Assembly (NCBI GenBank): GCA_029338735.1
Contig: JAQYAY010000023.1
Span: forward strand, 56,886-120,885
DNA: 64,000 bases
Direction of reading: 5' to 3'
Source: Lachnospiraceae bacterium
GTDB taxonomy: Bacteria > Bacillota > Clostridia > Lachnospirales > Lachnospiraceae
Below are positions 1 through 64,000 of the stretch, piece after piece; positions within the stretch are counted from its first letter, which is position 1, and each line of letters begins with the position of its first letter. The translations under genes and the position numbers were made by a program. Below the pieces are notes generated by a model. The model was not told the origin of the DNA and did no database searches. It was given only the letters and a program-made list of their open reading frames with translations.

Positions 1-4
1 AAGC

Positions 5-1033
5 ATGTCAGACCAGCTTACAATCAAGGATATCGCTAAATATTGCGGAGTAGGGGTAAGTACTGTCTCACGTGCCATCAATGATGATCCAGGCATCAGT
101 CCGAAGACCAAGGAAAGGGTCCTCAAGGTAGTGAAAAAATTTCACTACGTTCCGAATAATAGTGCCAGAAATCTCAAGATGCAGGAATCCAATACTGTAG
201 CGCTTATTGTCAGAGGTATTGACAATATATTCTTCCAGTCCATGCTTGACGGATTTCAGAAGGAGCTGTACAGGAATGGATATGATTTCCTGTTCCATCT
301 CGTGGATGAGAAGTCAAATGTAGCCATATCAGCTATTGAGCTGGCTAAAGAGAAGAGACTCAAGGGAGTCATCATCCTTGGAGGTATGATGGAGAATCCG
401 AGAGAGGACTTAGAGCAGCTCGCAGTCCCGTATGTACTCTGTACAGTTGCACACAGCATGTACACACCGACTCCGAATGTGAATCTCGTGGCAATAGACG
501 ATGCAATGGAGAGCTTCAAGGCTGTGAAGTATCTGATCGACAAAGGCCATAAGAGGATTGCCATCATAAGCGGTCGTGAAAAAGATTACGCCGTTGGAGG
601 ACAGCGCCTGCGTGGATACAAAAAAGCACTTGAGAGTGAAGGTATTCCGTTAGATGATGATCTGATAGGATACATGGAAGAAGATATTCCCGAATTCACG
701 ACGGAAAATGGCTATGCAGTAGCGAAGAAGCTTCTCAAGAGAACGGATTTCACAGCTCTGTACTGTGTCTCGGATATGATTGCCATAGGCGCCTACAAGG
801 CCATATCAGAAGCGGGACTTTCAATACCGGATGACATATCGGTAGTGGGCTTCGATGGAATTGACCTGGGACGTTTTACAATACCGGCACTTACGACAGT
901 CAGACAGCCAAAGGACGAGATGGTAAAGTCATCTGTTGACCTCCTGATGAAGGCCATAAATGGCGATGACACGCCAAGTCAGCTGTTCTACCCAGCGTCA
1001 CTTCTCGAAAGAGAATCAGTAAAAGAGATATAA
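5..1033 (+). CDS. LacI/GalR-family transcriptional regulator
   Basis: N-terminal LacI HTH (TIKDIAKYCGVGVSTVSRAINDDPGISPKTKERV) followed by periplasmic-binding-like sensor domain (DISVVGFDGIDLGRFTIPALTTVRQP). Confidence 0.95.
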   Translation: MSDQLTIKDIAKYCGVGVSTVSRAINDDPGISPKTKERVLKVVKKFHYVPNNSARNLKMQESNTVALIVRGIDNIFFQSMLDGFQKELYRNGYDFLFHLVDEKSNVAISAIELAKEKRLKGVIILGGMMENPREDLEQLAVPYVLCTVAHSMYTPTPNVNLVAIDDAMESFKAVKYLIDKGHKRIAIISGREKDYAVGGQRLRGYKKALESEGIPLDDDLIGYMEEDIPEFTTENGYAVAKKLLKRTDFTALYCVSDMIAIGAYKAISEAGLSIPDDISVVGFDGIDLGRFTIPALTTVRQPKDEMVKSSVDLLMKAINGDDTPSQLFYPASLLERESVKEI

Positions 1034-1058
1034 AAGAGGCCTTCGGGCCTCTTTTTTC
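1034..1058 (+). terminator. Intrinsic terminator after the LacI-family gene
   Basis: AAGAGGCC-TTCG-GGCCTCTT hairpin followed by a T-tract. Confidence 0.9.
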
Positions 1059-1118
1059 TTGTAATTACAGATAGTTTCATTTAAGATATATAGAAATGTA
1101 TTTTAAGGAGGAAAATAA

Positions 1119-2318
1119 ATGTCCCGTATCACGGACCCTGAAGGCCCTTTTGCCCAGACGATGACAAAGGTAGCCAATCTGGCTCTCATCAATATCTGGT
1201 TCATAATCTGTTCGATTCCGGTCTTTACAATAGGAGCATCATTTACGGCTCTGATGGATATAGCCTGGAATATGACAAAGGGAACAGAGGGAACGGCCAT
1301 TACAAAGGCTTTTTTCAAATCTTTCAAGAGCAATTTCAAGAGAAGCACAGCCATCTGGCTGATCCAGCTTGTGCTGTTTGTTCTGCTGTTTTTTGACTTC
1401 AGAATAGGTCTGCATTCGAATCTGAATGGCGGGTCTGCTGTAGCATATTTTGCAATATCATCAATTGCCCTGATGCTCGTGCTTTTTACTACGTGGTATG
1501 CACTCACCATGCAGGCAATTTTTGACAATACCGTTGGCAATATGATAAAGAACGGCCTCATGATAAGTATAGCCAGATTCCCGTATAGCGTGTGTATTGC
1601 TGTATGTCTCCTGTCGCCGGGGATTCTGTTTCTGATGTCGCCGGCACATGCATTTTTCTTTATTCCGCTGCTTGTGCTGGTATGGTTCGGATGCGTGGCA
1701 TATGCAGCAGCATTTATTTTCAGAAAGGCATTAAAGCCGTTCCTGCCTGAAGGATATGGCGAGGAAACAGAAGAAACAGTGGAGGAAGACATGGAAGAAG
1801 CACTTGCAAGACTCGATGAGATCTGGGACATTTATGATAAGGATAAAAAGCCAACTGGCCGCACAATGAAGCGCAACGACTGGAACATGGCAGATGGTGA
1901 CTACCATCTGACGGTGCTTGGCGTGCTGCAGCGCCCGGATGGCAGATATCTGATCACGAAGCGTATAGAGACAAAAGAATGGGCTCCGGGCGCATATGAG
2001 GTTCCGGGCGGCGGTGTACGTGCCGGAGAGACATCAGAAGCGGCAGTGCGCAGGGAAGTCATGGAAGAGACCGGCGTGGATGTAACGAATGCTACGGACG
2101 GCGGATTTGTATTTGACTATCGTCGTGACAATCCGGAAGAGAAGAACAATTACTTTGTAGATGTCTACAAATATACTATTGATGTGAAGGATGAGGACAT
2201 TCAGCTGCAGGCTGATGAGACAGCCGGATACGAGTTTGCAACGGCAGAAGAGATAAAAGCGCTTGCGGATCAGGGACGGTTTTTACATTACGATAGCATA
2301 AAAGAAGCACTACTATAA
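1119..2318 (+). CDS. DUF624 (YesL-like) membrane domain fused to NUDIX hydrolase domain
   Basis: N-terminal multi-TM YesL/DUF624-like region; C-terminal NUDIX box GGGVRAGETSEAAVRREVMEETGV and typical NUDIX opening EIWDIYDKDKKPTGRTM. Confidence 0.8.
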   Translation: MSRITDPEGPFAQTMTKVANLALINIWFIICSIPVFTIGASFTALMDIAWNMTKGTEGTAITKAFFKSFKSNFKRSTAIWLIQLVLFVLLFFDFRIGLHSNLNGGSAVAYFAISSIALMLVLFTTWYALTMQAIFDNTVGNMIKNGLMISIARFPYSVCIAVCLLSPGILFLMSPAHAFFFIPLLVLVWFGCVAYAAAFIFRKALKPFLPEGYGEETEETVEEDMEEALARLDEIWDIYDKDKKPTGRTMKRNDWNMADGDYHLTVLGVLQRPDGRYLITKRIETKEWAPGAYEVPGGGVRAGETSEAAVRREVMEETGVDVTNATDGGFVFDYRRDNPEEKNNYFVDVYKYTIDVKDEDIQLQADETAGYEFATAEEIKALADQGRFLHYDSIKEALL

Positions 2319-2341
2319 GTAAAATAAATACCTATAAAATG

Positions 2342-2370
2342 GTGACAAAATCAGATTAATGTGGTAGGAT
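2342..2370 (+). promoter_or_regulatory. Candidate sigma70 promoter for the LysR-type HTH gene
   Basis: GTGACA-17 nt-TAGGAT. Confidence 0.45.
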
Positions 2371-2418
2371 AAATGCAAGGTGAAGCGATGAAGAAGATGC
2401 TTTGGAAGGAGAATTACC

Positions 2419-2697
2419 TTGCTTTTGAAACAGATTAATTATTTTCTTGCGGTAGTAGACAACAAGAGTTTCACAGAGGCAGCTAAGAAGTGTGGGGTTT
2501 CGCAGTCGGCGATATCGCAGCAGATCGGTGCCCTTGAAGAAAGCCTAGGGACAAAGCTCCTTGACAGGCACAATCGTACCTTTACGCTGACAGAGGCCGG
2601 AAAATATTTCTACGACAATGCCAGGGATGTAAAGGAACGGACTGACAAAATGATGGAAGAGACCAGAAAGATAGGACAGAAGGCTTCTATAGCGTAA
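2419..2697 (+). CDS. Stand-alone LysR-type HTH DNA-binding protein (92 aa, no effector domain)
   Basis: LysR HTH signature FLAVVDNKSFTEAAKKCGVSQSAISQQIGALEESLGTKLLDR; TTG start with AAGGAG SD; stops directly after the linker helix. Confidence 0.8.
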   Translation: MLLKQINYFLAVVDNKSFTEAAKKCGVSQSAISQQIGALEESLGTKLLDRHNRTFTLTEAGKYFYDNARDVKERTDKMMEETRKIGQKASIA

Positions 2698-3247
2698 ATA
2701 TCCTTATCTCACAGTTCTTCGGTTTCGGGTTCCACATCAGTTCATTTTTCCTGTGGGCCAGTATACCGGATAATACGCGCATTATCCCGCCATGGCAGGA
2801 GACAAGCACATTTTCATAAGATTTTGCAGAGAGTTCATTCAGAAATGAATGGGCTCTTTTTTTCATATCATGAATAGTCTCGACCGAGTCCGGTGCCGGG
2901 AAAACAGTCGGGAAGAGCCAGAAAGACCACATACTGAGGCCGAGGGTCCAGTATTTTTTCTTTTCATAACGGCCGAAGTCAACTTCGATGATACGTTCAT
3001 CGGTAATGATATCCTTTTTGTCAAAGCCTGTCATGATGGACGCTGTATCAATCGCACGCTGCAGCGGGCTTGCATAGACTGCATCGAAATGAATACCCTG
3101 CAGCTGCTTTGCAGCCTCCCTTGCCTGCTCTATTCCATGCTCGTTTAATGGGGCGTTCGTACGTCCCTGCATCAGATGTGCCTTGTTCAGATCTGTCTGT
3201 CCGTGTCTTGTCAGATATATAGTCATATGGTCTCCTTCAGAAATCAC
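2687..3247 (-). CDS. Histidine phosphatase (phosphoglycerate mutase-like) family protein
   Basis: LTRHGQTDLN RHG motif, and VLVSCHGG second histidine motif. Confidence 0.93.
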   Translation of the reverse strand: MISEGDHMTIYLTRHGQTDLNKAHLMQGRTNAPLNEHGIEQAREAAKQLQGIHFDAVYASPLQRAIDTASIMTGFDKKDIITDERIIEVDFGRYEKKKYWTLGLSMWSFWLFPTVFPAPDSVETIHDMKKRAHSFLNELSAKSYENVLVSCHGGIMRVLSGILAHRKNELMWNPKPKNCEIRIFTL

Positions 3248-3277
3248 AATTTTTCACAAAAAACATTATCTCATGCC

Positions 3278-3306
3278 TTGACAGATATTGCAAACGGTGG
3301 TATACT
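3278..3306 (+). promoter_or_regulatory. sigma70 promoter of lon
   Basis: TTGACA (3278-3283), 17 nt spacer, TATACT (3301-3306). Confidence 0.85.
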
Positions 3307-3321
3307 TTGTGCACAATTTAA

Positions 3322-3348
3322 TTAGCACTCTAGCATTATGAGTGCTAC
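3322..3348 (+). promoter_or_regulatory. CIRCE operator (HrcA-binding site) upstream of lon
   Basis: TTAGCACTC-N9-GAGTGCTAC; 17 of 18 positions match the CIRCE consensus TTAGCACTC-N9-GAGTGCTAA; located just downstream of the -10. Confidence 0.9.
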
Positions 3349-3401
3349 CAAAGAAGCAAAAAACGTAGATGGCTATCAGATAACGAAGGAGGAAAAAGAT
3401 T

Positions 3402-5708
3402 ATGACAGTTTTACCACTTTACAATGTGATGCTGATACCTGAGACGAATCTGTACATACAGACAGATGCCTACAAGAATATGGCAGGCAAAGATCCTGAG
3501 GTTCAGGAGAGGCTGATACTTGCAGCACTGAAGGAACCAAAGAAGAGAGCTGAGATCACAGAGGATGACCTGTATCCGATCGGTGTTTCGGCTATCATTA
3601 CCGAGGTCAATGAGAACGGATATGTAGCTATCCGCACGAAGAAGAGAGCAGATATTTCAGATATCACGATTCTGGCAGATCATACGATAAGCGTTAATGC
3701 AACGAGGCGTGATGATACTCCTGGTGAGGAGATCAATCCTGATGAGGAGCGTGCAAGGCTCGACAAGCTGAAACAGGCACTTGTATCATATTTCAGCAGT
3801 TCACAGTGGGCCAATATTGGACGTGGCTATATCGCCCAGTTCTCATCAATCGCAGAGATTGCAGCAGCTATGAGCCCATGGCTCTTCAATTCCGCGGAGG
3901 ACAGGTACAAGGTCCTTGAAGAGGATTCGAAGGCCAGGAGGACAGAGCTTCTGGAGAAGATGATCTATGAGAATATCGAGATGAGCAATATAGGCCAGGA
4001 GGCTGCAAATGCCCAGGAAGCCGATTATCAGAAGATATACAGAGAGTCAGCCCTTAAGAAGCAGATCGATTATCTGCAGAAGGAGCTTGATGACATGCAT
4101 CCTGAGAATGTCTCGGACATCAGGAAGTTCGAGATCGCTCTCAAGGATAATGGCATGAATGAGGATGCGAAGAAGGAGGCTGACAAGGTTCTCAGCCGTC
4201 TGAAGCAGGAGGGCAAGAATTCACCTGAATACGGCATGCTCTATGATTACCTGGATTTCGTGACGACTCTTTCATGGAAAAAGGAAGAGCCGAAGGAAAT
4301 AGATCTGAAAGAGGCCCGTGCAGTCCTTGATGAAGACCATTATGGTCTGAAGAAAGTCAAGGACAGGATCATCCAGCAGATCGCCGTGATGAATCTGAAG
4401 AAGCAGCAGGCCGGTTCAATCCTTCTTTTCGTTGGTGCCCCTGGTACCGGCAAGACTTCAATCGGAAAGAGCATCGCTCGTGCACTCGGCAGAAAGTATG
4501 TCAGAGTTGCACTCGGTGGTGTCCGTGATGAGGCTGAGATCAGAGGTCACAGACGTACATATATAGGAGCTATGCCTGGTCGTATCATGGACGGCATCCA
4601 CAAGTCAGGTGTTTCAAACCCTGTAATGGTGCTTGATGAGATCGACAAGCTCTCAGAATCATACAACGGTGATCCTGCATCAGCTCTTCTCGAGGTTCTT
4701 GACCCTGAGCAGAACAACAGCTTCACCGATCACTATATGAATGTACCGTATGACTTGTCAGATGTACTGTTCATCTGCACAGCGAATACTCTTGATACAA
4801 TCCCTGCACCTCTTCTGAACAGGATGGAGGTAATCGAATTCCAGGGATATACTCCGATTGAGAAGGAGCATATCGCCAAGGATCACCTGATCCCGAAGGC
4901 ATATGAGAAAGCCGGTATTCCGAAGGACAAGCTTGATATCGATGATGACGCGCTTGATACGATCATCTCAGACTACACGATGGAGGGTGGTGTCCGTGGA
5001 CTCAAGAAGCGTATCGACACTCTCTGCCGTATCGCAGCAGTAAAGCTTGAGACTGGCGAGGATCACGTGACTGTCCACAAGGACGAGCTTCGTGACTATC
5101 TTGATATGCATCCGCTTCACAGGGACAAGGTAAAGAAAGAAGGCAAACCGGGTATCATCACTGGTCTTGCATGGACTCAGGTCGGAGGTACGATCCTCTA
5201 TATCGAGTCACTGATGACCAAGGGTACCGGAAAGCTCACTATCACTGGTCAGCTCGGCGATGTGATGAAGGAATCGGCTACGATTGCTCTTTCGCTTGTC
5301 AAGGCCATGTACCCGGGCAAGATAAAGCTGCTTGAGAAGAGCGATATCCATATTCATGTACCTGACGGCTCTACGCCTAAGGACGGACCTTCTGCTGGTA
5401 TCACTCTGACGACTGCATTGTCATCACTTGTGACGGGAACTGCTGTTACTCCTGAGGTTGCAATGACTGGTGAGGTTTCACTGAATGGCTCTGTTAATGC
5501 CATTGGCGGACTTCCTGAGAAGCTCATGGCTGCACAGAGAGCAGGCGTGAAGCATGTATTCATTCCTGAGGAAAATATGGATGATCTCCGTGATGTGGCC
5601 GATGAGGTCAAGGAAGCTCTTGAGATCACACCTGTCAAGAAAGTGACTGATGTGCTTGATGCTCTGAATATACCGGTAGAAAATCCGAGCATGCAGAATA
5701 ATAAGTAA
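3402..5708 (+). CDS. lon: ATP-dependent endopeptidase La (Lon protease)
   Basis: Walker A GAPGTGKTSIGKSIARALGRKYVRVALGGVRDEAEIRGHRRTYIGAMPG; catalytic PKDGPSAGITLTTAL; N-terminal LON domain. Confidence 0.97.
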   Translation: MTVLPLYNVMLIPETNLYIQTDAYKNMAGKDPEVQERLILAALKEPKKRAEITEDDLYPIGVSAIITEVNENGYVAIRTKKRADISDITILADHTISVNATRRDDTPGEEINPDEERARLDKLKQALVSYFSSSQWANIGRGYIAQFSSIAEIAAAMSPWLFNSAEDRYKVLEEDSKARRTELLEKMIYENIEMSNIGQEAANAQEADYQKIYRESALKKQIDYLQKELDDMHPENVSDIRKFEIALKDNGMNEDAKKEADKVLSRLKQEGKNSPEYGMLYDYLDFVTTLSWKKEEPKEIDLKEARAVLDEDHYGLKKVKDRIIQQIAVMNLKKQQAGSILLFVGAPGTGKTSIGKSIARALGRKYVRVALGGVRDEAEIRGHRRTYIGAMPGRIMDGIHKSGVSNPVMVLDEIDKLSESYNGDPASALLEVLDPEQNNSFTDHYMNVPYDLSDVLFICTANTLDTIPAPLLNRMEVIEFQGYTPIEKEHIAKDHLIPKAYEKAGIPKDKLDIDDDALDTIISDYTMEGGVRGLKKRIDTLCRIAAVKLETGEDHVTVHKDELRDYLDMHPLHRDKVKKEGKPGIITGLAWTQVGGTILYIESLMTKGTGKLTITGQLGDVMKESATIALSLVKAMYPGKIKLLEKSDIHIHVPDGSTPKDGPSAGITLTTALSSLVTGTAVTPEVAMTGEVSLNGSVNAIGGLPEKLMAAQRAGVKHVFIPEENMDDLRDVADEVKEALEITPVKKVTDVLDALNIPVENPSMQNNK

Positions 5709-5719
5709 AAAATAATTGA

Positions 5720-5787
5720 TCGTGTCAGACATGCCAGAGGCTTATTTCACGGCGCTGTGCGTCTAAGGCTCTGCATGTCTGGCACGA
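5720..5787. repeat. Long imperfect inverted repeat / hairpin in a convergent intergenic region
   Basis: TCGTGTCAGACATGCCAGAGGCTTA (5720-5744) pairs with TAAGGCTCTGCATGTCTGGCACGA (5764-5787), with one G-U, one bulge and one mismatch. Confidence 0.8.
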
Positions 5788-5798
5788 GATTTACAAAA

Positions 5799-6614
5799 TC
5801 ATATCGTCATTCCAGAATTCATTTTATCCCGCTCTTTATCTTTAAACCAACCATATTTATTGAAGTACTTTACAGCGCTTGAGATATGGTGGCACATCAT
5901 CTTGAATGAGTGATAAGAACTGCGTTCATGTGCGTGTGTGATCTGGACATACGGGTAGTAGATTGTCTTGCCGACTCTGTGCAGGCGGCGCATCAGATCG
6001 AAGTCCTCACAGTACATGAAGAATCTTTCATCAAAAAACAGATTATATTTTTCCAGTGTTGAAACGCGCATGAACATGAAGCAGCCTGACAGGCATGGCG
6101 GGTTCATGATATGGTCATAGCCGCTGTCAAGCAGCACATATCTGTTGTTTTTCTCAGCTGCTCCCGGAAGAAATGGGAAGAACCTGCGGAATATCAGGTC
6201 TGATGGAGTCGGAAGCAGCTTGCACAGATGCTGCACTTCGCCATTCTGATCGACTACTTCTGGAAGCATGTAGACTACATCTGTGTGCTCACGGGCGTAG
6301 GAGGCCAGCGCATCAATCACCGAAGGTTCGAATGACAGATCCGGGTTCAGGACTATATGAAATTCGCTGTGAATTCTGATTGATTCGCGAATTGCGATAT
6401 TGTGGGCTGGGCCGTAGCCCGGATTCCTGCCTGTCCGATATATATAGATATATGGGGAATATTCAGCCACAGGCATGAAACGCTTTGACTTCTCCATTCC
6501 TGGTGTATTATCCACGAAAAACAGAAGCCTCTCAGCTGATGGCCGATAGCTTCTGATTATTGTATCTATAAGATTCTGTGGAGTATGAAAAAGTACAACG
6601 GAGGCTGTGATCAT
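5799..6614 (-). CDS. Glycosyltransferase family 2 (rhamnosyltransferase-like)
   Basis: GRNPGYGPAHNIAI, VLNPDLSF and DERFFMYCEDFDLMRRLHRVGK GT2 motifs. Confidence 0.9.
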   Translation of the reverse strand: MITASVVLFHTPQNLIDTIIRSYRPSAERLLFFVDNTPGMEKSKRFMPVAEYSPYIYIYRTGRNPGYGPAHNIAIRESIRIHSEFHIVLNPDLSFEPSVIDALASYAREHTDVVYMLPEVVDQNGEVQHLCKLLPTPSDLIFRRFFPFLPGAAEKNNRYVLLDSGYDHIMNPPCLSGCFMFMRVSTLEKYNLFFDERFFMYCEDFDLMRRLHRVGKTIYYPYVQITHAHERSSYHSFKMMCHHISSAVKYFNKYGWFKDKERDKMNSGMTI

Positions 6615-8002
6615 TCTGAATCTCCTCCAGACATATCATCAGGAAAATTATTTCCCTTATTATCTGAAAAACCTTCCGTACGTTCTTTCTGAAAAAGCGT
6701 CCTGAATGTCATCAGCACCAGCTTGATATCTAAAATAATTGAATAATTCTCAATGTACATCAGATCCAGGCGCAGCTTGTCATATGCTGTGGTATTGTAT
6801 TTGCCATAGACCTGTGCATATCCGGTAAGCCCGGCCTTCACTTTGGTGCGGTACCTGAATTCCGGTATTTCACTCTCATACATCTCATAGTTCTCGATTC
6901 GCTCAGGACGTGGACCTACGATACTCATATCCCCTTTCAGGATATTGATGAGCTGTGGAAGCTCGTCAAGCCTTGATCTGCGCAGACCTCTGCCTACTTT
7001 TGTGATGCGCGGGTCATCATCAATGGTGAACTGCGCACCATCCTTCTCTGCATCTTCCCTCATACTGCGGAACTTGTATATGGTAAAAAGCTTTCCATCC
7101 CTTGTGACTCTCTTCTGCCTGAACAGAATCCTGCCGCCATCATCAGCCTTTATGAGAATAGCGACTATCATAAAAACAGGTGACAGGACGCCAAGAGCTA
7201 TTGCACAAAGAATTATATCCAGTGTCCTTTTTACGAATTTCTGTCCTATAGAAAGCCCGGTTCCGCGGACGAGAAGAAGCGGAGTATCGAAAAGATTGAT
7301 ATTTGAAGCGCCGCCGATGATTACATCAGAAATCTTCGGTACGATATAAGTGCGCACATCGTGCTCATAGCAGAATTTCAGAATGTCGTTCCTGATCTCG
7401 GCCGGGACATCATTGATGATCACGGCATCATGCTTCTTTATCTGATCAGTAATTTTTTCAAAAGGCTCAGAAGAGCTGATCGTAGTAGTGATCGCGTATT
7501 TGTCAGGGCGTTCAAGAATCTTGAAACGCAGATTCAGCCCGTTTCTCTTTCCATAGATCAGTACCATATTGCGCGGTACATATGTCAGGTGGTATAGCCA
7601 TGTAAAAAAGAACGGCAGGGCTACTGTGATGATCAGATCGTACAGCGTCAGGCGAAACATCGGCCTCGGGTCAGACATTACGTTCAGGATCAGACAGATC
7701 TGCCAGAATGTGATGAAATTGGTCACAAGTACTGAGATCCACTGCGACACGACGATATCGAAGATCTTGAGATTCCCGAAACGCAGCCCCTCAGTCAGCC
7801 GCATGATCACATACATAATGATGAAGTAGATGCCCATCAGCAGGATACGGCCACGGCCATAGAAAGTACGGACATACATCACGCTGTATTCATTTTTCCA
7901 TATATAAAAATAAAGCATGGTCAGAAGCAGGACTTCTATGATCCCCTCGAGCTTGCGGATCAGGTCCTTTTCTTCCGATCGCCTTGCGATGTCACTTCTC
8001 AT
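6611..8002 (-). CDS. Exopolysaccharide biosynthesis polyprenyl glycosylphosphotransferase
   Basis: C-terminal bacterial sugar transferase domain: KRTLDIILCAIALGVLSPVF..., YKFRSM, LRRSRLDELPQLINILKGDMSIVGPRPER, GLTGYAQVYGKY. Confidence 0.93.
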   Translation of the reverse strand: MRSDIARRSEEKDLIRKLEGIIEVLLLTMLYFYIWKNEYSVMYVRTFYGRGRILLMGIYFIIMYVIMRLTEGLRFGNLKIFDIVVSQWISVLVTNFITFWQICLILNVMSDPRPMFRLTLYDLIITVALPFFFTWLYHLTYVPRNMVLIYGKRNGLNLRFKILERPDKYAITTTISSSEPFEKITDQIKKHDAVIINDVPAEIRNDILKFCYEHDVRTYIVPKISDVIIGGASNINLFDTPLLLVRGTGLSIGQKFVKRTLDIILCAIALGVLSPVFMIVAILIKADDGGRILFRQKRVTRDGKLFTIYKFRSMREDAEKDGAQFTIDDDPRITKVGRGLRRSRLDELPQLINILKGDMSIVGPRPERIENYEMYESEIPEFRYRTKVKAGLTGYAQVYGKYNTTAYDKLRLDLMYIENYSIILDIKLVLMTFRTLFQKERTEGFSDNKGNNFPDDMSGGDSE

Positions 8003-8008
8003 GCCTAT

Positions 8009-8037
8009 ATAATACTTTAAAACAAAAATTATGGCAA
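8009..8037 (-). promoter_or_regulatory. Candidate promoter for the glycosylphosphotransferase operon
   Basis: Minus strand: TTGCCA (8037-8032), 17 nt, TATTAT (8014-8009). Confidence 0.65.
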
Positions 8038-8050
8038 CTTTCTAAAAATA

Positions 8051-8059
8051 TGTTATACT
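8051..8059 (+). promoter_or_regulatory. Extended -10 promoter for the rightward polysaccharide operon
   Basis: TGTTATACT (TGn-TATACT) upstream of an AGAAAGGA SD and ATG at 8085. Confidence 0.55.
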
Positions 8060-8084
8060 ATAAAAGTTTAAGAAAGGATTCATT

Positions 8085-9896
8085 ATGTCAAACAGTACTG
8101 CGAAGAATAAGAAAAAATACGTTGAAAAGGCATCGCCTGCGATCATACTATCGATAATATCGGCGGGTATCATACCTCTTATCATGAGGACATTCACATA
8201 TGACTCGAAGCTTAGTGACTACGACTGGTTCCCGTCAGACGGCACGGTAGTAGATATTTTCCTTGCCTACAAGTCATTCGCGATTATTACTGTCGGGATA
8301 CTGATGGCGATAGTGCTGATATACAGGGCATATGATCACCAGAAGCTGCCAATGAACAGGCTGTTTTATGTGCTGTTTGCATATGGGGCACTGGTCCTGA
8401 TAAGCGGTCTCGCATCGAAGTGGAAGGGCTTCGCGTTCGGCGGTTCATATGAGATGTTCGAATCGGTTGTTGTGGTTCTGTGCTACATCATGTTTGCCTT
8501 CTATACATATACGACAGTTGATAATGGGGCAACGATCAGGACCTTCCTGAAGTGGAGCGGAATCTTCATTCTGATACTCATGCTGATCGGTGTATTCCAG
8601 GGATTTGGAGCAGACCTGTTTGCTACGAAGTTTGGAAAAATGCTCTTCGCTACACCGTCATTCTGGAGCAATCTCGACAACCTGATCATCCGTATGCCGA
8701 AGGGCACTTCCTATTCGACACTGTACAATCCGAACTATTTTTCACTGTATCTGGGACTTGTACTTCCTGTAGCAGTTGCAGCATTTTTTGCATTGAAAAA
8801 GAAAGCGGCAAGGATTCTCTCAGCAGCAGTGATCGTCTGCTCAGTAATTCTTCTGATTACAGATATCTCAATCACAGGTGTCATGTGTCTTGTAATATCA
8901 GGAATTGTCACTCTGCTCGTTGTTCTGTCAAAAAATAAAAAGCCGTTTGCCATTGCATGCACAGTCCTTGCAGTGGTGATCGTGCCTGGAATCATAATGA
9001 GTGTTGCAGTTCCATCGATTCACAGCAGGGTGAGCACTATGCTCAATGCCCGGCCGACACCTCTTACGACAGGCAGTGTCAGGTATATGGAGACAAATGA
9101 TGACAATGTGACACTTGACTTCAAGGATGGATCGAAGTGCGCCATTGTATTTTCATTCGATGAAAATGGACAGCTGAATGTGACTGCAACTGGGGATGAC
9201 GGTACGGAGTACGGCTGCACCTGGGACGGCACAGCGGTACAGATCCAGAAGAATGACGGCTCATCAATTGCAGCAATAGTACCGAAAGCAACGGCAGACA
9301 ATCAGCCATATGTCGGAATTCAGGTGGACGGCAGAGAGTTCTGGTTCATCCAGACCGAAGAAGGCTACAGATATATCACAGGTTCAGGGAAGATTGTAGA
9401 ACTCGATAATAATATAAAATCGGCAGGTGTATTCCCAGAGGATTTCTTCAGTAACAGAGGAATCATCTGGAACCGCACACTTCCGCTGCTTCCAAAGCAT
9501 ATCATACTCGGAAGCGGACAGAATACTTTTATCATGGAGTATCCGCAGGACAATTACATCATGAAGGATCTCCTGATCGAGAGCGAGACGACATCAATCG
9601 ATGTCAAGCCGCACAATCTGTTCCTGCAGCAGTGGGTTGAGAACGGTATGGTAGCTATGATTCTCTATCTGGTCGTAGTCATTGGATATCTGGCACAGGC
9701 AGCAGGCGAGATCAGAAAGCATGATATCAAAGATCCACTGACAATCATCTCTATTGGTGTGTTTGCCGGTATTCTCGCACACACAGTGGCAGGAGTCGCC
9801 AACGATTCAAATGTCTGCACATCGCCAGTCATGTGGACACTGCTCGGACTCGGATTTGCGGTCAATGCGCTCCTGAAGAAGCAGGAAGCAGAATGA
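8085..9896 (+). CDS. O-antigen ligase/polymerase (Wzy-like) family membrane protein with extracytoplasmic insert
   Basis: Multi-TM; GTSYSTLYNPNYFSLYLGLVLPVAVA and GSGQNTFIMEYPQ...KPHNLFLQQWVENGMVAMILYL, typical of the Wzy_C/O-antigen ligase family. Confidence 0.85.
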   Translation: MSNSTAKNKKKYVEKASPAIILSIISAGIIPLIMRTFTYDSKLSDYDWFPSDGTVVDIFLAYKSFAIITVGILMAIVLIYRAYDHQKLPMNRLFYVLFAYGALVLISGLASKWKGFAFGGSYEMFESVVVVLCYIMFAFYTYTTVDNGATIRTFLKWSGIFILILMLIGVFQGFGADLFATKFGKMLFATPSFWSNLDNLIIRMPKGTSYSTLYNPNYFSLYLGLVLPVAVAAFFALKKKAARILSAAVIVCSVILLITDISITGVMCLVISGIVTLLVVLSKNKKPFAIACTVLAVVIVPGIIMSVAVPSIHSRVSTMLNARPTPLTTGSVRYMETNDDNVTLDFKDGSKCAIVFSFDENGQLNVTATGDDGTEYGCTWDGTAVQIQKNDGSSIAAIVPKATADNQPYVGIQVDGREFWFIQTEEGYRYITGSGKIVELDNNIKSAGVFPEDFFSNRGIIWNRTLPLLPKHIILGSGQNTFIMEYPQDNYIMKDLLIESETTSIDVKPHNLFLQQWVENGMVAMILYLVVVIGYLAQAAGEIRKHDIKDPLTIISIGVFAGILAHTVAGVANDSNVCTSPVMWTLLGLGFAVNALLKKQEAE

Positions 9897-10810
9897 GGAT
9901 CCAGATACTCCTTGCGACATATAATGGAGCAAAGTATATAGAGACGCAGCTGGAATCACTGATCAGGCAGCAGCACAATGCAGGCGATGGGTATGAGATA
10001 CTGATTTCAGATGACGGTTCTACAGACGGGACAGCTGAGATACTGACGGAGTATCAGGAGAGGTATCCGTCCATGATCTCTGTGCTTCCGTCATCAGGCA
10101 AGGGTTCTGCAATGAAAAATTTTCTGTACCTGATGGAATGTTCAGATGGAGACGTTATTTTTTTCTGTGATCAGGATGACTACTGGCTTCCTGACAAGGT
10201 GAGTCGGACTGTGGCAGCATTTGATGATATGGGCATTCCGGAGCTCGTCTTTTCAGATGCGTATATCGCAGATGAGAATCTTAAAATAATTGAAGTAGAT
10301 GACCGGAGCCTGCAGACATATTATCATGGAGAGCTGACGCTGCAGAAGCTGCTCGTGCAGAACTATATCATGGGATGCACTATGGCAGTCAACAGGACGC
10401 TCCTTGATGGAGCGCTGCGCAGCAGCTATCCGGGGATGGAGATGCATGACTGGTGGCTTGATATATATGCGAAGGCATTCGGAAAGGTGATCCACATCCC
10501 TCATAAGCTGATGAAATACCGTCAGCACGGGGACAATGAAGTCGGTGCCAAGGACCTGAACAGTGGGAAATATATCCGCTCACACCTCAATGGGAGGGCA
10601 ATCCGCACGAACTGCGGCAATCTCCTGAAGCAGGCAGCAGGTTTCTACAATTGTTATGGTGAAAAAATGTCTCCGGAAGTCAGCAGGATTTTTACAGATT
10701 TCATAGGTCTCAGGGACAGGAACAAGCTGTCAAGGATATATACCCAGATACATGAGGGGTATCTCAAGAGCACGCCGGCCCGCGTGATCGGACAGCTGAT
10801 ATATATGTGA
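9893..10810 (+). CDS. Glycosyltransferase family 2
   Basis: MRIQILLATYNGAKYIETQLESLIRQQ, SDDGSTDGTAEI, DVIFFCDQDDYW; true start is the ATGA overlap at 9893, not ORF start 9833. Confidence 0.93.
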   Translation: MRIQILLATYNGAKYIETQLESLIRQQHNAGDGYEILISDDGSTDGTAEILTEYQERYPSMISVLPSSGKGSAMKNFLYLMECSDGDVIFFCDQDDYWLPDKVSRTVAAFDDMGIPELVFSDAYIADENLKIIEVDDRSLQTYYHGELTLQKLLVQNYIMGCTMAVNRTLLDGALRSSYPGMEMHDWWLDIYAKAFGKVIHIPHKLMKYRQHGDNEVGAKDLNSGKYIRSHLNGRAIRTNCGNLLKQAAGFYNCYGEKMSPEVSRIFTDFIGLRDRNKLSRIYTQIHEGYLKSTPARVIGQLIYM

Positions 10811-11922
10811 TGAATAAGGAAAATGCGATCGAGGTGAGAAATCTCACCAAAGAATTCAAAATTTCACATGATAGAGCGAAGACCCTGAAGGAGTTCCTCG
10901 TCAGGCGGCACAGCAAGGCTGAGAAGCATGTGGTGCTAAAGGACATAAGCCTGGATATCAGGAAAGGTGAGACGGTAGGCCTCATCGGAGTCAACGGCAG
11001 CGGCAAATCCACGCTCCTCAAGCTGATGACAAAGATCATCTATCCGACAAAGGGCACTGTAGAGACAAATGGCAGACTCACCTCCCTTCTGGAGCTCGGG
11101 GCAGGATTTCATCCTGACTTCACTGGCAGGGAAAATATATATTTCAACGCTTCGATCTTCGGCATGACGAGGAAACAGATAGATGAGAGACTTGATGATA
11201 TCATAGCGTTCTCAGAGCTCGGAGATGCCATAGATGAGCCGATCAGGACATATTCATCAGGAATGTATATGCGTCTGGCTTTTTCGGTGGCGATCAATGT
11301 GGATGCAGACATCCTTCTGATAGATGAGATACTTGCGGTAGGTGACCAGCATTTCCAGAACAAGTGCTATGCAAAGCTGCAAGAACTGAAGAATTCAGGC
11401 AAGACGATAGTCATCGTATCCCATGCTCTGGATCAGGTGAGAGAGCTGTGCACGAGATGCGTGTGGATATACAAGGGAGAGCTGAGACTCGATGGCGATC
11501 CGGCCTACGTCATAGAGGCATACAAGAAGCAGTCGGCAATTGACCATAAAGAAGAAAAAAAGGCCGCTATTGAAAGCGGCAAGGCTGAATATAAGGGTGC
11601 GGTCTTTATCGACACTCCGTCAGATTTTTCAACTGTGAAAAAAGGAACGCCGTTCCCGATAAATGGGTGGAGAATAGCAGACAGCGACGAATTTGATTTT
11701 TCTCTGACAGTAAATGGAGAGAAAATTGATACAAAGCCGGTGGAACGTCCGGACGTGATATCGGTATATGAAGAGGAATACGCCGGCTATGTCGAGGGGA
11801 CGAAGCCGGGATTCAGTGCAGAATATACAGCTTTTTCTGCCGGATCACTTGATATAGAGGGGCAGATAGTGATAGACGGCAGGCAGATAGCAGAGAAAAG
11901 TATTACGGTGACAGTGGAATGA
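10807..11922 (+). CDS. Polysaccharide ABC transporter ATP-binding protein (Wzt/TagH-like) with C-terminal accessory domain
   Basis: Walker A GVNGSGKSTLLK, signature YSSGMYMRLAFSVAI, Walker B ILLIDEILAVGD; ~120-aa C-terminal extension. Confidence 0.93.
   Translation: MMNKENAIEVRNLTKEFKISHDRAKTLKEFLVRRHSKAEKHVVLKDISLDIRKGETVGLIGVNGSGKSTLLKLMTKIIYPTKGTVETNGRLTSLLELGAGFHPDFTGRENIYFNASIFGMTRKQIDERLDDIIAFSELGDAIDEPIRTYSSGMYMRLAFSVAINVDADILLIDEILAVGDQHFQNKCYAKLQELKNSGKTIVIVSHALDQVRELCTRCVWIYKGELRLDGDPAYVIEAYKKQSAIDHKEEKKAAIESGKAEYKGAVFIDTPSDFSTVKKGTPFPINGWRIADSDEFDFSLTVNGEKIDTKPVERPDVISVYEEEYAGYVEGTKPGFSAEYTAFSAGSLDIEGQIVIDGRQIAEKSITVTVE
11554..11580 (-). terminator. Terminator-like hairpin plus T-tract on the antisense strand inside the wzt-like gene
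   Basis: Minus strand reads GCCGCT-TTCAAT-AGCGGC-CTTTTTTTC; on the plus strand this is A7G followed by a GCCGCU/AGCGGC hairpin. Confidence 0.45.
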
Positions 11923-12692
11923 TACGGGAACTATATGACTACAGAGAGCTCCTGAAGACGAGCGTAAAAAAGGATATCAGAGGCCGTTACAAGGCTTCTG
12001 TTCTTGGCGTGCTCTGGTCATTTATCAATCCTCTGCTGCAGGTACTCGTGTATGCAATCGTATTTCCATATATGATGAAAGGCGCTGCAGATCACTACGT
12101 AGTGTACCTGGTGACTGGAATTATTCCGTGGACATTTTTCCAGACAGTCGTAAACCAGTGTACTACAAGTATCAAGTCGAATTCAGGCATCATCAAAAAG
12201 GTGTATTTTCCAAGGATCATACTGATGCTGTCAGCATTTCTTTCGGGGCTGATTAATTTTTTCATATCGTGTGTGATCATCGTAGTATTCTGTCTGATCT
12301 TCGGTATGGGAATCTCATGGCATATAGTTCTGGTGCCGCTGATTGCAGTCACCGAGGGACTTTTCGGACTCGCGCTGGGCACGATATTCGGAGCGATTGA
12401 TGCGTATATTCAGGATACCGAGTATATAGTGAATTTCATCCTGATGATGGCAATGTATGGAGCTCCGATCATCTATGAGATAAATATTTTTCCACAGGGA
12501 TCGAAGATAGGAGCGCTCATTCAGATCAATCCGATGACAAAGATAATGAATGCGTACAGGGACGTGTTCATGTATCACCAGATCCCGGATATGGGGGCAA
12601 TAGGCATTGTGTTTGTGATGTCGCTGATTCTGTTTATTATCGCGGTGGCTCTCTTTAACAGGATGCAGAAAGGATTTGCGGAGCAGTTCTGA
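11919..12692 (+). CDS. Polysaccharide ABC transporter permease (Wzm/TagG-like)
   Basis: DIRGRYKASVLGVLWSFINPLLQVLVYAIVF; six TM segments; 4-nt overlap with the ATPase gene. Confidence 0.95.
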   Translation: MIRELYDYRELLKTSVKKDIRGRYKASVLGVLWSFINPLLQVLVYAIVFPYMMKGAADHYVVYLVTGIIPWTFFQTVVNQCTTSIKSNSGIIKKVYFPRIILMLSAFLSGLINFFISCVIIVVFCLIFGMGISWHIVLVPLIAVTEGLFGLALGTIFGAIDAYIQDTEYIVNFILMMAMYGAPIIYEINIFPQGSKIGALIQINPMTKIMNAYRDVFMYHQIPDMGAIGIVFVMSLILFIIAVALFNRMQKGFAEQF

Positions 12693-14191
12693 TGAAGCTG
12701 AAGACGAGACTTTTTCTGAGTTTTACGCTCATAATAATACTGCCGATTCTGATGGCGTTTGCGCTGTATGGATTTGTGGCGCTCGGTGGATTCAGACGTG
12801 GCGGAAATGAGATGCGGCCGTTATATTTTTCCAATACGGTAGACGCACTTACGGCCAATACCGATGCGGATGTCAACAGACTCAAGCAGTGGTCAAAGGC
12901 ATTTCCTGAGAGATTCCTGAACAGGGAGATCCTGTCAGATATCAATAGCAGTCTCAGTGAAAAAAATTCGTTCCTCGTCGTAAAGCAGGGGACGAAGATC
13001 ATATTTGATGGTGCGCCTGACGGCATGCATCCGAGGTACTCAAAGCTCCCTATATATGGAAAGCTCTCTGCTACAGATGTCCTGGTGGTGAGGCTCGAGA
13101 ATCAGTCGGGAATGCTGAGGGAAGTGGATTTCGGAAATTACAGGGACCATAATCATGGTCAGGCCTTTGTCATCACGCCTACGGGGAGCATAGTTCCCGG
13201 GGCAGGGAGGATCCTCCTGACATATGTATTCTGGATGGCTCTTATTCTGTTCTTTACAGCGCTTATCATTGTGAGTACGCTGTACAACAGTATCATCAGG
13301 AAAATCCGCAAGATGCAGGAGGCAACAGAGAATATCAGGGGAGGAAATCTCGATTTTACCCTTGATGTCAAGGGAACCGACGAGCTGTCAGAGCTTGCCG
13401 GGAGTATCGAGAGAATGAAGAACCGGCTTCGTGCAGACGCGATGCAGAAGATTCAGAATGAGGATGCGCAGCGTAAATTCCTGAGCAATATCACCCATGA
13501 TCTGAAGACTCCGCTGACTTCGGTGATCGGATATTCAGAAGGGCTGCTCGATGGAATAGCACCAACACCTGAGAAGCAGATGAAGTATGTGCAGACCATT
13601 CATAACAAGGCAGTGGAGATGAACGATCTCCTGAATGAGCTGTCTATTTTTACAAAGATAGATACCAACTCCATTCTGTACAACTTCGAGGATATCAATG
13701 TGAAGGGATTCTTCGGAGAGTTTGCGGAGGAGACTGAGGTGGAGTTTGAGAGCCAGAATGCCGGGTTCAGGTATGTGTGTGAAGTGGCTGATGACACCAA
13801 TATGGTGGCTGATCCGTCACAGATAAAAAGGGTACTTCACAATCTGGTATCAAATGCGGTAAAATATAGGAGAGATGATACGGAACTGAAGGTGATGCTT
13901 TTGGTTTCGGATGCAGGTGAGTTCATACAGGCAGAGGTAGCGGACAATGGACGCGGCATCAGCCAGGAGGACCTGCCGCATGTCTTTGAGAGGCTGTTCC
14001 GTGCCGACAAGGCGCGCAACACCCAGATCAAGGGAAGCGGCATAGGGCTTTCGATTGTAAAGAAGATCGTCAATGATCATGGCGGTCAGGTATGGGCCAC
14101 AAGTAATGAAGGAACAGGCAGCATATTTTATTTTCTGCTGAGAAAGAGCAGCGACAAGGAGGAGCCTAGTGAGCAGGATTCTGATAATTGA
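12692..14191 (+). CDS. Two-component sensor histidine kinase (HAMP-HisKA-HATPase)
   Basis: H-box FLSNITHDLKTPLTSVIGYSEGLLDG, N-box HNLVSNAVKY, G-boxes DNGRGIS and GSGIGLSIVKKIV; two TM segments. Confidence 0.95.
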   Translation: MKLKTRLFLSFTLIIILPILMAFALYGFVALGGFRRGGNEMRPLYFSNTVDALTANTDADVNRLKQWSKAFPERFLNREILSDINSSLSEKNSFLVVKQGTKIIFDGAPDGMHPRYSKLPIYGKLSATDVLVVRLENQSGMLREVDFGNYRDHNHGQAFVITPTGSIVPGAGRILLTYVFWMALILFFTALIIVSTLYNSIIRKIRKMQEATENIRGGNLDFTLDVKGTDELSELAGSIERMKNRLRADAMQKIQNEDAQRKFLSNITHDLKTPLTSVIGYSEGLLDGIAPTPEKQMKYVQTIHNKAVEMNDLLNELSIFTKIDTNSILYNFEDINVKGFFGEFAEETEVEFESQNAGFRYVCEVADDTNMVADPSQIKRVLHNLVSNAVKYRRDDTELKVMLLVSDAGEFIQAEVADNGRGISQEDLPHVFERLFRADKARNTQIKGSGIGLSIVKKIVNDHGGQVWATSNEGTGSIFYFLLRKSSDKEEPSEQDSDN

Positions 14192-14864
14192 GGATGAACA
14201 GGCCATAGCAGACTTGGAAAAAGATTATCTCGAGCTTTCGGGATATACTGTAGATGTGGAGAATGATGGAACGGCCGGACTTGAGAAGGCCATGAATGAG
14301 GAATACGATCTGTACATTCTTGATATCATGCTCCCGGGAACTGATGGCTTCGAGATCTGCCGTCAGATAAGGACAGAGAGGAATACTCCGATCATCTTTG
14401 TCTCTGCGAGAAAAGATGATATCGACAAAGTCAAGGGACTCGGCTTCGGAGCAGACGACTACATCACAAAGCCATTCTCGCCGAGTGAGCTTGTGGCCCG
14501 TGTCAAGGCACATCTGGCCCAGTATGACAGACTCATGACAGCCGCCAATGCGACTGCAAATGACGACATCATCCGCATCCGCGGACTTCGTATAGACGAC
14601 ACCTCCCATCAGGTATGGGTAGATGGCGTAGAAAAGAATCTCACAACCAAGGAGTACGAGCTCCTTCTATTCTTCGCCAAGCACCCAGGCCAGGTATTCA
14701 CAAAGGAAGAAATCTTCCAGAAGATCTGGGACCAGGATTCAGTCGGTGATATCGCCACCGTCACGGTCCACGTCAAGAAAATCCGTGAGAAGATCGAGAT
14801 CAACAAAGACAAGCCTCAGTACATTGAGACAGTATGGGGCGTAGGGTACAGGATGAAGGTATGA
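14169..14864 (+). CDS. OmpR/PhoB-family response regulator
   Basis: Receiver domain YDLYILDIMLPGTDGFEICRQIR, winged helix TTKEYELLLFFAKHPGQVFTKEEIFQKIW. Confidence 0.96.
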   Translation: MSRILIIEDEQAIADLEKDYLELSGYTVDVENDGTAGLEKAMNEEYDLYILDIMLPGTDGFEICRQIRTERNTPIIFVSARKDDIDKVKGLGFGADDYITKPFSPSELVARVKAHLAQYDRLMTAANATANDDIIRIRGLRIDDTSHQVWVDGVEKNLTTKEYELLLFFAKHPGQVFTKEEIFQKIWDQDSVGDIATVTVHVKKIREKIEINKDKPQYIETVWGVGYRMKV

Positions 14865-15823
14865 TATCAGTAATCGTACCTGTATATAACGGAGCTGACA
14901 GGATAATCCGATGCCTTGAAAGCATTCAGAGTCAGAAGTATTCGGATTTTGAGTGCATTGTGATTGATGATGGCTCATCAGATGACTCATATAATGTGAT
15001 AAAAAACTGGATCAAGGACGATCGTTTCCATCTGTATCGTCAGGAAAATGCCGGGGTTGCCATTGCTCGCAACCGCGGCATTGAGTATGCAAACGGGGAA
15101 TTTATTGCATTTACAGACCAGGACGACTATGTGACACCGGAATATCTGTCGCATATGATGGCAGTGATGGATAGAGATACAGATATTGTAGTAAGTGGAT
15201 ATGAGAGAGTCAGAGAAGATGGGAAGAGGCTGTATGATATTGCTCTTGCTGAAGGTGAATTTAGCAAATTTGTAGTGCCTACACCATGGGCACACTTATA
15301 CAGAAAAAAATTCATTATTGAAAACGATATTCATTTTCTGGATTCCAAAATAGGAGAGGATATATTTTTTAACGTTATCGCATATTGCACGACACCTAAG
15401 GTTAAGGTGATTGAGCATTGTATGGATTACAAGTGGGTTGATAATAAGAAGTCAGTTTCTAATTCAGGCCAGAAAACAGCAGGCAATGAAGTGAATCCAT
15501 TGTTCTTATTAAATAATCTGCAGAGGGAAATTCCGGAAAACGGCTCAGAGCCAGAAGATATTATAGAATATTTTTTTATCAGATATTGCGTCTGGTATAC
15601 CTTGTTTGTCATGAGAGGTACATCGAAGAGAGAAAATATTATTATGCAAACACAGTTGTTTCAATGGCTGGGTAAGACGTTTCCTGATTATGAGCAGAAC
15701 AAATATATAAAGGTCAGCCCTGATGGTGAAATAGCAAGATATCATATAGCTGTGCATGTCTGGATGTTTTTTAGGAAAATAAAAGCTGATAGAATTGTAA
15801 CAGGTATTTTATCGAAGAAATGA
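14861..15823 (+). CDS. Glycosyltransferase family 2
   Basis: MISVIVPVYNGADRIIRCLESIQSQKYSDFECIVIDDGSSDDSY; start at 14861 overlapping the RR stop. Confidence 0.93.
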   Translation: MISVIVPVYNGADRIIRCLESIQSQKYSDFECIVIDDGSSDDSYNVIKNWIKDDRFHLYRQENAGVAIARNRGIEYANGEFIAFTDQDDYVTPEYLSHMMAVMDRDTDIVVSGYERVREDGKRLYDIALAEGEFSKFVVPTPWAHLYRKKFIIENDIHFLDSKIGEDIFFNVIAYCTTPKVKVIEHCMDYKWVDNKKSVSNSGQKTAGNEVNPLFLLNNLQREIPENGSEPEDIIEYFFIRYCVWYTLFVMRGTSKRENIIMQTQLFQWLGKTFPDYEQNKYIKVSPDGEIARYHIAVHVWMFFRKIKADRIVTGILSKK

Positions 15824-15824
15824 T

Positions 15825-17207
15825 ATGAAAACGATTAAAAAAATTGAATTATATAAGATATACATAATATGTGGCCTGATACTTGGAATGCTTTTTTCAC
15901 TGGTTATTCCTGTAAGGACAACACCGGACGAACCACTACACCTGGCACAGGCATATGCAGTATCTGATTATATGATGGGATCAGATGTGGTTATTGCAGG
16001 TGGCGTTGCAGAAAGATCAGATGATTATACTTATTATAACAGGACAAATAGATACAATTGGAATGATTATAAAGCGTATTGGGAAACCATAGATGATCCT
16101 ATTGTGAATGACGAAATGGTTAATGCCGGACAGAGAAAAATAGATAATCTCTATCCGTATTTTATAGCGAGTCTTGGAATCACATTAGGTCGGGCTTTAC
16201 ATTTCGGACCGTGGCTGACACTTAATCTTGGAAGACTGTGTAATCTTGTTATGTTCGTCATATTAATGGCATTTGCGCTTAAGCTTATTCCGATTGGTAA
16301 AGAGCTGTTATTTGTCATACTTATGCTGCCAATGACGATTCAGCAAAGTATGTCATATTCATACGATGTCATGGTGATTTCTTTTTCGATTTTAGAGACA
16401 GGAATTTTCCTATGGCTTGATTATAGTGAAAATATAGCGCTAAAAAAACAGGTTATAGCAATAGCGATTATGACTATTCTGGCAGGCTTCATTTTTCCAA
16501 TAAAAGGCCATGCATATTTCCTTCTGTTTCTGCTTCCTATATATTCTGCTTTACATCTGTTCACAGGAGATAAAAAAGACAGTATATGGAAAGCAATTAA
16601 GATTCTTGTTTTAACGCTGATTGTATTAATCATAGCAGCATGGATATTTATAGTATTACATCCGAATATACTCCCATCAAAAATGGGATATGTAGACTGG
16701 GCACAAAAAGATGGATTTACTGTGACATATCTTCTGCATCATCCATGGACATTTATAAAAGTAATGGGTGCTACTTTCACATATCAGTTTGGAGCTGACT
16801 TTGTAAGTACGCTGGTAGGTACATCACTTGGTTTTATGGATATACCAATACCTGATATATTTAGTTATGCATTTCTTGCACTGCTTGTTATGTCAGCATT
16901 CAGGACTGAGAGCGATAATATATTTCTGACACGTAGAAATAAGCTGTTTTTTGCTGGAATTAATCTTCTGACGGTTATTGCAATCTGTGCAGGTATGCTA
17001 TTAACATGGACACCGATCGATCAGTTTTATGTAAATGGGATACAGGGCAGATATTTCATACCGGTTATGTTCATGATCCTTATTCTCCTGAATAATGATC
17101 ATGTAAAGATTTCATCCCAAGTAAGAGCCAGGCTTCCTTATTTTGCAGCTGGACTTGATATTCTGGTTCCAGTATTTATTCTGGGTTTTGCATATGTCAC
17201 AACTTGA
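15825..17207 (+). CDS. DUF2142-type multi-TM membrane protein
   Basis: Opening VIPVRTTPDEPLHLAQAYAVSDYM plus ~10 TM segments. Confidence 0.75.
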   Translation: MKTIKKIELYKIYIICGLILGMLFSLVIPVRTTPDEPLHLAQAYAVSDYMMGSDVVIAGGVAERSDDYTYYNRTNRYNWNDYKAYWETIDDPIVNDEMVNAGQRKIDNLYPYFIASLGITLGRALHFGPWLTLNLGRLCNLVMFVILMAFALKLIPIGKELLFVILMLPMTIQQSMSYSYDVMVISFSILETGIFLWLDYSENIALKKQVIAIAIMTILAGFIFPIKGHAYFLLFLLPIYSALHLFTGDKKDSIWKAIKILVLTLIVLIIAAWIFIVLHPNILPSKMGYVDWAQKDGFTVTYLLHHPWTFIKVMGATFTYQFGADFVSTLVGTSLGFMDIPIPDIFSYAFLALLVMSAFRTESDNIFLTRRNKLFFAGINLLTVIAICAGMLLTWTPIDQFYVNGIQGRYFIPVMFMILILLNNDHVKISSQVRARLPYFAAGLDILVPVFILGFAYVTT

Positions 17208-18105
17208 TGAAGTTGCCATAGTAATGGCATCATATAATGGTGAAAAATATATAAGTGCTCAGATAGACAGCATCCTTAATCAGTCATACAAGAACATAAG
17301 ACTGTTTATAAGAGACGATAATTCTACTGATACTACACATGATATTATCAGGGAATATGTGAAAAAAGATAAAAGAGTAACAGATATCTCAGATGGAAAA
17401 AAGATTGGTGTGCCTGACAGCTTTTATGAATGTCTGAGGGAAATTGATGGGTATAAATACTATGCATTTGCAGATCAGGATGATCTGTGGAATAATGATA
17501 AAATTGAAAGAGCAGTAAAAACTCTTGATAAGACTGATACTGCAATACCTCAGCTTTATTTTGCTGATTATGACTATGTAGATAATTATGGTAAAGTCAT
17601 AAGGAAATCGTCTGATCAGTCTGGGAAGATAAATAAGTATCTCTGTATATACAACTCATTAAGTTCTGGTTTTATGCTGGTGTTTAATGATGCTCTTAAG
17701 AATATTGCAACACCGGAAAAGGGACAGGGACTATATGAATATCATGACAGACGTTTTATAAGAGTAGCTGAGCTGTTTGGTTGTATTTCATATGATAATA
17801 AGGTGACTGCTCATCATATACGGCATCAGAATGCAGTGACAGCAGGCAATTCGACAAATAGTTCACTGATGAAGAATTTCTTTAAGAATGAACTGATGGG
17901 AGTGAATGCTAAAAATGAGAAAAGAGGCCTTGCAGAGTTCTATACGGAGTATAAGGCGAGGCTTTCTGATTCTGATCGAAAAATGTTTGAGGTATTTGTT
18001 GGCAAAGGGAACTATCTTAAGAAACTTTTCTATCCACATAGACTTAGAAGACGTCTGGCAGGAGAAGCAGCTCTTCGAATGCTTTTTCTGTCTGGAAAAG
18101 TCTGA
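17194..18105 (+). CDS. Glycosyltransferase family 2
   Basis: MSQLDEVAIVMASYNGEKYISAQIDSILNQSYKNIRLFIRDDNSTD, YAFADQDDLWNNDKI; start trimmed to 17194. Confidence 0.92.
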   Translation: MSQLDEVAIVMASYNGEKYISAQIDSILNQSYKNIRLFIRDDNSTDTTHDIIREYVKKDKRVTDISDGKKIGVPDSFYECLREIDGYKYYAFADQDDLWNNDKIERAVKTLDKTDTAIPQLYFADYDYVDNYGKVIRKSSDQSGKINKYLCIYNSLSSGFMLVFNDALKNIATPEKGQGLYEYHDRRFIRVAELFGCISYDNKVTAHHIRHQNAVTAGNSTNSSLMKNFFKNELMGVNAKNEKRGLAEFYTEYKARLSDSDRKMFEVFVGKGNYLKKLFYPHRLRRRLAGEAALRMLFLSGKV

Positions 18106-18122
18106 TGACATGGAGCGCTTGA

Positions 18123-20579
18123 ATGTCAGATAAATTTTTTGAAATAAGAAATATACATATTAGTGAAAGTAACCCGGCAGAGATGGTTTATACGGGGGAA
18201 TTGGTTTCAGATACAAGGGATATCAGTGTAGCTGCAGAAATAAATGGCTGCAATTGTAATGTTGCGTCTCTGTCTGATGTCAGATCAAAAACAATAAGTG
18301 GGATAATAACCATTCCTGAAAATCTTTTAGAAGAAAAAAAGTACAGGGTTACACTTCATATGACTGACGGCACTGGAAGAAAGAGTTCTGTATCCAGAGT
18401 AGTGTCTGTGAATAAAAAGACAGGCACACTTTTATATTTTGTAGATGCAGTTACATTTGCTGATGATGGATCTGCAACTGTAATTGGATGGGCACTGGAT
18501 AGAGAGCCGGTTTCAGTACGCTTTTTTGTAAATGATGGACAGCAGGAAATCAAGGCAGAAAAATTTGACAGGAAGGATCTTCTGGCTACATTTCCGGAGA
18601 TTAAGGATACCATGGCTGGATTCAAGGTAAGACTGACAAAGGAAGAAGCCGCAGAATTTCCATGGAAGATAACTTTTGATGGGGCAGACGGGCATAAAGC
18701 AGAGCGTATTTTCACAAGCAGGACGTCAATAAAGGAAAGATGGAAAGAATCTGGTGGGATAAAAAGGGTAATAGCCCGTTCGTATGAAACTCTGCATGAA
18801 GAAGGCATAAGAGCATTTGCATACAGGACCTGGTTTTATGTCAGGACCAGGAGCGCAAGAGCTATGGCCTATCAGAAGTGGATTGAAAGAATTGAGCCAG
18901 GCCAGGCAGAACTTTCCCGTGAAAAGAAATTATATGCATCAGAAAAAAATAAGGGGCTTCCATTATTTTCAATAGTTGTTCCTGTTTATAAGACACCCAA
19001 TAAGTATCTGAAGGCTCTGATAGATTCAATAGAAGCACAGACATATGGTAATTGGGAACTGATACTCTCAGATGCGGGTGCAGATGAATCGGGACACTCT
19101 TTAAATACCGATACAATTCTGGCAGTAAATGATTCCAGAATCAGGTACTTTATTCTGAAACGTAATGCCGGAATTTCAGCGAATACGAATGATGCACTTA
19201 GTCATGCCAGGGGAGACTGGATAGTATTTGCTGATCATGATGATACTCTGTCACCTGATGCATTGTACAAGGTATATATGAGTATCAGAAAAAATCCTGA
19301 TTGCGGATATATTTATTCTGATGAAGACAAAATAAACGCTTCTGGTAAGAGGAGATACGATCCGAATTTCAAGCCTGATTTTAATCCTGACTTACTACGC
19401 AGTATGAATTATATCTCTCATCTGTCTGTTGTAAGAAAGACGCTGCTGGATGAGGCAGGAAATCTGAATCCTGATATGGATGGTTCTCAGGATTATGATC
19501 TGACACTCAGATGCACCGAGAAATTAAGAGAAGATCAGATCGTGCATATCCCTGAAATCCTTTATCACTGGAGAAGTGCTCCTGGATCAACAGCGGATAA
19601 TCAGGAAAGCAAACTGTATGCCTTTGAAGCTGGAAGACGCGCAATTCAGGCGCATCTTGACAGAATAGGAATTCCGGGTACCGTAGAGGAACTCCCGCTT
19701 CACGGAAGATACAGAATTCACTATCATTGGAACAAGAATCCCATGGTCTCTGTAATCATACCGAATAAAGATCATATTAGTGATCTGAAGAGATGTATTG
19801 ATTCAATCATAGAAAAAACTACTTACCCTGATTATGAGATTATTGTCATTGAGAATAATAGTGAGGGAAAAGAAACCTTTGACTATTATAGAGAGATAGA
19901 GAAAGATGAACGTATTCATGTAGTCAGGTATGAGGGGACTTTTAATTATTCAGCAATAAATAATTTTGGAGCTTCTTATGCTAATGGAGCTTTCTTCCTG
20001 CTGCTGAATAATGATACAGAAGTTATCTCACCAGACTGGATGAGAGAAATGGTTGATATAGGACTGCGTGAAGATGTCGGAATAGTCGGGGCAAAGCTGT
20101 ATTATCCTGATAATACTATTCAGCATGCTGGTGTTATAATTGGATTAGGCGGTATTGCAGGACATGTCTTTAAATCTTTTCCACGAAAAGATCCGGGGTT
20201 CATGGGAAGACTTCTTGTATGTCAGGATTATAGCGCTGTAACAGCAGCATGTATGCTGGTAAAGCGGGATGCTTTTGAAAAGGCAGGCGGACTGACAGAA
20301 GAACTGGCTGTGGCTTTTAATGATATTGATTTCTGTCTGAAAGTAGGGAAGGCCGGATACAGAGTTGTGTTTACGCCATTTGCTGAACTGTATCATTATG
20401 AATCAAAATCGAGAGGTGCTGATGATACCCCTGACAAACAGGATAGATTCAATAATGAGATTACAGAATTCAGGAACAGATGGGGTGAGATCCTGAAAAA
20501 TGGGGATCCATGCTACAACAGGCATTTTACTCTGAAACGCTTTGACTGTTCGTTTAATGAGGATCTGACACATGAATAA
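18123..20579 (+). CDS. Glycosyltransferase with two GT2 (GT-A) domains and N-terminal accessory module
   Basis: Two GT-A domains: FSIVVPVYKTPNKYLKALIDSIEAQTYGNWELILSDAG and VSVIIPNKDHISDLKRCIDSIIEKTTYPDYEIIVIENNS...LLLNNDTEVI. Confidence 0.92.
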   Translation: MSDKFFEIRNIHISESNPAEMVYTGELVSDTRDISVAAEINGCNCNVASLSDVRSKTISGIITIPENLLEEKKYRVTLHMTDGTGRKSSVSRVVSVNKKTGTLLYFVDAVTFADDGSATVIGWALDREPVSVRFFVNDGQQEIKAEKFDRKDLLATFPEIKDTMAGFKVRLTKEEAAEFPWKITFDGADGHKAERIFTSRTSIKERWKESGGIKRVIARSYETLHEEGIRAFAYRTWFYVRTRSARAMAYQKWIERIEPGQAELSREKKLYASEKNKGLPLFSIVVPVYKTPNKYLKALIDSIEAQTYGNWELILSDAGADESGHSLNTDTILAVNDSRIRYFILKRNAGISANTNDALSHARGDWIVFADHDDTLSPDALYKVYMSIRKNPDCGYIYSDEDKINASGKRRYDPNFKPDFNPDLLRSMNYISHLSVVRKTLLDEAGNLNPDMDGSQDYDLTLRCTEKLREDQIVHIPEILYHWRSAPGSTADNQESKLYAFEAGRRAIQAHLDRIGIPGTVEELPLHGRYRIHYHWNKNPMVSVIIPNKDHISDLKRCIDSIIEKTTYPDYEIIVIENNSEGKETFDYYREIEKDERIHVVRYEGTFNYSAINNFGASYANGAFFLLLNNDTEVISPDWMREMVDIGLREDVGIVGAKLYYPDNTIQHAGVIIGLGGIAGHVFKSFPRKDPGFMGRLLVCQDYSAVTAACMLVKRDAFEKAGGLTEELAVAFNDIDFCLKVGKAGYRVVFTPFAELYHYESKSRGADDTPDKQDRFNNEITEFRNRWGEILKNGDPCYNRHFTLKRFDCSFNEDLTHE

Positions 20580-21357
20580 GCATACATTTGTAATATGTGC
20601 ATATAAGGAATGCCATTATATAGAAGAACTGATAGAGTCACTTCTTGCGCAGACCGTCAGGAGTGATATAATCATAGAAACTTCTACACCGAATGAATTC
20701 ATTCAGGGCCTGGCTTCGAAGTATGGTATCAGTGTCTATACAAATCCTGGTAAGGGTGGTATTACTGAGGATTGGAACTATGGATATAGTATTGCAAACA
20801 CACCATATGTGACAATTGCCCATCAGGATGACACTTACAGACCTGAATATACTGAGACAATGTTAAAAGCAATGAATCATTCAGACCGTCCGCTGATATT
20901 TTTCACAAATTATGCGGAGATCCGGAATGGTGAAGTGGTAGAGGATAATAGACTTCTTCGGATTAAACGAATGCTTCTGCATCCAATGAATGACTATCGT
21001 TTCAAAAGCAGTGTCTGGATGAGGAGAAGGATTCTGTCTCTTGGTGATCCGATCATGTGTCCGTCTGTTACCTTTGCAAAGAGGAATCTGCCTGATCAGA
21101 TATTTGAAAACCATTTTCTGGCTTCAGAGGATTGGGAAGCCTGGGAAAAACTTTCGAGGCTGGAGGGAGATTTTCTCTATGATTCACATATACTGATGTG
21201 CCATCGTATACATCCTGACTCAACAACCACTCTTGCGGTCAGAACGCATGCAAGGGAGAGAGAAGATTATGAGATGTATCAGAAATTCTGGCCTGACTGG
21301 ATAGCAAAATTACTGGTGCATTTTTATTCAAAAAGTGAGGATTCTAATAATGTCTGA
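20572..21357 (+). CDS. Glycosyltransferase family 2
   Basis: MNKHTFVICAYKECHYIEELIESLLAQTV; TIAHQDDTYRPEYTETML. Confidence 0.85.
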   Translation: MNKHTFVICAYKECHYIEELIESLLAQTVRSDIIIETSTPNEFIQGLASKYGISVYTNPGKGGITEDWNYGYSIANTPYVTIAHQDDTYRPEYTETMLKAMNHSDRPLIFFTNYAEIRNGEVVEDNRLLRIKRMLLHPMNDYRFKSSVWMRRRILSLGDPIMCPSVTFAKRNLPDQIFENHFLASEDWEAWEKLSRLEGDFLYDSHILMCHRIHPDSTTTLAVRTHAREREDYEMYQKFWPDWIAKLLVHFYSKSEDSNNV

Positions 21358-22303
21358 AAAGCTTGATGAGATTGCGGTACTGATACCGTGCTATAATGAG
21401 AGTCAGACAATTGAAAAAGTGGTGACAGATTTCAGGCGTGAACTTCCAGAAGCAACGGTCTATGTATATGACAATAATTCGACGGATGGTACTGATGAGA
21501 TTGCAAGAAAAGCAGGTGCTGTAGTCAGATATGAGCGACTTCAGGGAAAGGGAAATGCTGTCAGGAGTATGTTCCGTGATATAGATGCAAAGTGTTATAT
21601 CATGGTCGATGGCGATGACACTTATCCTGCTGAGTCTGCGCGGAAAATGGCGGATCAGATTTTAAAAAATGGTGCTGATATGGTAGTTGGCGACAGACTT
21701 TCATCAACTTATTTTTCAGAGAATAAAAGACCTTTCCACAATTTTGGAAATACACTTGTACGAGGTACAATAAACAGACTTTTTGCAACTGATATTAATG
21801 ATATAATGACGGGATACAGGGCTTTTAGTTTCGGCTTTGTGAAAACTTTTCCTGTTCTTTCGAAGGGGTTCGAAATTGAGACGGAGATGAGCATTCATGC
21901 GGCAGACAAGAATCTTCATGTGGCAAATGTTATAATTAATTATAAAGACAGGCCAGATGGAAGCGAATCCAAGCTGAATACATTTTCAGATGGATTTAAA
22001 GTGCTGCGTACCATTTTTTCTCTGTACAGGACTTATAAGCCGTTCGGATTCTTTGGAATCATTGCACTGGTTCTGGCAGTTTCAGGCATCGGGTTTATGA
22101 TTCCTGTGCTGATCGATTACTTCAAAACAGGAATGGTTGGCAGATTCCCGACATTGATAGGTTCGGGATTCATTCTTGTTGCAGCGATTCTGTCATTTTT
22201 CTGTGGACTGATCCTGAAGACCATGACAGTAAAGAACAGACAGGACTTTGAGATCAATCTTACCAGAGCTGAAGAGAGATACAGGGATTTATTGGAGAAA
22301 TGA
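21350..22303 (+). CDS. Glycosyltransferase family 2, polyprenyl-phosphate sugar transferase (DPM-like)
   Basis: AVLIPCYNESQTIEKVV, YVYDNNSTDGTDEIA, IMVDGDDTYPAE, C-terminal TM pair; start at 21350. Confidence 0.9.
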   Translation: MSEKLDEIAVLIPCYNESQTIEKVVTDFRRELPEATVYVYDNNSTDGTDEIARKAGAVVRYERLQGKGNAVRSMFRDIDAKCYIMVDGDDTYPAESARKMADQILKNGADMVVGDRLSSTYFSENKRPFHNFGNTLVRGTINRLFATDINDIMTGYRAFSFGFVKTFPVLSKGFEIETEMSIHAADKNLHVANVIINYKDRPDGSESKLNTFSDGFKVLRTIFSLYRTYKPFGFFGIIALVLAVSGIGFMIPVLIDYFKTGMVGRFPTLIGSGFILVAAILSFFCGLILKTMTVKNRQDFEINLTRAEERYRDLLEK

Positions 22304-23514
22304 AAAAAGACATCGCCTGGAATACTTTTGGAAATATTTTTTATGGATTCTGCACCTGGGTCATCTCGATTATAGTCGTACGGATGGGGTCATTTACAGA
22401 TGCAGGATATCTGTCGCTGGCAATGACAACGAGCAGCACGTACAATGCGATAGCTCTGTTTGCCATGCGCAATTACCAGATCACGGATGCCTCGCATGTG
22501 TACTCGGACAGCCAGTATGTGTCGAGCAGGGTGATCAGCTGTCTCGTGGCTTACGCATTTCTCGCGGTTGCAGCCATGTTCAGCGGCTCTGTATATCAGG
22601 CGGTCTGCATCATCGCGTTCATGCCGGTGAGGCTTTCGGAGGCATATTCGGATGCCTTCCATGGGATTGACCAGATGCATGACAGATATGACCTGATCGG
22701 GAAATCATATTTTATCAGGGGTATAGCCATCATAGCGATATTCATCATTGGCATGGCGGTTTCTCACAATCTTGCAGTCACTCTTGCAGTTATTTCATGC
22801 CTGGTTTTTGCCATATCAGTATTGTGGGATCAGCGGCTTACTTCCGGATTTACATCCATAAAGCTGCGACTCAGGGATTCAAGGATACTCACGCTGTATC
22901 TCAACTGTCTGCCGCTGATGCTTTTTCAGCTATTCATGAATATGCAGATGATGTATGCGAAGACTGTTCTGCAGAATGTGATGGGCGTTGAAAAACAGGG
23001 CATATACGCATCAATCACGAATCCGACCTATGCAGTACAGGTGGCTGGCGCGGCAGTATTTGCGCCGTTTCTGCCTATACTGGCAGACAGGCTGAAAGCC
23101 AGAGATGCATCCGGCTTCAGGCGGACTCTTCTGAAAGTAACAGGAATTCTTGCAGCGTTTGCGGCCTTTGTGCTCATAATGGCTTCACTTCTTGGAAGAT
23201 GGGTGCTTGGACTTTTCTTTGGAAAAGAAATTCTTGAATATTACTATCTGTTCATCCCAATTGTGATCGTAATAATTATCAACACCTTTATATACTGGTT
23301 CCAGGGAGTGCTTGTAGCGCTGAGACAGAATGTGGCGCTTGCAGTCGGAATGATAGCGGACTTCGTGCTTTTTGCAGTGATCGTCAGAGAGTCAATTGCT
23401 CACTGGGGCATGAACGGAGCGAGTTTTGCACAGATCATACCGCTGTCGGTATACATGATATTCGAGATTGTCGTGATCTGGATCGCGGCTGGCAGGACTG
23501 TCAGCAAACCTTGA
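22300..23514 (+). CDS. Polysaccharide flippase (Wzx-like, MOP superfamily)
   Basis: ~12 TM; MKKDIAWNTFGNIFYGFCTWVISIIVVRMGSFTDAGYLSLAMT and GIYASITNPTYAVQVAGAAVFAPFLP. Confidence 0.85.
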   Translation: MKKDIAWNTFGNIFYGFCTWVISIIVVRMGSFTDAGYLSLAMTTSSTYNAIALFAMRNYQITDASHVYSDSQYVSSRVISCLVAYAFLAVAAMFSGSVYQAVCIIAFMPVRLSEAYSDAFHGIDQMHDRYDLIGKSYFIRGIAIIAIFIIGMAVSHNLAVTLAVISCLVFAISVLWDQRLTSGFTSIKLRLRDSRILTLYLNCLPLMLFQLFMNMQMMYAKTVLQNVMGVEKQGIYASITNPTYAVQVAGAAVFAPFLPILADRLKARDASGFRRTLLKVTGILAAFAAFVLIMASLLGRWVLGLFFGKEILEYYYLFIPIVIVIIINTFIYWFQGVLVALRQNVALAVGMIADFVLFAVIVRESIAHWGMNGASFAQIIPLSVYMIFEIVVIWIAAGRTVSKP

Positions 23515-23561
23515 CAATCAGAGCTTTTTCTCATAAGATAGACAAGTTAAGGAGAAAGACA

Positions 23562-24290
23562 ATGGGTAAGAAAATCATTAAGGCAGTAACGCTGTCGCTT
23601 GCTCTGTGCCTGATATTCGGGGCGGTTGCAGTCCCCGCTTATGCGGCAAAGAAAAAGGACAGGAGCACTATAACAATCGGTATTGATCCCGGTCACCAGA
23701 GCAGGGCGGATACTTCGAAGGAGCCCGACGCCCCTGGAAGCAGCACGAAGAAGTACAAGGTGACAGGCGGTACGAGCGGTAAATACACACATCTTCCTGA
23801 GTACAAGCTGACGCTTCAGGTGGCAAAAAAGCTTCGTAAAGAGCTTGAATCCCGTGGATACAAGGTGGTCATGACACGTACGAAGAATGACGTGAATATT
23901 TCCAATAGCAAGCGTGCCAGGAAGCTCAACAAGAAGTGTGACATTGCTATCAGGCTTCATGCAGATGGCGCAGCATCAGCGAGTGCAAATGGAGCATCGA
24001 TGCAGTGCTCTTCCAAGAACAATAAGTATATCGGCAGTCTGTATTCGAAGTGCAACAAGCTCTCGAAGAAGATTCTGGCTTCGTACTGCAGGAAGACCGG
24101 AATGAAGAACCGTGGCATTTCGTACAGAGACGACCTGACAGGCACCAATTTTTCAACGATACCTGTGACACTCATTGAAATGGGCTTCATGTCCAACAAG
24201 TCTGATGATACCTATATGGCGAATTCGAAAAACCAGACGAAGATGGCCGAAGGTATCGCTGACGGAATAGATGATTATTTTGGATTTTAA
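23562..24290 (+). CDS. N-acetylmuramoyl-L-alanine amidase (Amidase_3), secreted
   Basis: Signal peptide MGKKIIKAVTLSLALCLIFGAVAVPAYAA; ITIGIDPGHQ, IAIRLHADGA, TLIEMGFMSNKSDD. Confidence 0.93.
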   Translation: MGKKIIKAVTLSLALCLIFGAVAVPAYAAKKKDRSTITIGIDPGHQSRADTSKEPDAPGSSTKKYKVTGGTSGKYTHLPEYKLTLQVAKKLRKELESRGYKVVMTRTKNDVNISNSKRARKLNKKCDIAIRLHADGAASASANGASMQCSSKNNKYIGSLYSKCNKLSKKILASYCRKTGMKNRGISYRDDLTGTNFSTIPVTLIEMGFMSNKSDDTYMANSKNQTKMAEGIADGIDDYFGF

Positions 24291-24313
24291 ACTTTTAGGA
24301 AAGTGAGGAAATA

Positions 24314-25750
24314 ATGGCAGACAAGAAACTGGTGGAGGAGATCACCTCCCGTGACGAGGACTTTACTCAGTGGTACACTGACGTGGTAAAAAAGGCCGAA
24401 CTGATGGAGTATTCGACCATCAAGGGCTTCATGATATACAAGCCGAATGGCTACGCAATCTGGGAAAATATCCAGAAGAAGCTGGATGGTATGTTCAAGG
24501 AGACAGGTGTAGAAAATGTATACCTGCCAGTCCTGATCCCGGAGAGCCTTCTTCAGAAGGAAAAGGATCATGTCGAGGGATTTGCACCAGAAGTGGCATG
24601 GGTTACCGAGGGCGGTGGCAATCAGCTCCAGGAGAGACTCTGCGTCCGTCCGACATCAGAGACACTGTTCTGTGAACTTTTCAAAAATAACTGTCATACC
24701 TATAGAGACCTGCCAATGGTATACAATCAGTGGTGCTCAGTTGTCCGCTGGGAAAAGACGACCCGTCCGTTCCTTCGCTCATCAGAGTTCCTGTGGCAGG
24801 AGGGACACACGATCCACGCTACAGCAGAAGAGGCTGAGGAGCGTACTATCCAGATGCTCAATATCTATGCTGATTTCTGCGAGAAAGAGCTTGCAATCCC
24901 AGTGATCAAGGGTCAGAAGACTGATAAGGAAAAATTTGCCGGCGCCGAGGCTACATACACCATCGAGACAATGATGCATGATGGAAAGTCTCTCCAGTCA
25001 GGTACTTCACATAATTTCGGAGATGGATTCGCCAGGGCATATGGCGTTCAGTACACAGGCAAGGACAACAAGCTCCATCCTGTATATCAGACTTCATGGG
25101 GCGCTTCTACGAGGCTTATCGGAGCCATCATCATGGTTCATGGCGATGATTCAGGTCTTGTGCTTCCGCCGCATATCGCTCCGACTCAGGTCATGATCAT
25201 CCCGATCCAGCAGCAGAAGGAAGGCGTTCTCGAGGCTGCCAACAAGGTCATGGATCAGCTCAGGGCAGCAGGTCTGTCTGTAAAGCTGGATGACTCTGAC
25301 AAGCGTCCGGGCTGGAAGTTCGCAGAGGAAGAGATGCGTGGAATTCCGCTTCGTGTCGAGATCGGACCGAAGGACATCCAGAACGGCCAGTGCGTAATGG
25401 TACGCCGTGACAATAGAGAAAAGACTGTTGTAAAGCTCGTTTCGGCAGCCGACAAAGCAAAGGAGATCCTCGAAACAGAGCAGCAGGATATGTTCAACCG
25501 TGCGAAGGAATTCCGTGATTCACACATCTACGACGCTCACAACTATGACGAGTTCAAGGATCTCGTAGCCAACAAGCCAGGCATGATCCGCGGTATGTGG
25601 TGCGGCGATCAGGCCTGCGAAGACAAGATCAAGGAAGAGACCACAGCCACCAGCCGCTGCATGCCATTCGACCAGGAGCAGATCTCCGGCACCTGCGTCT
25701 GCTGCGGAAAACCAGCTAAGAAGCTTGTCATCTGGGGAAAAGCATACTAA
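24314..25750 (+). CDS. proS: Prolyl-tRNA synthetase (short archaeal/eukaryote-like form)
   Basis: Class II aaRS motifs: [55 protein letters not shown]-terminal Cys-rich segment. Confidence 0.96.
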
Positions 25751-25776
25751 AACAGACAGAATTTTATAGGCATTTA

Positions 25777-25808
25777 TACCGTTCCGCCAGCCGGGACGGT
25801 ATTTTTTT
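25777..25808 (+). terminator. Intrinsic terminator after proS
   Basis: TACCGTTCCG...CCGGGACGGTA hairpin followed by T7. Confidence 0.85.
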
Positions 25809-25836
25809 GAAAAATTAAATTAAAATCACAAAATGA

Positions 25837-25865
25837 TTGACAACTGAAATGGAGGGGACTACAAT
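25837..25865 (+). promoter_or_regulatory. sigma70 promoter of the large surface protein
   Basis: TTGACA-17 nt-TACAAT. Confidence 0.75.
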
Positions 25866-25927
25866 CGAATTGTGCGTTTTGGCACTTTACTTATTAACGT
25901 GTATTTTTTCATGAAGGAGGATTTCGA

Positions 25928-28900
25928 ATGAAAAATGCAAAACGATTTGCCGCAGCAGTGCTGGCAGGAGCATTGGCATTTACCATGCTTACACCGCAGT
26001 CTGCATTTGCAGCGAAGAAGAAAAAAGCCTCGTATATGACGAGACTGTATGCACTCGAGCAGATCGAGAAAAAGATCGGCGCGACGGAACAGGCAGATGA
26101 TGATGTAATGGCATCTGTCAAGGATGTAAAAAAGGGAACGAAGACCTACAGTATCATGGCAATCGCCATCAAGGCAGGCCTTGTAAAACCAGACAAATCA
26201 GGAAAAGTAAATCCGAAGACAAAAGTCACAAAGAGATATCTTTCAGATGTAGTTTCAAATCTTATAGAGGGTGGCGGTAAACAATCAGATTCTTCAGCTA
26301 AACTCACAAAGAAATCACTAACTTCATTTATCAATAAACAGATTCCGACAGTAGTTTCATCAGACAATGCAAAAATCAAGAAAGGTAATGTCGTAATCAA
26401 AAAGGGCGTCACCCTGAAGGACAAGACCATTGAGGGTAATCTGATCATCGCAGATGGTGTAGGTGACGGAGAGGTTGTCCTTGATAATGTAAAAGTAAAA
26501 GGAGCAATCATTATCCGTTCTGGAAAGACTACTATCAAGGGTAATTCTGAAGCCGGAGGTTCATACATCAGACAGACAAATGAACCTGTCAGTGTAGATA
26601 TTGCAGATTCTGCTAATATAGCTGCGTTCAAGGTTGTAGAGGCCGCAGATAAGGTCAGTATCAGTGGACCGCTTGACTACCTGACAGTAAATGCTGATCA
26701 GGCGGAGATTTCGCTGGAATCTGCAACAATCAGACAGGTAGAAGTCAATGGTATAGCAACTGCTATTAAGGTAGACAAGGATACACAGGTAACTACTGTC
26801 AATATGGAGGGCTCTGCAGCGAAGCTTACAGGCGAAGGAAAGGTAGATACTGTAAATGTCACTGCTAATAATACGACAGTAGCCATATCAGATGCAAAAG
26901 TAAATGTAGCAGAAGGTGTCTCAAAACCTGAAACTACAGACAATTCATCTGAGACGACGAAGCCTGATAATGATGGCAAGAAAGACGAGACAAAGCCGGC
27001 TGAGACAAAACCAGCAACGGACACTCCGTCAACACCATCAACTCCAAGCACTCCATCAACACCGAGTACACCGTCAACACCGGATACACCATCAACACCG
27101 AGTACACCGTCAACTCCGGACACACCATCAAGGCCATCAACTCCAGGTACTTCAACAGGCGGACAGACAAATCCGGGGTCATCAACAGGTGAAGAGACGA
27201 AGCCGGGAAGTGGTTCTACAGGACAGCCAGAAAATCCTACAAAGCCAACAGAACCAACCAAGGATCCGGAACAGGGACAGACAACCGAGCCAGGAGGAAA
27301 GGACAATCCTGGAAAGCAGGAAGAGAAGCCGGGAGAATCAGGAAAACAGGAAGAAAATCCATCAACAAAGCCTGATGAACCGTCAACAAAACCAGAGGAC
27401 CCAGGAACTACTCCTGACGAACCAGCTCCATCTGTGTCTAACGGTCAGTTCTCAGCAAGGGTAGTAAGTGTTACTCCGATAACGAAATACTATAATAATC
27501 AGAAGTATAACCGGATTAAACTTGCTTATAAACTTGATGATTCTGTCAAGGCATCCAAGACAAATCCGGTACAGGTACATTTTGTAGTAGATCCGTACAA
27601 CAGCAAAGAAGTATCAAGCATTGCGGTCCTTTATGGTCATACAGGAAAAGATGTTTCTCATCTCGGATATGCTGAGGGCTATGGAGATATTAAGATTACA
27701 GATAATGAAGAGCATACTGTAAACTGTGATGTATATGACAACGGGAATACCAACTACAATATTTATAGCATATTGCAGTCAGGCGATGAGATATCAAAAA
27801 TGCCTCTTAAGATTACATGTGAAGGTGCTAAGTCAGCGACAGATATTTCTGTCACCGCATACTATAGAGCATATGTAAATAAGACGGGTAACGAGGTTAT
27901 CGTATATTACTACGGCAAGCTGAAATCTACTGAAATCAGTGGATCTGATGGATTTACAATATCTGGAAGTGATGCTCCGACAGTCACTGGTGTTAGCGTG
28001 AGGGAAAATGGAGATTATTCTTATGCTGTCCTTTCGCTTTCAAAAGCAATAACAGCAACATCGACAGAAGATACTGATACAGGGTATCAGATTAGCTTCG
28101 CTGCAGAAAAGAGTCATTTATCTTCCAGTTATGATTATAAACTGGAATCTCAGGATGGAATAAGAATTTATACACCGATAAGTACTGTTACAACAGTGGT
28201 AAAGTCATCTGACAACAAGTTTGTAAAGGTAATAGTACCAGCGGACAATGTAGTTGGTGAAACTTATAATAGTTTTAAATTCTATTCAGGTGATACAGAG
28301 CTGACACAGAGTTATGTCAATAATAACTATGGTGGCGAGACCAGATATTATCTCGTGAATCCTTCTGGTAAGGAAATAGACAGTGTAAGAGTAGTTGGTC
28401 AGGGTGATATTAAAAATGCAGCTCATGACAAGATTGATCTGTCTGATGTCCCAATTCCGGCTGACAGTATTAAAGTGGAAAATGGTATCACATTCAGCAA
28501 AGTGACATATGATAATAATTATAACCGGATAGAAGTTGAGCTGAATGGTTGGGATAATACGTATTCTGAATTCTATGCCAATAATGTCAAAATAATTGTT
28601 GATAGCAAAGAATATAGAGCAAAAGGAATGGGCTATATTAGTACATACGGTGGTGTCACCAGTTTTACCTTAGATGACAATGAGATTCATCATATTGACT
28701 TCAGTAAGGCTTCCAGAATATCAGTTGAATATGATCCTGTAGGTTTGTCAGATAATGCTTCAACGCAGGAAGCAATTCAGGGTCATTATCTGGTAGGCGC
28801 ATCAGGTAAACCGATACAGAAGATAAACTCTGCTAATAGTACTTATGATGATCAGAATTGGCATATGGACTACTCTGTGATTGAGGATAATTCAGGGACA

Positions 28901-29980
28901 TATCTGACACTTTACTATAAGGGTCAGCTTGATACAACAAGCATACCGGATCCATCATGCTTTAAGATTCAGAAATCTGAATATGATGGAGGGGAGTATA
29001 AACTTGTTGATGTGCTCAATAAAGTAGAAGACGTAAAAATATGTCGGGGAAATAAGAGATTTTCATATATGCTTCTTACGCTTGATTCGGCCCTTGATAA
29101 GAATGACAGGTATGTTCTTGAGTATGAATCAGGAGCAAATAACAAATTGAGAAATCTTGCTGATCATGAAGTCGATTTCTATAAGGAATTGGGGCCAAAC
29201 CATTATTTAGATATTGATTCTGGATACGCCCCGGCCTTTAGTGCAGCACTGAGTCTTGATGGCAATTCACTGTGTGTTACAGCACCTTTAAGTCTTGCAC
29301 GTTCTTCTGCAGAGTATACAGATCTCAAGGTGACACTTGATGGAAATGATATATCCGACAGATGTATTGCGGATAAGGTTGACGACTATGATACAGGTGA
29401 TGTAATTCTGTATTTTAATCTTTCGGGATACACAGGAGAAAAGAAAACGGTGTCGGTTTCAGGCAAAGATATCGTTCTTTATGATGCAGATGGTGACAAA
29501 GTGCCACAGGATAAACTACAGGGCGATGTAGTTCAGGATAAAAAGCTGGAATATGGCAGTAATGCTTATTATGATCCAGCAAGGAATAAACTGTATATTG
29601 AGACCAACTATGATAAAGACGATAATTTGATTAACAGCTCTGTATATGAAGGGAATTTTGTGTTCAAATATGAAAATGGAGAACATAGATCATCAAAATC
29701 TGATAGTATTTGGACAATGAAAACGCCATTTTATGACTTAGTGGATAAGGGACTTACACTTGATAAGGTATATCTAGAGGTTGATTGTAATGATCTAGAA
29801 GGACTTGATTTTACTAATATAAGTTCCATCCAGTTTAAATATGATCCTGATACGAAAGAAGATTACAGTTACAGATTAATGAAATATCCAAGCGGTCAGA
29901 AGGTTGCAGCCACGGATTACATTACTCTGAATGTATCACAGCTCGGTCAGAAAGCTGAAGATCAGAAAGATGCTGCCTGA
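25928..29980 (+). CDS. Large secreted surface protein: signal peptide, SLH-like domain, beta-solenoid, TPS-repeat linker, repeated C-terminal domains
   Basis: Signal peptide MKNAKRFAAAVLAGALAFTMLTPQSAFAA; SLH-like SIMAIAIKAGLVKPDKSGKVNPKTKVTKRYLSDVVSNLI; solenoid-like GNLIIADGVGDGEVVLDNVKVKGAIII; TPSTPSTPSTPDTPS linker. Confidence 0.8.
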   Translation: MKNAKRFAAAVLAGALAFTMLTPQSAFAAKKKKASYMTRLYALEQIEKKIGATEQADDDVMASVKDVKKGTKTYSIMAIAIKAGLVKPDKSGKVNPKTKVTKRYLSDVVSNLIEGGGKQSDSSAKLTKKSLTSFINKQIPTVVSSDNAKIKKGNVVIKKGVTLKDKTIEGNLIIADGVGDGEVVLDNVKVKGAIIIRSGKTTIKGNSEAGGSYIRQTNEPVSVDIADSANIAAFKVVEAADKVSISGPLDYLTVNADQAEISLESATIRQVEVNGIATAIKVDKDTQVTTVNMEGSAAKLTGEGKVDTVNVTANNTTVAISDAKVNVAEGVSKPETTDNSSETTKPDNDGKKDETKPAETKPATDTPSTPSTPSTPSTPSTPSTPDTPSTPSTPSTPDTPSRPSTPGTSTGGQTNPGSSTGEETKPGSGSTGQPENPTKPTEPTKDPEQGQTTEPGGKDNPGKQEEKPGESGKQEENPSTKPDEPSTKPEDPGTTPDEPAPSVSNGQFSARVVSVTPITKYYNNQKYNRIKLAYKLDDSVKASKTNPVQVHFVVDPYNSKEVSSIAVLYGHTGKDVSHLGYAEGYGDIKITDNEEHTVNCDVYDNGNTNYNIYSILQSGDEISKMPLKITCEGAKSATDISVTAYYRAYVNKTGNEVIVYYYGKLKSTEISGSDGFTISGSDAPTVTGVSVRENGDYSYAVLSLSKAITATSTEDTDTGYQISFAAEKSHLSSSYDYKLESQDGIRIYTPISTVTTVVKSSDNKFVKVIVPADNVVGETYNSFKFYSGDTELTQSYVNNNYGGETRYYLVNPSGKEIDSVRVVGQGDIKNAAHDKIDLSDVPIPADSIKVENGITFSKVTYDNNYNRIEVELNGWDNTYSEFYANNVKIIVDSKEYRAKGMGYISTYGGVTSFTLDDNEIHHIDFSKASRISVEYDPVGLSDNASTQEAIQGHYLVGASGKPIQKINSANSTYDDQNWHMDYSVIEDNSGTYLTLYYKGQLDTTSIPDPSCFKIQKSEYDGGEYKLVDVLNKVEDVKICRGNKRFSYMLLTLDSALDKNDRYVLEYESGANNKLRNLADHEVDFYKELGPNHYLDIDSGYAPAFSAALSLDGNSLCVTAPLSLARSSAEYTDLKVTLDGNDISDRCIADKVDDYDTGDVILYFNLSGYTGEKKTVSVSGKDIVLYDADGDKVPQDKLQGDVVQDKKLEYGSNAYYDPARNKLYIETNYDKDDNLINSSVYEGNFVFKYENGEHRSSKSDSIWTMKTPFYDLVDKGLTLDKVYLEVDCNDLEGLDFTNISSIQFKYDPDTKEDYSYRLMKYPSGQKVAATDYITLNVSQLGQKAEDQKDAA
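27022..27160 (+). repeat. Short tandem Thr-Pro-Ser coding repeat (linker)
   Basis: Repeated ACACCATCAACACCGAGTACACCGTCAAC units encoding (TPS/TPD)n. Confidence 0.85.
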
Positions 29981-30028
29981 TTTCTGATAATCACAGTCAA
30001 ATTGGTTAAAACAATTTAACAAGTAGCA

Positions 30029-30064
30029 AGCCCGTCTCTGCATATCAGCAGAGGCGGGCTTTTT
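30029..30064 (+). terminator. Intrinsic terminator after the surface protein gene
   Basis: AGCCCGTCTCTGC-ATATCA-GCAGAGGCGGGCT + TTTT. Confidence 0.93.
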
Positions 30065-30152
30065 GCGGCCTAGGATAGTCACAACTTTTTTCATTTTTTC
30101 CCACAACCCTTGCCCGATGTGATAAAATAGTACAAATCACAAGGAGGTCAAC

Positions 30153-32741
30153 ATGCAGCTGCCAGAGTCAGTAGAAAAAATCATACATACACTTGAGAAC
30201 GCGGGCTATGAGGCCTACGCTGTTGGTGGCTGCGTGCGTGACGTGATGCTCGGGCTGACTCCGGATGACTGGGATATCACGACTTCTGCAGAGCCGGAAC
30301 AGGTCAAGTCGCTTTTTCAGAGAACGATAGATACTGGCATCCAGCATGGTACAGTGACTGTTCGCATGGATGGGAAGAGCTTCGAGGTCACAACATACAG
30401 GATAGATGGCAAGTATGAGGATGGCCGTCATCCGGAAGAGGTCACCTTTACCAAGAGCCTCGAAGAAGATCTGAAGAGACGCGACTTCACAATCAATGCC
30501 ATGGCATACAATGACAGTACTGGTCTGGTGGACCTGTACGGAGGTCAGGAGGATCTGGAGAAAAAGGTCATCCGATGTGTCGGGAATCCTGAGGAGAGAT
30601 TTACAGAAGATGCGCTTCGAATGATGCGTGCTGTGCGATTTGCAGCGAAGCTTGATTTTTCCATAGAAGAAGAAACCCGCAGAGCCATCACCATGCTGAA
30701 GGACAATCTGAGCAAGGTTTCGGCAGAACGTATTCAGGTCGAGCTGACGAAGCTCATCACTTCTGACCATCCGGAGAAGATGTATGACCTGTTTGATACA
30801 GGGCTCACGTCGGTATTTTTCCCAGAATGGGATGAGGCGATGATATGCGATCAGAATACGAAGCATCATATGTATACAGTCGGATGGCACACAATTCATG
30901 TGATGGAAAATGTCCGTCCGGACAAGGCCATGCGGCTGGCAGCAATGCTTCATGATATAGGCAAGCCAGTCGTGAAGCGTTCTGACAAAAAGGACCACAG
31001 CCATTTTCAGGGGCATCCGCAGATGTCAGATGTAATGGCCGACAGGATCCTGAGACGTCTGAAATATGACAATGACACGATTCACAAAGTACGCATGCTG
31101 GTCAGATATCATGACGAACGTCCGGTGCTTAATGATATCACGGTGCGCAGATGCATGAATGAAATGGATCTGGATTTTGCTGATCTGTTCGAGCTGAAAA
31201 GGGCTGATACACTGGCACAGAGCACTTATATGCGCGAAGAGAAGCTGGCCTATATTGATACTTTTGAAAAATTGTATAATGCAAATCTGAATCAGTGCAC
31301 AGACAAAAAGCTCCTTGCCGTAAATGGCGGCGATCTGATACAGGCAGGCATTGAAAAAGGCCCTCAGATGGGGCGTGTGATTGACAGGCTCCTTGAAGAT
31401 GTGATCGAAAATCCTGAGGAGAATACCAGAGAGAATCTGCTGGATAAGGCACATAAATATGACAGACTGGCAAAAGCCGGGAAACTTTTCCTGTGTTTCT
31501 GTGCAGTGATTCTCGTCTTTGCCTCATGCACTCAGAGTGCTCCTCAGGGAAATGTATCATACAGGACACCGGGGACTCCGGCCGCTTCCGCTGATGCGAG
31601 CGGATCAGCGACAAATACATCAAGCCTCAACAAGGTCTATATCATTGAAGAAAATGACAGGAAAAATGACAAGCTCACCGTCATGAATGTTGTGAGCCTG
31701 CAGGAGTTCAGATATCCGTATACGGTACTGACTGAGTTTCTGGACAAGTACGGAGACACAGCGTCAGTAGATGATTTCAAGCCGGGTATGCCGATTACTT
31801 TTGATGCCGGTGGCAGGTATGGAACGCTCACAACAGTCCAGAAAAGCGATTCACTGTGGGAACGGGATGATGTGACCAATTACTCATTCGACGAATCACA
31901 GGAGATGATGAAGATCGGCAATACTGAGTATCATCTTCCGACGACGGCACTTTTTCTTGATGGCAATACGATCACGAGCCTTGATGATATAGAGACCGGA
32001 GTAGATTCTCTGCGCGTGGTCGGGAATGACAAGGAGATCGTGTCAATAGCTGTAGATAAAGGACATGGCTATCTGACTCTGACGGATACAAAGCTTTTTG
32101 ACGGGAGTCTCATCGAGATCGGGACCACTGATATAGAAGAAGTCTCGGACGGCAAGTCAATCGCGCTTCCTGTCGGGACATATAATGTCACAATCGCCAA
32201 CAATGGCTGGGGCGGGACTAAGAAGGTCAGGATAAAAAAGAACGTCGATTCTTACCTGAGTCTTGATTCCATGAAGGGCAGCGGTCCGAAGAAGTGCAGG
32301 CTGACCTTTGAAATTGGCGTGAAAGGCGCTAAAATCTATCTGGATGGCAAAGAAGTCAGGAAAAATAAGGAAATGTCCGTAAACTACGGAGACCATAATC
32401 TGACTGTTGTCGCCGACGGCTATGATACCTGGAGCCGCACTCTTGTTGTCAATTCTAAAAAAGCTACGATCGCTCTGGATATTTCCGACAGCAAAGAAGG
32501 AAATTCTTCATCTTCTTCAGGCACGACATCGGGAACTACATCTTCAGGGACAAGGTCCGGCACGACTCCAAGTGGTACGACTGGCACGACTTCTGGCAGT
32601 ACTTCAACCGGAACAACTGCAGATACGTCATCGTCAGGCAGTTCTTCTTCATCAAAATCGGAGAAAGATAAAGCCGAGGAAGACTATCTTTCGACACTGG
32701 CTGACTCCATCGTGAATTCGCTGTCGTCATCAAGTGACTGA
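30153..32741 (+). CDS. cca: CCA tRNA nucleotidyltransferase read in frame into lipoprotein-like/PEGA-domain/Ser-Thr-rich C-terminal region
   Basis: YAVGGCVRDVMLGLTPDDWDITTSA, RRDFTINAMAYN, AAMLHDIGKP; then LFLCFCAVILVFASC and PEGA-like KIYLDGKEVRKNKEMSVNYGDHNLTVVADGYDTWSRTL. Confidence 0.8.
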   Translation: MQLPESVEKIIHTLENAGYEAYAVGGCVRDVMLGLTPDDWDITTSAEPEQVKSLFQRTIDTGIQHGTVTVRMDGKSFEVTTYRIDGKYEDGRHPEEVTFTKSLEEDLKRRDFTINAMAYNDSTGLVDLYGGQEDLEKKVIRCVGNPEERFTEDALRMMRAVRFAAKLDFSIEEETRRAITMLKDNLSKVSAERIQVELTKLITSDHPEKMYDLFDTGLTSVFFPEWDEAMICDQNTKHHMYTVGWHTIHVMENVRPDKAMRLAAMLHDIGKPVVKRSDKKDHSHFQGHPQMSDVMADRILRRLKYDNDTIHKVRMLVRYHDERPVLNDITVRRCMNEMDLDFADLFELKRADTLAQSTYMREEKLAYIDTFEKLYNANLNQCTDKKLLAVNGGDLIQAGIEKGPQMGRVIDRLLEDVIENPEENTRENLLDKAHKYDRLAKAGKLFLCFCAVILVFASCTQSAPQGNVSYRTPGTPAASADASGSATNTSSLNKVYIIEENDRKNDKLTVMNVVSLQEFRYPYTVLTEFLDKYGDTASVDDFKPGMPITFDAGGRYGTLTTVQKSDSLWERDDVTNYSFDESQEMMKIGNTEYHLPTTALFLDGNTITSLDDIETGVDSLRVVGNDKEIVSIAVDKGHGYLTLTDTKLFDGSLIEIGTTDIEEVSDGKSIALPVGTYNVTIANNGWGGTKKVRIKKNVDSYLSLDSMKGSGPKKCRLTFEIGVKGAKIYLDGKEVRKNKEMSVNYGDHNLTVVADGYDTWSRTLVVNSKKATIALDISDSKEGNSSSSSGTTSGTTSSGTRSGTTPSGTTGTTSGSTSTGTTADTSSSGSSSSSKSEKDKAEEDYLSTLADSIVNSLSSSSD

Positions 32742-32834
32742 CATGTGATCGGCAAAAAACAGGTGGCACTACCAGCAAAAATCGTATATAATAGGGACGG
32801 AAAATAAGGCAACCTTAACTGATAAGGAGGATAT

Positions 32835-34568
32835 ATGAGCTACAAAGAGACATATGAAGCATGGCTTTCAGATCCATACTTCGATGATGACACAAAGGCA
32901 GAACTTCGTGGAATAGCAGGCAATGACAAAGAAATAGAAGACAGATTCTACAAGGATCTGGAGTTTGGAACTGCAGGACTTAGAGGAGTCATTGGAGCAG
33001 GAACGAACAGGATGAATGTCTATACGGTTCGTCGTGCAACTCAGGGACTGGCAGACTATATCAATAAGGTCGGCGGAGCAGACAGAGGAGTAGCAATCTC
33101 ATATGACTGTCGTCACATGTCGCCGGAATTCGCAGATGAAGCAGCAGAGAGCCTTGCAGCAAATGGCATCAAGGCCTATGTATTCGAGTCACTCAGACCG
33201 ACACCGGTACTTTCATATGCAGTCAGATATCTTCACTGTATAGCCGGAATCAATATTACGGCAAGCCACAATCCTGCAGAATACAACGGATACAAGGTAT
33301 ACTGGGAGGACGGCGCGCAGATCACACCGCCACATGATACAGGAATCATGGACTGCGTCAAGGCAGTACAGATAGACAAGGCAAAGACCATTCCAAAGCA
33401 GGAAGCAGTTGATAAGGGTCTGTATCAGGTCATTGGCAAGGATATAGATGATCCATATATCGCAGAGCTCAAGAAGCTTGTCATCCATCAGGATGCAATC
33501 GAGGAGGTAGGCAAGGATATCACCATCGTATATACACCGCTTCACGGAACAGGTAATATCCCGGTCCGCAGAGTTCTTAAGGAGCTTGGATTTACAAATG
33601 TATATGTAGTACCACAGCAGGAGAAGCCGGATGGTGACTTCCCTACAGTATCATACCCGAACCCGGAGGCAAAGGAAGCATTTGCCCTCGCCCTTGCCCT
33701 TGGAAAAGAAAAAAACGCAGATCTCGTACTTGCTACAGATCCGGATGCTGACAGACTCGGCGTATATGTCAAGGACAAGCAGGGCGAGTATCACTGCCTG
33801 ACAGGCAATATGAGCGGCTGCCTGATCGGAAACTATGTCATTGGCCAGAGAAAGGCAAGAGATGGCAGGCTTCCAGAGGATGGAGCATTTATCAAGTCAA
33901 TAGTTACAACGAATCTTGCAGATGCAATTGCCAAAGATTACGGCATCCAGCTGATTGAAGTGCTCACTGGATTCAAGTATATCGGTGGCAAGATCCTTGA
34001 GTTCGAGAAGACCGGACATGGTACATACCTCTTCGGAATGGAAGAGAGCTATGGCTGCCTGACAGGAACCTATGCGAGAGACAAGGATGCAGTAGACGCA
34101 TCAATGACACTCTGCGAGGCAGCAGCATATTACAAGACACAGGGCTGGACACTCTGGGACGCAATGCTCGATCTCTATGAGAGACTCGGATACTATCAGG
34201 ATGCAGTAAGTGCAATTACTCTTGCCGGCAAGGAAGGAATCGAGAAGATCGGTTCAATCATGACATATCTCCGTGCCAATCCGATCAGGGAGATCGGCGG
34301 TCACAAGGTAGTCAGGATCAGAGACTATGACAAGGATACGATCACAGATCTTGCAACAGGTGATGTAACACCTACAGGACTTCCGAAGTCGAATGTACTC
34401 TATTATGAGCTGACAGATGACGCCTGGATCTGTGTACGTCCTTCAGGAACAGAGCCAAAGATCAAGTTCTATTATGGCATCAAGGGCTCAGGCTTCGAAG
34501 ATGCCGACAAGAAGTCAGCAACCATGAAGAAAGCACTTGATGACCTCGCAGAAGAGCTCACTAAATAA
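32835..34568 (+). CDS. Phosphoglucomutase/phosphomannomutase (phospho-sugar mutase)
   Basis: GITASHNPAEYNGYKVYWEDGAQ, ATDPDADRLGV, GMEESYGCL, RPSGTEPKIKFYYG. Confidence 0.96.
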   Translation: MSYKETYEAWLSDPYFDDDTKAELRGIAGNDKEIEDRFYKDLEFGTAGLRGVIGAGTNRMNVYTVRRATQGLADYINKVGGADRGVAISYDCRHMSPEFADEAAESLAANGIKAYVFESLRPTPVLSYAVRYLHCIAGINITASHNPAEYNGYKVYWEDGAQITPPHDTGIMDCVKAVQIDKAKTIPKQEAVDKGLYQVIGKDIDDPYIAELKKLVIHQDAIEEVGKDITIVYTPLHGTGNIPVRRVLKELGFTNVYVVPQQEKPDGDFPTVSYPNPEAKEAFALALALGKEKNADLVLATDPDADRLGVYVKDKQGEYHCLTGNMSGCLIGNYVIGQRKARDGRLPEDGAFIKSIVTTNLADAIAKDYGIQLIEVLTGFKYIGGKILEFEKTGHGTYLFGMEESYGCLTGTYARDKDAVDASMTLCEAAAYYKTQGWTLWDAMLDLYERLGYYQDAVSAITLAGKEGIEKIGSIMTYLRANPIREIGGHKVVRIRDYDKDTITDLATGDVTPTGLPKSNVLYYELTDDAWICVRPSGTEPKIKFYYGIKGSGFEDADKKSATMKKALDDLAEELTK

Positions 34569-34611
34569 ATCTTAACATATGCAATAAAAGCATACACAAA
34601 AACGTAACAAA

Positions 34612-34645
34612 TACCCCGAAACAGCGAAGCTTCGGGGTGTTTTTG
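34612..34645 (+). terminator. Intrinsic terminator after phosphoglucomutase
   Basis: ACCCCGAA...TTCGGGGT + TTTTT. Confidence 0.9.
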
Positions 34646-34655
34646 TTAAAAAGTA

Positions 34656-34684
34656 TTGACATTTCATTGAAAAAAGCTTATAAA
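34656..34684 (+). promoter_or_regulatory. sigma70 promoter of hup
   Basis: TTGACA-17 nt-TATAAA. Confidence 0.85.
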
Positions 34685-34760
34685 GGTAAGTGCAGGAACA
34701 AAAAGGGATATCCTGTAGAGACAAATTAAATCGTATAGAAAATACGAGGAGGAAATTCAA

Positions 34761-35036
34761 ATGAACAAGACAGAACTTGTAGCAGCAATTGCCGACAAGG
34801 CAGAAGTATCAAAGAAGGACGCAGAGCTTGTACTCCGTGCTTTCACAGACACAGTTACTGAGGAGCTCGCAAAGGGTGAGAAGATCCAGCTCGTTGGCTT
34901 CGGTACATTCGAAGTTTCAGAGAGGGCAGCTCGTACAGGCCGTAACCCACAGACAGGCAAGACTATGAAGATCAAGGCTTCAAAGGCTCCTAAGTTCAAG
35001 GCTGGTAAGGCTCTTAAGGACGCTGTCAACAAGTAA
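34761..35036 (+). CDS. hup: HU-family DNA-binding protein
   Basis: [66 protein letters not shown]. Confidence 0.98.
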
Positions 35037-35064
35037 TTACATATCATATTTTTACATGAAATGA

Positions 35065-35098
35065 AAGGGAACGCCCATTACGGAGCGCTCCCTTTTTT
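35065..35098 (+). terminator. Intrinsic terminator after hup
   Basis: AAGGGAACGC...GCGCTCCCTT + T-tract. Confidence 0.85.
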
Positions 35099-35115
35099 AT
35101 ACAGGAAAGGAATAT

Positions 35116-35379
35116 ATGTCAGAAGAAAAAGATGAAGGCATGAGACTCGACAAATTCCTCAAAGTCTCAAGGCTGATAAAAAGAAGAACAGTAGCGGCTG
35201 AGGCGGCAGACGCAGGCCGTATCACCGTCAATGACAAGGTGGCAAAGGCATCGACAAAGGTGCATTCAGGAGATGTCATAGAGATAGCTTTCGGCAACAA
35301 GACCGTGAAGGCACGCGTCAAGACAATTCTCCAGAGCACGAAAAAAGAAGATGTCGCAGAGATGTACGAGTATTTGTAA
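35116..35379 (+). CDS. rqcP: S4-domain RNA-binding protein (RqcP/YabO, Hsp15-like)
   Basis: MRLDKFLKVSRLIKRRTVAAEAADAGRITVNDKVAKASTKVHSGDVIEIAFG; synteny hup-rqcP-divIC. Confidence 0.92.
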   Translation: MSEEKDEGMRLDKFLKVSRLIKRRTVAAEAADAGRITVNDKVAKASTKVHSGDVIEIAFGNKTVKARVKTILQSTKKEDVAEMYEYL

Positions 35380-35482
35380 ATATTTTATTAATCAGATACC
35401 ATATTTAGTACTTGCAAAGCCCTGAAATCCGCTTTATAATTAAGAATACATAAATTATTTCGGATACGCGAAAGGCGGATTA

Positions 35483-35800
35483 ATGACAGTAGTACAGGGA
35501 GCAAACAGCAGGAGACAGATGGCACGCAAGCATCGCAGAATGGCCAAGACACTTGCGTTGTTTCTTTTTGCTGTGATTCTCGTTTCACTGCTTTTACAGT
35601 TGCACAGCCTGTATGGCAAGTACAGTTCATACAAGGCCAGAGAGGCGACCGTGAAGGAACAGATCGCGGAGCAGAAGGAGAAGCAGCAGGATCTAAAGGA
35701 TTACGAGAAGTATACGAAGACCAGGGAATATACAGAGAGCACGGCCCGTTCGAAGCTCGGACTGCTCTATGACAACGAGAAGATATTCAAGGAAAAGTAA
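35483..35800 (+). CDS. FtsB/DivIC-like septum formation initiator
   Basis: Single TM, short coiled coil, YARSKLGLLYDNEKIFK-like C-terminus; synteny. Confidence 0.85.
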   Translation: MTVVQGANSRRQMARKHRRMAKTLALFLFAVILVSLLLQLHSLYGKYSSYKAREATVKEQIAEQKEKQQDLKDYEKYTKTREYTESTARSKLGLLYDNEKIFKEK

Positions 35801-35801
35801 A

Positions 35802-37220
35802 TTGGATTTCACTGAATCTACATACAGCTTTATCAGACAAAGCGGAATGTTTAGACAGAAAGGGTCCGTAACCGTAGGTATTTCGGGAGGTGCGGATTCG
35901 GTCTGTCTTTTTTTGCAATTAAATAAATTAAAGGACCGGCTGGGGATCACGCTCAGGGCAGTCACGGTGGAGCATGGCATCCGTGGTGATGACAGCGAGA
36001 GGGATGCGGATTTCTCGAGAGTGCTCTGTGAGAGATATGGCGTTGAATGCAGAGTGGTACATGTGGATGCGCCGAAGCGGGCTGCAGAAAAAGGTATCTC
36101 ACTTGAGGAAGCGGCCAGACAGCTGAGATATGAAGCTTTTTTCGAAAATACTGCTGCGGGAGACTGCATAGCGCTTGCCCATCATATGGAGGATCAGGCC
36201 GAGACAGTACTTTTTCACATGATACGTGGCAGCGGAGTAAAGGGCCTTATCGGCATGAGACCGGTGACAGAGATGAATGGCAGGTATATAGTGAGGCCGC
36301 TGCTGCATGCCACTAAGCCGGAGATACTGGCTTGGCTTGATAAAGAGCATCAGGATTACTGTATAGACTCGACCAACTCAGATACGACATATGCCAGGAA
36401 TCGCATCAGATCAATTGTCATCCCCCAGCTCACTCAGATCAATAACGGCGCAGTAAGGCATATCTGCGAATCAGCAGATAGTGTCGGGGAGCTTTACGAC
36501 AGATTTTTCACAGAAGAAAAAGATATACTGCGCCGTGCGTTCATAAAAGGCAGCAGACCTGAGGATAACCGGCTCAGAATCGATGAGATAAAGCAGCTTG
36601 ATGACACAGCCAGACGCATGATTCTGATGGAATACCTGAGACTGACACTCAGGAGCATCAAGGATGTGAGCAGGGAACACCTGAACCGGCTGTCAGGGCT
36701 CATCAGTAAGAGTAGGCATTTTTCGTATGACCTGCCCAAGGGAGCGGAGATCAGGCTTGAATACGGCATTCTAAGCATCAGCTATCCGGATGAGAAGCAT
36801 CAGGGTATAAATGAGATTAGTCTCTTTGGCCTTGATGAGATGGATGAAATGAAGGCTGAGTCCGGCGGATATACGTTCAGGATACGCGTCTGCAAGGCCG
36901 ATGGAGGAATAATTCCTTCAAATAACTATGAAAAATGGTTCGATTATGATAAAATAAAACAAGGTCTGTGTCTTCGCACGAGACGGGATGGAGATTTTTT
37001 CGTAATAGATGCGCAGGGGCACAGGAAGAAGTTCAATGATTTCTGCAAGAATGAGAAGATTCCTGAGGCTGACCGTGACGGAATAGTACTGCTGGCAAAT
37101 GACAGCTCGCATATAGCCTGGGCTGTCGGATACCGTATCAGCGAGGATGTGAAGATCACGGAACAGACAAAGAGGATTCTGCAGATAAAAGTATCAGTGG
37201 AGGAAGACAATGGCAGATAA
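35802..37220 (+). CDS. tilS: tRNA(Ile)-lysidine synthetase TilS
   Basis: PP-loop VGISGGADSVCLFLQL; LAHHMEDQAETVLFHMIRGSG; TTG start at 35802 likely, ATG at 35769 also in frame. Confidence 0.93.
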   Translation: MDFTESTYSFIRQSGMFRQKGSVTVGISGGADSVCLFLQLNKLKDRLGITLRAVTVEHGIRGDDSERDADFSRVLCERYGVECRVVHVDAPKRAAEKGISLEEAARQLRYEAFFENTAAGDCIALAHHMEDQAETVLFHMIRGSGVKGLIGMRPVTEMNGRYIVRPLLHATKPEILAWLDKEHQDYCIDSTNSDTTYARNRIRSIVIPQLTQINNGAVRHICESADSVGELYDRFFTEEKDILRRAFIKGSRPEDNRLRIDEIKQLDDTARRMILMEYLRLTLRSIKDVSREHLNRLSGLISKSRHFSYDLPKGAEIRLEYGILSISYPDEKHQGINEISLFGLDEMDEMKAESGGYTFRIRVCKADGGIIPSNNYEKWFDYDKIKQGLCLRTRRDGDFFVIDAQGHRKKFNDFCKNEKIPEADRDGIVLLANDSSHIAWAVGYRISEDVKITEQTKRILQIKVSVEEDNGR

Positions 37221-37740
37221 GATCAGAGTGATGATCACCGAGGAAGAACTGGACAAGAGGATTCGTGAACTCGGTTCACAGATAAGTCAGGACTATGAGG
37301 GCGAGAGCATTTTTCTCGTGTGTATACTGAAGGGCGCAGCAATGTTTGCCTGTGAGCTCGCAAAGAGGATCACTGTGCCGGTGACAATGGATTTCATGGC
37401 TACATCGAGCTATGGCTCAGGTACAGTGTCAAGTGGTGAGGTCAAGATCAAGAAAGATCTCGATCTCCCGATGGAGGGACGCAATGTCCTGATCGTAGAG
37501 GATATCATTGACAGTGGCAATACCCTGAATTTCCTGTCACACCTGTTCAGGGACAGAAATGCAAAGAGCGTGAAGATGTGTACAATGCTCGACAAGCCTG
37601 ACAGGCGTGAGGTCGATGTGGACGTAGACTATACAGGATTTACAATACCTGATGAGTTCGTGGTAGGATTCGGACTCGATTATGATCAGAAATACAGGAA
37701 TCTTCCGTATATAGGAGTTATAGAGAACCCCGGAGAATAA
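37210..37740 (+). CDS. hpt: Hypoxanthine phosphoribosyltransferase
   Basis: VLIVEDIIDSGNTLNFL PRPP loop; FMATSSYGSGTVSSGEVKIKKDLD. Confidence 0.96.
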   Translation: MADKIRVMITEEELDKRIRELGSQISQDYEGESIFLVCILKGAAMFACELAKRITVPVTMDFMATSSYGSGTVSSGEVKIKKDLDLPMEGRNVLIVEDIIDSGNTLNFLSHLFRDRNAKSVKMCTMLDKPDRREVDVDVDYTGFTIPDEFVVGFGLDYDQKYRNLPYIGVIENPGE

Positions 37741-37755
37741 GAAAAGAGGTAACCC

Positions 37756-39582
37756 TTGGAACCACAGAAGAGAAGAGGATTTGGTGGTATCTGGTTTTAT
37801 TTGATACTTGTATTCGTAGTGCTGGCATTCTGGATGGCACTGACATCGCACAGGAGCCCGAACTACTCGGTCAGCCAGCTGAATCAGGCGATAGAGAAGA
37901 ATGAGGTATCATCAGTCACAATCCAGCAGAACCGTGAAGTCCCGACAGGAGAGGTGGATGTAAAGCTCGACGGAGACAGCACCAGTTACTATTTTTATGT
38001 ATCAGACGTGAGGGAGATCCAGCAGGCGCTTTCAGAGAAAAATGTCAGTTACACCGTGAGTGATGTACCTCATGATACATGGGTCAGTGAACTGCTTCCG
38101 ATGCTTATCATATTTGCGATGTTCTTTATCCTGTTTGCAGTCATGTTCAATGGCAGGGCTGCGCAGATGGGTGGACAGAACTCGCGGATGGCTGATTTCG
38201 GCAAGAGCCGTGCCCACATGATCTCCAAGGAGAAGGTCAAGGTACGTTTCAAGGATGTCGCAGGACTCGAGGAAGAGAAGAAGGAGCTTGAGGAAGTAGT
38301 TGATTTCCTGAAGGCTCCGGAAAAGTACACACACATGGGAGCGCGTATCCCGAAGGGTATGCTTCTTGTAGGCCCTCCTGGAACTGGTAAGACACTTCTG
38401 GCCAAGGCAGTAGCAGGCGAGGCCGGAGTACCATTTTTCTCAATATCAGGATCAGACTTCGTAGAGATGTTTGTTGGAGTCGGAGCAGCCAGAGTCAGGG
38501 ATCTCTTTGCAGATGCGAAGAAGAATTCTCCATGTATCGTGTTCATCGATGAGATAGATGCGGTCGCAAGACGCCGTGGAAGCGGAATGGGCGGTGGACA
38601 TGATGAGAGAGAGCAGACGCTGAACCAGATGCTCGTCGAGATGGATGGTTTCGAGGAAAATGAAGGCATCATCGTCATGGCAGCTACAAACCGTGAGGAT
38701 ATCCTGGATCCGGCGCTGACGAGACCAGGCCGATTCGACAGGAGGATATATGTCGGACGCCCTGACATCAAGGGCCGTGAGGCAATTCTCAGAGTCCATG
38801 CGGACAACAAGCCACTTGCTGACAATGTAGATCTGCACAATATCGCGCAGACTACTGTAGGATTTTCCGGAGCAGACCTTGAGAATCTGCTGAATGAGGC
38901 AGCAATCCTCGCAGCCAAGAGCAACAGGCAGTATATTACTGATAAGGATATCAAGGATGCATATGTCAAGGTCAGTGTAGGTACAGAAAAGAAGAGCCGT
39001 GTGATCACAGAAGAAGAAAAGAAGATCACAGCCTATCATGAGTCAGGCCATGCGATCCTGATGCAGGTGCTCCCGAAGGCGGGCCCGGTGAACTGGATTT
39101 CTATCATCCCTACTGGTCCTGCAGGCGGATACACCATGCCGCTCAAGGAAAAGGATGACATGTACAATACCAGAGGCCAGATGATGGATGACATCATTGT
39201 GGACTTCGGCGGCAGAGTAGCAGAAGAGCTGGTATTTGATGATATCACTACGGGTGCTTCAAACGATATAAAACAGGCCACAAAGACTGCAAGGGATATG
39301 GTGACGATCTATGGATTCTCTTCAGAGATCGGACCTATCAATTACCAGAATGGTGATCCTGATGAGATATTCCTGGGCAGGGATCTGGGCCATGCAAGAC
39401 CATATGGAGAGGCAATTGCTACCTCAATCGATGAGGAAGTCAAGCATATCATGGACAAGTGCTATGCGAAGGCAAAGCAGATCATCAGTGATCACAGGGA
39501 TATTCTTGACAGAAGTGCTGCTCTTCTTATGGAAAAGGAAAAGATCAGCAGAGAAGAGTTCGAAGCTCTTTTCGAAGAGTAA
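37756..39582 (+). CDS. ftsH: ATP-dependent zinc metalloprotease FtsH
   Basis: [56 protein letters not shown] start. Confidence 0.97.
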
Positions 39583-39595
39583 TGGAGATGGATGA

Positions 39596-41647
39596 ATGAA
39601 CAGAGAGGCCCTATTTTCAGATGGTACGAGAGCGTACACTACTCCTCCGGAGCCGGAAGAGAATGATACGGTCACAGTGCGCCTTCGTACTGCAAGGGGC
39701 GATGATCTGCGTGTCTGTGTTGTAAAAGGTGACGGAGCCGAGCAGGAGTGTATAAGGGAAGAGAGAACAGAAGAAGACGGAGTTTTCGACTATTACTGTT
39801 GTGACCTGATTCTGGGCACAGAGATGGTCACATATTATTTCAAGATATATAGTGATGAGGGAACCGTATTCTTTGACAGGTTCGGAGTCACTGATACACT
39901 TAGACCACAATATTTTTTCAAAATATCACCAGGATTCCATACGCCTGACTGGGCGAAAGGAGCGGTGATGTACCAGATCCTTGTTGACAGATTCTACAAT
40001 GCCGACAGGACCAATGACGTAGAAAATAACGAATATTATTATATCAATACCTATGTACATCATATCAACAGCTGGTCAAAGCCGCCGGCTGATTTTGATG
40101 TACCGAATTTCTATGGCGGAGATCTCGAAGGAGTAAGACAGAAGCTGTACTATCTGAAGAGCCTTGGAGTTGAGGTCATTTATTTCAATCCGCTTTTTGT
40201 ATCACCATCCAATCACAAGTATGATATTCAGGATTATGACCATATAGATCCGCATCTCGCAAAGATTGTGGATGACGGTGGAGTCACGCTGAATCCGGGA
40301 GACTACGACAATACTCATTCCACGAAGTATCAGAAGAGGACCACAGAGCAGGCCAATCTTGATGCATCGAATGAGTATTTTGCACAGTTTGTAGAAGAAG
40401 CTCACAGCAAGGGAATCAGAGTCATTCTCGATGGTGTGTTCAATCACTGCGGTTCATTCAATAAATGGCTGGACCGTGAGAGGATATATGAGGGAAAGGG
40501 CGGATATGCGCCTGGTGCCTATATTTCCAAGGACAGCCCATATCATAACTTTTTCCATTTCTATGAAGACGGAGATGACAAGTGGCCTTACAACAAGTCG
40601 TATGACGGCTGGTGGGGCAATGATACCCTGCCGAAGCTCAACTACGAGGGCTCGCAGGAGCTTGAAGACTATATCATCGGGATTGGCCGCAAGTGGGTTT
40701 CACCGCCATACAATTGTGATGGCTGGAGGCTCGATGTAGCAGCAGATCTTGGGCATTCGCCTGAGTACAATCATCAGTTCTGGAAGCGTTTCAGGAAAGA
40801 GGTCAAGGATGCCAATCCTGAAGCCGTGATCTTTGCAGAGCATTATGGAGACGCGACTCCGTGGCTTTCTGGCGACCAGTGGGATACGATCATGAATTAT
40901 GATGCGTTCATGGAGCCGGTATCTTTTTTCCTGACAGGAATGGAGAAGCACTCAGACAGATTCGAAAGTGATCTGTATGGCGATGGCCGTGTGTTCGAAG
41001 TCACGATGAGGCATGCCATGTGTGAATTCCTGCCATCATCACTCTACTGTGCGATGAATGAGCTGGACAATCATGATCATTCGAGATTTCTCACGAGGAC
41101 GAATCACAAGGTGGGTCGTGTGGCAGAGCTCGGCAGTGATGCAGCAGGCGAAGGAGTGAATCCGGCAGTGCTGAAGCTCGCGGCACTCATCCAGATGACA
41201 TGGCCGGGCGCACCGACCATCTATTATGGCGATGAGGCCGGAGTAGTAGGATTTACAGATCCTGACAGCAGGCGTACATATCCGTGGGAGAATGCTGATT
41301 ACGAGCTTGTGGACTATCACAGGGACCTCATCTTCATGAGAAAAGTGAACGCGGCCCTGAAGAACGGTTCGCTCAATTTCCTGACCTGTGGCAGAAATTT
41401 CATCAGCTATGCCAGATTCAATGATGAGCAGAAAATGGTAATTGCCATCAATTCGGGTTCTGACAGTATGGAACTGGATATACCTGTATGGAAGGGAGAA
41501 GTACCGATGGAGTGTACGATGACTCAGGTCTTCGCCGCTACATCCAAGGGATATTCCCTGATGCCTGTCAAGATTCAGGTACAGCAGGGAACTATTCATA
41601 TCAGGCTGTCCGGTCTTTCGGGGGTGGTCCTGTCCTATGAGAAGTAA
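39596..41647 (+). CDS. Glycoside hydrolase family 13 alpha-amylase/neopullulanase-like
   Basis: VMYQILVDRFYN, VILDGVFNH, DGWRLDVAADLG, FAEHYGDATPWL, MNELDNHDHSRFLTRT. Confidence 0.94.
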   Translation: MNREALFSDGTRAYTTPPEPEENDTVTVRLRTARGDDLRVCVVKGDGAEQECIREERTEEDGVFDYYCCDLILGTEMVTYYFKIYSDEGTVFFDRFGVTDTLRPQYFFKISPGFHTPDWAKGAVMYQILVDRFYNADRTNDVENNEYYYINTYVHHINSWSKPPADFDVPNFYGGDLEGVRQKLYYLKSLGVEVIYFNPLFVSPSNHKYDIQDYDHIDPHLAKIVDDGGVTLNPGDYDNTHSTKYQKRTTEQANLDASNEYFAQFVEEAHSKGIRVILDGVFNHCGSFNKWLDRERIYEGKGGYAPGAYISKDSPYHNFFHFYEDGDDKWPYNKSYDGWWGNDTLPKLNYEGSQELEDYIIGIGRKWVSPPYNCDGWRLDVAADLGHSPEYNHQFWKRFRKEVKDANPEAVIFAEHYGDATPWLSGDQWDTIMNYDAFMEPVSFFLTGMEKHSDRFESDLYGDGRVFEVTMRHAMCEFLPSSLYCAMNELDNHDHSRFLTRTNHKVGRVAELGSDAAGEGVNPAVLKLAALIQMTWPGAPTIYYGDEAGVVGFTDPDSRRTYPWENADYELVDYHRDLIFMRKVNAALKNGSLNFLTCGRNFISYARFNDEQKMVIAINSGSDSMELDIPVWKGEVPMECTMTQVFAATSKGYSLMPVKIQVQQGTIHIRLSGLSGVVLSYEK

Positions 41648-44318
41648 GATCACACTCGGAATATTAGCACATGTAGATGCCGGGAAGACCACACTGTCTG
41701 AGGCAATGCTTTTTGCCGCAGGAGTCCTGAGACATCATGGAAGAGTAGATGCAGGTGATACTGCGCTTGATACAGATGATATCGAGAAGAGACGCGGTAT
41801 CACTATATATTCGCGTGAGGCCCGTTTTGAGATGGGCGAGGCTCTGATCCAGTTCATAGATACACCGGGGCATGTGGATTTCGGGACAGAGATGGAGAGA
41901 GTCCTGCCGGTGCTTGATGCTGCGGTACTTGTGGTAAGTGCGATTTCAGGAGTAGACAATCATACCAGGAGTCTGTTCAGGCTGCTTTCCGACTATGGGA
42001 TTCCGGCAGTCATTTTTGTCAACAAGATGGATATTGCAAGACTTTCAAAGGATGAGCTGTTTGCGCAGATCAGGGAGAGCCTGTCGGATTCTGTCGTTGA
42101 TTTTTCTCTTGAGAAAAGTCAGAGAGATGAAGAACTCGCACTATGCAGTGATGAATTATTTCAAGAATTTGAAGAAAATAAAAGCCTTTCAGATGATGGA
42201 GTCCGGAAGGCTTTTTCACAAAGGGCATTTTTCCCGGTTCTGTTCGGGAATGCGCTGAAATACAGGACAGAGGGAGATCAGGAACTGCCGCCGGATGGCG
42301 TCAGTGACCTGATGGATCTGATAGTGTCGCTGGCTGTGCCGAAGCCGTATACAGACGGATTCGGCGCGTACTGCTACAAGGTGACGAGAGAAGGCGGCAC
42401 GAGGCTTGTCCATCTGAAGATGACAGGCGGGACACTGTCTGTCAGGGAAAATATCGGTGATGATAAGGTCACCCGTATCAGGCTCATGAATGGAGACCGG
42501 TTTGAAAGTGCGGAGAGCATTGAAGCCGGTGACGTCGCAAGCATAGAGGGACTCGATCATGTGAAGGCCGGAGATGCTCTTGGAGAGTGTAAGGGTAGCG
42601 GAAAGCCTATACTGGAGCCGGTTCTCTCATACAGGGTCATTCCTCCATCAGATGTGAGTCCTCAGAAACTCTACGAAGATATGCAGGTGCTCGGTGAGGA
42701 GGACCCGTCACTCAATGTAGAATGGCTTGAGGAGACGAGAGAAGTCCACATCAGGCTGATGGGGCAGGTTCAGCTGTCTGTCATCACTGAATCGATAAAG
42801 ACCAGATTCGGATATGTGGTGACCTTTGATGCCGGGCGCATCATGTACAAGGAGACAATTGGCTGTGCAGCCGAAGGCATAGGCCATTTCGAACCGCTGA
42901 GACACTATGCCGAGGTGCGTCTTCTGCTCGAACCGGGTGAACCTGGCAGCGGGATAGTGGCAGAGACTGAATGCTCAACAGATATTCTCGACAGGAACTA
43001 CCAGCAGCAGATACTGTCTGTGCTGAATGGCTACAGACACAGAGGAGTTCTCACGGGCAGCCAGCTGACAGATGTGAAGATCACTCTGGTCGGTGGCAGA
43101 TCGCATAATGCTCATACAATGGGTGGTGACTTCAGGAATGCTACGATCAGGGCTGTGAGACAGGGCCTCATGAAGGCTGATCCGGTTCTACTGGAGCCAT
43201 GGTACAGGGTCAATCTGATCATCAGGGGTGATGCAGTCGGCAAAGCCATGAATGATCTTGTACAGATGGGTGGTTCCACCGAGCCGCCACAGATATACGG
43301 TGACAGGGCAGAGATCAGTGGAGAAGTGCCAGTCAGCTCTTTCATGGAATATTCGAAGAAGCTTCTCGTATATACGAACGGACCACAGGATATAGAACTG
43401 TCAAATGCAGGCTACAGACCGTGCCATAATGCAGAGGAGATCATAGAAGAAAAGGCATACGACCCTGAAAGTGACAGGCGGAATTCACCATCATCAGTAT
43501 TCTGTTTCCATGGAGTCGGAGAGAATGTCCCATGGTATCTGGTGGATGGCATAGCCCGTAGCGAACCGACTCTGAAGGGGGATCCTCGTGTTGACTGGGA
43601 TCACACCAGAGAAGTGATAGATGCAGCAGTCGCTGAAGTTGAAGAGATTTATGAGCAGAAGGAGGAGCATCTCGCCGGCGGTGGTGCGATGGAGAAGCAG
43701 GCCCGGAAGAAGAGCTCGTTCCAGGGTTACAGCGGCATGAGCGCCGAGCTCGAGGAGATTTTTGTAAGAGAATTCGGAGAGATAAAAAGGCCGCTTGCTG
43801 ATGATTTTTCCACGGAGAGAGACTACGACCGTGATGAGAATATCCTCAATGCCAGGGAAGACTATATAAAGACGCATATGAATCTTGCCGAGAAGAGGAA
43901 GAATCAGAATATCAAGGACCGATATCTGATAGTTGACGGATACAACGTGATACACGCGTCGAAGGAACTGTCGGCTCTCTTCAGGGACAATATGGATGCA
44001 GCCCGTACTCGTCTTGAGGACGAGGTGGCCAATTATCAGGGATTCGACGGTGCAGAGACTATCATTGTTTTCGATGCTTATAATCGGAAAAATAATGCAG
44101 GCAGATCCCAGAAGAAGGGCAACATCACGATCGTCTTCACGAAGGAAGACCAGACAGCTGATGCATATATAGAGAAGTTTACGCACGATCACAGGGACAG
44201 AGATTCTGTCAGGGTCGTGACATCGGATAATGCAGAACAGACAATAGCCATCGGAAATGGCGCGATAAGGGTATCATCAAGAGAGTTTCTGGAAGAACTC
44301 AGGAATGCGCATTTATGA
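41637..44318 (+). CDS. TetM-like (EF-G family) translational GTPase fused to C-terminal YacP/Rae1-like NYN domain
   Basis: GILAHVDAGKTTLSEAMLFAAG, RRGITI, DTPGHVDF, NKMD; C-terminal YLIVDGYNVIHAS...IVFTKEDQTADAYIEK...VVTSDNAEQTIAIGNGAIRVSSREFLEEL. Confidence 0.92.
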   Translation: MRSKITLGILAHVDAGKTTLSEAMLFAAGVLRHHGRVDAGDTALDTDDIEKRRGITIYSREARFEMGEALIQFIDTPGHVDFGTEMERVLPVLDAAVLVVSAISGVDNHTRSLFRLLSDYGIPAVIFVNKMDIARLSKDELFAQIRESLSDSVVDFSLEKSQRDEELALCSDELFQEFEENKSLSDDGVRKAFSQRAFFPVLFGNALKYRTEGDQELPPDGVSDLMDLIVSLAVPKPYTDGFGAYCYKVTREGGTRLVHLKMTGGTLSVRENIGDDKVTRIRLMNGDRFESAESIEAGDVASIEGLDHVKAGDALGECKGSGKPILEPVLSYRVIPPSDVSPQKLYEDMQVLGEEDPSLNVEWLEETREVHIRLMGQVQLSVITESIKTRFGYVVTFDAGRIMYKETIGCAAEGIGHFEPLRHYAEVRLLLEPGEPGSGIVAETECSTDILDRNYQQQILSVLNGYRHRGVLTGSQLTDVKITLVGGRSHNAHTMGGDFRNATIRAVRQGLMKADPVLLEPWYRVNLIIRGDAVGKAMNDLVQMGGSTEPPQIYGDRAEISGEVPVSSFMEYSKKLLVYTNGPQDIELSNAGYRPCHNAEEIIEEKAYDPESDRRNSPSSVFCFHGVGENVPWYLVDGIARSEPTLKGDPRVDWDHTREVIDAAVAEVEEIYEQKEEHLAGGGAMEKQARKKSSFQGYSGMSAELEEIFVREFGEIKRPLADDFSTERDYDRDENILNAREDYIKTHMNLAEKRKNQNIKDRYLIVDGYNVIHASKELSALFRDNMDAARTRLEDEVANYQGFDGAETIIVFDAYNRKNNAGRSQKKGNITIVFTKEDQTADAYIEKFTHDHRDRDSVRVVTSDNAEQTIAIGNGAIRVSSREFLEELRNAHL

Positions 44319-45406
44319 AGATATTACACTGTGCAGATATACATCTGGATTCAAAAATGGAAAACAAGCTCACTTCGGAGCAGGCAAGGGAGCGGAGAGG
44401 GGAGATCCTCGCCGGCTTTCATAATATGCTCGACTATGCCGAAGAAAACGGCATACAGACAGTGCTCATAGCAGGTGATCTGTTTGACAGAAGGCATATC
44501 AGAAAGACTGTGAAGGATGAAGTGAAGCAGGAATTCATCTCACACAAGGATATTGAATTCTATTATCTGAGAGGCAATCATGATATCACGGATTTCCTTG
44601 ATGATATGGACGAGATACCGAAGAACCTGCATCTGTTCTCTGCAGACAAATGGACCTCATACCGGTGTCCTGACAATATCGTCATCACAGGTCGTGAGCT
44701 GGATGCGAAGTCATCATCTGATCTGATCAGTGAGATGGTGCTCGATCCGTCCAAGGTCAATATAGTAATGCTCCATGGGCAGGACAGTGAGTATCAGTCC
44801 AGAGACAATGCATACACCATAGAGCTCCCGAAGCTACGTAATCATTATATAGACTATCTGGCTCTTGGCCACGTGCACAGCTACAAGTGGGAAGAGCTTG
44901 ACGACAGAGGAGTCTACTGCTATCCGGGATGTCCGGAGGGACGTGGCTTTGATGAGTGCGGGAAAAAGGGCTTTGTAGTCCTTGATATAGACAGCACCGG
45001 GATCAGGTCGCATGAATTCGTATCACTTGCGAAGCGGCAGTTCCATGAGATCAGAGTGGAAGTGGAGCCGGATGATGATCTGAATGCCATTATCGGGAAA
45101 ATAAAAGCAGTTCTGGAAAAAGCATCTCTTGAGGATCTGATCCGTATTGATCTCGTCGGAAGGAAAAATATGGATCTTGAGATCGACTGTGAATGGATAC
45201 GGATGCAGACAGATCAGGGATTCTATTTTTACGATGTAAAGGATGACACAAAGGTCAGGATCAACTATGAGAATTTCGCTCATGACTGGTCACTCAAGGG
45301 GACATTCGTGCGTACAGTTCAGGGCCTTGATATAGATGAAGAGAGAAAGGCACAGATCATCGAGCTCGGAATCCGTGCAATAATGGAAGGGAGCCTTCAG
45401 GAATGA
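44315..45406 (+). CDS. DNA repair exonuclease, SbcD/YhaO-like metallophosphoesterase
   Basis: MKILHCADIHLDSKM, IAGDLFDRR, YYLRGNHD, LALGHVHSYK. Confidence 0.94.
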   Translation: MKILHCADIHLDSKMENKLTSEQARERRGEILAGFHNMLDYAEENGIQTVLIAGDLFDRRHIRKTVKDEVKQEFISHKDIEFYYLRGNHDITDFLDDMDEIPKNLHLFSADKWTSYRCPDNIVITGRELDAKSSSDLISEMVLDPSKVNIVMLHGQDSEYQSRDNAYTIELPKLRNHYIDYLALGHVHSYKWEELDDRGVYCYPGCPEGRGFDECGKKGFVVLDIDSTGIRSHEFVSLAKRQFHEIRVEVEPDDDLNAIIGKIKAVLEKASLEDLIRIDLVGRKNMDLEIDCEWIRMQTDQGFYFYDVKDDTKVRINYENFAHDWSLKGTFVRTVQGLDIDEERKAQIIELGIRAIMEGSLQE

Positions 45407-48087
45407 GACTGATATCAGCATATATAGCCGGTTTCGGAAGGATCACCGACAGGAATATCACTTTTGAACCCGGACTGAATGAGATAATGGATGAAAATGG
45501 TAAGGGCAAGACGACTCTTGCCGTATTCATCAAATCAATGTTTTACGGACTCGAATATTCTCCGAGGAAGAGTTCGCTAACGGAGCGTGATCATTACAGA
45601 CCATGGAATGCCGGTACCTTCGGCGGGAATCTAGTCATTCTCGTCGGGAAAAAGAAGTACCGTATCGAGCGTACATTCGGCGGTACAGCCAAAGAAGATA
45701 CATTTGCACTTTTTGACGAGGATACGGGAGAGGCTTCCACAGACTATTCTGAGAAGATCGGAGAAGAGCTCTTCGAGGTAGACAGGGAGTCATTTGAGAA
45801 GAGTATCTTCGTCCCGCAGGGAGCACTCGAGACGAAGATCACGAGTCAGCTCAATGCCAAGATGGGAGGCCTGGGCTCGGTACAGGATGATATGAACCGT
45901 TACGACCAGGCAGTCGAGGCCATAGACAATGCGAGAAAGGTCTATACTGCGACGAGCAAGGTGAATCCGGGACTCATTAAACAGATCAATGAAAAGATCC
46001 GTGAGGAGAAGGAAAAGGCCGACCGTATTCCGAAGCTGCAGGAGGCCTATGATACCAAGGCTCATATGCTTCTTGAAAAAAGAGCACAGCTCCGTCAGCT
46101 CGAGTACAGGAAGAGCACCCTGTCAGATCAGCTCGCTGCGATCGCGAGAAGCGAGAAGTCTGTCGGAGTATATCAGGCGAAGAAGGATTCACTGAAGAAG
46201 CAGGAAGATGTGCTGCAGGGTCTCGATGATTTCTTTGCAAACGGACTTCCTGATGAAAAGGATATAGATGACCTTGAGAACCGTGAGCGTGAGCTGAGCC
46301 TCAATCGCAACCGCCGTGATATTCTTCGCGAGAAGCTGCCTGAGAAGGATGAGCAGGAATTCCTGGAGAATCTTTTTGCAGACCGCAGTATCTCCGAAGA
46401 TGATATAGATGAATGGAAAAAGGAATCTGAGACCATCAGGTCCCTTCGTATCAAGGGTGAGCATGTACAGATGTCCGATGACGAGCGCAACCAGCTCTCG
46501 GAACTCAGGGAGTTTTTCAAAAAAGGCACACCGGACGATGAGCAGATCCAGAATACACTTTCAGATATCAGCAGATGCAATGAGATATCAGGGCAGATGA
46601 AGTCTCTCGGAGAGACACATCAGAAGCACAGAGAAGCGGCCAATGGGATCAGGGAGACGCAGTCCATTCAGGAAGGTGTCTCGGGAATAGTGATTCTCGG
46701 ATTTATCACAGCAGTATTCTTCATGGCGAGCCTCTTCTTTTTCAATGCCGGTGAGCGCGGATCGCTCAGGATGATCCTTTTCATTGGCAGCTTCGTGGCA
46801 GGTGTTGTGTCTGCAGTAGTCTTTATCATGCAGATAATCCACCGGGCCGCAATGCAGAAGCAGTCGAAGTCGACGATGGAAGATGAACTGGTCGAATCGG
46901 AAAAGGATCTGTCGAAGCTCAGAAGTGAGTACCAGAAGCTCCACGACAGGGCACACGCATTTATTGAGAAGTATCCGGTTTCAGCCGATGACATGCAGCA
47001 GGCGCTTCTTGAGATCCATAGGAAAAAAGACCGCTTCGAGACTCTGAATGCAGAGGAAGCCAAACTGTCTGAGAATACATCAGGAATGGTTGAGGAGCTG
47101 TCAGAGCTCCAGCTCAAGCTGTATACCTCGCTGGATCCGTATGCCAAGGCCTTCGGAATTAATCTGTATGAGGATGCCAAAGAGGATGACCTGATAAAGA
47201 AGATTTCAGACAAGCTCGATGATTATCTCGAATTTGAGGAGAACAATCAGGAATATCAGAGGCTTGTAGCCACGATCAACAGTGAGACTCAGGGAATTCT
47301 GGCTGTGCTCAGGGCATATCCGCTGAAGACGGATATCACAGATCTGGCCGGCTGCCTGCGTGAGATCAGGCAGAATATGCTGCTCTATGGCAGCACTCAG
47401 AAGCAGATTGATGAACTTCAGGATGAGCTGAAGTCGCTGCATGTTGATGATCTCGCCAAGTCAGGCAAGTCTCTTCAGGAGCTTCAGGAAGAGCAGAAGA
47501 AGCTCGACGACGATATATCGAAGCAGAAGCAGTTTATAGCAGAAGACGTGAAAGAGCTTGATTCCCGTTCTGCTACACTTGTGGAATATGAAGAAGCGCG
47601 TGAGACACTCAGGGATCTGAATGCGAAGAAGGCATCATATGAGGAAAAGGTCGATCTCTATGAGGAGACCAAGAAGTATCTCCGGATTGCAAGAGAGAAT
47701 TTCCTCAAGGTATATATGGGACCTCTCAGGGAGCGGCTCAACTACTATATGAAGTCGCTGTATCCGGATTCAGATGACGCCATTCTGACAGATGATTTTG
47801 AGCTTGATATGAATCTGGCGGTATCTGTTTCTGGAAAAAGCGGTGGCGGCCGTACCAGAAGCAGCGATTATCTGTCAAAAGGCTATCAGGATCTCGCTTC
47901 ATTCTGCTCCCGTGCAGCGCTTATAGATGTGCTGTTCCGTCGTGAGGAACCGATGATCATTCTTGATGATCCGTTCGTCAATTTCGATGAAGAAAAATTA
48001 ACCGATGCGAAGAAGCTGATGCAGGAGCTGTCACAGAAGTACCAGATCATATACATGACCTGCCACGAGAGCCGGTCACTGAGGTGA
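45403..48087 (+). CDS. SbcC/YhaN-like SMC-type ATPase
   Basis: N-terminal Walker A-like DENGKGKTTLAVFIKSMFYGLE, long coiled coil, LSKGYQDLASFCSRAALIDVLF and MIILDDPFVNFDEEKL. Confidence 0.92.
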   Translation: MRLISAYIAGFGRITDRNITFEPGLNEIMDENGKGKTTLAVFIKSMFYGLEYSPRKSSLTERDHYRPWNAGTFGGNLVILVGKKKYRIERTFGGTAKEDTFALFDEDTGEASTDYSEKIGEELFEVDRESFEKSIFVPQGALETKITSQLNAKMGGLGSVQDDMNRYDQAVEAIDNARKVYTATSKVNPGLIKQINEKIREEKEKADRIPKLQEAYDTKAHMLLEKRAQLRQLEYRKSTLSDQLAAIARSEKSVGVYQAKKDSLKKQEDVLQGLDDFFANGLPDEKDIDDLENRERELSLNRNRRDILREKLPEKDEQEFLENLFADRSISEDDIDEWKKESETIRSLRIKGEHVQMSDDERNQLSELREFFKKGTPDDEQIQNTLSDISRCNEISGQMKSLGETHQKHREAANGIRETQSIQEGVSGIVILGFITAVFFMASLFFFNAGERGSLRMILFIGSFVAGVVSAVVFIMQIIHRAAMQKQSKSTMEDELVESEKDLSKLRSEYQKLHDRAHAFIEKYPVSADDMQQALLEIHRKKDRFETLNAEEAKLSENTSGMVEELSELQLKLYTSLDPYAKAFGINLYEDAKEDDLIKKISDKLDDYLEFEENNQEYQRLVATINSETQGILAVLRAYPLKTDITDLAGCLREIRQNMLLYGSTQKQIDELQDELKSLHVDDLAKSGKSLQELQEEQKKLDDDISKQKQFIAEDVKELDSRSATLVEYEEARETLRDLNAKKASYEEKVDLYEETKKYLRIARENFLKVYMGPLRERLNYYMKSLYPDSDDAILTDDFELDMNLAVSVSGKSGGGRTRSSDYLSKGYQDLASFCSRAALIDVLFRREEPMIILDDPFVNFDEEKLTDAKKLMQELSQKYQIIYMTCHESRSLR

Positions 48088-48091
48088 GCAT

Positions 48092-49234
48092 ATGGCAAAT
48101 ATCATGGATTACCTGGACTGGAGAGCGGATATTCCATTCTCGGTCGACCCTTACAATGAAGTAGACAATCTCGTTTTTTCCACGATGGCGTACATTGATT
48201 TCGATGGAGTTGTGCCGGGACTGGATAGGGACAACCCTCTGTCTGTCCATGAAGTGAATGAGAGATACTGGAGACGTCATTCTGAATCAGAGATCAGGGC
48301 CAGGGATGCTTTTGTCTCAGATGCTCCTTTTATCCTTCAGAAAATGGCCGGCAGCAGGCGATATAAAAATATGAAGCTGCTGCACTATATCAATGCGGTT
48401 AATGAAGATGTGACACTTCAGGTATCAGCTATCACAATCCTTCCGGGAGATGGTGCAGTCTATGTGGCGTATCGTGGAACTGATGATACTCTGATAGGGT
48501 GGAAAGAGGATTTTCTCTTTGCATACAAGGATATGACCGTGGGGCAGAAAGCATCGGTCGATTATCTGGACCGGACTCTTCTGTGCCTGCCGGAGGATCT
48601 GACACTCTATGTGGGAGGACATTCAAAGGGTGGCAATTTTGCAGTATTTGCGGCAGCTTTCTGCAATCAGCATATCAGGGACAGGATAAAGACTGTTTAT
48701 TCGAATGACGGGCCGGGCTTCGTGCAGGATGTGATCCACACGAAGGAATATCAGGCGATCAGAAGCAAGATGATAAAGTACACGCCAGAGTTCTCGTTTA
48801 TCGGCGGCCTCATGGCAGATGATGCCGAGCCAGTTGTAGTGAAGAGCGACGGAAACGGTGCATATCAGCATGATCCGTTCAGCTGGCAGGTCATGCGCAA
48901 CCACATGGTGCTTGCAGATGACATGACAGGTTCGAGCAAGATCCTGAATGATGCGCTTGGACGCTGGGTGTCGAATGAGTCTCCGGAGAAGAGGAAACAG
49001 TTTATCAATATCCTCTTTGATCTGTTCAAGGAAGCAGGCGTCACCAAAGCAAGCGAGCTCGGTAAAAACAAGATAAAGACCTCTGTTGCAATGATCAATG
49101 CACTCCGTAAGCTTGCGCCGGAAGACCGGTCAGCCTTTCTTTCAATCCTTAAGGATCTGGCAAAGAGCGGCGGAGACGCACTGAAGGATGCAATTCTCGA
49201 TGTGGAAATCGAAGCGAAAAATAATACGTGGTAA
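48092..49234 (+). CDS. Mbeg1-like (DUF2974) alpha/beta-hydrolase-like protein
   Basis: MANIMDYLDWRADIPFSVDPYNEVDNLVFSTMAYIDF; VAYRGTDDTLIGWKEDF; GGHSKGGNFAVFAA. Confidence 0.88.
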   Translation: MANIMDYLDWRADIPFSVDPYNEVDNLVFSTMAYIDFDGVVPGLDRDNPLSVHEVNERYWRRHSESEIRARDAFVSDAPFILQKMAGSRRYKNMKLLHYINAVNEDVTLQVSAITILPGDGAVYVAYRGTDDTLIGWKEDFLFAYKDMTVGQKASVDYLDRTLLCLPEDLTLYVGGHSKGGNFAVFAAAFCNQHIRDRIKTVYSNDGPGFVQDVIHTKEYQAIRSKMIKYTPEFSFIGGLMADDAEPVVVKSDGNGAYQHDPFSWQVMRNHMVLADDMTGSSKILNDALGRWVSNESPEKRKQFINILFDLFKEAGVTKASELGKNKIKTSVAMINALRKLAPEDRSAFLSILKDLAKSGGDALKDAILDVEIEAKNNTW

Positions 49235-49260
49235 AGAAGAGCCCAGTCAGGGCTCTTTTT
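49235..49260 (+). terminator. Intrinsic terminator between convergent genes
   Basis: AAGAGCCC-AGTCA-GGGCTCTT + TTT. Confidence 0.88.
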
Positions 49261-51121
49261 ATTTGCTATTCAGAGAGAAGAACCATGGCAGGCGTTCTTT
49301 TCCATGTTCCTTCAGATTCGTATACTGCAGGCATTCATATTCCCATTCTTTGTGGAGCACATCTTTGTCACCCTTTTCCCATGAATGATAGTGCCCGTCA
49401 GTTCCCAGGTATCCGAGATGATTCAGAGCCGGGATGTCCTTCTGTAGGTTTTTCAGATAATAGTTGTAGTCAGCCATTTCCCATCCGGTATTTTCCAGCA
49501 TCATGGTGCCGAGATAGTTCGTGCTGGTGACTACATCCTGCTGTTCAGGAATGTCATAATTGGCCCAGATGAAGAAAGGAGTTGCATACCATTTTTCCTT
49601 CTGGTCCAGAGGCAGTTTGTCTACACCTTTGCCGCCTGAGACGACAGAGGTGAAATAGTTCGGAAGCGTCGGATAATGGTCTCCGAACATGACTATGATA
49701 GTCGGCTCATCATAATTTTTGAAATATTCTATCAGGTATCTGAGGGCTTTATCACTCAGCTTTTCAAGGGTCAGGAAATGATTGGCCTCTGTACTCATGA
49801 TTCCTTTTGTGGTGAGATCAGTTCCCAGATCATTGGCTGTATATCCGCCGTGATTCTGCATTGTCACATCAAACAGGAAAAATGGCTGGTCCTTATTTTT
49901 CTTATGAGCTATCACATCTACGATCTTCTCATAATTGGCCTGATCGCTGATATGACCATGGTACTTCAGTACATTTTTGTCGAAATCATCCTGTGTATAG
50001 AATCTGTCAAATCCCATCAGGCTGTATGCGGCTTTACGGTTCCAGTTGCTGCCCTTATACGGGTGCATGGCTGCTGTCTGGAATCCCTGAGCCTCGAGAG
50101 TGGATACAAGGGAGTATTCCTTCTGCGTGAAGTAGCTCACATACGGAACCATTCCCGGAAATCTTTTGACGGAATTGCCTGTCAGGAATTCATATTCGGT
50201 CTTGGCTGTTCCGCCGCCCGTGATGCAGACAAGGGTGTGGCCTTTGATCGTATTTTCCTTCATTGAATCATAGAATGGCATGATCTCATCCGGGGTGTTG
50301 AGCTTTCCGGCATAGTTGTAGTCAGCCCATGATTCGTTCATGATTGCGATGATATTTACTGGCTTTACGGTAGTTGTGGCATTGGATTTTTTCTCCAGTT
50401 GGGCTTTTCTTGCGATCTCTTCTGTCTCTATGGCGGAATAGCCGTCAGGCGGAGTCAGGCGCATGTATTTTGCCACGCAGAAGAATCCGACAGTTGTGCC
50501 ATATTCGTGATATGTCCTGATCGGAGCGAACAGGTCGGTCATGATTCCCAGAGCGCCATTCCAGTTGACATTCAGGTAGAATGGATATGCTGCGATCATG
50601 AATGCGGTGACGCCAATGCGCATCAGGATTTTCTTTACCTTATTCTTTTTTACGAGGACATAGTCAATTGGGATGAGCGTATATATGATAGTCAGCCCGA
50701 TTCCGGCTATGATATCAATGATCAGGGCACGGGTTGGTCTGAATGTATATGTGCCGGCGACCGTGGCGGCTGTTCTGATGCTGAAAAGGTCGATCAGCTG
50801 AAATGGTTCGCCACGTTCTGCGTATACGATGAAGAAGACTATCGTCATAGCAGACCAGATGATATGGATCAGAAGGACTGAACGCTTCAGACTGTTGAAC
50901 CAGAAGAATGCGATCAGATTCATGATGAAGATGCCGCCGATGTTCAGGAGCATATAGTACCATTTCATCTGCAACAGATCCGGATTGTTGACATATTCTA
51001 TTATAAAGAAGCACCAGGTATCTGCAATCAGCATCAGAAACAGATGGTACCAGCGTAGCTGTCTTCGTTTTTCCGTAGGCTTTTTGATATCAGGCCCGGC
51101 CTGCAACTCTGTATCACTCAT
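49259..51121 (-). CDS. LTA synthase-family sulfatase (LtaS-like)
   Basis: Five TM, then NIIAIMNESWADYNY, EYEFLTGNS, MFGDHYPTLP sulfatase motifs. Confidence 0.93.
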   Translation of the reverse strand: MSDTELQAGPDIKKPTEKRRQLRWYHLFLMLIADTWCFFIIEYVNNPDLLQMKWYYMLLNIGGIFIMNLIAFFWFNSLKRSVLLIHIIWSAMTIVFFIVYAERGEPFQLIDLFSIRTAATVAGTYTFRPTRALIIDIIAGIGLTIIYTLIPIDYVLVKKNKVKKILMRIGVTAFMIAAYPFYLNVNWNGALGIMTDLFAPIRTYHEYGTTVGFFCVAKYMRLTPPDGYSAIETEEIARKAQLEKKSNATTTVKPVNIIAIMNESWADYNYAGKLNTPDEIMPFYDSMKENTIKGHTLVCITGGGTAKTEYEFLTGNSVKRFPGMVPYVSYFTQKEYSLVSTLEAQGFQTAAMHPYKGSNWNRKAAYSLMGFDRFYTQDDFDKNVLKYHGHISDQANYEKIVDVIAHKKNKDQPFFLFDVTMQNHGGYTANDLGTDLTTKGIMSTEANHFLTLEKLSDKALRYLIEYFKNYDEPTIIVMFGDHYPTLPNYFTSVVSGGKGVDKLPLDQKEKWYATPFFIWANYDIPEQQDVVTSTNYLGTMMLENTGWEMADYNYYLKNLQKDIPALNHLGYLGTDGHYHSWEKGDKDVLHKEWEYECLQYTNLKEHGKERLPWFFSLNSK

Positions 51122-51126
51122 GATTT

Positions 51127-51618
51127 TTATTTTAACGCATTATGGTAAAATCGCAACAGGTCATCAAGCCGCCATCTCGCATTCGCTGAAGATGTGGAGG
51201 GCAGGCAGACCGGTTTGATTCCATATATCGGATACTGGTACTTCATGTACAGATTATATGCGGTCTTGCCGTTTACAAAGATTCTGCTATCGATATTGGC
51301 TGTTGATAAAATCGGCTCCAGATCAGTGACTTTCACATCAGTTATCGAACTGTCAGAAGAACCTTTTATACGGCATGACTCAATCACATCATACAGAGCT
51401 ATATGACAGTCCTGTAATAGCTGTTTCTTTTCATCAATGCTATGAGGATCTGCTTTTTCAAAAACAGCCGCTATTACTTTCCAGAACCGGTTCGACGGAT
51501 GACCATAGTAGAATCCCTGCTCACGCGATTTGACCGATGGAAATGATCCGAGAATCAGAATATGGGACGAGTCGTCATAGAACGGCCCGAAAGTATGATC
51601 AGCTTTTTCTAATTCCAT
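51127..51618 (-). CDS. DNA-deoxyinosine glycosylase / uracil-DNA glycosylase superfamily
   Basis: ILILGSFPSVKSREQGFYYGHPSNRFWKVI; CLPSTSSANARW. Confidence 0.9.
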   Translation of the reverse strand: MELEKADHTFGPFYDDSSHILILGSFPSVKSREQGFYYGHPSNRFWKVIAAVFEKADPHSIDEKKQLLQDCHIALYDVIESCRIKGSSDSSITDVKVTDLEPILSTANIDSRIFVNGKTAYNLYMKYQYPIYGIKPVCLPSTSSANARWRLDDLLRFYHNALK

Positions 51619-51619
51619 C

Positions 51620-52057
51620 TCACATCACCATCACAAGTGTTCCTGCTGTCAGCAGGATCATTCCGATCACTGACTTGAATGTAAAAGATTCATGCAGGAA
51701 AATGAATGCAAGAATCAGCGTGATGACAGTACTCATTTTGTCGACAGGTACAACCTTGGATGCTTCGCCGAGCTGGAGTGCACGATAATAGCACAGCCAT
51801 GACGCGCCGGTTGCAAGACCAGACAGAATCAGAAATACCCAGCTCTTCGTGCTGATGCCGGATATACCGCCCTGCACATGGGTGAGAAAAACCATTCCCC
51901 ATGCCATTACAAGAACCACGCATGTCCTGATGGCAGTCGCGAGATTGGAGTCAACACCCTCAATACCGACCTTAGCCAGAATAGAAGTGAGCGCGGCAAA
52001 AACCGCAGAACCGATTGCAAAGACAAGCCAGACCATATTGTTCTCCCTGGATTTCAT
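51620..52057 (-). CDS. EamA-family transporter (half-size DMT)
   Basis: MVWLVFAIGSAVFAALTSILAKVGIEGVDSNLATAIRTCVVLVMAWGMVF; ASWLCYYRALQLGEASKVVPVDKMS. Confidence 0.93.
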   Translation of the reverse strand: MKSRENNMVWLVFAIGSAVFAALTSILAKVGIEGVDSNLATAIRTCVVLVMAWGMVFLTHVQGGISGISTKSWVFLILSGLATGASWLCYYRALQLGEASKVVPVDKMSTVITLILAFIFLHESFTFKSVIGMILLTAGTLVMVM

Positions 52058-52235
52058 AAAATCACGCTTTCATAGCTTTTTTTTCAATTGTATATCACGA
52101 TTATCTGATGTCAATATCCAGGACAACATATCGGCATAAATGTCTGAAAAAAATGGGTATATTTCCATCTTGCAACTTTCCAAAGATTATGTAACAATAA
52201 ACCATAGTTATCATATATTTTCAGGAGAACAGTTT

Positions 52236-53618
52236 ATGTCCGAAGAACAGCAGACACATAGAAAAAAGCGAGCGAGCGAATACCTCTCGGATGAGGAAAA
52301 TGCCAGATACAGGGTCATAGCCAAAAGAGCATTTCTGGTAGGACTTGCGCTCATAATCATTTATTTTGTGATCAAGAGATGGAGCGGCCTGTCGGCAGAA
52401 TGGGATACGGTGAAGAAGGTATTCCAGCCGATTCTGTTCGGCTTTGTCATGGCGTATCTCACGAACCCGATCATGAAATTTTTCTCACGGATATTCAATG
52501 GCATTGCAGATGCAGTTGCAAAGAAGAGAAAGAAGCCGCGCAAAAAGCCGGAAAACGGCAGACCAGTAAAATGGATCAGGGTCCTGTCATCGATCCTTGC
52601 AATACTCGTACTGGTCGCAGCGGTAGTAGCCTTCCTTGTGCTCGTCGTACCGCAGTTCGTCTCTACTATGAACGAGCTCATCAATAATATCCATGAAAAA
52701 GTCCGCGGCGTCATCGACTGGGCGGACAGGATCACGAAGTACCGTTTCAAGGACGCCATGGATTCAGCCAGGGACAATCAGAATATCGACAATACGCTGG
52801 ACGAGCTCGTCGATTTCATCCGCAAGTACCTGAATCTCGAGAGCCAGAACCAGATCGTCTCGACGCTCACCAAATGGGGCATGAGCGTCGGAAAGACCGT
52901 CATCAATCTGATCATCGGCGTCTTCGTCTGTGTCTATGTACTGATTGACAAGGAATCGTTCAAGTCATGGACCAAGAAGCTGATCTATGCGATCTTCCCT
53001 GTGAAGCCGGCCAATCATATTGTGGAAACTGTCAGAAAAGCAGATGAGATATTTTATGGTTTCATAATTGGAAAAATCATCGATTCGATCATCATCGGTA
53101 TCATATGCTATGTGTTCATGCTCATACTCGGATTCCCGTATGCGATTGTGTGCTCGGTCATCATCGGAGTCACCAACGTCATCCCTATATTCGGACCATA
53201 TATTGGAGCAGTGCCTACTGTCTGCCTGATCTTTGTCAACAACCCGATGCAGGGAATCTATTTCCTGATCTTTGTCATCGTGCTGCAACAGTTCGACGGC
53301 AATTTCCTCGGACCGAAGATCCTCGGGGATTCGACAGGAGTATCACCGTTCTGGGTGGTATTTGCCATTGTAGTCGGAGGCGGTCTGTTCGGTATACCGG
53401 GCATGATCATCGGCGTTCCTACGGTGTCGCTCATACTCTGGGTGATCAGGCGAATTGCAGATCACTATCTGAGCCACAGGAAAATGCCGGTAGCACCGGG
53501 GGATTATGGAAAGCTGAATTACATAGATCCGAAGACGAAGGAGCCTGTTATGAAAACACATGAAATAAGGCACAACAGACAGGTTATCAAGGGTTTTCAT
53601 TTCAAAAAGAAAAAGTAA
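52236..53618 (+). CDS. AI-2E-family transporter (YtvI/TqsA-like)
   Basis: Multi-TM; IFGPYIGAVPTVCLIFVNNP, QQFDGNFLGPKILGDSTGVSPFWVVFAIVVGGGLFGIPGMIIGVP; SD CAGGAGAAC before ATG at 52236. Confidence 0.93.
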   Translation: MSEEQQTHRKKRASEYLSDEENARYRVIAKRAFLVGLALIIIYFVIKRWSGLSAEWDTVKKVFQPILFGFVMAYLTNPIMKFFSRIFNGIADAVAKKRKKPRKKPENGRPVKWIRVLSSILAILVLVAAVVAFLVLVVPQFVSTMNELINNIHEKVRGVIDWADRITKYRFKDAMDSARDNQNIDNTLDELVDFIRKYLNLESQNQIVSTLTKWGMSVGKTVINLIIGVFVCVYVLIDKESFKSWTKKLIYAIFPVKPANHIVETVRKADEIFYGFIIGKIIDSIIIGIICYVFMLILGFPYAIVCSVIIGVTNVIPIFGPYIGAVPTVCLIFVNNPMQGIYFLIFVIVLQQFDGNFLGPKILGDSTGVSPFWVVFAIVVGGGLFGIPGMIIGVPTVSLILWVIRRIADHYLSHRKMPVAPGDYGKLNYIDPKTKEPVMKTHEIRHNRQVIKGFHFKKKK

Positions 53619-53631
53619 AGTTTTTGACAGT

Positions 53632-53670
53632 ATCCGTTCACTATGCTAAACTATAGTGAGCGGATTTTTT
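53632..53670 (+). terminator. Intrinsic terminator
   Basis: TCCGTTCACTATgctaaacTATAGTGAGCGGA + T6-7. Confidence 0.88.
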
Positions 53671-53712
53671 TGACTATAAGAAGAGCGACAGAGCTTTTTT
53701 TGAGGTAATAAA

Positions 53713-56106
53713 TTGGAGAAGACAGAGTATAAGATCAGGATGGACCAGATGGAGAATCTGGTACGTCAGGGAGATCTGAAGGGAGCAGTAGATGCCATTT
53801 CAGACCTCAATTATCGTAAGATAAGAAATATAAATGTTCTCCTGCGTGCGAGTGATGTATGTGATATGGCCGGTGAGCCGGAAAAGGCCAGAGAGATCCT
53901 TGAGATCGCTCATGAGAAGTCGCCAATGGCAAGGATGACCATATACAAGCTTGCACTACTGTCTGTAAAGCTCGGGGAGTTTGAAGAGGCGGAGACATAT
54001 TATCATGAATTCGTAGATTTAGCACCGCATGACGGGCTTCGTTTTATCATCCAGTATACAATCAGGAAGGCACAGGGAGCAGATACAGCAGAGCTCATCG
54101 GTATCCTTGAGGAGCTGTGCAGAGAGGATTTCATAGACAAGTGGGCATTTGAGCTAGCCTGCCTGTACAGGACTCATGGCGATGAGAAGAAGTGCGTGGA
54201 TGTATGTGATCAGATAGCACTGTGGTTCGGTGACGGACCGTATGTGGAGAAGGCACTTGAGATGAAGATGCTCTACAAGCCTCTCACCAAAGAGCAGGAA
54301 GAGCAGTACAGGAAGCTCACCAGTGCCGAATCATCTGATCAGAATAAAAAGGACAAGTCTGATACAATCACAATTCCGAAGATAGAGGAGACACCTGACA
54401 AGTTTGATACAGTCAATCTCCAGGCGGAGATCAGGAAGAATATTGAAGAGATAATGCTCGCTACTGAAAAGGGCGAGGTCTCTGCCAATATGGACAATAT
54501 CAAAGATCTCGTAGGTGATATCCCGTATGTCACGGCAGAGAGCGCTCTTGACAAGCACAAGAAGCAGCCAGAGCCTGAGCAGGAAGAGTCGAAGACTCCG
54601 ATAGAAGATGCATATCAGCAGTATCTCGCTGAGGAATATGACGGGCAGATGGCCCTGAATCTGACAGCACATGCAGATGATGACCAGATTGAGGGACAGC
54701 TCACGATTGATGACGTTCTGGAGGACTGGGGCAGGAAGCAGAGAGCCATGGAAGCGGCTCTGAACGAGGCCAGGAGGAAAGAACTCGACAAGGCCAAGGA
54801 GCTGGCACTTCGTGAAGCCAATCAGATCATGGACAGGCTTGTCGATATCTCTCCACAGCTTGAGGCAGGCGTTGCCCCAGAAGAGATCCTGAAGAAGGAA
54901 TATCTCAAGGAAGACAAAAAAGAACCTGAAGAGATCATGGCCGGAGTCAATGATATGCTCCAGCATGATATAGATACGATGTCGTATGAACCGGCAGAGA
55001 AGCCTGTGGAGCCTGAGCAGAAGGCTGAGGAAGAACAAGAAGAAAAGCAGCCAGAAAAGCCAGAGGAGCCAGCAGAAGAAAAGAAAGAGGAACCGGAAAA
55101 GAAGGAAGAACCGGAAAAGCTACAGGAGCCTGAAGAGAAGCAGGAACCAGAAGAACAGCCTGCTGATAAGGCAGAAGAAAAAGACAAGCCAGAGAAGGAA
55201 GATAAGCCTGAGGAAAAGGATGACAGCACTAAGAATCTGTCAGATCTGAAAGAAGATACTCAGGAAGTAAGGCATGGAATAGATATCTCCGGACTTGCAG
55301 ATGCTATCGAGAGCGCAGCACTTGATGATGAGAAGGTCGAGACAGACTTTACAGATGATGAGAAGGATGTCCTGACATATTTCACAGAAGTGCATGGCAT
55401 GAAGGAACAGCTGCTTCAGGCACTCAGAACCCTGAAGGTCAAGGAAGAGTCACATGGCAACATGAGAGCCGGCAACCTGACAATAGCCGGCGGCGATGGC
55501 TGTGGCAAGACAACGCTGGCCAGCCGTCTCGTACAGCTCACGCAGAAGGCAACAGGCGGACTGAAGGGTGAGGCAGGACGAATCACAGGAGCAAGTCTCA
55601 ATTCCAAGGACATGAACGCAATCATCTCGAAGGTCAGGGGCGGCAGCCTGATGATAGAGAGAGCCGGAGGGATGAATCACGATACGGCGGTGTCTCTTGC
55701 GCTGCTCATTGAGAATGACAAGAGCGGTACTCTTTTCATACTTGAAGACAGCAAGAAGAGCCTTGATATGCTCTCAGCAGGCACGCCGAAGCTGTGGAAA
55801 TATTTCACAAAGCATATAGAGATTCCTGAGATGACACTCGATGAGCTGGTGAATTTTGCAAAAGTATATGTGCTCGAATGTGGCTACTCAATGGAAGATA
55901 TGGGGATCCTTGCACTGTATGACAGGATCAGTATCATGCGCAGCGGGGATGAAAATGTAGGACTCAACGCCGTCAAGGAGGTTATAGACGACGCTATAGC
56001 AAGATATAAGAAACGCAGCAAGGGATTTTTTGGACGTCTGTCAGCGAGGTATACAGATGAGGATGGCAGACCGATGCTGCAGGAAAAGGATATCATAGAC
56101 TACTGA
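53713..56106 (+). CDS. TPR-like protein with acidic low-complexity linker and C-terminal P-loop (AAA/SpoVK-like) domain
   Basis: N-terminal helical TPR-like region; (E/K/P)-rich linker; GNLTIAGGDGCGKTTLASRLV P-loop; TTG start. Confidence 0.75.
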   Translation: MEKTEYKIRMDQMENLVRQGDLKGAVDAISDLNYRKIRNINVLLRASDVCDMAGEPEKAREILEIAHEKSPMARMTIYKLALLSVKLGEFEEAETYYHEFVDLAPHDGLRFIIQYTIRKAQGADTAELIGILEELCREDFIDKWAFELACLYRTHGDEKKCVDVCDQIALWFGDGPYVEKALEMKMLYKPLTKEQEEQYRKLTSAESSDQNKKDKSDTITIPKIEETPDKFDTVNLQAEIRKNIEEIMLATEKGEVSANMDNIKDLVGDIPYVTAESALDKHKKQPEPEQEESKTPIEDAYQQYLAEEYDGQMALNLTAHADDDQIEGQLTIDDVLEDWGRKQRAMEAALNEARRKELDKAKELALREANQIMDRLVDISPQLEAGVAPEEILKKEYLKEDKKEPEEIMAGVNDMLQHDIDTMSYEPAEKPVEPEQKAEEEQEEKQPEKPEEPAEEKKEEPEKKEEPEKLQEPEEKQEPEEQPADKAEEKDKPEKEDKPEEKDDSTKNLSDLKEDTQEVRHGIDISGLADAIESAALDDEKVETDFTDDEKDVLTYFTEVHGMKEQLLQALRTLKVKEESHGNMRAGNLTIAGGDGCGKTTLASRLVQLTQKATGGLKGEAGRITGASLNSKDMNAIISKVRGGSLMIERAGGMNHDTAVSLALLIENDKSGTLFILEDSKKSLDMLSAGTPKLWKYFTKHIEIPEMTLDELVNFAKVYVLECGYSMEDMGILALYDRISIMRSGDENVGLNAVKEVIDDAIARYKKRSKGFFGRLSARYTDEDGRPMLQEKDIIDY

Positions 56107-56123
56107 CATAAGGAGGAAGGGAA

Positions 56124-58037
56124 ATGAGCCATTTTACAGAGTTGGATTCGTATCTATTCGGACAGGGAACACATTACGATATATTCAGGAAGCTCGGCTC
56201 ACATCCTGGGAAGCAGGATGGCAGGGAAGGCTATTTCTTTGATGTATGGGCACCACATGCCAGAGAGATCCATGTGATCGGTGAGTTCAATGGGTGGGAT
56301 GAATGGGCCGCACCTATGAAAAAGGTGTCATCAGACGAAATAGGTGTCTGGGAATGCTTCGTTCCGGGTGCCAGAAAAGGACAGCTGTACAAGTATCTGA
56401 TCCTTGGCAGTGACGGTGAGAAGCATTACAAGGCAGATCCGTACGCAGTCTATGCCGAAGTCCGTCCTGGGACAGCATCGAGACTCTGGGATGTACAGGG
56501 ATTCACCTGGTCAGACAGCAGCTGGATGCACAGGAGAAAAGACGATACACCGTATTACGAGAAGCCACTCTCCATATATGAGGTTCATCCGGGCTCATGG
56601 ATGAGGCACCCGGGCACAGATGATGACGGATTCTATACATACAGGGAGCTGGCAGACAGGCTCGTGGAATATGTCGCAGATATGGGATATACCCACGTGG
56701 AGCTGATGGGAATCTCAGAGTATCCGTATGATGGCTCATGGGGATACCAGGTGACTGGATACTACGCACCGACCAGCAGGTACGGGACGCCGCAGGACTT
56801 CATGTATCTCGTGAATGCTTTTCACAGGAATAATATAGGCGTGATCCTCGACTGGGTTCCTGCACATTTCCCTAAGGATGAGCATGGACTCGCAGATTTC
56901 GATGGAGAGCCTCTTTATGAGTATGCAGATCCGAGAAAGGGAGAGCACCCGGACTGGGGGACGAAGATTTTTGACTATGGCAGAACAGAGGTCAAGAATT
57001 TCCTCATAGGATCGGCAATCAACTGGGCAGAGACATACCATGTGGACGGACTCAGGGTAGATGCAGTGGCATCAATGCTCTATCTCGATTATGGCAAGGA
57101 AGCAGGCCAGTGGGTTCCGAACAAATATGGCGGCAATGAGAATCTTGAGGCGATAGCATTTTTCAAGCATATCAATTCGCTCATGACCGGCAGATACAAG
57201 GGCTTTGTGATGATCGCCGAAGAGTCGACAGCCTGGCCGAAGGTGACCACAGATGTGGATCATGACGGACTCGGATTTTCATACAAGTGGAATATGGGCT
57301 GGATGCATGATTTCCTCGATTATATGCAGCTCGATCCCTTCTTCCGCAAGGACAATCACAACAAGATGACATTTGCGATGAGCTACAATGAGTATGAGAA
57401 GTACATACTCGTCATCTCTCATGATGAGGTAGTTCATCTGAAGCATTCAATGATAGAAAAGATGCCTGGCGATGAAGAAGAGAAGTTCAAGAATCTCAAA
57501 GCCGGGTATGCGTTCATGATGTGCCATCCGGGCAAGAAGCTTCTGTTCATGGGACAGGAATTCGCCCAGACACATGAGTGGGATGAGAAGACAGAGCTGT
57601 CATGGTTCGAGCTCGAGAACCCGCTCCACAAGGGCATCCAGAACTGGGTGAAGGAACTGCTTCATACATACAGGAAGTATCCGTCACTCTGGGAGCAGGA
57701 TATCAACTGGAATGGTTTCGAGTGGATCAATGCAAATGATAATTACAGGAGCATTTTCAGCTTTGTCCGTAAGAGCAAGGATGGAAAGAATAATATACTT
57801 TTCGTAGTTAATATGACACCGGTTGACTACTCTGATTACAGAGTAGGTGTAGTATCGAAGAATAAGCACACGCTTATCCTTGATAGCGAACAGCCGGAGT
57901 TCTACGGAAAGGACAAGGCAAAGACAAGAAAAAAGAAGACCTTCATGCCGGAGGCAAGGCCATGCGATAACAGGGATTATTCAATCAGTTATCCGCTGCC
58001 GGGCTTCGGAGCAGCACTCTTCACATTTGACTATTAA
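56124..58037 (+). CDS. glgB: 1,4-alpha-glucan branching enzyme
   Basis: VWAPHAREIHVIGEFNGWD, YEVHPGSWMRHPG, ELMGISEYPYDGSWGYQVTGYYAPTSRYGTPQDF, DGLRVDAVASMLYLDYG, IAEESTAWPKVT. Confidence 0.97.
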   Translation: MSHFTELDSYLFGQGTHYDIFRKLGSHPGKQDGREGYFFDVWAPHAREIHVIGEFNGWDEWAAPMKKVSSDEIGVWECFVPGARKGQLYKYLILGSDGEKHYKADPYAVYAEVRPGTASRLWDVQGFTWSDSSWMHRRKDDTPYYEKPLSIYEVHPGSWMRHPGTDDDGFYTYRELADRLVEYVADMGYTHVELMGISEYPYDGSWGYQVTGYYAPTSRYGTPQDFMYLVNAFHRNNIGVILDWVPAHFPKDEHGLADFDGEPLYEYADPRKGEHPDWGTKIFDYGRTEVKNFLIGSAINWAETYHVDGLRVDAVASMLYLDYGKEAGQWVPNKYGGNENLEAIAFFKHINSLMTGRYKGFVMIAEESTAWPKVTTDVDHDGLGFSYKWNMGWMHDFLDYMQLDPFFRKDNHNKMTFAMSYNEYEKYILVISHDEVVHLKHSMIEKMPGDEEEKFKNLKAGYAFMMCHPGKKLLFMGQEFAQTHEWDEKTELSWFELENPLHKGIQNWVKELLHTYRKYPSLWEQDINWNGFEWINANDNYRSIFSFVRKSKDGKNNILFVVNMTPVDYSDYRVGVVSKNKHTLILDSEQPEFYGKDKAKTRKKKTFMPEARPCDNRDYSISYPLPGFGAALFTFDY

Positions 58038-58039
58038 GG

Positions 58040-59158
58040 ATGAAAAATTTTAGCAGGCGGACGATAATAACCATTGCCGTTGCGATAGCACTGGTAGTGG
58101 TTATCATCATTGCGGCAGTGTGGAACAGCACAAGGAGCTATGACACATACGATATAGATAAAAAGTTCAGCATAGATGGTACTAAGACACTGAATTTCCT
58201 TCCGTTTGCGGGAGGACTGCTGTCGTATTCAAGGGATGGAGCCCAGTATTATGATTCGTCGGGGCTCACTGTCTGGAATGAATCATACAATATGCAGTCT
58301 CCAGTCGTGAAGACAGATGGCAAGAGGCTAATCGTCTATGACAGGGATGGCAGTTCAGTGGTTGTGATGTCCGAGACCAAAGAGCTGTCGGTGATATCTA
58401 CAAACCACACGATTGTCATGGCTTCGGTAGCTTCTGATGGCACTGTTGCAGTGCTCACGCAGGAGGGTGATACAGGGTATATCAATCTCTTTAGTGATGA
58501 CGGCACTTCGCTTGCGGGAGGACAGGTTCATCTGTCACAGACTGGATATCCGATGTCACTGGCACTGTCAGATGACGGCAGCAGGCTCATCGTATCATTT
58601 GCATATACTGATTCGACAAAGCTTGCGACCAGGATCAATATATATGATTTCACGTCTGCTGGTGACAGGAAGAAGGACAATATCATAGCGGATTTTGAGT
58701 ACAGGGATACGATATGTCCGCAGGTGGAATTCTTCTCTGATGGCAGAGCCTATGCATTTACTGACAGCGGAGTCAGGATTTTTTCATCGGGGAAATCGGC
58801 CAAGGAAGATGCAAAGGTCAGCGTGAAGTATGATATCGACTCTGTAATAAGTGGAGACAGCGGATTTGCACTGATTCACAGGGACAGCAGCAACAGGAAG
58901 ATACTTACAGTATATTCTGAGGATGGAAAGAAAAATTTTTCAATGAAGCTGCACAAGTCGTATGAGAAGTGCAGCATTCTTGAAAATGACCAGATACTCG
59001 TGAAGAGCGGCAAGCTGATAGAGATATTCGGGAAGAATGGTCATAAGAGATTTTCATACAGATTCCCGGATGATGTAGTGGCATTTGTTCCGGCTGAGGA
59101 GCAGCGTGAGTTCTTCCTGGTACAGAGGGATTCGACCGGGATTATAAGGATAGGCTAA
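58040..59158 (+). CDS. DUF5711-like membrane-anchored beta-propeller-like protein
   Basis: Single N-terminal TM followed by repetitive beta-rich sequence (GLLSYSRDGAQYYDSSGLTVWNESYNMQSPVVKTDGKRLIVYDRDGSS). Confidence 0.7.
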   Translation: MKNFSRRTIITIAVAIALVVVIIIAAVWNSTRSYDTYDIDKKFSIDGTKTLNFLPFAGGLLSYSRDGAQYYDSSGLTVWNESYNMQSPVVKTDGKRLIVYDRDGSSVVVMSETKELSVISTNHTIVMASVASDGTVAVLTQEGDTGYINLFSDDGTSLAGGQVHLSQTGYPMSLALSDDGSRLIVSFAYTDSTKLATRINIYDFTSAGDRKKDNIIADFEYRDTICPQVEFFSDGRAYAFTDSGVRIFSSGKSAKEDAKVSVKYDIDSVISGDSGFALIHRDSSNRKILTVYSEDGKKNFSMKLHKSYEKCSILENDQILVKSGKLIEIFGKNGHKRFSYRFPDDVVAFVPAEEQREFFLVQRDSTGIIRIG

Positions 59159-59177
59159 GAGGCAAAGAGGAAACATT

Positions 59178-60026
59178 TTGAATTACTTACTGATCATAAC
59201 GCTAGTCCTGCTATTTGTGGGATTCGTCATAGGATGGGCGAAGGGGCTCATCGGAATACTGACAGGAATTCTGTCCTGGGTCATCATACTTGGTGTCATG
59301 TATGTGGCGACACCGGCGATAGAGAGGGCATACAGCAAGGGACCTGTCTATGAAAAAATGTACAATACGGTTTCGGATCACGTATCAAATGGCCTCGTCA
59401 CAAAAGAAAACAAGGCAATTGATGAGTTGAACGAATCAATCGAAGCTGCAAATGACAGCGATTCGACGGACACTACGACGGAGACTGCATCAGATGGCAA
59501 TCAGAAGGCAGATATCAATCTGAGTGATTCTGAGAGCATGAAGGATTTCCTGTCGGGGATCAGCATTTCACTGCCGTCTGCGGTGACTCGCATAGTGGCT
59601 CAGGCAGTAGACGGTGCGACAAATGCCGCAGCCAGACTCGTGAGCAATATCACAGCCGATTCACAGGACAAGATCACATCTGCAAATGATACAATAGTGA
59701 ATACAGTTTCCACACCTATAGCAACTCTTATGGTGAGAGGCCTGGCATTGCTGACATCATTCCTGCTGGCTGTGATCATCACAAGGATAATAGCCCTTAT
59801 AGGACAGGCACTCGGAAATACGCCTGTGATAGGCGGGATCTCAAGGTTCTTCGGAGGTATCTGGGGGATCATTGTAGTGCTCGTGCTGGTCTGGCTGTTT
59901 ATGGATTTAGTGACATGTTTTTCTATCACGCCGAACGGACAGAAGCTGATGTCACAGATCAACAGCAGCAGTTTCCTTGATACACTTTATATCAACAATC
60001 CACTGACATTTTTCATTACAAAATAA
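59178..60026 (+). CDS. CvpA-family membrane protein
   Basis: FVIGWAKGLIGILTGILSWVIILGVMYVATP; C-terminal GQALGNTPVIGGISRFFGGIWGIIVVLVLVWL. Confidence 0.85.
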   Translation: MNYLLIITLVLLFVGFVIGWAKGLIGILTGILSWVIILGVMYVATPAIERAYSKGPVYEKMYNTVSDHVSNGLVTKENKAIDELNESIEAANDSDSTDTTTETASDGNQKADINLSDSESMKDFLSGISISLPSAVTRIVAQAVDGATNAAARLVSNITADSQDKITSANDTIVNTVSTPIATLMVRGLALLTSFLLAVIITRIIALIGQALGNTPVIGGISRFFGGIWGIIVVLVLVWLFMDLVTCFSITPNGQKLMSQINSSSFLDTLYINNPLTFFITK

Positions 60027-60038
60027 AAGGAGGATAAA

Positions 60039-61109
60039 GTGGGACAGATAATAGGCAAGACAGATAAAGGGGAAGATATCGTGGCTTATGAGATCTCAGG
60101 CGGGATTCTCAAGGCAAAGATCATGAATTTCGGAGCCAATCTTATGGAGCTTCATGTGAAGATGGCAGACGGCTCTGATCGTGATGTGGTTCTGGGATAT
60201 AATAATATAGAGGATTATTTCGATAATGATCCGAACTACGGATGCACTGTAGCCAGATGCGCCAACAGAATAGGCGGAGCTGAATTTACCATTGATGGAG
60301 AAAAGTACACTCTCGAGAAAAATGATAATGGAAAAAATAATCTCCACAGCGGAAAGACATCACTTCAGCGAAGGCTCTGGAAGACTGTAGATGAAGCAGC
60401 AGATCATGTATCTTTTACCTATCACAGTCCTGACGGTGATCTGGGCTTTCCGGGGAATCTGGATATCACAGTTACCTATACGATAAAGGATAATGCAGTG
60501 ATCATTGATTACAAGGGCATTTCAGACAAGAAGACTATTCTCAACCCGACTAACCATTCATATTTCAACCTGAAGGGCGAAGGCAATGGAGATATTCTTG
60601 ACACACAGGTGCAGATCAATGCTGATGAATTCACACATTCAGATGCAGAATCAATACCCGACGGACAGCTCATTGATGTCACAGGCACACCAATGGACTT
60701 CAGGACATATCATTCAGTTGGAGAACGTGTAGATGCTGATTATGAAGCACTGAATCAGGCCGGAGGCTATGATCACAATTACGTTCTGAAGAAGACTGAT
60801 GAATTCAGGGCACCTGAGTTCGATCACGATGATAAAAAGGAATACGAGGCAGCGAAGTTCAAAGCAGCTGATGATTCTATAGAGGTATCAGTGTATACTG
60901 ATCTGCCGGGACTCCAGTTCTATTCAGGCAATTATATCAGTGGGCACGATCTCGGAAAATGTGGTAAAATGTATCCAAGACGTGGAGGAGTGGCTTTTGA
61001 GACACAGTTTTTCCCGAATGCCATCAATGTTCCGACGTTTGATCAGCCAGTAATAGAGGCGGGGAAGACGTTTGCCACACGTACAGTATACAAGTTTTCA
61101 GCTAAGTGA
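60039..61109 (+). CDS. galM: Aldose 1-epimerase (galactose mutarotase)
   Basis: DVVLGYNNIEDYFDNDPNYGCTVARCANRIGGAEFTIDGEKY, NPTNHSYFNLKG, GGYDHNYVL; GTG start. Confidence 0.96.
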   Translation: MGQIIGKTDKGEDIVAYEISGGILKAKIMNFGANLMELHVKMADGSDRDVVLGYNNIEDYFDNDPNYGCTVARCANRIGGAEFTIDGEKYTLEKNDNGKNNLHSGKTSLQRRLWKTVDEAADHVSFTYHSPDGDLGFPGNLDITVTYTIKDNAVIIDYKGISDKKTILNPTNHSYFNLKGEGNGDILDTQVQINADEFTHSDAESIPDGQLIDVTGTPMDFRTYHSVGERVDADYEALNQAGGYDHNYVLKKTDEFRAPEFDHDDKKEYEAAKFKAADDSIEVSVYTDLPGLQFYSGNYISGHDLGKCGKMYPRRGGVAFETQFFPNAINVPTFDQPVIEAGKTFATRTVYKFSAK

Positions 61110-61122
61110 AGAAGGGAGCAAA

Positions 61123-61572
61123 ATGACTATTCTAATCGGAAACGACCATGCAGGTACTGAGCTCAAGAATGAGATAATGAAATATCTCACAGATAAGGGA
61201 TACGAGGTAGAAAACTTTGGCACAGATACCAAAGACAGGGTCGACTATCCGAAGATCGGACAGAAGGTAGCAGAAGCACTAGCAGCAGGAGAAGGAGATC
61301 TCGCAATTCTGATCTGCGGTACAGGAATCGGAATCACACTGGCAGCCAACAAGGTGCCTGGAATAAGGGCGACAGCCTGCTTTGATACGACGACAGCACA
61401 TCTCGTAAGAGAGCACAATCATGCAAATATCCTTGGCCTCGGAGCCAGAATAGTCGGTGTAGAACTCGCCAAAGATATAGTGGCATCTTTCCTGAATGCA
61501 AAGCCTGAGGGCGGAAGACATCAGGAGAGGGTTGATATGATCACAGAAATAGAAAAGAAGTACAACAAGTAA
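61123..61572 (+). CDS. rpiB: Ribose-5-phosphate isomerase B
   Basis: MTILIGNDHAGTELKNEIMKYL...DLAILICGTGIGITLAANKVPGIRATACFD...REHNHANILGLGARI; start 61123. Confidence 0.97.
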   Translation: MTILIGNDHAGTELKNEIMKYLTDKGYEVENFGTDTKDRVDYPKIGQKVAEALAAGEGDLAILICGTGIGITLAANKVPGIRATACFDTTTAHLVREHNHANILGLGARIVGVELAKDIVASFLNAKPEGGRHQERVDMITEIEKKYNK

Positions 61573-62075
61573 TGGGAGAAAGACTTACAAAGACTGACGT
61601 AAAGAAGATAGAAGAGGAACTCGAGAAGAGAAAGCAGGAGATGCGGCCTGAGCTCATCGAAGAAGTCAAGGAGACAAGAGCGATGGGCGATCTCTCGGAG
61701 AACTTCGAGTATCACGCAGCCAAGAGTGCCAAGAACCGTAATGAGAGCCGTATCAGATATCTCGAGAGGATGCTGGCCAATGCGACCATCGTATCTGAGG
61801 AGTCTGCAGACGGTGTAGTTGGCATGAACAATACAGTCACCATTTATGAGCCAGAGGATGACGAGACCGAGAAGGTCAAGATCACTACGAGTATCAGGAG
61901 CAATGCACTCGAGGGCAATGTCTCTATTGAGTCCCCGCTTGGCAAGGCCCTGATTGGGAAAAAGGTGGGAGACAGAGTCACAGTACAGGTAGATGAGAGC
62001 TATTCATATGAAGTAGTAATAAAGGATATCGACCAGAGTACTGATGGTGATGATGACCAGATAAGTTCGTATTAA
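61572..62075 (+). CDS. greA: Transcription elongation factor GreA
   Basis: GDLSENFEYHAAKSAKNRNESRIRYLERMLANATIV; ESPLGKALIGKKVGD. Confidence 0.96.
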   Translation: MGERLTKTDVKKIEEELEKRKQEMRPELIEEVKETRAMGDLSENFEYHAAKSAKNRNESRIRYLERMLANATIVSEESADGVVGMNNTVTIYEPEDDETEKVKITTSIRSNALEGNVSIESPLGKALIGKKVGDRVTVQVDESYSYEVVIKDIDQSTDGDDDQISSY

Positions 62076-62096
62076 AAAACCACCCCAAGGGGTGGT
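62074..62096 (-). terminator. Intrinsic terminator of tRNA-Ser
   Basis: ACCACCCC-AA-GGGGTGGT; minus strand reads hairpin followed by a T-tract. Confidence 0.85.
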
Positions 62097-62102
62097 AAAT
62101 AG

Positions 62103-62192
62103 CGGAGACGAAGGGATTCGAACCCTTGTGCCGCGATTAGGCGACAAACGCATTTCGAGTGCGCCTCGTTATGACCGCTTCGATACGTCTCC
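62103..62192 (-). tRNA. tRNA-Ser (anticodon CGA)
   Basis: Minus strand GGAGACG...CGTCTCC acceptor pairing; anticodon loop CTCGAAA; long class II variable arm; GGGTTCGAATCCC T-arm. Confidence 0.96.
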
Positions 62193-62258
62193 GAACGCAA
62201 CAGCTATTTTACTACAAGAGCTAATTTTTGACAAGAGCAAATTTCTACAGGAGGATAA

Positions 62259-63419
62259 ATGATCCCGAATCCGCTAAGTGTTGTAGACCTGAGTTTTAAC
62301 AAATCAGACAGGAAGAGAGATTCTTTCATGCTGAAAGGAGCTCTCGCAAAGCAGGGCTTCGATATGTGGCGTCACTGCTTCGTGGGTAAGAGCAGATCTA
62401 CCGGCAGGAAGAGAAGCTTCATACTCGAGTATTACTGCGTGAATCCGCAGCTACGTGAAGATGAGCCTGTCTTCGCTAAAAAAGATGCCGCACCATCATA
62501 TATGAGCATCAGAGCGCTGGTACTCGGTGAGGACGGATCTACACTCATCAGATATTTCCCATGGGATGAGGTGAGCACGGGAGAAGAGATGGACCTTCTC
62601 GTGAGTGCCGGGGACTGCTTCCTGTCAGAGACTAGAACGATGGGAAAGATAGAGGTATCGGCTGCTGATCATGAGAATGATCCGGATGAATATCCTGATG
62701 TCGGCAGACTGATCTGGGACTTAAAGATCGACAAGCGTATAGCTTTTAATATCGGATACGGTACTTCAGGGCCGCTTCGTACCACAGATATCATGAATGC
62801 ATACTGGCACACAGAGGGCATGAAAGCATGCTATTCTGGCGAGCTGAGCTGGAATGGTGAAGTGTACGATGTGGAGCCTGATTCATCATATGGTATAGCT
62901 GATAAGATCTGGGGCAGGAATCCGGGAGACAGATGGGGATTCGTCAACTGTTCTGATCTCACAAGCAGGAAGAAGGGAAAGCTCACAGACGGTGCATTTG
63001 CATTTGGTCGTGGAATGAGAATCCAGGTCGGACCAATTGATACAGAGAATGAAGTGATCGGCGGAGTCTATCTGGACGGAGATACATACGAGTTCAATTT
63101 TTCAAAGGTATGGACACTGACCCAGAGCAAGGTTCAGGTGAAACAGAACAACAACAAGATTCTTTTCACAATAATAGAGGAGACTCCGACCACAAGGATC
63201 AGAATCAGAGTTCTTGCAAAGAAACCAGATATGAGACTCACAGTCTTCGAGACTCCATCGGGTGAACGGAGAAAGGTGCTCACAGGCGGCAATGGCAAGG
63301 CTGAGCTGATTCTCGAGAGAAAAAAGATTTCTCTGAAGAATAAATGGGAATGGGAGAGAGTAGACGAGCTGACTGGTGATAATGTATATATCTCATACAT
63401 GGACAGGAAGAATAAGTAG
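62259..63419 (+). CDS. Tocopherol cyclase-like (lipocalin-like) family protein
   Basis: Beta-rich; AYWHTEGMKACYSGELSWNGEVYDVEPDSSYGIADKIWGRNPGDRWGFVNCSDL resembles the tocopherol-cyclase-like/CrtC-AttH fold. Confidence 0.55.
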   Translation: MIPNPLSVVDLSFNKSDRKRDSFMLKGALAKQGFDMWRHCFVGKSRSTGRKRSFILEYYCVNPQLREDEPVFAKKDAAPSYMSIRALVLGEDGSTLIRYFPWDEVSTGEEMDLLVSAGDCFLSETRTMGKIEVSAADHENDPDEYPDVGRLIWDLKIDKRIAFNIGYGTSGPLRTTDIMNAYWHTEGMKACYSGELSWNGEVYDVEPDSSYGIADKIWGRNPGDRWGFVNCSDLTSRKKGKLTDGAFAFGRGMRIQVGPIDTENEVIGGVYLDGDTYEFNFSKVWTLTQSKVQVKQNNNKILFTIIEETPTTRIRIRVLAKKPDMRLTVFETPSGERRKVLTGGNGKAELILERKKISLKNKWEWERVDELTGDNVYISYMDRKNK

Positions 63420-63443
63420 GATTATCTACAGAAAGGCGACATC

Positions 63444-64000
63444 ATGAAGATCGGAATGCTTACAAGCGGTGGAGACTGCCAGGCGCTGAACGCAGCAATG
63501 AGAGGAGTCGTAAAGGGACTTGAGGAGACTCTTAAGGGAGACGTTGAGATCTATGGTTTTCTGAACGGATATAAGGGCCTCATCTATGGAGATTATCGCA
63601 AGCTTACAGGATCTGATTTCTCTGGAATCCTGACAAGGGGCGGTACGATCCTCGGATCATCCAGACAGCCGTTCAAGCTCATGAGAGTACCTGATGAGAA
63701 CGGACTCGACAAGGTAGAGGCAATGAAGTCCAATTACAGGAAGCTCGGACTCGACTGTATCGTGATCCTCGGAGGCAACGGGACCCAGAAGACAGCCAAT
63801 CTGCTCCGTGAAGAGGGACTCAATGTCATCCATCTGCCAAAGACAATCGACAATGATATCTATGGAACCGATATCACCTTCGGATTCTATTCAGCAGTAA
63901 ATGTGGCATCACAGGCCATCGACTGCATCCATACTACGGCTGCATCACACAACAGGGTGTTCATCGTCGAGGTAATGGGACACAAGGTAGGCTGGCTCAC
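63444..64000 (+). CDS. pfkA: 6-phosphofructokinase (truncated by window end)
   Basis: Own translation: MKIGMLTSGGDCQALNAAMRGVVKG...ILTRGGTILGSSR...VILGGNGTQKTA...LPKTIDNDIYGTDITFGFYSA; missing from ORF track because it has no in-window stop. Confidence 0.92.
   Translation, partial: MKIGMLTSGGDCQALNAAMRGVVKGLEETLKGDVEIYGFLNGYKGLIYGDYRKLTGSDFSGILTRGGTILGSSRQPFKLMRVPDENGLDKVEAMKSNYRKLGLDCIVILGGNGTQKTANLLREEGLNVIHLPKTIDNDIYGTDITFGFYSAVNVASQAIDCIHTTAASHNRVFIVEVMGHKVGWL

Follow-up and report, generated by a model that had tools for sequence, protein, structure and literature searches.

Does a tRNA nucleotidyltransferase that runs in frame into a lipoprotein signal reflect a sequencing error, two separately initiated proteins, or a genuine fusion? 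We addressed this question in a Lachnospiraceae bacterium, using a window of 64,000 nucleotides (assembly GCA_029338735.1, contig JAQYAY010000023.1, positions 56,886 to 120,885). A sequence-only reading of the window had described a CCA-adding enzyme continuing in the same frame into a lipobox-bearing signal and a PEGA protein. It proposed a membrane-tethered fusion, separate initiation of the lipoprotein, or a frameshift. The observation proved accurate, whereas the interpretation was supported only in part: the frameshift is refuted, separate initiation is not supported in the window, and a genuine membrane-linked fusion is supported, though more likely as a cleaved precursor than as a permanently tethered protein.

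One open frame across both halves

We first examined the frame itself. The ORF at 30153-32741 (+) is open under table 11, so that a recoded stop or another genetic code is unnecessary. It encodes 862 residues and is preceded by a consensus Shine-Dalgarno, AAGGAGG, at 30141-30147. Pfam searches placed PolyA_pol at residues 21-141, the RNA-binding domain at 168-229, HD, tRNA_NucTran2_2 at 291-432 and PEGA (PF08308) at 724-772 (32322-32468). PEGA scored 28.8 bits, and 31.2 bits in a second search, against a cut-off of 20.8. NCBIfam assigned the protein to CCA tRNA nucleotidyltransferase (NF009814, 328.5 bits against a cut-off of 290). The enzyme part (residues 1-435, 30153-31457) carries the GGCVRD, DWD, RRD and EDALR motifs, indicating a complete CCA-adding enzyme of the class II, Gram-positive type. 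Between the two halves lies ...LLDKAHKYDRLAKAGKLFLCFCAVILVFASC, with a basic linker (residues 436-444, 31458-31484) that would act as n-region and is predicted to continue the last CCA helix. It is followed by a hydrophobic h-region (residues 445-458, 31485-31526) and by the lipobox cysteine (GKLFLCFCAVILVFAS-C459, 31527-31529), the predicted Lgt/LspA site. The part downstream, predicted to be exported and beta-rich (residues 460-784, 31530-32504), is followed by a Ser/Thr/Gly-rich linker (32505-32657) and a C-terminal helix (EDYLSTLADSIVNS, 32658-32723) that is conserved behind the variable Ser/Thr-rich tail.

An AlphaFold2 model based on 13 fused proteins (mean pLDDT 73) shows a well-formed CCA domain, a helix at 426-455 running from the enzyme into the signal, a disordered stretch and then the beta-rich domain. 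With a deeper alignment the lipoprotein part alone was modelled well (mean pLDDT 86.8). A structure search with this part returned only low-TM matches to beta-rich surface proteins (TM 0.22 for the best E-value), and thus no function was read from it.

The fusion gene is the only gene of the PolyA_pol family found in this 92%-complete genome, and the lipoprotein part also occurs once; no second copy of either half was found. At least 31 of 32 distinct tRNA genes sampled from loci of this genome, and the tRNA-Ser of the window (62102-62192), do not encode CCA; the 32nd, a tRNA-Val ending in CCCA, is doubtful. It follows that the fusion gene most likely supplies CCA addition for essentially every tRNA, although the activity is inferred from sequence. 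Lgt and LspA are both encoded in the genome.

Recurrence of the fused frame among relatives

Next we examined whether related genomes carry two separate genes, as an assembly error would predict. Searching 60 related genomes showed the fused frame open in 12 of 13 genomes of the genus. The exception, genome G003, has the two genes overlapping in different frames. Fusions also occur in G035, a genome of another genus, in three of 35 species of a further genus, g5 (G370, G434 and G459), and in both genomes of a fourth, g302 (G313 and G465). In a family-wide draw of 397 genomes, ten further long frames (G223, G243, G239, G400, G216, G281, G077, G430, G328 and G157) were checked by translation and are not fusions. 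Another 80 genomes of this draw showed no fused frame, the longest being 621 aa, leaving about 160 genomes outside the survey. The bearers are mostly uncultured gut and rumen bacteria and most strictly fused genomes are metagenome assemblies. However, the fusion recurs in 18 genomes, including independent assemblies from different projects (among the matching records are RUG096, UBA7784, RUG170, RUG335, SUG1620 and LCO1) and the draft genome titled Lachnospiraceae bacterium C10. In G009, another member of the genus, a second cca fragment lies on a separate contig (C64:4475-5401), representing either contamination of the assembly or a second gene.

Unfused relatives carry the two genes as operon neighbours. 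In 63 named loci with both genes but no fusion, the PEGA lipoprotein gene follows cca, either overlapping or abutting it, or about 1 kb away. In six genomes of other genera (G223, G243, G239, G400, G216 and G281; loci L062 and L070-L074) the lipoprotein gene follows cca in the same frame behind a stop codon, where stop readthrough would give a similar fused protein. A tree of 119 CCA proteins requires six changes of the fused state, at least three of them forced by well-supported branches. Fusion from overlapping neighbours has therefore probably happened more than once, though some of the changes could be losses.

Conservation of the internal signal and search for an internal start

We then asked whether the internal signal is maintained. 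All 18 fused proteins have a hydrophobic segment followed by a lipobox Cys, in a stretch that otherwise varies. The mean hydropathy of the 16 residues before the Cys is 2.20 in the fused proteins, equal to that of the N-terminal signals of 65 unfused relatives (2.20, sd 0.32); the segment of the window has a GRAVY of 2.26. The 20 residues before the segment carry on average 4.0 Lys/Arg, against 2.1 in the 20 after the Cys, in line with an N-in topology. Both halves are under purifying selection, with dN well below dS in the enzyme and in the domain predicted to be exported (dN 0.057, dS over 2), although dS is close to saturation and the ratios are only qualitative. The signal segment evolves faster than the enzyme (dN 0.23 against 0.08, comparing the window's genome with its relative G008).

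A lipoprotein signal is expected at the N terminus of its translation product, whereas here it lies at residues ~430-459 of the frame. We examined whether translation could start internally. Between 45 and 14 residues before the Cys, three of the six closest relatives of the window (G011, G002 and G010) have no in-frame ATG, GTG or TTG. The window and the other three (G008, G004 and G012) have only poor ones, with Shine-Dalgarno energies between -3.5 and +0.7 kcal/mol; in the window the only such codon is a GTG at -42 (-3.5 kcal/mol). In contrast, the sister clade G001, G005 and G006, and also G009, keep an in-frame ATG at -23 with a strong Shine-Dalgarno (-6.5 to -9.6 kcal/mol), making separate initiation plausible there. 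Lachnospiraceae bacterium C10 keeps the internal ATG, and both a long and a short product are predicted in it. At the codon homologous to the sister clade's ATG, the seven species of the window clade have CTG, ATA, GTT, CTT, CTT, CTT and CTC. Near-cognate codons are present, including a CTG at -29 in the window with a moderate Shine-Dalgarno energy (-5.7), but none is conserved. An out-of-frame ATG 68 nt before the Cys codon, which would also require a frameshift, is not conserved beyond the nearest relative. No promoter was found between the halves, and the number of promoter-like sites in the region is what shuffles give. The simplest reading is that the window clade has no separate start, and that the lipoprotein is translated there only as the C-terminal half of the fusion.

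A predicted precursor and its alternatives

We favor, with reasonable though not full confidence, a polyprotein. In this view one mRNA start makes a single 862-residue precursor whose N-terminal CCA-adding enzyme folds in the cytosol. As residues ~430-459 emerge, the basic linker and hydrophobic segment would act as an internal signal sequence, inserting N-in/C-out through Sec. The PEGA part would then be exported, Lgt would lipidate Cys459 and LspA would cut before it. The products would be a surface PEGA lipoprotein and a cytosol-facing, essential CCA enzyme carrying the old signal peptide as a C-terminal membrane tail, perhaps trimmed later. The fusion would have arisen repeatedly by loss of the stop between two overlapping, co-operonic genes, and would have been tolerated because the signal peptide already provided the cut site. 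Our analysis demonstrates the single frame and its conservation, the absence of a conserved internal start, the lipobox, the single-copy status and the presence of Lgt and LspA, and synthesis as one chain is strongly supported. CCA addition, membrane insertion, export, lipidation, cleavage into two proteins and the fate of the tail are inferred, and the model presumes that Lgt and LspA accept an internal signal behind a folded 435-residue domain.

Other explanations appear less likely. The hydrophobic segment could be a permanent anchor with the enzyme inside and the PEGA domain outside, as the helix predicted across the junction and the conserved frame and linker might suggest, but an anchor would not need a lipobox, and the Cys is kept in 18 of 18 proteins across several fusion groups. 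About equally doubtful is an in-frame nested gene, in which the lipoprotein is also, or mainly, started from an internal codon and the long form is a by-product. The ATG of G001, G005, G006 and G009 and the overlapping genes of many unfused relatives speak for it, whereas the variable homologous codons, the three species without a start codon in the interval, the lack of a conserved near-cognate start and the lack of a promoter-like site just before the second half speak against it in the window clade.

A relic, in which the lipoprotein half is no longer exported and hangs on the enzyme as a tolerated extension, is very unlikely: the signal segment does evolve faster, but the lipobox Cys and the hydrophobicity are kept and the domain predicted to be exported is under strong purifying selection. 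An artefact joining two genes, which are separate in most of the family, is all but excluded by the 17 further fused genomes. A more speculative possibility, which we consider unlikely but not excluded, is that the CCA enzyme stays at the membrane after the cut, anchored by the left-over signal peptide, so that tRNA end maturation is physically tied to lipoprotein export and depends on Lgt and LspA.

Secretion signals are assumed to sit at the start of a protein, and the usual predictors read only the N terminus. Here an essential cytosolic enzyme and an exported lipoprotein appear to be made as one chain in several fusion groups, with intermediate stages still visible: separate genes, overlapping genes, in-frame neighbours divided by a stop, an in-frame nested start and a start-less fusion. 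If cleavage is confirmed, signal peptidase II is a polyprotein-processing protease, lipoprotein inventories miss such proteins, and blocking lipoprotein processing could affect tRNA maturation in these bacteria. Among the papers searched we found no description of this fusion. The nearest known precedent is fbcH of Bradyrhizobium, in which one gene encodes a cytochrome b/c1 precursor that signal peptidase cuts at a signal peptide between the two proteins. There both products are membrane-complex subunits cut by the ordinary signal peptidase, whereas here a lipobox lies between a cytosolic tRNA enzyme and a predicted surface lipoprotein.

Compared with the CCA-adding enzyme of Gram-positive bacteria (NF009814/PRK13299; PF01743, PF12627 and PF13735), the first 435 residues contain all domains and catalytic motifs, but unfused members in the family end at about 440-500 residues. 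The second half is homologous over the mature part to the PEGA lipoprotein encoded downstream of cca in Lachnospiraceae, for example in the Agathobacter rectalis record annotated CCA tRNA nucleotidyltransferase and PEGA domain-containing protein, where the lipoprotein has its own start codon and an N-terminal signal peptide. Phosphoglucomutase follows both in the window and in locus L108, from a Roseburia-like genome. In L108 a 330-residue phosphotransferase-family gene (PF01636; 3746-4738) separates cca from the lipoprotein gene, and other loci with a ~1 kb spacing probably hold the same gene. Directly upstream of the fusion gene, between it and proS, the window encodes a 1350-residue secreted protein (25928-29980) with a weak S-layer-homology match and a long Pro/Thr/Ser-rich stretch.

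Follow-up and report, generated by a model that had tools for sequence, protein, structure and literature searches.

Background

EF-G is an essential translocase, and the tetracycline protection proteins (RPPs) Tet(M) and Tet(O), which share its domain layout, are often carried on mobile elements. To our knowledge, Rae1 is the sole characterised member of the YacP family of nucleases, and it cuts mRNA in a translation-dependent manner. Its descriptions in the literature place its endonuclease activity in the A site of stalled or paused ribosomes (PMC6613710). The "Tet" proteins of ten Clostridiales have been reported to carry a YacP-like NYN RNase domain, for which an RNase-based resistance mechanism was suggested (Atkinson 2015, PMC4342817). 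The protein described here is encoded in a window of 64,000 nucleotides (the whole stretch of DNA analysed) from a Lachnospiraceae bacterium. It has the same architecture as the proteins of that report (PMC4342817), comes from the same bacterial group and almost certainly belongs to the same family; the architecture has already been reported and is not new. A literature search, with most Rae1 papers outside its reach, found no later study of the fusion and no experiment on any member of the family.

Organization of the fused gene

The fused gene (window positions 41637–44318, + strand, as are all the features below; ORF and Pfam) is a single ORF of 893 aa, with an ATG start and no internal stops. 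It shares 11 bases (41637–41647) with the amylase ORF upstream and four bases (44315–44318) with the phosphoesterase ORF downstream, and these overlaps with both neighbours suggest translational coupling. The motifs and EF-G domains of the encoded protein identify it as a translational GTPase of the EF-G (EF2) family (Pfam, Foldseek and alignment). The GTPase (G) domain (residues 5–232; 41649–42332; Pfam GTP_EFTU, 1.7e-45) has an intact P-loop (AHVDAGKTT) and intact DTPGH and NKMD motifs, all of which are kept in about 125 fused homologues. Pfam also recognised EF-G domains III (EFG_III, residues 327–397; 42615–42827), IV (EFG_IV, residues 401–514; 42837–43178) and V (EFG_C, residues 517–598; 43185–43430), and for domain II the score was below the cut-off (21.3 vs 27 bits). 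Domain IV of EF-G is the arm reaching the decoding site, a role that it may be expected to have here by homology; its loop III (GRSHNAHTMGGDFR) was located by alignment at residues 487–500 (43095–43136).

Domain V is followed by a C-terminal extension with the motif SVFCxHGxGxxVPW (residues 598–645; 43428–43571), recognised by alignment and predicted by AlphaFold with a pLDDT of 85–94 for residues 601–640. A linker (residues 646–761; 43572–43919), delimited by alignment and AlphaFold and mostly of low confidence, separates this extension from the YacP/Rae1-type NYN nuclease domain (residues 764–891; 43926–44309; Pfam NYN_YacP, 5.2e-43). Among homologues, this linker varies in both sequence and length (52–137 aa). 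The AlphaFold model, built on 61 fused homologues, had a mean pLDDT of 86, with confident prediction of the GTPase half and the NYN domain (mostly 80–95) and poor prediction of most of residues 646–760; the best Foldseek matches to this model were EF-G structures.

Recurrence of the joined frame across numerous independent genomes ruled out an assembly or frameshift artefact. Within the window's genus, this frame was found in 12 of 13 genomes, the match in the other one (G007) being located at the end of a contig.

The nuclease domain

The NYN domain scored 147 bits against the NYN_YacP profile (gathering score, 24.6 bits) and matched the Bacillus subtilis YacP/Rae1 structures 5mq8 and 5mq9 (E = 4e-20). 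Together with the ORF, the Pfam assignments and the recurrence of the joined frame across genomes, this structural match confirmed the central claim of a preliminary description of the sequence, that an EF-G/Tet-type GTPase and a Rae1-like NYN nuclease are covalently joined. The NYN motifs quoted in that description were present, as were all the conserved Asp residues of YacP/Rae1 (in DGYN, FDA, TAD and TSD). By homology to the NYN/PIN fold, a catalytic role is predicted for four residues: Asp767 (DGYN; 43935–43937), Asp813 (FDAY; 44073–44075), Asp842 (TADAYIE; 44160–44162) and Asp864 (TSD; 44226–44228). The conservation of these residues, singled out for checking in the preliminary description, was complete, the first three being found in 126/126 fused homologues and Asp864 in 125/125 of those aligned; the GTPase residues were near-invariant among the same homologues. 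In all nine same-genus pairs compared, dN was lower for the NYN domain than for the GTPase half, and the omega values, which are rough because dS exceeded 1, ranged from 0.02 to 0.08 where dS could be estimated. The nuclease is under strong constraint. A single origin of the fused nuclease was neither supported nor rejected by the short NYN tree (p-AU 0.40).

The match to the NYN profile ends at position 130 of 166: the window's protein lacks the conserved C-terminal tail present in stand-alone YacP (typically ...EKLRR), and many fusions show erosion of this tail. This missing tail leaves the NYN homology standing, because it lies outside the conserved Asp core. Residue R166 of Rae1 falls by position within the tail region, as placed via a 170-aa homologue (L085), and the R166P substitution is an efp suppressor recovered along with rae1 frameshifts (PMC6613710).

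Phylogenetic placement of the GTPase half

The GTPase half was 27–30% identical to Tet(M), Tet(O), Tet(S) and Tet(W), 32% identical to TetB(P), and 39–45% identical to the stand-alone GTPases found in Ligilactobacillus salivarius, Paenibacillus and Subdoligranulum. The RPP model NF012153 was the top match among named models, with a score (377 bits) below its cut-off of 775 bits; the EF-G model TIGR00484 gave 241 bits, below its cut-off of 659 bits. Phylogenetic analysis was performed on 52 rows, in which the RPPs included Tet(M), Tet(O), Tet(Q), Tet(36), TetB(P) and OtrA. The RPPs formed one clade (100/99), and the query and its stand-alone relatives formed a separate clade (99/96). The fusions constituted a supported group (100/99) that also contained the stand-alone GTPase of L. 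salivarius, which has apparently lost its nuclease secondarily, judging from this placement.

Loop III conforms to the consensus G(R/K)AHxKHTEGGDFR in nearly all of the 126 fused proteins (GRAHxKHTEGGDFR in most homologues), unlike the corresponding loops of TetM (YYSPVSTPADFR) and EF-G (GSYHDVDSNE). The query lacked the YYSPVSTPADF motif of RPP loop III and any close variant of it, a loop of the GRAHxKHTEGGDFR type being found in the 126 fused proteins. The C-terminal extension occupies the place of TetM's own C-terminal part; it is common to most of the stand-alone GTPases (L196 excepted), and absent from TetM/TetO and EF-G. The position of EF-G H583, occupied by His in most members of the GTPase family, corresponds to residue 490 here (43104–43106). 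Part of the window's genus, and L. salivarius, have Ser at this position (window's protein; homologues L033, L035, L039 and L041), with the next HT kept.

On these comparisons, the GTPase half belongs to a lineage of translational GTPases apart from both EF-G and the RPPs. The term "TetM-like" used in the preliminary description did not hold, given the identity of 27–32%, the score of 377 vs 775 bits, the position outside the RPP clade and the missing loop III motif, and the TetM label for the fused protein should be dropped. Tetracycline protection by this protein is unlikely on the same grounds, but sequence alone does not settle the question, because TetM tolerates a triple substitution in loop III (PMC4750697).

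The homologues of Agathobacter rectalis (L102:8974–11775) and L. salivarius (L103:5977–7911) are annotated as TetM/TetW/TetO/TetS, yet lie outside the RPP clade, and these resistance annotations are likely to be false. Resistance surveillance is affected by such labels, as the family tests used here do not support the designation of these homologues as tetracycline resistance proteins. On the L. salivarius megaplasmid pMP118 (L103:5520–7911), the stand-alone GTPase gene adjoins, in divergent orientation, rpsN, which encodes ribosomal protein S14.

Distribution and pairing with YacP

The fusion is widespread in Clostridia. A scan of named genomes yielded at least 591 stretches encoding relatives, 80 of which were kept and examined for both domains; both were present in 79 of these 80 loci, which include Butyrivibrio, Intestinimonas butyriciproducens, Eubacterium xylanophilum, Anaerovorax odorimutans and Fusibacter. 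Fusions numbered 34 among the 61 genomes of the relatives sample, and 18, with two additional stand-alone GTPases, among the 300 genomes of the phylum sample. The order sample consisted of 294 genomes, each at least 90% complete, for which the lists of GTPase and NYN_YacP matches were compared by eye. The GTPase was found in 169 of these genomes and NYN_YacP, fused or separate, in 168 of the 169, these counts being of genomes rather than of independent events and uncorrected for phylogeny. In the single exception (G411), the GTPase match is cut by a contig end. A stand-alone GTPase and a stand-alone YacP occur together in at least 17 genomes, counted among those for which both frame lengths are known; in genome G047 (77% complete), the GTPase was present and YacP was undetected. 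This near-obligate pairing constitutes the main new support for a functional link, and the GTPase and YacP are therefore predicted to act together where they are encoded by separate genes.

Replacement of stand-alone YacP and gene neighbourhood

Stand-alone yacP sits with cysS, mrnC, rlmB and sigH (names presumed from the sequences) in 15–16 of 20 loci, and these neighbours were found at 0–2 of the 126 fused loci. In the window's genome, a cysteine desulfurase gene comes immediately after cysS-mrnC-rlmB, and yacP is absent from the slot after rlmB. The fusion is the only YacP of this genome, and the search for a separate yacP gene, as envisaged in the preliminary description, found none. The host genome also contains tmRNA. 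The same description had raised the possibility that Lachnospiraceae keep the fusion and lack a separate yacP, and the fusion was found in most of the sampled genomes of the family. In genus g334, the fusion coexists with an intact free YacP at the ancestral locus near cysS and sigH (read in G443: L220:6397–6927, L219:1–1935). Two NYN matches each in G380 and G461 also indicate this double state. Replacement of Rae1 by the fusion is not universal, because g334 keeps both.

No conserved operon partner was found among the fused loci, ftsH, amylase, phosphoesterase and SMC-like ATPase genes recurring only in about 12 loci of the window's genus. The run ftsH-amylase-fusion-phosphoesterase-SMC-like ATPase was found only in this genus, and its phosphoesterase is calcineurin-like. 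Directly downstream from the fused gene (44315–48087), the metallophosphoesterase and the SMC-like ATPase form a Mre11/Rad50-like pair, which we take to resemble YhaO/YhaN.

Several other assignments of the gene were considered. A mobile resistance gene is disfavoured: plasmid matches to the whole fusion were limited to two large replicons, and the two matches in phage records were unannotated faecal scaffolds. A phage origin, hinted at by PHROG 6880, was unsupported: only three loci were found in 2.9 million viral contigs, with frames devoid of the nuclease, and a viral structure search returned distant GTPases only. No PADLOC model for anti-phage defence was matched. The idea that EF-G has been lost and that the fusion has taken over was also unsupported; in the host assembly (G000; L108, L110), contig C59 terminates at EF-Tu and C36 at a weak partial match, and the host EF-G probably lies in an assembly gap, or was split or lost by assembly, rather than being absent.

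Proposed mechanism and alternative explanations

We consider there to be about an even chance (probability of roughly 0.5) that the fused protein is a two-part ribosome quality-control factor, in which the GTPase engages paused ribosomes, delivers a tethered A-site mRNase and feeds tmRNA rescue. The GTPase half would bind a paused or blocked 70S ribosome at its factor site, domain IV would be placed in the A site, and GTP hydrolysis would remodel or empty this site. The NYN nuclease, on its flexible linker of about 50–140 residues, would enter or be presented to the A site and cut the mRNA there, as proposed for free Rae1 in B. subtilis, and the truncated complex would be left to tmRNA. In relatives with separate genes, the GTPase and free YacP would act in trans; fusion would make delivery obligatory and leave the nuclease free to lose its own tail. 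Because Rae1 and domain IV would compete for the same A site, the GTPase and the nuclease would have to act sequentially, or the cut would have to be made elsewhere; sequential action is the most economical reading. The recognition of stalled ribosomes and cleavage of their mRNA, as put forward in the preliminary description, is plausible and better supported by the co-occurrence with YacP, whereas the binding of the fused protein to ribosomes, its entry into the A site, its cleavage of mRNA and its trigger are steps that we infer.

More tentatively, the GTPase may represent a new class of ribosome-rescue factor, distinct from EF-G and the RPPs, in which GTP hydrolysis gates mRNA cleavage on stalled ribosomes by its near-constant partner YacP/Rae1, working in trans in some bacteria and fused to it in a large proportion of Clostridia. 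If this is true, the GTPase would be the factor, missing until now, that delivers the nuclease in the Rae1 pathway wherever a species has both genes. A natural and widespread covalent GTPase-nuclease pair in common gut bacteria provides a direct handle on the admission of A-site nucleases to stalled ribosomes.

The two halves could, alternatively, have been joined merely for co-expression and ribosome proximity, an ordinary Rae1 nuclease being linked, but not mechanistically coupled, to a GTPase with a separate job, such as slow back-up translocation or recycling. Such a fusion would be in keeping with the separate occurrence of both halves in relatives, the variability of the linker and the apparent loss of the nuclease in the L. 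salivarius lineage, but the GTPase is almost never found without YacP, a pairing that independent jobs would not demand, and the erosion of the YacP tail in fusions also argues against it; we consider it rather unlikely. A further possibility is an antibiotic-related role, with the GTPase removing tetracycline or another A-site drug and the nuclease clearing the mRNA of drug-stalled ribosomes, which would be near the earlier proposal (PMC4342817). The RPP model is the best named-model match, homologues are annotated as "TetM/TetW/TetO/TetS family" and TetM tolerates some loop III substitutions (PMC4750697). The identity of 27–32% to RPPs, the score of 377 vs 775 bits, the position outside the RPP clade and the different loop III and C-terminal extension nevertheless render this explanation improbable, as does the carriage of a resident gene widely across Clostridia, unlike a mobile resistance gene.

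The least probable of the explanations considered here is a role in rRNA or tRNA maturation or decay, with the NYN domain processing rRNA, the activity originally proposed for YacP, and the GTPase positioning it on a subunit or on the 70S ribosome: the characterised Rae1 cuts mRNA, in a translation-dependent manner, even though stand-alone yacP adjoins rlmB and mrnC, both encoding rRNA enzymes, and a proposed role of the domain in rRNA/tRNA maturation has been cited (PMC4342817).

Comparison with known systems

The Rae1/YacP protein of B. subtilis (5mq8, 5mq9) has a domain homologous to the fused NYN domain, with the same four Asp positions, but it is free, is encoded after rlmB, and has the C-terminal tail often lost in fused copies. 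Tet(M) and Tet(O) resemble the fused GTPase in their five-domain EF-G-like layout, and their loop III aligns with that of the fusion at the same length, but they belong to a separate clade, differ in loop III and the C-terminal extension, and lack a nuclease. EF-G has the same domains and fold, but also differs in loop III and the extension and is devoid of nuclease. The stand-alone GTPases (L. salivarius pMP118, Paenibacillus, Subdoligranulum and several Clostridia) share the loop III signature and, for the most part, the extension of the fusion, and belong to the same clade, with 39–45% identity to the fusion for the plasmid examples; unlike the fusion, they have no nuclease domain and are about 640–670 aa long. 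Finally, the fusions reported previously were filed as Tet, with a new resistance mechanism proposed in one sentence (PMC4342817), whereas the GTPase is here set apart from the RPPs. To that report, the present analysis adds a separate GTPase clade, a wide spread in Clostridia, a link to the loss of ancestral yacP, the co-occurrence with YacP, and the erosion of the tail.
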